Shown: positions 1 through 23,513 of the stretch, one piece after another
How positions within the stretch are numbered: the stretch's first letter is position 1
How the letters are laid out: each line of letters begins with the position of its first letter
Origin: a virus
Virus record (IMG/VR): IMGVR_UViG_3300031227_000438
Span: 1 to 23,513 of that record
Length of the DNA stretch: 23,513 bases
Strand: one strand, 5' to 3'
Position numbers and translations under genes: made by a program
Notes under the pieces: model-generated
The model's input: the letters and a program-made list of their open reading frames with translations, nothing else
Database searches by the model: none
Told to the model about the DNA's origin: nothing

Positions 1-165
1 GATTTTGATGGGGAATACGAGCCGGAAACACTAGAATCGGCAGGTTGCACTGGCGGTTGTGAAGCTTATGATGAAGACGGTTTGCCAGATTGTAGCAAAT
101 GTTCACAGGGCAAAAAAGTGAAGTTTGGAATGTTAAGGAAAATATTACGGTTGATTGGGATATAA
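1..165 (+). CDS. C-terminal end of an unrecognised Cys-rich protein (partial)
   Basis: The window opens inside a reading frame that is open from base 1 to a TAA at 163-165, giving 54 residues. The visible tail is acidic (many Asp and Glu), then carries four cysteines in two pairs (GCTGGC and CSKC), which could bind zinc, and ends in a basic stretch (KKVKFGMLRKILRLIGI). I do not recognise the family, and the N-terminus lies outside the window. The next gene starts 16 bases downstream on the same strand, so they are probably co-transcribed. Confidence 0.6.
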   Translation, partial: DFDGEYEPETLESAGCTGGCEAYDEDGLPDCSKCSQGKKVKFGMLRKILRLIGI

Positions 166-181
166 AGAATAGAAGTTGATA

Positions 182-811
182 ATGGATCTAACAAAATACG
201 AAAAATTTTTGAGCGAGAAGAAGGCTACTCAAAAACTTCTTGAGGATAAAGTTGAGAAGTTGGGAGTTGAGATTGTAAGGCATCAAGACCATCTCGTTAA
301 TCTTGAAAAAGCCCTTGCTGTGATGAATACTGTTGGTATTTTAGTTCAACAGGAGTTTGAAGAAGTTGTTGAGGTTCTGGTTACCCAGGCTCTTAAATTT
401 GTATTTGGAGATAATCATTCATTTGAATTAGAGGGCAACATATCCCATAATCAACCTGAAGTTAACATGTTTATTGTTATTGATGGAGAAAGATTTTCTC
501 CAAGAGATGATGAGTTTAGTGGTGGTCAAGCTGATGTTGTTTCTTTTGCTCTTAGGATAATTTTGTGGGCAATTCAATATGAGAGAACGCGGCCGGTTAT
601 TTTATGTGACGAGCCATTTCGCAATCTTCATGGGTTGAAAAATGCAGAAGCCGTGCGGGAGATGACTCAGTATTTGGCTAAGACAATGGGCTTGCAATTT
701 ATTATAATAAGCCAGGATGAAGAATTAGTGAACATAGCAGATGCTGCATTTATTGTTACAAAGTCAGAGAGTGTGAGTAGTGTTGAGAAGGTGGAGAAAA
801 TGGATGAATGA
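182..811 (+). CDS. SMC/Rad50-like ABC ATPase, C-terminal lobe only
   Basis: A 209-residue protein that looks like the C-terminal half of an SMC/RecN/SbcC-type ABC ATPase. Residues 1-50 are helical and heptad-like, consistent with a short coiled coil. An ABC signature (FSGGQADVVSFALR) lies near residue 112, a Walker B strand with catalytic Glu (PVILCDEP) near 138-145, and a terminal strand (FIIISQDEE) near 173. No Walker A P-loop is present, so it would need an N-lobe partner or be a non-hydrolysing remnant. In the wider family, T4 gp46-like subunits act in recombination and DNA-end processing. I chose ATG 182, with GAAG six bases upstream, over an in-frame TTG at 176. The end overlaps the next gene by 8 bases. 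Confidence 0.72.
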   Translation: MDLTKYEKFLSEKKATQKLLEDKVEKLGVEIVRHQDHLVNLEKALAVMNTVGILVQQEFEEVVEVLVTQALKFVFGDNHSFELEGNISHNQPEVNMFIVIDGERFSPRDDEFSGGQADVVSFALRIILWAIQYERTRPVILCDEPFRNLHGLKNAEAVREMTQYLAKTMGLQFIIISQDEELVNIADAAFIVTKSESVSSVEKVEKMDE

Positions 812-1577
812 TATAGAAGGGATTGATTTTGTGGTTTGTAGATTATGTCAAAAGCACTTTAAGAGTATTAGTAATACTCATCTTCGAAATTATCATAATA
901 TGACTGTGAGAGAGTACATGAAAGAATTTCCAGATACACTTATACAATCAGAAGAATTAAGAAGTGGACGTATGGATAAAATAAGAGGGAAAACTTATGA
1001 AGAAATTATGGGTGTGGAGAAAGCAAAGCAAGTGAAAAAGAAAAGATCTATCTTTCATATGGGTAGGAAACTTTCTAGGGAACAGGTAGAAAATTGGAAG
1101 AGAGCAAGAAGAGAAGGTGATAACTGGTTTCAATCTGATGAAGCTAAAAGAAAGAATAGTGAGAGCCACGATAGTGAGGAATGTAGCAAAGTGCAATTAC
1201 TCCGGTGGCAAGATCCAGAGTATAGAAAGAGGATGTCGATTGCTCATACAGGAAAGTGTGGTCCGAAAGCATCTAATTGGCAAGGAGGGATCGGGAATCT
1301 TCCTTATCCTTTTGAATTTAATGAAGAATTCAAGGAACTTGTTAGAGAAAGATACGATCATACTTGTATGATATGTAAACTAACTCAGGAACAAGTAGGC
1401 CATACTCTCAATGTTCATCATATAGATTATGATAAAGAGAATCTTGATCCGGATAATTTTATACCACTTTGTAATAGTTGTCACGGTGTAACGAGTGGTA
1501 AAAATAATAGAGTTTACTGGACTAAAGTTTTTCAGATGATAATATGTATAGTAGGAGATGAATGTCTTGGCAACTAA
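804..1577 (+). CDS. HNH homing endonuclease with N-terminal MucR/Ros-like zinc finger
   Basis: A 257-residue, probably free-standing homing endonuclease. The N-terminus has a C2H2-type finger (Cys12, Cys15, His26, His31) followed by MTVREYMKEFP, a combination common in phage homing nucleases that contain a Ros/MucR-like finger. The middle is very basic and includes short GRKLS-type segments that resemble NUMOD3 DNA-binding repeats. The C-terminus is an HNH domain: CMIC, then VHHIDYDKENLDPDNFIPLC and CNSCH, with the His-His...Asn and CxxC pairs intact. ATG 804 follows a GGTGGAG site and is preferred over an upstream GTG at 780. It overlaps the ATPase gene at its start and the phosphoribosyltransferase gene at its end, as expected for a mobile gene settled between two genes. 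Confidence 0.85.
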   Translation: MNDIEGIDFVVCRLCQKHFKSISNTHLRNYHNMTVREYMKEFPDTLIQSEELRSGRMDKIRGKTYEEIMGVEKAKQVKKKRSIFHMGRKLSREQVENWKRARREGDNWFQSDEAKRKNSESHDSEECSKVQLLRWQDPEYRKRMSIAHTGKCGPKASNWQGGIGNLPYPFEFNEEFKELVRERYDHTCMICKLTQEQVGHTLNVHHIDYDKENLDPDNFIPLCNSCHGVTSGKNNRVYWTKVFQMIICIVGDECLGN

Positions 1578-2139
1578 ACTTAAGCAAATTTTGGATCAAG
1601 AAGGTGTTGATGCCGCTTTGAAAAAGATGGCAAGGGAGATAAATATGATAGGTTATCCTTTAGCTATCGTTGCAATATTGAAAGGCGGAGCCTATGCTGC
1701 GTACCAATTGCTGAAAATTTTATACTCCCTTCAAATTACTCCAGGTAGTCCAATTTATCATCAACCAGATGTGGTAATTGGGCATATAGGACTTAAATCT
1801 TATGGAGAAGAGATGAAATCTCGGGGTGAAGTAAAATTAATGGTACCCCTAGATTTGTCAAGAAAAGATATCTGTGGCAGAAATGTTATTATAGTAGATG
1901 ATTGTGCAGAAACAGGAAATACTCTTGTTGAAGCAAAAAAGATTTTATCCGGGTATGAATCTTCAGAAATATATACCGCTGTTTTAGTGGATAAAGTTGC
2001 TTTGAGAATAAAAAATAATGCAGAAGAGCCTGACATAGTTGGTTGGGAGTATCAAGATAAAGGATTTTTAGTGGGAGCAGGTATGGGTGCCGGAGAAGCC
2101 TACAGAGGATTTCCAGAAATATACGAAGTGGAGAAGTGA
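1558..2139 (+). CDS. hpt: Hypoxanthine/guanine-type phosphoribosyltransferase
   Basis: A type I phosphoribosyltransferase of about 193 residues, the usual length for HPRT, which joins a purine base to PRPP in nucleotide salvage. Visible motifs are loop I (AILKGGAYAA, residues 39-48), the flexible-loop KSYG (80-83), the PRPP-binding motif (IIVDDCAETGNTL, 111-123) and a C-terminal GFLVGAGMGAGEAYRGFPEI that matches the end of bacterial HPRTs. The base specificity cannot be read from this. An AGGAG directly abuts ATG 1558, which is too close for good initiation; in-frame TTG 1567 (nine-base spacing) is a possible real start. It overlaps the HNH gene by 20 bases and belongs with the nucleotide-metabolism genes further downstream. 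Confidence 0.85.
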   Translation: MNVLATKLKQILDQEGVDAALKKMAREINMIGYPLAIVAILKGGAYAAYQLLKILYSLQITPGSPIYHQPDVVIGHIGLKSYGEEMKSRGEVKLMVPLDLSRKDICGRNVIIVDDCAETGNTLVEAKKILSGYESSEIYTAVLVDKVALRIKNNAEEPDIVGWEYQDKGFLVGAGMGAGEAYRGFPEIYEVEK

Positions 2140-2140
2140 G

Positions 2141-2323
2141 ATGAGTAATACAAATATTGAAGAATTAGCAGTTTTGGCGCAGGAGTGTCACTTGTATGGT
2201 CAAGGTATTATCAATGAGATAAGTCCAGAAACTATTAAGAAACTTGAAGAGATGGGTTTAGATATTATTTCTTTTACGAGAGAGGAGATACGACAAAGGA
2301 GTGAAGAAATAAATAACTGGTAG
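2141..2323 (+). CDS. Small hypothetical protein (60 aa)
   Basis: A small acidic helical protein starting at ATG 2141, with GGAG at 2130-2133 upstream; the start lies one base past the hpt stop. A longer in-frame reading from 2087 exists but runs through the hpt end and has no ribosome site. There are no recognisable motifs; its C-terminus (REEIRQRSEEINNW) is charged and helical. The closeness to hpt suggests translation coupled to it. Function unknown. Confidence 0.6.
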   Translation: MSNTNIEELAVLAQECHLYGQGIINEISPETIKKLEEMGLDIISFTREEIRQRSEEINNW

Positions 2324-2364
2324 AAATATATGAGGTTGAAGAGATTGAATGAGAGGATAACAAG

Positions 2365-2493
2365 ATGAAAATTGGAAAAGGATTGGCAAGTATTGGTTTA
2401 TTTGGTCTTGCCGCGATGATGGTTTATTACAAAATTGATTCCTGTGGGATGGGACTTTTTGTTATTATTGGATTAGTTGTAATCTGGGATTGA
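2365..2493 (+). CDS. Small membrane protein (42 aa)
   Basis: A 42-residue reading frame: ATG 2365, TGA 2491-2493, with AGAGG about ten bases upstream. After a short basic start (MKIGKG) it has two hydrophobic stretches (LASIGLFGLAAMMVYY and GMGLFVIIGLVVIW) separated by KIDSC, so it probably forms two short transmembrane helices. Genes of this size and kind are common in phage accessory regions, but I cannot assign a role. Confidence 0.6.
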   Translation: MKIGKGLASIGLFGLAAMMVYYKIDSCGMGLFVIIGLVVIWD

Positions 2494-2527
2494 ACATGGA
2501 GAAGAATTAAAACTTGGGAGTAGTGAA

Positions 2528-2710
2528 ATGAACTGGATAAATTGTTTCAAAGAAATGCCGCACAAGCATGAGAACGTTTTAGTATGGGTAATTTATAAGG
2601 AGGGATCAACAGATTTTACTGAATCGTGGCTTGACGATGATGGGTGGGCTATGGGATCGGCCAAAGGATTTAAAGTTACTCATTGGATGCGGATAGAAGA
2701 ACCGAAATGA
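2528..2710 (+). CDS. DUF551-like small protein
   Basis: A 60-residue protein preceded by GGGAG at the right distance from ATG 2528. It begins MNWINCFKEMP, continues ENVLVWVIY and ends with FKVTHWMRIEEP. This matches the layout of the short phage domain DUF551: a starting W(I/V)..xxMP, a VLVW strand and a C-terminal THWMP-like motif. Its biochemical role is unknown. It lies in a run of small genes likely to be one transcript. Confidence 0.7.
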   Translation: MNWINCFKEMPHKHENVLVWVIYKEGSTDFTESWLDDDGWAMGSAKGFKVTHWMRIEEPK

Positions 2711-2745
2711 ATGATTGGTAGAATTATACGAAGTGGAGAGATGAA

Positions 2746-2982
2746 ATGGCAGACACTGTTGAACGTAGGTGGATAATTCTTTTACGAGAAGGACAAGCTC
2801 CCGAAGTAAAGAGACCTGTGAATACGTATCGAGGAATGTGGGAGATGCTAGAAGAAATTTATCGTTTGTATCCTACAATAAAGGTTCTTTCTGTGGAGGT
2901 GACTTGGGATGGTCAACTCTGGGTATGTGATGGGAAAGAGAAGTTAAAATCTGAGGGAAACGATGTTCCAGAAATTCTTTAA
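2746..2982 (+). CDS. Hypothetical protein (78 aa)
   Basis: A reading frame from ATG 2746 preceded by GGAGAG. The product starts with a beta-rich stretch (RRWIILLREG), has a helix (GMWEMLEEIYRLYP) and ends with another strand pair (VLSVEVTWDGQLWVC). It looks like a small alpha/beta domain, but I do not recognise the family. Its end overlaps the start of a tiny membrane-protein gene by 20 bases. Confidence 0.65.
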   Translation: MADTVERRWIILLREGQAPEVKRPVNTYRGMWEMLEEIYRLYPTIKVLSVEVTWDGQLWVCDGKEKLKSEGNDVPEIL

Positions 2983-3055
2983 AGGTGTTGATTGGTGGCT
3001 TTGGTCAATAGCAATTTTGGTGGCCATAATATTTTATCTTACGAGAGGAAAATGA
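2963..3055 (+). CDS. Tiny single-pass membrane protein (30 aa)
   Basis: ATG 2963 to TGA 3053-3055, preceded by GAGGG seven bases upstream, inside the end of the previous gene. The product begins with a basic amphipathic end (MFQKFFKGVD), then one hydrophobic helix (WWLWSIAILVAIIFYL), then a basic tail (TRGK). This is a plausible one-span inner-membrane peptide. It stops one base before the next gene's ATG, consistent with coupled translation. Function unknown. Confidence 0.5.
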   Translation: MFQKFFKGVDWWLWSIAILVAIIFYLTRGK

Positions 3056-3056
3056 T

Positions 3057-4190
3057 ATGTATGAAATTAAAGTTCAAGGTGAGTTTGACGCAGCTCATTT
3101 TCTTGAAGGTACAAATACTCAATGTGATAATTTACATGGTCATCGTTGGGTTGTTTGGGTAACTTTACAATCAGAAAATCTTTCTCCTACTGGTTGGGTG
3201 ATAAATTTTTCTGTGGTTAAGAAATGGTTGAAGGATATTCTAGAGAGGTTTGATCATAACGTATTAAATTATTACTTGGATCAACCTACGGCAGAAAATC
3301 TTTGTTATGTTATTTATCGGCACATTCATTCAAAACTTATTGAATACAATGTGGATAGGGAAATGCGAGCTTGTTTAAACTGTGATGTTCCTTTTGAATC
3401 CAGTGTTTGGGAGAAAAAGAAGTTTCATTCTAAAAAATGTGCAAATATATATTCAGGAAAGAACAGAAAAAAGAAAAATATAAAGCCTAATTCAAAGATT
3501 ATTTCAGATGTTCCTATAAAGATGGATGTTGAGCTTAAGAAAATAGAGATAGCAGAGACTCCGGGTAACATCGCTGCTTATTCTTGTTCTGATGTTGATG
3601 TTAGGCATGAATCTTTAAAAAGAGGGCGGAGAAAGTTTTTTCAGGATTCCGAGAAGAGTGCACCATTAAGAAAAAAGATGAGTAAAGATAGCCGGGCACG
3701 CTGGGCTGATCCTGAAAAAAGGCAGGAAATGGTGGAAAAGATACTGGAAGCAAATCAAGATCCTGAACAAAGAAGAAAAAAAAGCGAGCGGATGCTGCTA
3801 AATAATCCTATGAAGAATCGCAGGAATGTAGAAAAGATGATCGCTTCATTAAGAAAGTCGCAGAAACTTTCACCTAATAAAGAGGAACAAAAAATTATTG
3901 AATTTATGAAAAAAAATACTCTTGCATTTTTATTCGTGGGTGATGGTAGTTATATTGTTGACGGGAAAATTCCTGATTTTATAAACAAAAGCAAAAGAAT
4001 AGTAGTAGAATATAATAATAGATTTTGGCATTGTAATGACAATCCTTGGTACGATGTTAAGGATGATAGTGAGGAAAGAAGAAAGTTTTTTGAAGAAAGA
4101 GGGTATAAATTTTATATCATTTGGAACGACGAGTTTGAGATGGATAAAGAGAAGATTAAAGTTGAATTGAAAAGATTGTTGGAGGATTAA
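3057..4190 (+). CDS. queD: QueD-like 6-carboxy-tetrahydropterin synthase fused to a Vsr-like homing nuclease
   Basis: A 377-residue composite. Residues 1-100 are QueD: zinc ligands His14, His27 and His29, catalytic-type Cys23 in CDNLHGH, and FDHNVLN and QPTAENL. The end of QueD (VELKKIEIAETPGNIAAY) appears only at residues 158-175, because about 57 residues holding a zinc ribbon (CLNC ... KKC) interrupt it. After residue 180 come basic repeats with RARWADPEKRQ, then a PD-(D/E)XK domain of the Vsr/EDxHD homing type (KIPDFIN, IVVEYNNRFWHC, FFEERGYKFYIIWNDE). QueD makes 6-carboxytetrahydropterin on the way to preQ0/queuosine; in phages this path can serve DNA or tRNA modification. No other preQ0 gene is in the window. 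Whether the interrupted enzyme folds is uncertain. AGAGG precedes ATG 3057. Confidence 0.85.
   Translation: MYEIKVQGEFDAAHFLEGTNTQCDNLHGHRWVVWVTLQSENLSPTGWVINFSVVKKWLKDILERFDHNVLNYYLDQPTAENLCYVIYRHIHSKLIEYNVDREMRACLNCDVPFESSVWEKKKFHSKKCANIYSGKNRKKKNIKPNSKIISDVPIKMDVELKKIEIAETPGNIAAYSCSDVDVRHESLKRGRRKFFQDSEKSAPLRKKMSKDSRARWADPEKRQEMVEKILEANQDPEQRRKKSERMLLNNPMKNRRNVEKMIASLRKSQKLSPNKEEQKIIEFMKKNTLAFLFVGDGSYIVDGKIPDFINKSKRIVVEYNNRFWHCNDNPWYDVKDDSEERRKFFEERGYKFYIIWNDEFEMDKEKIKVELKRLLED
3357..3527 (+). mobile_element. 57-codon zinc-ribbon insertion inside queD
   Basis: The QueD sequence reads through naturally if residues about 101-157 are removed: EYNVD joins VELKKIEIAETPGN. The extra 171 bp are in frame and encode a basic zinc ribbon (ACLNCDVPFE, KKFHSKKCANIYSGKN). 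The segment is flanked by TGGAT at 3352-3356 and 3523-3527, which could be a short target duplication or chance. It has no Cys/Ser start or His-Asn end, so it is not an intein. Exact borders are inferred from the expected QueD reading. Confidence 0.55.
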
Positions 4191-4472
4191 ATGGATACTT
4201 TCATTCAAATACTTGATGTGACTGCTGCGATTTTGATTATTCTAGCTTTAAATTTGGTTAGGAGGCATTATAGATGGTGGTTGTTTTACTCTGCAACGAA
4301 TATTATCTTTTCTGTGGTTACTATTTATAAAGGGCTTTGGGGGCTTACTATTATGGGGTTTGTACTTTGTATAACAGCTATACAAAACTATCGTAATGGG
4401 AAGAAGAAAGAAATGATTGATGCCAAATTGAGAAGCCTCGTTTCGTATGGGATAGCAAAGGAGCAATTATGA
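4191..4472 (+). CDS. Small membrane protein, possibly PnuC-like
   Basis: A 93-residue protein starting at ATG 4191, directly after the previous stop, with GGAGG five bases upstream. It has three hydrophobic segments: about residues 8-22 (LDVTAAILIILALN), 28-45 (WWLFYSATNIIFSVVTI) and 50-65 (LWGLTIMGFVLCITAI), followed by a basic tail (QNYRNGKKK). The pattern of W..Y...N, IYKGLW and QNYRNG is reminiscent of PnuC nicotinamide-riboside transporters, but it is far shorter than a full PnuC and may only resemble one by composition. Confidence 0.65.
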   Translation: MDTFIQILDVTAAILIILALNLVRRHYRWWLFYSATNIIFSVVTIYKGLWGLTIMGFVLCITAIQNYRNGKKKEMIDAKLRSLVSYGIAKEQL

Positions 4473-4840
4473 GCACTACATGTAAAACACCCTGGCATAA
4501 CAAAAAAGGCAGGTTACAATTTCCGTATCAGATGTTGGGAGATTTAGTTTTTATTTGGCCGGATCCCCCTCCCAAGAAGTTAGGAAAAGAGGGCTTAATA
4601 CATCTTCCGGAGCAGCTTAGGAAAAAGTATCATAATGGTATTGGGACTATCTTATCTATAGGTCCGGGATATATGGATCTTAAGGGGAAGTATCATTCTA
4701 CTCCAAAGGTGTTGCAACCAGGAATTCAGGTATTATTCGACATTAGCGTCCCTTGGGGTTTGCATTGTACTGGACTTGATAGAAAGAAATATTATGTTGT
4801 TCTTTGTGGGGCGCGGGATATTTTTGGAATAGTAAGTTAG
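4469..4840 (+). CDS. Divergent GroES-like co-chaperonin
   Basis: A 123-residue protein with the Cpn10 beta-barrel pattern: GDLVFIWPDPPPKK near residue 24, a mobile-loop-like segment GKEGLIHLPEQLRKK near 39, GTILSIGPGYMD at 59, LQPGIQVLFD at 82, and a closing strand CGARDIFGIV. It is longer than GroES (about 95 residues) because of an N-terminal extension. T4 gp31 is a phage precedent for a divergent GroES that helps the host chaperonin fold the capsid protein; that role is inference here. A second, canonical GroES lies at 10996. AAGGAG precedes ATG 4469, which overlaps the previous gene's stop. Confidence 0.75.
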   Translation: MSTTCKTPWHNKKGRLQFPYQMLGDLVFIWPDPPPKKLGKEGLIHLPEQLRKKYHNGIGTILSIGPGYMDLKGKYHSTPKVLQPGIQVLFDISVPWGLHCTGLDRKKYYVVLCGARDIFGIVS

Positions 4841-4879
4841 TACTAAAAGAAAGGTTATCCGTAAAAGGAAGTAAGGAGT

Positions 4880-5605
4880 ATGGCTAATAAGACACTTCAA
4901 AAGTTAGAGTGGGAGAATACCACTAGATTGCTATATTTTAAGCATCGAGGTGATTTACTCAAGGTGTTGAAGGATCTTCGAGATAAGTATGAAAATGAAG
5001 TTGAGAATGTTAATGAAAGAATTACAGCAGTTTTTGTTGAGAAAGTTATCAAGAAATTTAAGAAAGAGCAAAAGGTAAATGATCCTTTTGTTGCTACATG
5101 GATTTTAGATTATATATTCATGGGCACAAAGCAGAGAGAGGTGTTGTGGAACGAAGATGATTTAGAACTTGTTGAGCATAGATTTAGTTATCGATCAGCT
5201 TGTTGTGATGCAGCTGCTCAACCGCGAGTTAATGATGCGAAGGAGATAACTTTTGTTTGTTTGAAATGTGAAAAAATATGCAATGCTTATCGAGTTCCAA
5301 ATCTTGGTGTTTTTGAGACTTTAAGAAAGCTTAGAATAGAGAAAAGAAATGATGAAGAACAGATAGTTAAGTCTGCGGACAGTCTTGGGTTTGGCGGAGA
5401 AAAGCCGCCGCTGATAAAAGAAACTAACTATCAAGTTGTTCTAGGTGATGGTAGTGGCAGGAAGAAAGTTAAGAGTTTGGTAAAGGGTGATCAACAAATA
5501 GTTGCGGATCTTAAATCGCTGTCTGCGATGGATAAGGAAGTTGTAATCGGTCGACTGCGACAGAATTTGGATGATATAGTTGATGGCGAAAGCAAAGAAG
5601 AATAA
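4880..5605 (+). CDS. Zinc-ribbon protein upstream of IscB/terL, possible small terminase
   Basis: A 241-residue, strongly charged protein with a helical N-terminal half (LLKVLKDLRDKYENEVENVNERITAV is written over residues 26-51) and a zinc-ribbon-like core (Cys108, Cys109, Cys127, Cys130, in ACCDAAAQ ... FVCLKC). The C-terminal third is polar, with QIVADLKSLSAMDKEVVIGRL. If the IscB unit is ignored, it sits directly before terL, the usual place of the small terminase subunit, which binds packaging DNA. That is the only reason to propose this function; no family motif proves it. AAAGGAAG lies eight bases before ATG 4880, and an AAGGAG lies closer. Confidence 0.6.
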   Translation: MANKTLQKLEWENTTRLLYFKHRGDLLKVLKDLRDKYENEVENVNERITAVFVEKVIKKFKKEQKVNDPFVATWILDYIFMGTKQREVLWNEDDLELVEHRFSYRSACCDAAAQPRVNDAKEITFVCLKCEKICNAYRVPNLGVFETLRKLRIEKRNDEEQIVKSADSLGFGGEKPPLIKETNYQVVLGDGSGRKKVKSLVKGDQQIVADLKSLSAMDKEVVIGRLRQNLDDIVDGESKEE

Positions 5606-5654
5606 GTGGCCTGCCAAAAGATATAAGGTCACCAGATCACTAATAGGAGCTTAG
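5583..5654 (+). CDS. Possible 23-residue basic peptide
   Basis: ATG 5583 to TAG 5652-5654, overlapping the end of the previous gene by 23 bases. It encodes a very basic peptide (MAKAKKNKWPAKRYKVTR, then SLIGA). No good ribosome site is seen. It ends just before the IscB/omegaRNA unit, so it may instead be the head of a gene that the insertion cut off. Low confidence. Confidence 0.25.
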   Translation: MAKAKKNKWPAKRYKVTRSLIGA

Positions 5655-5659
5655 AATGT

Positions 5660-7080
5660 TAGTAGATGTTAAATTACATATAGATACCCTTGAATGCCGC
5701 CCTAGTTTGAGGCTCTATCGTGGCACTGTAAACAGTTCCTGGGCATGGAACAGTCAACCACATTTTAAAGGTAGTTTAACTGATCGAGGGGAAGACGGAT
5801 TCTATTACAGCTCCAATGTAGTAGATACGCACAATCCTAATACACAGGGAGGCTTAAAGCCATGTATGTGTATGTAGTCAATAAAAGTGGAACTCCTTTG
5901 ATGCCCTGTAAACCAGCAAAAGCTAAGCATCTTCTTAAGGCTGATAGGGCAAAGGTGCTCAGGAGAACCCCATTTACAATTAAACTTTTGTGGGACTGTG
6001 AAGAAAGTGTTCAGGAAGTTGTGGCCGGAATGGATACTGGAACTAAGACTATTGGTTGTGCTGCTACTGCAAATGGAAAAGTTATTTATCAATCAGAGAT
6101 CAGTGTTAGACAGGATGTTTCTAGAAAAATGATGCGGCGTAGGATGTACCGTACTGCCCGTAGAGGAAGAAAACTAAGGTATAGAAAACCAAGATGGCAG
6201 AATAGAGCTTCGATGAGAAGAAAGGATAGGTTAGCTCCAAGTATTAAATCTAAGGTAGATTCACATTTGAAGGAAAAGAAATTCGTTGAATCTATTTTAC
6301 CGGTATCAAAATGGATAGTAGAATTAGCTTCTTTTGATATTCATAAGATAAGTAATCCCAATGTTTTCGGGTTAGATTATCAAAATGGAGCATTGAAAGG
6401 TTTTTATAATGTGAAAGCATATGTTTTACATAGAGATAATTACCAATGTCAGAAGTGTAGAACTAAGAAGGGTAAACTTCATGTTCATCATATTATATTT
6501 AAAAGTAATGGAGGAACGGATACGCCATCAAATTTAATTACTTTATGTATAGATTGTCATGATAAACTTCATAAGGGTGAATTTGAAATCAGAGGAGTTA
6601 GATCAAAAACTAAACATGCCACTGAAATAGGAATTGTAAAATCCCAACTAAAGAAACAATTTGGAAAATTTGAAGAAACTTTTGGATATGAAACTAAGTT
6701 CAAACGGGAGCAAATTTTACAATTATTAAAAACTCATTATAATGATGCAGTGGCTATTTGTTCTGAAGGAGAAATACCAATATTTTTAGATTTTATTTTG
6801 ATTAAGAAGTGTGTTCCCAAGGGAGTTTACAAACAAACTAGAGGTCGTAGAAGTGAGCAGAAAGTACAAACAGGGAAAGTATTTGGATTTAAACGGTTTG
6901 ATAAGGTCAGATATCAAGAGAATATTTATTTTATACAAGGTAGGAGTGGAGCGTATGCAGTATTAAGTGATGTATTGGGAAATAATGTTGGATTTTTAAA
7001 TCCTAAGTGTCCTAAATTTGAAAAGATGGAAAGGTTAAGTTCAAGAAAATCTTGGATTATGCAAGAAGTGGTGGTAGATG
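5660..7080 (+). mobile_element. IscB/omegaRNA unit inserted at the terL start (boundaries inferred)
   Basis: The RNA scaffold and iscB together form a compact unit lying exactly between the presumed small-terminase gene and terL. GTAGATG occurs at both edges (5662-5668 and 7074-7080), which might mark the insertion site; a 7-base match can also arise by chance. No terminal hairpins typical of IS200/IS605 ends or transposase gene were recognised, so if mobile it probably moves like a homing element or by a transposase supplied elsewhere. Confidence 0.45.
5690..5861 (+). ncRNA. omegaRNA / HEARO RNA of the IscB system
   Basis: The bases just before iscB have the look of a HEARO (omega) RNA, the guide RNA that IscB uses. 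Visible elements include CTAGTTTGAGGCTCTATCG (5702-5720), a GTTCC/GGAAC hairpin with loop TGGGCAT (5735-5751), a conserved-looking GATCGAGGGGAAGACGG block, and a terminal GGCT-TAA-AGCC hairpin (5851-5861) directly against the iscB ATG. AGGGAGG at 5846-5852 also serves as the iscB ribosome site. The 5' end is approximate; the guide should be the 15-20 bases just upstream of the conserved scaffold. An overlapping 73-codon frame (5656-5877) is best seen as a by-product of this RNA. Confidence 0.75.
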
Positions 7081-7085
7081 CATAA
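5862..7085 (+). CDS. iscB: IscB RNA-guided nuclease (RuvC-HNH)
   Basis: A 407-residue IscB, the OMEGA-family nuclease related to the ancestor of Cas9, which cuts DNA guided by omegaRNA. Order of domains: PLMP motif (residues 12-15) within the N-terminal PLMP domain; RuvC-I GMDTGTKTIG with Asp58; arginine-rich bridge helix about 88-112; RuvC-II WIVELASFD with Glu154; HNH about 194-240 with YQCQKC, HVHHI (His209/210), Asn224 and CIDCH; RuvC-III HYNDAVAI with Asp295; and a C-terminal region with GRRSEQKVQTGKVFGF, likely contacting RNA and the target-adjacent motif. All catalytic residues are intact, so it is probably active. No TnpA transposase is nearby. Its stop overlaps the terL start. Confidence 0.93.
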   Translation: MYVYVVNKSGTPLMPCKPAKAKHLLKADRAKVLRRTPFTIKLLWDCEESVQEVVAGMDTGTKTIGCAATANGKVIYQSEISVRQDVSRKMMRRRMYRTARRGRKLRYRKPRWQNRASMRRKDRLAPSIKSKVDSHLKEKKFVESILPVSKWIVELASFDIHKISNPNVFGLDYQNGALKGFYNVKAYVLHRDNYQCQKCRTKKGKLHVHHIIFKSNGGTDTPSNLITLCIDCHDKLHKGEFEIRGVRSKTKHATEIGIVKSQLKKQFGKFEETFGYETKFKREQILQLLKTHYNDAVAICSEGEIPIFLDFILIKKCVPKGVYKQTRGRRSEQKVQTGKVFGFKRFDKVRYQENIYFIQGRSGAYAVLSDVLGNNVGFLNPKCPKFEKMERLSSRKSWIMQEVVVDA

Positions 7086-10000
7086 AAAAAATAACCAAAA
7101 AATACGAATGGAAGCACTGTTGACTGCTGCATATGGTACCGACTATATAGAAGCCCCAGTTTCAATGCGCAGGTTTCTGACAGACTCAGATTATCTTGGA
7201 GCCAGCCTTCGCGGCAGGGGCGGAGAGCCCGGAGCTGCAGTATACCCGGTTTGGCATAAGGTTTTGGGCGAGCTTTCTAATCTACCAGAAAAGAACCTTC
7301 CCATATTTACCGGAGCGATTGGTTGTTTAGGTCCGGATGTTAAAGTAAGTTTATTAGATGGTCGTGAGTTGACTATTCCTGAGGTGATAGAGGAGAGAAA
7401 AGCGGGAAAGCAGCACTGGGTATACTCCTATGATATTGCAAGAAAGAAAGTAGTTCCGGGTAGGGCGGTTGATGCTATGTTATCTGGAAAGAAAGTAGCT
7501 AAGATTGTTGAAATAGAGTTGGATAATGGTGAAAAAGTGAGATGTACTCATAATCATCCATTTTTGTTAACATCTAATAAATACAGAAAGGCGGAAGAAT
7601 TAAAGTCTGGTGATTCATTGATGCCCTTGTATAGGGAGAAAGGTAGCCATGGTTATGAGTTGATGGGAGCGGCAAATCAGCAATGGCGGCCAACTTTTAG
7701 GGCTGTTGCTGAAGAAATTTACGGGCCTATTCCAAAAGGGAGTTGTGTACATCATCATCCTGAAGGAGGTAAAGATAATAATTCGCCTGAGAATCTTAAA
7801 GTTATGACTTCTGAAGAACATATAAGACTTCATTCTGTTGAGTTGAATCCTTTTAAGAATATTCCTGGTTTAGCTTCAGAGTGTGCTAAGAAGTCAAATG
7901 ATATTCGTTGGAATGGTCCGGGCAATAAACAACAAAGGAAAGAGGCCAGTGATCGCCTTAAGAAAAGGAATAAAGAGGTGGGGCAAAATAAGAAAGCAAG
8001 TGATAGGCGTTGGCAAGGGCCTAGAAATAAACAACAAAGGGAAGCAGAGAGTGGTCGACTTAAGAAAAGAAATAAAGAAACAGGACAAAATATTAAGGCA
8101 TCTAAGATTCGATGGTCAAAGCCTGGGGCAGGGGAACATCATAGTAAGAAGATGAAAGAATCCTGGGCCAGTAGGAAGAACCTTATAGAAATTAGAACCT
8201 GTGCTGCTCCAGGATGTGATATCACCTTTGAATGTAAGGTAAATAGTAAGAGGAAGTATTGCTGCTCGGGTCATTCTGGAAAGGGTGGGAAGAAACGTAA
8301 TCATAAGGTAGTTAGTGTTAGATATCTTACTGAGAAAATTGATGTTTATGATTTATCAATAGAGAAGTATCACAATTTCGCTCTAACATCCGGTGTTTTT
8401 GTTCATAATACAGGAAAAACAACAGCGGCAATTTTAGGTATTATTAGGGTAATGCACGTTATTTTGTGCCTCCGCGACCCTTGGTCTTATTTTGGAAAGA
8501 CTGCTGCAGGTAAGATGGCAATAGTGTTCTTCAATCTTACTCAGTCGCTTGGTGCTTCTCGAGGATTTGGTCTTCTTCAAAGTTATCTTTTGCAATCTCC
8601 GTGGTTTAAGGAAAGAGGTAGGGAATGCGGATCAGGTCAAAATCCAAGAATAGAATTTCCTATTTTTGAATATGTTTCTGGTTCTCCTTATTCCCGAGGG
8701 TTTGGGGTGCAGGGCCACGATATTATCGCCGCATTGATGGATGAAGTTGATGCTCCTTCAGAGTCAGATAAACAAAGAATTCGAGTTCTTAGGGCTTTTG
8801 AGGCTGGGTATAGGCGATTTGAAAATAGATTTGTTATTAGATCTCAAGTGGATGATAGAAGGTTGACTTTAGGGAAGTTTTTCTTAGTTGCATCTAAGCA
8901 AGAGACGTTATCATTCTTGAATACCTTTGTAGCAAAGATGAAGAGTTCACCCAATGTTTATATTGTGGATATACCTGTTTGGGAAGCAAAGGAAGCTGCA
9001 GAGTATTGTGGTATTAAATTTCCGATGATGCTGGGAAATATATATGTGCCATCTAAAATTCTTGGTCAAGAGGTCGGCAATACTTTTGAACCCGACCAGG
9101 CAGCACTAGATGTAGCAGTTAAGGATGGTTTTCAGATTCTTTGGGTTCCAATAGAGTATTTAGAGGCTTTTCAAAGGGATTCTGTAGGGGCATTACGAGA
9201 TTACGCGGGAATATCAATAGCTGGACTTAGGAAAAGTAAGTTGTTTCCTTCTGAAAAGTTGATAGTAGATTGTTATGATTCTACTAAAAGAGATCCGGTT
9301 AGTATGCTAACAATTGAAACCGGATTGCACGATGATGTAAATTTTGCTGAGTATTTAGATTTTAGTGCTATTCGAGTTCCCAGACATGTTCCTAGGTATA
9401 TTCATGTTGATATAGCCTGGAGCAATAAATCTGGTAGTGGGGATTGTTTGGGCATTGCTATGTCTTGTATTAGTGGTTGGGTAGACAGAACCGTTGAGGA
9501 TTTGGAAGAGGGTGGATTGATGCGGGTAGAGAAGGCTCCTGTAGTAGAGACAGATTTTGTTATGCGGATAATAGGGCGTCCCGGAGATCAAATTCCATTA
9601 AATAAAATTAGAAAATTTATTATAGATCTTAAGAAGGTATATAGTTTTAATGTTGTGTTAGCTACTTATGATCTTGATTCAGCAAGCAGAGATTCCAAGC
9701 AAATACTACAAAGAGTAGGGATTAATTGTCCAGATAAAGGTCTTTCATTAGATAGAAATCCTCAAATTTATCGAGGTTTTAGAGATTTAGTGCACGATAA
9801 ACGTTGGTGTTGTCATAGGAATGAATATTTGCATTTTGAGTTAGCTAATCTTGAGGATGATCCTGATAAGAATAAGGTAGATCATCCTGATGAGGTAGTA
9901 GATTTAGTGATTTTAGAGAATGGTGAATCAGAAGATAAAGTTATAAAGGGAAGTAAAGATTCGGCAGATGCCGTTGCAGGTTCCGTTGAGAATGCCCTCG

Positions 10001-10206
10001 GAGGTTCTATTGCCCCACCATCAGCAGAATTTATTGCTGCATCAAAGAAAATTGCTCAGCATTTAAAGCCTGTTGGGACAATAAAGTCACTTTTGGATAT
10101 ACAACATCCAGTACCACCTAAAAAAGATATAAAAGAAGTTAATGTTTCTAAGAAGACTTCTACACAGTTTAAGAATTTATTTAATAAATCCCAAGGGAAG
10201 GGTTAG
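7078..10206 (+). CDS. terL: Terminase large subunit (packaging ATPase-nuclease) containing an intein
   Basis: A 1042-residue precursor, 680 residues after removal of a 362-residue intein. TerL pumps DNA into the procapsid using an ATPase and cuts it with an RNase H-fold nuclease. The Walker A loop is assembled only after splicing: FTGAIG before the intein (residues 77-82) and TGKTTAAILG after it (445 on). Walker B is DIIAALMDEVDAP (548 on). Nuclease acidic residues are visible in YIHVDIAWSN (Asp778), ATYDLDSASRD and SKDSADAVAGS. Extein length fits phage large terminases. ATG 7078 overlaps the iscB stop and has only a weak GTGGTGG upstream. The IscB insertion may have replaced the original start context. 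Confidence 0.92.
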   Translation: MHKKNNQKIRMEALLTAAYGTDYIEAPVSMRRFLTDSDYLGASLRGRGGEPGAAVYPVWHKVLGELSNLPEKNLPIFTGAIGCLGPDVKVSLLDGRELTIPEVIEERKAGKQHWVYSYDIARKKVVPGRAVDAMLSGKKVAKIVEIELDNGEKVRCTHNHPFLLTSNKYRKAEELKSGDSLMPLYREKGSHGYELMGAANQQWRPTFRAVAEEIYGPIPKGSCVHHHPEGGKDNNSPENLKVMTSEEHIRLHSVELNPFKNIPGLASECAKKSNDIRWNGPGNKQQRKEASDRLKKRNKEVGQNKKASDRRWQGPRNKQQREAESGRLKKRNKETGQNIKASKIRWSKPGAGEHHSKKMKESWASRKNLIEIRTCAAPGCDITFECKVNSKRKYCCSGHSGKGGKKRNHKVVSVRYLTEKIDVYDLSIEKYHNFALTSGVFVHNTGKTTAAILGIIRVMHVILCLRDPWSYFGKTAAGKMAIVFFNLTQSLGASRGFGLLQSYLLQSPWFKERGRECGSGQNPRIEFPIFEYVSGSPYSRGFGVQGHDIIAALMDEVDAPSESDKQRIRVLRAFEAGYRRFENRFVIRSQVDDRRLTLGKFFLVASKQETLSFLNTFVAKMKSSPNVYIVDIPVWEAKEAAEYCGIKFPMMLGNIYVPSKILGQEVGNTFEPDQAALDVAVKDGFQILWVPIEYLEAFQRDSVGALRDYAGISIAGLRKSKLFPSEKLIVDCYDSTKRDPVSMLTIETGLHDDVNFAEYLDFSAIRVPRHVPRYIHVDIAWSNKSGSGDCLGIAMSCISGWVDRTVEDLEEGGLMRVEKAPVVETDFVMRIIGRPGDQIPLNKIRKFIIDLKKVYSFNVVLATYDLDSASRDSKQILQRVGINCPDKGLSLDRNPQIYRGFRDLVHDKRWCCHRNEYLHFELANLEDDPDKNKVDHPDEVVDLVILENGESEDKVIKGSKDSADAVAGSVENALGGSIAPPSAEFIAASKKIAQHLKPVGTIKSLLDIQHPVPPKKDIKEVNVSKKTSTQFKNLFNKSQGKG
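7324..8409 (+). mobile_element. TerL intein with HNH endonuclease, inserted in the Walker A motif
   Basis: A 362-residue in-frame intervening sequence. It begins at Cys (CLGPDVKVSLLDG), has the block B motif CTHNHPF, the GDSLMP motif typical of Hint domains, and ends FVHN followed by Thr as the +1 residue. The insertion point is within GAIG^TGKT of the P-loop, so unspliced TerL cannot bind ATP normally. Between the splicing halves lie an HNH motif (CVHHHPEG, NNSPENLKVM), basic 34-residue repeats and a zinc ribbon (CAAPGCDITFECKVNSKRKYCC in two overlapping parts). Such inteins home into intein-less alleles by cutting them. Confidence 0.92.
7906..8133 (+). repeat. 102-bp tandem repeats inside the TerL intein
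   Basis: Two full copies start at 7906 and 8008, and a degenerate third starts near 8110; the period is 102 bp (34 residues). Each unit begins CGTTGG-like (RW), then has a shared AATAAACAACAAAGG block and encodes NKQQR...RLKKRNKE. The repeats are basic and probably form DNA-contacting helices of the homing nuclease. Confidence 0.8.
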
Positions 10207-10210
10207 TAGT

Positions 10211-10819
10211 ATGGAAACGGTAAAAGATCATCAAGTACTTAAGGATTTAGCTCTTGAGTTTGAAGAAAGCGGTGATCCACTTGTCTTTAATAAGATAATA
10301 AGAAAAGTACATTGGTTATTGAAGTATATAATAGCTAAAGCTAGGAAGTCTAGACCCTACTTATATAATGTAGACTTCTATGACCTTTATCAAACAGCGG
10401 TGATAGGGCTATACCGAGCTGTAGCGAAAGTTAAAGTAGATGAGCACGGAAGTAAGTTAATCTATAATATAAGAAGGTATGTTGTTAATGAAATAATAAA
10501 AGATTACAAAGATCGATCGAAGTACTGTTCGATTATTTCTTTTGAAATTGCTGCTCAACGGGAGCTAATTGATACTAAAGAAGTTTATAAGAATCTTGAG
10601 ATGGAATTTATTAGGGATAGATTTTATAAACTTATAGATGAAGATGTTATTAGTTCTGATGAGTTTAAGATGGTGTGGATGTGGTGTGTTTTAGATATGT
10701 CGTATAGCGATATTGCTCGACAGGTAGGAAGTTCGGTCGGAACTATTTCAAAGAAAGTAAGAGATTCATTGAATAGAATTCGATGGGAGTTTAGGCGAAG
10801 AAACTGGGAGGGATTTTGA
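10211..10819 (+). CDS. Sigma-70-like RNA polymerase sigma factor
   Basis: A 202-residue protein with the two-part plan of a small sigma factor. The region-2-like part (residues about 55-100) contains YDLYQTAVIGLYRAVAKV and IRRYVVNEIIKDYKDR. The region-4-like part near the C-terminus has a helix-turn-helix, LDMSYSDIARQVGSSVGTIS, followed by KKVRDSLNRIRWEF. It would redirect host RNA polymerase to phage (probably late) promoters; the target promoters are not evident. ATG 10211 is preceded by GGGAAGGG, five bases after the terL stop; upstream in-frame starts lie inside terL without a ribosome site. Location next to terL fits a late-gene regulator. Confidence 0.8.
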   Translation: METVKDHQVLKDLALEFEESGDPLVFNKIIRKVHWLLKYIIAKARKSRPYLYNVDFYDLYQTAVIGLYRAVAKVKVDEHGSKLIYNIRRYVVNEIIKDYKDRSKYCSIISFEIAAQRELIDTKEVYKNLEMEFIRDRFYKLIDEDVISSDEFKMVWMWCVLDMSYSDIARQVGSSVGTISKKVRDSLNRIRWEFRRRNWEGF

Positions 10820-10962
10820 TGGGAGCAGCAAAGAAACAAAGAACTGTAGAGTACTTTCAGAAGCAAGGCCAAACAGAGATAGCTAAATTAGTAGAGGAGG
10901 CAGTAGCAAAGCGTAAAGAAAAACAAGTCGAGCAGAAGGATCTTGAAGAAAAGGAAAAGTAA
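10819..10962 (+). CDS. Small charged protein (47 aa)
   Basis: ATG 10819 overlaps the sigma factor's TGA (TGATG), with GGGAGGG upstream in a good position. The product is almost entirely charged and helical (IAKLVEEAVAKRKEKQ, then VEQKDLEEKEK), suggesting a short coiled coil or an extended helix. There is no known family. Tight overlap suggests co-translation with the sigma factor, so it might act with it, but this is a guess. Confidence 0.6.
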   Translation: MGAAKKQRTVEYFQKQGQTEIAKLVEEAVAKRKEKQVEQKDLEEKEK

Positions 10963-10995
10963 ATAAATCATTAGATTATAGAAGGAGAGATTAAG

Positions 10996-11289
10996 ATGAA
11001 TTTAAAGTTACAGATATTGGCGGATAGGGTGCTTGTTCAACGGCTTTCGGCAAAAGCAACCACTCCGGGAGGCATACTTTTACCCGAGGCTGCTAAAGAA
11101 AAATCACAGAGAGCTAAAGTTATAGGTGTAGGTGAAGGTAAATTACTCGATGATGGAAGTATACGAAAATTAACTGTGAGAGTAGGCGATATAGTTTTAC
11201 TTCCTGGACCTGTTGGAACAAAAGTAATGATAGACGGTGAAAAGTATTTGATCATGTGTGAGGCGGATATTTTAGCGATAGAAAAATAG
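10996..11289 (+). CDS. groES: GroES co-chaperonin (Cpn10)
   Basis: A 97-residue canonical GroES: DRVLVQRLSAKATTPGGILLPE with the mobile loop GGILLP (residues 25-30), then AKVIGVGEGKLL, VRVGDIVLLPGPVGTKV and a closing ILAIEK. GroES caps the GroEL barrel; phages use it to tune the host chaperonin for their own proteins. No GroEL is present in the window, so it would work with host GroEL or one encoded elsewhere. AAGGAGAG precedes ATG 10996. It differs strongly from the GroES-like protein at 4469, so they are not recent duplicates. Confidence 0.93.
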   Translation: MNLKLQILADRVLVQRLSAKATTPGGILLPEAAKEKSQRAKVIGVGEGKLLDDGSIRKLTVRVGDIVLLPGPVGTKVMIDGEKYLIMCEADILAIEK

Positions 11290-11297
11290 AGGGAAGT

Positions 11298-11789
11298 ATG
11301 AAAATTTATATAATGATTGGTTTGATGGGATCTGGAAAATCTTCTTGGGCCAGGATGATGGCCGGTGCTGATTTTAATGTTATTCGAGTCAGCGGTGATG
11401 CTATTCGGTCTATGATTAAACAAAGTTATGTTTTTGATTCCCAACTTGAACCATTAGTTGCTAAGATGCAATTAGCGTTAATTCAAGAAGCAATTCTCGC
11501 GGGAAAGGATGTTGTTGTAGATGATTGCAATCTTACTCGAAAAGGTAGAGGAAATCTTTGTACTACAATATTTTCGATTGTGGGACAGAAGGAGGAATCT
11601 ATCGAAATTATCTATGTTTGGATGAAGTGTGCTCGAGATATTGCTCTTGATAGAAGACTTGCTAACTTGAGGGGCAAACCTAAGTTTACATGGAAATTTG
11701 TTATGCAGTTGCAGGAGGGTATGTTTGATTGTCCAGAAAAGGATGAGAATATGTATGTTTCTGATATAATTGAAGTAGATAATAAATAA
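11298..11789 (+). CDS. P-loop kinase, polynucleotide-kinase-like
   Basis: A 163-residue AAA_33-type kinase. Walker A is GLMGSGKSSWA (residues 8-18); a Walker-B-like strand is VVVDDCNLTRKGR (residues 71-83), and the lid region has basic residues (ALDRRLANLRGKP). This layout matches the kinase half of T4 polynucleotide kinase and related small nucleotide kinases. It could phosphorylate 5' ends of nucleic acid, or nucleotides; the phosphatase half of T4 Pnkp is absent. AGAGGGAAG precedes ATG 11298, nine bases after groES. Confidence 0.8.
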   Translation: MKIYIMIGLMGSGKSSWARMMAGADFNVIRVSGDAIRSMIKQSYVFDSQLEPLVAKMQLALIQEAILAGKDVVVDDCNLTRKGRGNLCTTIFSIVGQKEESIEIIYVWMKCARDIALDRRLANLRGKPKFTWKFVMQLQEGMFDCPEKDENMYVSDIIEVDNK

Positions 11790-11818
11790 TGAAGAGAGTT
11801 CATTATTGGAGAATAGGC

Positions 11819-12439
11819 ATGAAAGTTTATATTGTTTTTAATCATGATTATGATACAGGATGGGAGATTTATAATGAAGATACCATATTCTCTCCAAAAG
11901 CATTTTTGAAAAAGACTGCCGCTGAAGTATTTGTTAAAGAGAAAGGGTATGGAGATATTTTTGAGTATGAAGTTGAAGACTTTGATGAACAAGCTATAGA
12001 AGATTGCCCAAGGATCAGAGAGTTTAGAAAGTTTGTTGCTGGACTTGAATGTACTAAGGATGATCCAATTTTAAGGAGATTCAGTCATGCTATTACTGGA
12101 ATTGGTACAGAAGCTGGTGAACTACTTACTGAGATGAAAAAAACGGTATTCTACGGTATTCATGACGGGAAGATTGATATGGAAAAAGTGGGGGATGAAT
12201 CCTGTGATTTGTTCCACTATCTTGTAATGCTTACAAATATGCTCGGTATTTCTTTTGATAGACTTATAGAATTGAATACAGTGAAGTTGGAGAAAAGATT
12301 TCCTGATGGGTACTCGAAAGAGAGTTGGCTTAATAGGGATAAAGATGTTGAGAAGAAGGCTATGAGAGAAGTAGATGTTCTCGAGGATAAGAACTTAGGT
12401 TCAGTTTCCATTGGGGAAGATGGTAGAGTAGATAATTAG
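11819..12439 (+). CDS. MazG-like nucleoside triphosphate pyrophosphohydrolase
   Basis: A 206-residue protein with an N-terminal part of unknown fold (MKVYIVFNHDYDTGWEIY), which resembles small phage start domains, and a C-terminal MazG-type helical domain from about residue 90. The metal-binding pattern is visible: EAGELLTE, then DESCDLFHYL. The ending KLEKRFPDGYSKESWLNRD is typical of phage MazG-like proteins. These enzymes hydrolyse NTPs or dNTPs to the monophosphate plus pyrophosphate. ATG 11819 with GGAG eight bases before is preferred over ATG 11789, which lies at the previous stop without a ribosome site. It is followed by further nucleotide genes. Confidence 0.82.
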   Translation: MKVYIVFNHDYDTGWEIYNEDTIFSPKAFLKKTAAEVFVKEKGYGDIFEYEVEDFDEQAIEDCPRIREFRKFVAGLECTKDDPILRRFSHAITGIGTEAGELLTEMKKTVFYGIHDGKIDMEKVGDESCDLFHYLVMLTNMLGISFDRLIELNTVKLEKRFPDGYSKESWLNRDKDVEKKAMREVDVLEDKNLGSVSIGEDGRVDN

Positions 12440-12456
12440 GAAGGATGTGATTATTG

Positions 12457-12966
12457 ATGAATGAAACAAATGATTTGAACGATTCGTTTGAAATGATGAG
12501 TAAAGTTCAAATGGGAAGTAAAGACAATAAGAAGTCAACAAACCCGAAAGATGCTTTAGGAATCAAGAAAGCTCCTTTGTCAACTTTACCAACTGGTCCA
12601 ATGTACGAAGTGGCTTTGGCTATGTTAGAGGGGGCTAGAAAATACGGACGACATAACTATAGGGTAATGGGAACTAAGGCATCTGTTTACTATGATGCTG
12701 CAATGGGGCACTTGACAGTATGGTGGGAGGGAGAGGATATTGATCCTGAAAGTGGTATTCACCATCTTGGAAAAGCTATGGCGTGTCTTGTTGTTGTACG
12801 TGATTCAATGATGATGAATAATTGGGTTGATGATAGGCCCCCATGTTATCCAGATGCTACTAAATTGATGAGGAATAATCCAGTAGTGGAGACTATATTG
12901 AAGAAGTATCCTGATTGTGTTGAACCGTTTACTGAAAAGAATAAAGATAAAAGGGAGTGTGATTAA
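12457..12966 (+). CDS. DUF5664 / dATP-dGTP diphosphohydrolase-type protein
   Basis: A 169-residue protein that fits the phage family once called DUF5664 and now described as dATP/dGTP diphosphohydrolase N-terminal. Characteristic pieces are NPKDALGIKKAPLSTLPTGP, ALAMLEGARKYGRHNYR, YYDAAMGHLTVWWEGEDIDP and HHLGKAMACLVVVRDS. The helices with E..KYG..N and H/D residues are like a MazG or HD-type nucleotide hydrolase. Substrate is not shown by the sequence. ATG 12457 follows AGGAAGG; a TTG just before it is ignored. It follows a MazG-like gene, so the two may balance the dNTP pool together. Confidence 0.78.
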   Translation: MNETNDLNDSFEMMSKVQMGSKDNKKSTNPKDALGIKKAPLSTLPTGPMYEVALAMLEGARKYGRHNYRVMGTKASVYYDAAMGHLTVWWEGEDIDPESGIHHLGKAMACLVVVRDSMMMNNWVDDRPPCYPDATKLMRNNPVVETILKKYPDCVEPFTEKNKDKRECD

Positions 12967-13009
12967 AAGAATGGATGTAGAATATGTTTAATGATTTGGG
13001 AGAATAGAG

Positions 13010-13519
13010 ATGAATAAGATAACTGCCTATCTTTCACATACTATTAGAGGAAAGAAGGGCAAGACCGCTTCGAAAGAAGATATGGATGAGAATTGTGAGA
13101 AGGCCAAAAAGGCGGCTAACTGGCTACGTGAGAATATACCTGATCTTGAGCTATACGTTCCGGCGGAGCATGAAGATTTTGTTCAACTTGCTTACTTAGA
13201 GGAGTATCTTACTGAGCAGCAAATTCTTGCTATAGATTGTAAGATATTGGCACAGAAAACGGATTTTCAAATTGTTCTTGATGAAGAGGGTTGGCGTGGT
13301 GGTGGTATTGCTGTAGAGATTGACGCCGCAATAAATGCCAGTATGTCCATTTTTTACATGGATAAAATGGATGATACTACTCTTCTACTGTTGAATCAAA
13401 TGATTGATGAAGTTTTGAGAATGAAGCAGTCTAATTTATACCGCACTGCTACAGAGTTGCAGATACGGGCACAGCAACTTCGTAAACAAGCTGCAGAACT
13501 TTATGATAAAGAGGAATAA
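13010..13519 (+). CDS. Nucleoside 2-deoxyribosyltransferase-fold protein (DUF4406-like)
   Basis: A 169-residue Rossmann-like protein. It begins with a strand and the motif AYLSHTIRGKKG, then a helix with KKAANWLRENIPDLELYVPAEH, then AIDCKILAQKTDFQIVLDEEGWRGGGIAVEIDAA. The order (A)YLSxxIRG, VPAEH, D...L...D and G...E is that of the nucleoside 2-deoxyribosyltransferase superfamily, which moves deoxyribose between bases or cleaves nucleotides. GGGAG precedes ATG 13010. A related fold is encoded by the next gene. Confidence 0.7.
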   Translation: MNKITAYLSHTIRGKKGKTASKEDMDENCEKAKKAANWLRENIPDLELYVPAEHEDFVQLAYLEEYLTEQQILAIDCKILAQKTDFQIVLDEEGWRGGGIAVEIDAAINASMSIFYMDKMDDTTLLLLNQMIDEVLRMKQSNLYRTATELQIRAQQLRKQAAELYDKEE

Positions 13520-13556
13520 ATGGTTGAAGAAATTTTAGGAAAGAAGGGAAAGTAAG

Positions 13557-13940
13557 ATGAAATCAAAAGGTTTTTATTATTTTGCACATACGTATACTTG
13601 TAGAGATGAAAATGGCAATTTTGTACCTGAAGGTGAGCAAGCTAACTTTGAACTTTGTAATCAAAGGGCTGCAAGATTGATAGAGTTTGGATATAATATT
13701 TATTCACCAATATCTCATACTCATCCTATTCATAGGGCTTCGGCAGTATTTTTAGCAAGGCATGAGCATGAAGCTTGGTATGCACTGGATATGGAATTCA
13801 TTGCAAAGACTCAATTTGATGGAATTATATTGGCACCAGGATGGGAAAATTCTAAGGGATGTAATATGGAAAGAGATTGGTTTGTTAAAAAGGGATTGAG
13901 AGTGATGACTTATGAAGAAGCTTTGGAGGAAGCAAATTGA
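13557..13940 (+). CDS. DUF1937-type nucleoside deoxyribosyltransferase-like protein
   Basis: A 127-residue protein with FYYFAHTYTCRDENG at the start, CNQRAARLIEFGYNIYSPISHTHPIH in the middle, and WYALDMEFIAKTQFDGIILAPGWENSKGCNMERD near the end. The (Y)FAHPYT, SPISHTHPI and PGWENSxGCxxE motifs are those of DUF1937, part of the deoxyribosyltransferase-like fold. The catalytic-type Glu is in MERD. Reaction is unknown. It starts after GGGAAAG at a suitable distance and forms a tandem pair with the preceding gene, likely from a shared nucleotide-salvage role. Confidence 0.78.
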   Translation: MKSKGFYYFAHTYTCRDENGNFVPEGEQANFELCNQRAARLIEFGYNIYSPISHTHPIHRASAVFLARHEHEAWYALDMEFIAKTQFDGIILAPGWENSKGCNMERDWFVKKGLRVMTYEEALEEAN

Positions 13941-13960
13941 GATTTTGAAAGGATGGGCAT

Positions 13961-14230
13961 ATGTTATACATTATTGTAGAAAAATCAATGGGTTTTGGTG
14001 GAGGTGGTTGGGATATAGGTTATTTTATTCATCTCATCCGCGAAGGTAAAGTTATCAAGAAGATAAGGACCTTTGATGCTGAACCTACTTTAGGTACATT
14101 AAAGTTTGTACTAAAAGAATATGATATTGAGTATAAAGTTCGTAAGGTACCATATCCTCCTAAAGGTGATGATTTTTGTGAACAATTGATAAAAGTTTTC
14201 TGTAAGGAGACAGAAAATGACCAATCCTGA
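13961..14230 (+). CDS. Hypothetical protein (89 aa)
   Basis: Starts at ATG 13961 after AGGATGGG. The product has a first strand (MLYIIVEKSMGFG), a glycine-rich turn (GFGGGGWDIGYF), a helix and a basic strand pair (EYKVRKVPYPP). I do not recognise it. Its last 14 bases overlap the start of the frameshifted gene at 14217, suggesting coupled translation. Confidence 0.6.
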   Translation: MLYIIVEKSMGFGGGGWDIGYFIHLIREGKVIKKIRTFDAEPTLGTLKFVLKEYDIEYKVRKVPYPPKGDDFCEQLIKVFCKETENDQS

Positions 14231-14434
14231 TTTTACAGTAGTTGGTGTGGTATTAACTGAGGATTACCGAGAAGGATTAATTGATATTGCTTGGGTACTA
14301 AGTTAGTAGGTTTCGGTCATTTGAGTTTTAAGAATAAGGACGGAAAGATTCATTGTAGCAGTGAGGGAATGAGTCGAGAGTTTGTTAAAGAGGTACTATG
14401 TAAGCTTGTTGATGAAGCTATTTTTGAGGAATGA
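14217..14434 (+). pseudogene. Small gene split by a single-base frameshift
   Basis: ATG 14217 opens a frame (MTNPDFTVVGVVLTEDYREG, then LIDIAWVLS) that stops at TAG 14304-14306. The -1 frame continues the natural protein: from about 14300, TKLVGFGHLSFKNKDGKIHC, then SSEGMSREFVKEVLCKLVDE and AIFEE, with TGA at 14432-14434. Adding one base near 14299 restores one 72-residue protein, reading IDIAWVTKLVGFGHLSFK. This is a mutation, a sequencing or assembly error, or a frameshift site; no classic slippery heptamer is visible at the break. Function unknown. Confidence 0.65.
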
Positions 14435-14437
14435 AAA

Positions 14438-14593
14438 ATGGAACAGCGGTGTGAATATTGTAGTTCTCGGGCCTGGTTATCAAAATTTTGTGTACAGATA
14501 CCTCGAAAGATATTTGAGTCAATGCTTGTACAGCTGGGTTGGCAAAGAGTAGGTGATAATTGGAAGTGTAATTTTTGTAGGTGTGGTCATTGA
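14438..14593 (+). CDS. Small zinc-finger protein (51 aa)
   Basis: ATG 14438, a few bases after the frameshifted gene, to TGA 14591-14593. The protein has CEYC near its start and CNFCRCGH at its end, separated by a helical middle (IPRKIFESMLVQLGWQRVG), so the two ends probably hold one zinc ion. It is short and unassigned. Its stop overlaps the next gene's ATG (TGATG), so translation is coupled to the nuclease that follows. Confidence 0.6.
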   Translation: MEQRCEYCSSRAWLSKFCVQIPRKIFESMLVQLGWQRVGDNWKCNFCRCGH

Positions 14594-15228
14594 TGGCAGA
14601 GAAACGTGATAAACCATATATTTACATAACTTGGCTCAGTAAATTGATAGCGGGAGAATCTCAATGTGAGTGGGCTTCCTGGTTTAAGGCTCATTTTAAG
14701 AGTGAGAAGTCTTCTTCTACTCAGTTCAATCTGGTAAAATGGACAATAAATCACAATAACTTACTCCATAAACGTAGAGATCAATTGGAGAAATTGGGCT
14801 ATGTCGTGATGATTGAAGACCAGAATAGTTTTAGAGTATCTGTATCTGGAACAGATATTATTGTTTCGGGTAAGGCGGATGTTGTAGGTTTTCCAAAAGG
14901 TATTTTTGATAAAGGTATTATAGACGATTGTAAGACTGGAAGAGCTAAGAACAGTGATTTGGTTCAAGTAATGCTGTACTTGATGTTTTTGCCTTTAGCT
15001 GTTGAGAAATATAAAGATACTATCTTCGATGGCCAGGTTATCTATAGGGATTCTATAGTTCCTGTTAACTGGGAAGATGTAGACGATGACTTGAAAGAAG
15101 TGGTTTGGGATCTTGTAAAGCGAGTAGGCGGAGCTGCCCCGTGTAGAAAAGTTCCCAGCTACGGAGAATGTAAGTGGTGCGATATCTCGAAAGAGGATTG
15201 TCCAGAAAGGCTAAGTAATAATGAGTAG
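14593..15228 (+). CDS. Cas4/RecB-like PD-(D/E)XK nuclease with probable Fe-S cluster
   Basis: A 211-residue nuclease. Motif II is SGKADVVG with Asp96; motif III is IIDDCKTG with Asp111/112 and Lys114; the downstream helix has QVMLYLM (Gln125), as in RecB/Cas4 exonucleases. Cysteines at 25 (ESQCEW) and at 193, 196 and 203 (GECKWCDISKEDCPER) fit the four-Cys iron-sulfur cluster of Cas4 and AddB. Without Cas1/Cas2 it is not evidence of CRISPR; phages use such nucleases in recombination and DNA degradation. ATG 14593 overlaps the previous stop; an upstream GTG at 14581 lies in the finger gene. Confidence 0.83.
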   Translation: MAEKRDKPYIYITWLSKLIAGESQCEWASWFKAHFKSEKSSSTQFNLVKWTINHNNLLHKRRDQLEKLGYVVMIEDQNSFRVSVSGTDIIVSGKADVVGFPKGIFDKGIIDDCKTGRAKNSDLVQVMLYLMFLPLAVEKYKDTIFDGQVIYRDSIVPVNWEDVDDDLKEVVWDLVKRVGGAAPCRKVPSYGECKWCDISKEDCPERLSNNE

Positions 15229-15325
15229 GGGCGATTGGTACTTTTTAAGTTGGCTCGGTATAAAGTTTGTGGCGGATTTTGCGAGTATAGTCTATATAGT
15301 CTGGAGATTGACTCGCGGAAGGTAA
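15221..15325 (+). CDS. Tiny single-pass membrane protein (34 aa)
   Basis: ATG 15221 overlaps the nuclease's last codons and ends at TAA 15323-15325. The product is MSRGDWYFLSWLGIKF, then VADFASIVYIVW, then RLTRGR: one hydrophobic helix with a basic end. The ribosome site is weak (AAAGG upstream). Its shape is like the tiny membrane peptide at 2963, which also ends in TRG followed by a basic residue. Moderate to low confidence. Confidence 0.4.
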   Translation: MSRGDWYFLSWLGIKFVADFASIVYIVWRLTRGR

Positions 15326-15377
15326 GCATATCAATGTTTGAACGAAGTATGAGTATTATCTGGAGATAGGAAACGAA

Positions 15378-15462
15378 GGCCTTGTGGCGGAACTAGGCAG
15401 ACGTATCAGATTTAAGTTTCGATTCTCTTCGGGGAGTGAGGGTTCGATTCCCTCTGAGGCCA
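15378..15462 (+). tRNA. tRNA-Leu (UAA)
   Basis: A class II tRNA with long variable arm. The acceptor GGCCTTG pairs with TGAGGCC allowing G-T pairs; D-arm GCG...CGT; the anticodon loop TTTAAGT has TAA; the variable hairpin is CTC-TTCG-GGG; T-arm GAGGG-TTCGATT-CCCTC is perfect. One A-C mismatch lies in the anticodon stem. CCA is not encoded. It may help the phage read TTA/TTG codons, which are frequent here. Confidence 0.85.
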
Positions 15463-15465
15463 TTG

Positions 15466-15487
15466 GGTGACTGTAACGGTGACTGTA
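15466..15487 (+). repeat. 12-bp tandem repeat at the tRNA-His 5' end
   Basis: GGTGACTGTA occurs at 15466-15475 and again at 15478-15487, where it is the start of tRNA-His, giving a 12-base period. The first copy fills the gap after tRNA-Leu. It may reflect slippage or a duplicated tRNA end. Confidence 0.75.
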
Positions 15488-15551
15488 GCTCAATTGGTTA
15501 GAGCACCGGACTGTGAATCCGGAGGCGGGAGTTCGAATCTCCTCAGTCACC
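15478..15551 (+). tRNA. tRNA-His (GUG)
   Basis: A cloverleaf with acceptor GTGACTG/CAGTCAC, D-arm with AATTGGTTAGAGC, anticodon stem CCGGA/TCCGG with loop CTGTGAA (GTG anticodon), and T-arm GGGAG-TTCGAAT-CTCCT. The extra 5' G at 15478 opposite C73 at 15551 is the histidine identity pair. The following bases are CA, so CCA is not fully encoded unless the end is redefined. Confidence 0.93.
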
Positions 15552-15570
15552 CATTTATAAGGGGAATAAA

Positions 15571-15813
15571 ATGAAAAATATTTCAAAAAGTTTACGAGAT
15601 TATTATTGGGCTATTCTTGTAGATAAGCAGTTTAAAGATAAAGAATACCAAGTAACTTTATATTTTGGTTTGTACTGGTTTTGGATAGGCGCACACTATT
15701 TCCGTTTTGGTTCTTATGTGGATAGAAATTCAAATGTAAGATATTTTCAAAAGGGAATATCTTTTAAGGTACCATTTTTTGAATTGAATTTTATACACCA
15801 TTTGAAAAAATAA
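15571..15813 (+). CDS. Hypothetical protein (80 aa)
   Basis: ATG 15571 follows AAGGGG shortly after the tRNA pair. The product is rich in aromatic residues (DYYWAILVDKQFK, LYFGLYWFWIGAHYFRFGSY) and ends with a hydrophobic FKVPFFELNF. The spacing suggests beta strands more than a membrane helix, although the middle could be membrane-associated. I do not recognise the family. Confidence 0.6.
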   Translation: MKNISKSLRDYYWAILVDKQFKDKEYQVTLYFGLYWFWIGAHYFRFGSYVDRNSNVRYFQKGISFKVPFFELNFIHHLKK

Positions 15814-15826
15814 GAGGAGAAGTAAA

Positions 15827-16153
15827 ATGGAAAATGGGATGAAAGAATTTGATTTATCACAAAAAGCTGTCGGTTTAACGGCCGATGATTTTATATCTTC
15901 AACTAATCCTACGAAAGAGGATCTTAAACAAGCAAAAGCTCAAGAAAAAGTGTTGGTAGCTTATTCTAAAGATGTAAAGAAGTGTTTAGAATTTCGGGAT
16001 AAGTTAGGATCAGATGTTTACTTAATTATTTTTGTTGATCCAACCCCTGTTATTTTAAAGGATGGCAGTAAGATTAATTTTGAAGAATTTTTCATTAGAT
16101 TTTACTTAAAAATATTCAAGATGCAATGTGGAAGGGAAAGGCCGGAATTATGA
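15827..16153 (+). CDS. Hypothetical protein (108 aa)
   Basis: Starts at ATG 15827 after GAGGAGAAG. The product has a polar N-terminus (TNPTKEDLKQAKAQEK), a helix, a strong strand (VYLIIFVDPTPVIL), and a short basic C-terminus (KMQCGRERPEL). No motif is recognised. It overlaps the next gene by four bases, consistent with an operon. Confidence 0.6.
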   Translation: MENGMKEFDLSQKAVGLTADDFISSTNPTKEDLKQAKAQEKVLVAYSKDVKKCLEFRDKLGSDVYLIIFVDPTPVILKDGSKINFEEFFIRFYLKIFKMQCGRERPEL

Positions 16154-16359
16154 AAGCATTTAGAAAATGGTGGGATAATAATAGAGTTACTAATCAACCA
16201 CATACATGTCAGTCCGCTAGAGGAGAGAATCTTGCTTGCATAGCTGATGAAGAAGTGTGGAAAGCAGCATTGGAAGAAGCTCTAAAACATGAAATAGAAG
16301 ATGATAAATCCATAAGATCAGGAATTAGTGATTGGATTAGATATGAATTGAGGACATAA
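16150..16359 (+). CDS. Hypothetical protein (69 aa)
   Basis: I prefer ATG 16150, which follows GGAAGGGAAAGG and overlaps the prior stop, over ATG 16126, which has no ribosome site. The product is MKAFRKWWDNNRVTNQ, then a Cys-containing loop, then an acidic helix (EEVWKAALEEALKHEIED) and a basic end. It is unknown. The ATG of the following zinc-ribbon gene overlaps its TAA. Confidence 0.5.
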   Translation: MKAFRKWWDNNRVTNQPHTCQSARGENLACIADEEVWKAALEEALKHEIEDDKSIRSGISDWIRYELRT

Positions 16360-16507
16360 TGGAAGAACGAAAATATCCGTGCCCAAAATGTGATACTGGT
16401 GAATTATACGATGCTAATGCTGGGGTATGTTTTGCTCGGTGATAAAGTGTGATAATCCAGACTGTGATTATGGGTGGGATGGTATGTGTGGATGTGTGAC
16501 GGCATAA
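16359..16507 (+). pseudogene. Zinc-ribbon protein split over two frames
   Basis: ATG 16359 starts MEERKYPCPKCDTGELYDAN, then AGVCFAR, and stops at TGA 16440-16442. The -1 frame from GTG 16439 gives VIKCDNPDCDYGWDGMCGCV and ends at TAA 16505-16507. Together they make a normal four-cysteine zinc ribbon (CPKC ... CDNPDC), which suggests one gene with a frameshift, or two overlapping genes where the second begins at GTG. The two halves separately would each lack half of the zinc site. Confidence 0.5.
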
Positions 16508-16525
16508 ATGTAACCTGGAGAACGT

Positions 16526-16726
16526 ATGATAAAACAAAGTAAGGAAATGGAAGCTTTGCAGCTATTACTTAAAGATACAGTATATGGTCATGAATATGGT
16601 GACTTGGCATTTGTAGCAAATAGTACTTGTGAGGCTCTTGCTGATTTACGTAGTTGGATTGAAGATCTCCAAGTTGAGAATACCGAGTTGAAAGCTGCAT
16701 TGGAGAAGATAGAAAATGAAGGTTGA
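16526..16726 (+). CDS. Small protein with C-terminal coiled coil (66 aa)
   Basis: ATG 16526 follows GGAG at the right distance. The first half is mixed (MEALQLLLKDTVYGHEYG); the second half forms a heptad-patterned helix (SWIEDLQVENTELKAALEKI), consistent with a short coiled coil that could dimerise the protein. Function unknown. Confidence 0.6.
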   Translation: MIKQSKEMEALQLLLKDTVYGHEYGDLAFVANSTCEALADLRSWIEDLQVENTELKAALEKIENEG

Positions 16727-16732
16727 AGTATT

Positions 16733-16894
16733 GTGAAGAATATTAAGATAGATTTTGATAGTTGGTTCTACAAGAATTGTAAAATTCAAAGACGTCGAAA
16801 AGCTAAAATTTGTCAAGTATGTCCATTTAGATCTTACATAGAAGAATTGGAATCTAAAAGAAAAGTTAAGGAAGAACTAAAAAATGAAAGCTGA
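16733..16894 (+). CDS. Small basic protein with CxxC (53 aa), GTG start
   Basis: GTG 16733 to TGA 16892-16894, with GAAGG upstream. The product has KNCKIQRRRKAKICQVCPF, which holds one Cys and a CxxC pair, followed by a charged helix (YIEELESKRKVKEELKNES). It overlaps the HD gene's ATG by 11 bases. Without an ATG it is less certain, but the overlap and ribosome site support it. Confidence 0.5.
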   Translation: MKNIKIDFDSWFYKNCKIQRRRKAKICQVCPFRSYIEELESKRKVKEELKNES

Positions 16895-17507
16895 AGAAGT
16901 TTTTGTAGACGAGTTGGCAGGTATTCAAGACAATGATATAATGTCATTTGTATTAGATGTTTTCGATGACTTATGCCCAGAATACTTTTGGACTTGTCCC
17001 GCCAGCTTAACAGGAAAGTACCATCCAGCTGTTTCAATAGGTAAGGGTGGACTGGTGAGGCATACCAAGTTGGCTGTATGGTGGGGTGAAAAATTGATCC
17101 GGGCGTTCAATACTTTTGAGGAGCTAAAAGGTATTCCAGAGGCTCAGTTAAAAGATGAAGTGACTGCGGCATTGCTGATGCACGATATGCATAAGAATGG
17201 ACCAACAGATGCCTCTTATAAAAAATGTGGAAACACGACGGGTGTTCACGGTACACAGTTGGCTGAGGTGATAGAGGCTAAAAAGTTGGGTTTGTATCTA
17301 CCTGAGTCTACAAGGCAGAGGATTCTTGTGGGGGTAGCCTCACACATGGGTCAGTGGACAACTGATGCTGCTTTTAGGCCTAGTAATCTAAAAGGTGAAG
17401 AGCAGGCGTTTGCTCAGTTAGTCCATGCAGCTGATTATTGTGCGAGCAGGAAGGTAGATGAGAAACTTAATTTATTGAGTACGGCAAAGAGGGATGGGAG
17501 AATATGA
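16884..17507 (+). CDS. HD-domain phosphohydrolase
   Basis: A 207-residue HD-superfamily protein. Metal ligands fit: His60 (GGLVRHTKLAVWWGE), His100-Asp101 (LLMHDMHK), His122 (VHGTQLAE), His154 (SHMGQW) and Asp184 (LVHAADYCASRK). Such proteins cleave nucleotides or cyclic nucleotides, or remove phosphate; no further domain reveals the substrate. The pattern resembles HD proteins of phages that act on nucleotides or second messengers. AAGGAAG precedes ATG 16884. Its TGA overlaps the kdsA ATG (ATGA), so the two are translated together. Confidence 0.82.
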   Translation: MKAEEVFVDELAGIQDNDIMSFVLDVFDDLCPEYFWTCPASLTGKYHPAVSIGKGGLVRHTKLAVWWGEKLIRAFNTFEELKGIPEAQLKDEVTAALLMHDMHKNGPTDASYKKCGNTTGVHGTQLAEVIEAKKLGLYLPESTRQRILVGVASHMGQWTTDAAFRPSNLKGEEQAFAQLVHAADYCASRKVDEKLNLLSTAKRDGRI

Positions 17508-18310
17508 GCTTTAAGATCGGACAAATTGTAGTGGGGCTACATGAACCTTTCTTTGTAATTGCGGGACCTTGTGTGATTGAAAGTGAGGAGATTTGTCTGG
17601 ATATTGCAAAGAGACTTGTTAGGATAAGTGAAAAGACAGGCGTCCCTATAATCTTTAAGGCAAGTTTTGACAAAGCTAATCGTTCACATCTGCGTAGTTT
17701 TAGAGGACCAGGTTTACATAAGGGATTAGCTATCCTTAAAGCAGTTCGAAAGGCTACTGGTTTACCTGTCTTAACTGATGTGCATGAGGTTTATCAAGCC
17801 GAGATAGCAGCCAGGGTTGTTGATGTTTTACAGATACCTGCTTTCTTATGTCGACAAACAGATTTGTTAGTTGCTTGTGCTAAAACTAGGCTACCTGTAA
17901 ATGTGAAGAAGGGACAATTTCTTGCTCCTACTGAAGTGGAGAATGTGGTAAATAAAATTAGAGGCCATCATCACAATATCCTGATTACAGAGAGAGGCAC
18001 ATGTTTTGGTTATAATCGACTCATCAATGATATGGCGGCAATTACAAAGATGAAGAGTATAGGTTATCCTGTTATTTTTGATGCTACTCATAGTATTCAA
18101 AGGCCAGGTTTGGTTTATGGTAGTCATCATATGGAAGCTATATATTTGGCCCGAGCAGCAGTAGCAGCAGGAGCAAATGGTTTGTTCCTTGAAGTTCATC
18201 CAACTCCAAGTGAGTCGAAATCAGATGCAGCTACTATAATGCCAATAGAATGGGTAGAAGATTTGTTGATAAGGTGTAAGAAGATACACGAGATAGTGAG
18301 AGCACAATGA
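17504..18310 (+). CDS. kdsA: 3-deoxy-D-manno-octulosonate 8-phosphate synthase
   Basis: A 268-residue KdsA, essentially full length. It condenses phosphoenolpyruvate with arabinose 5-phosphate to Kdo 8-phosphate, the first committed step of Kdo, the core sugar of lipopolysaccharide. Diagnostic stretches are VIAGPCVIES (Cys23, typical of the metal-dependent class), FKASFDKANRS, LTDVHE, IPAFLCRQTDLL, VNVKKGQFLAP, ERGTCFGYN, IFDATHSIQRPG and GLFLEVHPTPSESKSD. The catalytic and substrate-binding parts are intact. Start overlaps the HD gene, end overlaps the next gene by four bases. A bacterial enzyme embedded between phage genes points to capture from a host. Confidence 0.93.
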   Translation: MSFKIGQIVVGLHEPFFVIAGPCVIESEEICLDIAKRLVRISEKTGVPIIFKASFDKANRSHLRSFRGPGLHKGLAILKAVRKATGLPVLTDVHEVYQAEIAARVVDVLQIPAFLCRQTDLLVACAKTRLPVNVKKGQFLAPTEVENVVNKIRGHHHNILITERGTCFGYNRLINDMAAITKMKSIGYPVIFDATHSIQRPGLVYGSHHMEAIYLARAAVAAGANGLFLEVHPTPSESKSDAATIMPIEWVEDLLIRCKKIHEIVRAQ

Positions 18311-18474
18311 AAAAGATTATACTAGAGTTATCAGTAGAAGATGTAGAGTGGATATGCCATTTGATAGGAATTATTCAATCAAAGGATGAATGTCCGAAAG
18401 GTACTTGTAAAGGATGTGATCATACAAGAAGAGTATATTCTATTCTATCAGAAGAATTAAAAAAGAAAGGATAG
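18307..18474 (+). CDS. Small Cys-containing protein (55 aa)
   Basis: ATG 18307 overlaps the kdsA stop. The product is a helix (MKKIILELSVEDVEWICHLI), then a small Cys cluster (DECPKGTCKGCDHTRR), then a helix (YSILSEELKKKG). The cysteines at CPKGTCKGC and the His could bind zinc. Unknown function; coupled to kdsA. Confidence 0.55.
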   Translation: MKKIILELSVEDVEWICHLIGIIQSKDECPKGTCKGCDHTRRVYSILSEELKKKG

Positions 18475-18478
18475 TAGA

Positions 18479-18709
18479 ATGACTAAAGCGGAATTTTTAG
18501 AGGAACTCGGGGATTTGATAAATAGGTATAGTGTAGAAGATGATAGTAGTCGTCCACGGCTACAAGGAAATACTCCAAAGTCAATAGCTCATGTTGTTGG
18601 TGAGACGATAGTTGGTACGAGTCCTATTGGTTCTGAACATCTTTGTCAGGGCAAGTGTGAGTATTCTCCGGGTCTCATTAGATTAGATGAGATTAGGATT
18701 AACTGGTAA
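18479..18709 (+). CDS. Hypothetical protein (76 aa)
   Basis: Starts at ATG 18479 with AAAGGAT upstream. The product has an N-terminal helix (KAEFLEELGDLINRYS), a central loop and two cysteines near the end (EHLCQGKCEYSPG). No family recognised. The CxxxC pair could bind metal. Confidence 0.55.
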   Translation: MTKAEFLEELGDLINRYSVEDDSSRPRLQGNTPKSIAHVVGETIVGTSPIGSEHLCQGKCEYSPGLIRLDEIRINW

Positions 18710-18711
18710 GA

Positions 18712-18771
18712 TTGACTCCCAGGGCAATTACAATATTAATTTTAGTAATTTTGGTAAAGAGTTGGGCTTAA
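18712..18771 (+). CDS. Possible tiny hydrophobic peptide (19 aa), TTG start
   Basis: TTG 18712 to TAA 18769-18771 would give MTPRAITILILVILVKSWA, a single hydrophobic helix. Its TAA overlaps the ATG of another small frame (TAATG). It has only a TTG start and a weak ribosome site, so it may be non-coding. Confidence 0.2.
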   Translation: MTPRAITILILVILVKSWA

Positions 18772-18833
18772 TGGCTTTTATTACCTATGATTATGAATAT
18801 GATCTTCCACGGGAGAATGATAATGGAAATTGA
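18771..18833 (+). CDS. Possible 20-residue acidic peptide
   Basis: ATG 18771 overlaps the previous TAA, with AAGAGTTGGG upstream, and ends at TGA 18831-18833 inside the start of the next gene. It encodes an acidic, Tyr-rich peptide (MAFITYDYEYDLPRENDNGN). It could be a coupled leader peptide for the following gene. Confidence 0.25.
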   Translation: MAFITYDYEYDLPRENDNGN

Positions 18834-19305
18834 TATAGAAGATATAAAAGCATTGGATCCTGGAAAGGTATACGTGATTACTTTAGACTCGGTATTGTTA
18901 GAAGAGGGCCAACACATAGCGGAGAGTCTTAACAAGGTTGGGAAAGAGCATAATATAAAATTTATTATTTTCGCTAAAGGTTTTGCCGAACTTGTTTCTG
19001 CTCCAGAAGGCATAGAAGTTAACATGACAAGTTTGAAGGCTTTTCAACTTATGGAGAAAGAGATGGTTGCCTATTTGGAGAAGTACTTCACTGAAGCAAC
19101 CAAAAAGATATGGTTTACAGATGATAAAAGCTGCGATTATCTTATGTTTGAGCAGGCGGCAGTATCTACTTTGAATGATGTCTTTTTGACTAATAAAGGT
19201 TGTGGAGGGAAAGGAACTGTAGTAGGTTTATCCGGTCCAGGTGATTGGCCTAAGGAAGTTACAGAAGATCAATTGATGTCTATTGTGCGGAAGTGGAGTA
19301 GGTAG
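18823..19305 (+). CDS. Hypothetical protein (160 aa), last gene before portal
   Basis: ATG 18823 is chosen because GGGAG lies seven bases upstream; earlier in-frame ATGs at 18787, 18793 and 18817 lack a well-placed site. The product starts MEIDIEDIKALDPGKVYVIT, then has an IKFIIFAKGFAEL strand-turn and a helix rich in Lys and Glu, and ends with GCGGKGTVVGLSGPGDWP. The opening recalls phage proteins that store short signature regions before an alpha/beta fold, but I do not recognise the family. Confidence 0.6.
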   Translation: MEIDIEDIKALDPGKVYVITLDSVLLEEGQHIAESLNKVGKEHNIKFIIFAKGFAELVSAPEGIEVNMTSLKAFQLMEKEMVAYLEKYFTEATKKIWFTDDKSCDYLMFEQAAVSTLNDVFLTNKGCGGKGTVVGLSGPGDWPKEVTEDQLMSIVRKWSR

Positions 19306-19505
19306 TAAAAATAAATTTTTTAATTTTATAATATCGAGTGGGGTTACCCTTTATCTTATAATGGCCTCCAGGTATAATGTATACGCCATTTCGAGGTTTT
19401 GACCTGTTTTTACGCTTAAAAATTAGGGCGTAATAAGCGAGATAGAACTGCACACAGCAGTCTTTTTCAATGTTATTAATTAGTTGTTAATTTATTGGAG
19501 TAGTC
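19306..19505 (+). promoter_or_regulatory. Intergenic region upstream of portal, structured
   Basis: A 200-base A/T-rich spacer, unusual in this tightly packed window. It holds AATGGC (19360-19365) pairing with GCCATT (19385-19390), with an inner hairpin GTATA-ATG-TATAC (19372-19384). Two TATAAT boxes (19357 and 19373) lie here but no convincing -35 box. A TACGC/GCGTA pair follows near 19411. Its role, such as separating the late portal unit, is inferred. Confidence 0.4.
19447..19467 (+). terminator. Weak intrinsic terminator candidate
   Basis: ACTGC-ACACA-GCAGT forms a five-base-pair stem with five-base loop, followed by C and five T residues. The stem is short, so termination strength is uncertain. 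It would end transcripts from the upstream unit ahead of the portal gene. Confidence 0.4.
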
Positions 19506-22500
19506 GTGGAAAATCCGTTCTCGCAATTAAATAATTTATACAATAAACCTGAGATGCTCCCTGGAGAGGTCACACAGGTAGATCATTTATCTCCAGAGGA
19601 TAAAACACTTCTTCACAGGATAGGTCTTACTTCGGTTCAAGTACAACGCGATCTCCTTGCGGATTCTCAGATATTTTTTGATAGATATAACCTATACCAC
19701 CAGGTTGAGAAGTGTTTGCGAGGCGATACTAAGATAAGACTTCTTGATGGTTCAACTCCTACTATTAAGGAGATAGCAGATAGTCCTGATGAATATATCG
19801 GAAAGTATACTTTTAGTATTAATCCTGATACATTGGAGCTAGAACCCGATAAGATAATTTCAGCGGGGAAAACCCGTAGGGGTGCGCAGTTGGTTCGGGT
19901 ATATCTTGATACTAATGAGCATGTCGACTGTACACCAGATCATAGATTTATGCTGAGAGATGGAACCTACCGAGAGGCTCAATATCTTAAAGCAGAAGAT
20001 AGTTTAATGCCATTGTATCTTAAGTATCCGAGAGGTCCTCTTAAGGATTATTTACTGGTGTATAGGCCTAAAACCGATTCCTATTCTTTTGTTCATCGGA
20101 TAGTAGCAAAATTTCTCGATTCTACTTATAAAACTAGTCAAGGTAGGGTACCACACCATGTAGATTTTGATAAGTTGAATAACGATCCCTCTAATATTCA
20201 GGTAATGGATTCAACTGAGCATAAGAGATTCCATGGAAGTATTTGTAGAAAGAAACACAAACCTGATTGTAACTGTGGATCTTGTAGAGCTGGACGGGGT
20301 GAAAATAAGGGTAAGAACAATCCGTGTTACGGCAAACGCCCATGGAATTATGGGTTGACTAAAGAAACGGATCTTCGAATAGCTAAGATTTCTAAGAATT
20401 CAAATACGCAGGTTAAGAAAATATGCCAGGAATGTGGTATAGAGTTTCTTGCCTATTGTTATAGAGCAGAAGATATTAAGTATTGTTCAAATAAATGTGC
20501 TAATATAGCACAGGCAAAAGATCCTGTTGCTATAGAAAATCATAGAAGAGCTCGCGAGAGGGTAGCCGAAAAGGGACCTTCTCAAAAACAACTTGAACAC
20601 CTAAAGAAAGTTCATATAAAGAATACAAAATCAAAAGAGATACGAATTTGTCAATTTGAAGATTGTGATATTACTTTTGAAGTATCTCCTAGCAGTAAGA
20701 GGAAGTACTGCAGTAGGTTATGTGCAAATAAGGATATTGCAAAAAACAAAGACGCACAACAAAAACATAGTATCACTCAATCTAAAATGTGGGAGAATGA
20801 AGAGTATCGAAAAACTCAAGTGGAGAAGATACAAGCAGGAAGGCGGGAGAAAAATGAGGAAAGAAAATCTCAGTTAGCAGAGTGTCTTTTAAATCACAAG
20901 GTTGTGGAAGTGAAATTTTTACAAGAAAGAGAAGACACTTATGATATAACTACGGAGAAAAATCATAACTTTTCATTAAATGTAGGAATATTTGTTCATA
21001 ATAGTTTAGAGCATCCAATTGTTGGGGCAGCAACTGAGTTGTATGCGAACTATTGTTGTCTTACTGGAGATACTAAGATACCTCTTTTAGATGGTAGAAC
21101 ACTAACTATTAGAGAGATTTTAGATGAACATAGGGCGGGAGAAGAGAACTGGGTTTACTCTTGTGATAACAAAGGGAAGCCTCAACCTGCTAAGATCGTA
21201 AATGCAGTTAAACAAAAGCATACACCCAAGACTTTTCGAGTGTGGTTAGATAACGGGAAGTACGTGGATGCCAGTGATAACCACAAATTTGTAAAGAGAG
21301 ATGGGATTTTATGCAGAGCAGATGAGTTGGTAGTTGGTGATTCATTGATGCCACTATATAGAGCTACATCTAAGACTGGTCAACTATTAGTTTGGGATGT
21401 AAATGAATGGGAATGGGAACCTATCCATAAGGCATCTAAGCCTATACCGAATCAAACTGGTAAACGGCGAGAATTTTATTACTATCATAAAATAACAAAG
21501 ATAGAGTGTATTGGAGAACAAGAAGTTTATGATATAGAAGTAACTGGCAGTCATTTGTTTGGCTTAGATGTTGGTATTTATATTTCAAATACAGTTTTCT
21601 CGCCTATGCACAATGCCACAATCTGGATAACAAGTGAGAGTCCAACATACCAAAAGGAACTTACAAAATTATTAGATAGAATAGGTATTGAAGAGAAGAT
21701 ATTTGATTGGGCGTTTACGACGGGTTCATACGGAGATATGTTTGTAAAGGTGAATGGGATACCCGGGAAGGGCGTTATAGCTATAGATGATTCTGATCAC
21801 CCAATAAATATAAGTAGGGTAGATCATGAAGGAGTTTTGATAGGATATTATAAGACACCGGTAGGTCAATCTGGTGATCAGCAAAGATTAATGGCTCCAT
21901 GGGAGTACGTACATTTCAGATTGTTGGGAGGTAAGAAACAAAGACCACAGGCGGGCGATCAAAACTATGCAGAATATAGGACTGTTCATCTATTGACAGG
22001 TTTAAGATCAAAGCAGGTGACGACTAGATATGGTACATCTGTTATAATGAATGCTCTGGCTATTTATAAGAGGTTGAGGTTAGCAGAAGATAGTTTGTTG
22101 ATTGCCAGGTTGAGTAGAGGGCTCATTCGTTATGTTTGGAAACTCAAAGTGGACTCGTGTCTAAAAAATGATACTGAAATAGCTCTAATGGATGGAACAA
22201 ATCCGACTATTGGAGAGATGGCAGAAAACTCTGAGAAATATATTGGCAAATATGTTCTTACAGTTAATGAGAAGACAAGAAACTTAGAACCCAAGCAAAT
22301 TAAGAATGTAAAGAAGACCCGTCTTAACGCTCAGTTAGTAAAAGTACGTATAGACGAGAGAGGGAATCCAGAAGGTAAATCAGTTTCCTGTACTCCTGAT
22401 CATAAATTTATGTTAAGGGATGGAACGTATAAGGAGGCTCAGTATTTACAGCCTGGTGATTCTTTAATGCCCCACTATCATTGTTTGACTGGAAAAGAAC

Positions 22501-23513
22501 AGGATATAATTGAAGGTTATAGATTGGTATATGATCCAGGAGATGACGAGTATCGTCGAGAACACAGAGTAGCCGTTGGACCATTGAAGAAAGGTCAGAT
22601 TGTTCATCATAAAGATTTTGATAAGTTGAATAACGATCCTTCTAACCTTAAGGTTTTTGAGTCTCAAAGTGAACATGTTAGGTATCATCATGAACACAAT
22701 GAGAAGTATGGCTTCGCCATTAGTATGCCAGGAAAAAATAAATCCCAGGAGCATCTTGATAATATTGTTAAAGCAAGAAAAAGTAATGGTAAGCCCTGGC
22801 ACAGTGAAAAAACTAAGAAGGTGATGGGTGAAGTAAGAACTATAAAGATTGCTTCTGGAGAAATACTTCCTTCAATGACAGGTAAACATCATTCTGAGGA
22901 ATCTAATGAAAAGAACAGGCAAAGTCATTTAGGTATTACAAAAGAGGCTAACCCTAATTTGATTCAAAGTGAAGAAGCAAAGGATAAGAAGAGGGGTTCA
23001 AATAATTCCAATTGGGTTCCTTTAGAAACAAGAATTTGTGAATGCGGCTGTGAAGAAACATTTGAATGTAAGGTAAATAGCAAACAAAGATTTATTTACG
23101 GTCACAGTAATCGAGGTAGTTGTAACCCAAATAGCTCTGAAAGAAAAGAAGCTCAACTAACAGAATGTCTATTAAATCATAAAGTTATCTCTGTTGAGTG
23201 GCTAGAAGAAAGAGAAGACACCTACGACATTGAAATAGATGGTACTCCGAACTTCCCACTTACTGCCGGGGTATTTGTTCATAATTCAAATATGGAAGCA
23301 GTGGGAGAACTCATAGATCAATACAGTAGAGTGTTAAGAGAAGCTCGCAGTATGGATACGAGGGAAGGGAGTCCAAATTTTAATTCTAAGGAAAATCCCA
23401 TGGCATCCATCGAAGACATATTCATCCCGGTTTGGGACAACGTCGGCGATCTTACATTTGATAAGATAGGTGGAGAAACAGATATTAGATGGATTAGGGA
23501 TATTGAAGACTTA
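19506..23513 (+). CDS. T4 gp20-type portal protein with three inteins (3' end beyond the window)
   Basis: One open frame starts at GTG 19506, with GGAG five bases before, and continues for 1336 codons to the window end with no stop. Removing three inteins leaves 352 residues: MENPFSQLNNLYNKPEMLPG as N-terminus, SLEHPIVGAATELYANYC, TVFSPMHNATIWITSESPTY, EYVHFRLLGGKK, RYGTSVIMNALAIYKRLRL, SRGLIRYVWKLKVDS and SNMEAVGELIDQ, then MASIEDIFIPVWDN and TDIRWIRDIEDL. This order fits T4 gp20-like portals, the dodecameric ring through which TerL pumps DNA. The extein joins are smooth at all three sites. Portal and TerL are separated by about 9 kb of accessory genes. Confidence 0.9.
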   Translation, partial: MENPFSQLNNLYNKPEMLPGEVTQVDHLSPEDKTLLHRIGLTSVQVQRDLLADSQIFFDRYNLYHQVEKCLRGDTKIRLLDGSTPTIKEIADSPDEYIGKYTFSINPDTLELEPDKIISAGKTRRGAQLVRVYLDTNEHVDCTPDHRFMLRDGTYREAQYLKAEDSLMPLYLKYPRGPLKDYLLVYRPKTDSYSFVHRIVAKFLDSTYKTSQGRVPHHVDFDKLNNDPSNIQVMDSTEHKRFHGSICRKKHKPDCNCGSCRAGRGENKGKNNPCYGKRPWNYGLTKETDLRIAKISKNSNTQVKKICQECGIEFLAYCYRAEDIKYCSNKCANIAQAKDPVAIENHRRARERVAEKGPSQKQLEHLKKVHIKNTKSKEIRICQFEDCDITFEVSPSSKRKYCSRLCANKDIAKNKDAQQKHSITQSKMWENEEYRKTQVEKIQAGRREKNEERKSQLAECLLNHKVVEVKFLQEREDTYDITTEKNHNFSLNVGIFVHNSLEHPIVGAATELYANYCCLTGDTKIPLLDGRTLTIREILDEHRAGEENWVYSCDNKGKPQPAKIVNAVKQKHTPKTFRVWLDNGKYVDASDNHKFVKRDGILCRADELVVGDSLMPLYRATSKTGQLLVWDVNEWEWEPIHKASKPIPNQTGKRREFYYYHKITKIECIGEQEVYDIEVTGSHLFGLDVGIYISNTVFSPMHNATIWITSESPTYQKELTKLLDRIGIEEKIFDWAFTTGSYGDMFVKVNGIPGKGVIAIDDSDHPINISRVDHEGVLIGYYKTPVGQSGDQQRLMAPWEYVHFRLLGGKKQRPQAGDQNYAEYRTVHLLTGLRSKQVTTRYGTSVIMNALAIYKRLRLAEDSLLIARLSRGLIRYVWKLKVDSCLKNDTEIALMDGTNPTIGEMAENSEKYIGKYVLTVNEKTRNLEPKQIKNVKKTRLNAQLVKVRIDERGNPEGKSVSCTPDHKFMLRDGTYKEAQYLQPGDSLMPHYHCLTGKEQDIIEGYRLVYDPGDDEYRREHRVAVGPLKKGQIVHHKDFDKLNNDPSNLKVFESQSEHVRYHHEHNEKYGFAISMPGKNKSQEHLDNIVKARKSNGKPWHSEKTKKVMGEVRTIKIASGEILPSMTGKHHSEESNEKNRQSHLGITKEANPNLIQSEEAKDKKRGSNNSNWVPLETRICECGCEETFECKVNSKQRFIYGHSNRGSCNPNSSERKEAQLTECLLNHKVISVEWLEEREDTYDIEIDGTPNFPLTAGVFVHNSNMEAVGELIDQYSRVLREARSMDTREGSPNFNSKENPMASIEDIFIPVWDNVGDLTFDKIGGETDIRWIRDIEDL
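19713..21002 (+). mobile_element. Portal intein 1 (430 residues, HNH plus zinc ribbons)
   Basis: Begins at Cys (CLRGDTKIRLLDG), has block B CTPDHRFML, a C-terminal EREDTYDI ... FVHN, then Ser as +1. The endonuclease part has an HNH-like VPHHVDFDKLNNDPSNIQVM, a Cys-rich segment (CNCGSC), a NUMOD3-like NNPCYGKRPWNYGLTK, and two zinc ribbons (CQECGIEF ... YCSNKCAN and CQFEDCDITFE ... YCSRLCAN). Size fits a full homing intein. Confidence 0.92.
21057..21590 (+). mobile_element. Portal intein 2 (178-residue mini-intein)
   Basis: Starts at Cys (CLTGDTKIPLLDG), has ILDEHRAGEENWVYSCD, a variant block B (ASDNHKF), GDSLMPLY, and a C-terminal EVYDIEVTGSHLFGL, ending YISN before Thr. No endonuclease domain is present. 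The penultimate residue is Ser, not His, which is unusual. The start is close to that of the TerL intein. Confidence 0.88.
22158..23285 (+). mobile_element. Portal intein 3 (376 residues, HNH)
   Basis: Begins at Cys (CLKNDTEIALMDG), has block B CTPDHKFML, an HNH-like IVHHKDFDKLNNDPSNLKVF, NUMOD-like and zinc-ribbon parts (CECGCEETFECKVNSKQRF), and ends EREDTYDIEI ... FVHN before Ser. It resembles intein 1 over both splicing halves and the HNH region, and is probably its paralog. Confidence 0.92.

Follow-up and report, generated by a model that had tools for sequence, protein, structure and literature searches.

The open reading frame at positions 3057–4190 (+) of a viral contig encodes a QueD-like enzyme that is interrupted near its C terminus and then continues into a nuclease. 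This raises the question of whether the locus is a gene in decay or a working enzyme that houses a selfish element. The DNA analyzed (the window) comprises the 23,513 bases of an IMG/VR virus record, i.e., one metagenomic contig, and provides a single instance of the fusion.

Architecture of the QueD–nuclease frame

The frame runs uninterrupted from the ATG at 3057 to the stop codon at 4188–4190 (377 codons), which bears out the claim of the initial annotation that QueD is joined to a homing nuclease without a stop. Along the protein, QueD residues 1–98 (3057–3350) are followed by an insert of ~57 residues (residues 99–156, 3351–3524, with ends uncertain by a few codons), the last β hairpin of QueD (residues 157–176, 3525–3584), and a C-terminal portion (residues 177–377) made up of a helical segment and the nuclease. 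An assembly artefact is unlikely to have produced this 377-codon frame, since the frame is open across four segments and the flanking gene order is conserved, so that several in-frame joins would have been required. The QueD part and the nuclease part were aligned and modelled apart because the QueD C terminus was misplaced when both protein families were put into one MAFFT alignment.

Residues 3–94 matched the QueD/PTPS family (PF01242, 4e-27), and the TIGR03367 QueD model scored 93.1 bits, above its curated cut-off (89.25), which places the protein within the family. We aligned 50 phage QueDs (the fusion and 49 others) and found that residues ~99–156 lie opposite a gap in all 49 other rows, bar a few residues at the ends, while ELKKIEIAETPGNIAAY (residues 157–176) aligns with the last two strands of the other QueDs; the C-terminal ETPGN motif is thus indeed displaced by a 57-residue insert, as had been proposed. 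All 16 residues invariant in this alignment are kept in the fusion (M1, H14, L16, C23, H27, G28, H29, G46, F51, D66, H67, N71, T78, A79, E80, and E167). The first QueD part, comprising β strands 1–2 and two helices, carries the three zinc-binding histidines (H14, H27, and H29) and the catalytic Cys, Asp, and His (C23, D66, and H67). The invariant E167, which we take to be the pterin-binding Glu of the family, lies beyond the insert in the final hairpin, together with N171, A173, and Y175 (each at least 90% conserved).

The predicted structure agrees with this picture. AlphaFold, supplied with the QueD alignment, gave pLDDT values of 91–98 at residues 1–100 and 90–96 at residues 160–179, with both last strands (159–168 and 171–176) in place. 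The top Foldseek matches of the model were solved QueD/PTPS structures (including 2oba and 2dj6), as expected of the PTPS/T-fold, with 2oba superimposing at an rmsd of 1.5 and a TM score of 0.87 on the target. The insert occupies a surface loop between helix α2 and the last hairpin; loop length at this point varies slightly within the family. The initial annotation had described QueD as broken by a zinc ribbon; the enzyme is interrupted but not visibly broken, as judged by the 16 invariant residues, the curated model, and the predicted fold. Since every conserved QueD residue is still present, the QueD of the fusion looks like a working enzyme that hosts a selfish gene without splicing.

The insert contains a finger-like motif of the form C-x2-C...H-x3-C (C106, C109, H124, and C128; module at 3357–3470, +). 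The finger region was poorly modelled (pLDDT 49–71) and gave weak FYVE/treble-clef Pfam matches. However, local alignment with the zinc-finger modules of the TerL and portal inteins of the same contig yielded scores of 68–73 versus shuffled means of 30–32 (sd 4–5), and this homology supports the proposed zinc ribbon. As the intein fingers are its closest sequence match, the finger may be an independent insertion. By-eye comparison of the insert ends revealed TGGAT as the sole shared string, no more than expected by chance.

Downstream of the hairpin, the helical repeats (ARWADPEKR..., NQDPEQRR...; 3660–3870, +) were recovered by a repeat search, are all helix in the model, and resemble segments in the free-standing nucleases L103–L105. 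The repeats are probably a DNA-binding linker of the homing nuclease; together with the zinc finger assigned by homology, they are a candidate for the extended DNA-binding region that Vsr-like/EDxHD homing endonucleases have next to the nuclease. The nuclease domain itself (3873–4187, +) was aligned with 17 relatives, which revealed six invariant columns (D307, E318, W324, H325, Y350, and W356). The best PDB match of its profile was I-Bth0305I (3r3p, 9e-5), followed by Vsr, and its predicted core (pLDDT mostly >90) matched 3r3p with a Z score of 11.2 and Vsr with 10.5; Foldseek also ranked I-Bth0305I best. Together, the nuclease fold and the conserved acidic and His residues assign the domain to the Vsr-like/EDxHD class, of which I-Bth0305I is an example among homing endonucleases (PMC3943268). 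Profile and fold therefore confirm the Vsr-like homing nuclease named in the initial annotation, while its PD-(D/E)XK label is corrected to Vsr-like/EDxHD homing endonucleases.

Among viral contigs, neither the full-length protein nor its nuclease part had a close relative, and the nuclease profile, run against GTDB contigs, gave one distant match, in a Nitrosarchaeum MAG. In the sister phage L093, the nearest nuclease relative (1382–2171) is visibly frameshifted and lies among other genes, i.e., it is a decayed counterpart. Most free-standing nuclease homologues carry zinc-finger-like motifs N-terminal of the repeats and nuclease in one chain (e.g., L086, L087, L103–L105, and L160). Given this usual pairing, enzyme and nuclease appear interleaved in the fusion (A-B-A-B), and its finger and nuclease plausibly belong to one nuclease, with the QueD hairpin lodged between them. 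Free-standing relatives such as L087 begin M-x(4)-C-x2-C; in the fusion, a possible internal ATG (M103; 3363–3365, +) with AGGG just upstream precedes the finger, and M103 could start the nuclease alone.

Distribution and origin of the fused gene

We recovered 92 QueD homologues (107–148 aa each; the viral ones from the best 80 of 158 viral QueD loci, the cellular ones from one archaeal phylum only), and none of the 92 carried the insert or a nuclease fusion; accordingly, no second queD–nuclease fusion was found in this sample. A similar loop as a normal feature of the family, the circumstance that would have undone the initial reading, was looked for in the same 92 proteins and was absent. 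DNA patterns designed for the QueD of the window gave no match. The long archaeal PTPS frames inspected as possible fusions had N-terminal extensions or other loops and no zinc-finger insert, and one archaeal PTPS N-terminal domain compared with the nuclease showed no kinship to it. One such archaeal PTPS (L174, archaeal genome G053) has a long N-terminal domain that fits no recognised family, and frames of similar length turn up in several genomes of the same archaeal phylum.

Searches with TerL identified six related phage types (L092, L093, L095, L097, L098, and L099), all six of which carry a plain queD in the corresponding position of a shared gene order (ATPase–phosphoribosyltransferase–queD–GroES-like–dn4880–terL). 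The ATPase, phosphoribosyltransferase, GroES-like, dn4880, and TerL proteins of the contig are 72–85% identical to those of L092 and L093, whereas its QueD is only 29–33% identical to theirs; the QueDs of four compared relatives are 52–69% identical among themselves. In the QueD tree, the sequences of the six syntenic phages group together in one clade (92/92), with the fusion QueD outside it on a long branch. The gene that follows, encoding a small membrane protein (4191–4472, +), begins at the first base after the fusion stop and is 57–59% identical to its counterparts in L095 and L097 and 39–44% to those in L092 and L093, the reverse of the affinity of all other neighbors.

Because queD is far more divergent than its neighbors and the next gene switches affinity, these comparisons suggest that recombination, as in homing, introduced queD–nuclease in a single tract that probably also took in the membrane protein gene. 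A discordant gene after the fusion is what would be expected of co-conversion of flanks during the repair of homing breaks, as described for phage homing endonucleases (PMC2988022). Ordinary recombination is an alternative source of such a tract. Rapid divergence in place is also possible, since an AU test did not reject a grouping of the fusion QueD with its syntenic relatives (p 0.06–0.09), although the tree disfavors it.

Several other genes on the contig are of interest in their own right. In L092 and L093 the ATPase gene directly adjoins the phosphoribosyltransferase gene, but on this contig an HNH homing endonuclease gene (780–1577, +) is inserted between the two. An RRXRR-HNH protein (5862–7085, +) matching the NCBIfam model for IscB, an RNA-guided nuclease (330.5 bits vs a cut-off of 175), is encoded between dn4880 and terL, which overlap in L092. 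TerL contains one intein (7342–8409, +) and the portal frame (19506–23513, +) three, several of them with HNH and zinc-finger modules; the TerL of L092 has a mini-intein at the same site, and that of L093 an intein-like insert at another. The contig also carries two GroES-like genes (4469–4840, + and 10996–11289, +), two tRNA genes (Leu, taa, 15378–15462, +; His, gtg, 15479–15552, +), and a phage KdsA (3-deoxy-8-phosphooctulonate synthase; 17504–18310, +) that scored above curated cut-offs and suggests a Gram-negative host.

Known systems and competing explanations

Several known systems share features with this arrangement. In fungal mitochondria, a LAGLIDADG homing endonuclease is fused in frame to rps3 (PMC12308204, citing Sethuraman et al. 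2009). As far as the account in PMC12308204 goes, that nuclease likewise sits in frame at the C-terminal coding end and does not rely on removal, but nuclease class, genome, and host gene all differ, and a nuclease-type DNA-binding module inside the host fold is not described there. The WHO elements of yeast FBA1 (PMC7282813) also home without splicing, encode a nuclease with a zinc finger, and supply the end of the host gene; however, they form a separate gene downstream of FBA1 that is followed by an FBA1 fragment, whereas the queD fusion is one frame, and no such 3′ fragment of the host gene was seen downstream of the nuclease, where the next gene starts right after the stop. I-Bth0305I (3r3p; PMC3943268) shares the nuclease fold, the key residues, and probably the layout of an elongated DNA-binding region with a C-terminal nuclease, but it is intron-encoded, while the nuclease described here is joined to an enzyme whose last hairpin separates zinc finger and nuclease. 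Phage genes split by homing endonucleases, i.e., by mobE in Aeh1 nrdA and mobA in T4 gene 60, provide precedents for the invasion of a metabolic phage gene that functions without splicing, as shown for nrdA (PMC2988022). In those cases the host gene yields two polypeptides; the queD fusion is one chain, and its single 377-codon frame is not a fractured gene with the host gene in separate frames. The TerL and portal inteins of the same contig place a related zinc-finger module, with HNH, inside an essential gene, but they have splicing domains and the queD fusion frame has none. A limited literature search found no host enzyme interleaved with a nuclease in one chain.

Against this background, we consider it rather probable that a homing endonuclease is interleaved in frame with queD, yielding an active QueD and a homing nuclease that spreads by break repair. 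The main competing account keeps the same function without ancestral interleaving and invokes two independent events. In one, an intein-type nuclease of this phage donated a zinc finger to the QueD loop; in the other, loss of the stop codon joined a Vsr-like nuclease gene to the C terminus. Such a history would explain why the best match of the finger is to the intein fingers of the contig, and it has a precedent for the second event in the C-terminal in-frame fusion to rps3, as outlined in PMC12308204. Nevertheless, related nucleases commonly bear their own N-terminal zinc-finger-like motif, which makes one event the simpler source of the pairing, and two rare events within one gene are less likely; we therefore regard this account as fairly unlikely, if worth retaining. 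The initial annotation had also offered gene decay; on this view, queD has lost or is losing its function and the fusion is a transient remnant of nuclease insertion. Interruption of the host gene, the long QueD branch, and the decay of nuclease genes in sister phages (L093) are in keeping with it. Yet stops, frameshifts, and losses of catalytic residues are all absent from the 377 codons, the 16 invariant residues are kept, the curated QueD cut-off is passed, and the nuclease residues are intact too, which leaves decay unsupported and, in our estimation, improbable. The opposite proposal, an invader that leaves the enzyme functional within a fusion, agrees with the intact catalytic residues, frame, and predicted fold and the seat of the insert in a surface loop.

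Loss of enzyme function could take another form, with the QueD fold serving as a scaffold (e.g., a multimer) for a DNA-cutting protein. Many PTPS-fold proteins are multimeric, and the long QueD branch would suit this idea, but a scaffold has no need of the zinc ligands, the catalytic Cys, Asp, and His, or the pterin-binding Glu, and the fusion retains every one of these residues, so we hold the idea to be very unlikely. Least credible of all, despite the four inteins in the same phage, is that the insert is removed as a splicing element (an intron or an intein remnant). Neither positions 2900–4400 nor the whole window had an Rfam match, including to a ribozyme core of a group I or II intron; the scan that detected the inteins of TerL and portal found no intein splicing domain in the frame at 3057–4190; at 171–174 nt, the insert falls short of the size of a typical group I intron or intein; and it does not include the nuclease. 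Excision of 171 bases from the transcript, raised earlier, is not needed, because the insert is open and in frame.

A proposed interleaving of enzyme and homing nuclease

Under the interleaved arrangement that we favor, the chain would read QueD(1–98)–zinc finger–QueD(157–176)–helical repeats–nuclease. A normal QueD domain would fold around the finger, which would loop out between helix α2 and the last hairpin, and the repeats and Vsr-like nuclease would hang off the QueD C terminus. QueD would stay active, with neither RNA nor protein splicing needed. The same polypeptide, and perhaps a shorter product from M103, would bind DNA through finger and repeats, the nuclease would cut the allele without the element, and the queD–nuclease unit would spread by break repair, bringing its own queD and neighboring sequence. 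More tentatively, the finger seated in the QueD loop and the last QueD strands seated in the nuclease linker may make one chain of enzyme and nuclease that replaces sensitive queD alleles together with their flanks, a specific version of the proposal that we offer as possible.

As for the role of the enzyme, the presence of QueC and/or radical-SAM genes in some distant related phage records suggests that the enzyme may belong to a preQ0 pathway that modifies DNA, and this gene content is compatible with the phage pathway described previously (PMC6884629). FolE and TGT families were not found in the related phage records, which may be fragments.

As a rule, homing endonucleases leave the host gene functional because they are spliced out (introns and inteins), lie between genes, or break the gene into pieces that assemble again. 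A single chain in which enzyme and homing nuclease interleave would add another way, akin to the rps3 fusions and WHO elements though more closely knit. If the interleaving is true, it also carries a warning for annotation, namely that a phage "QueD" can be a selfish element.
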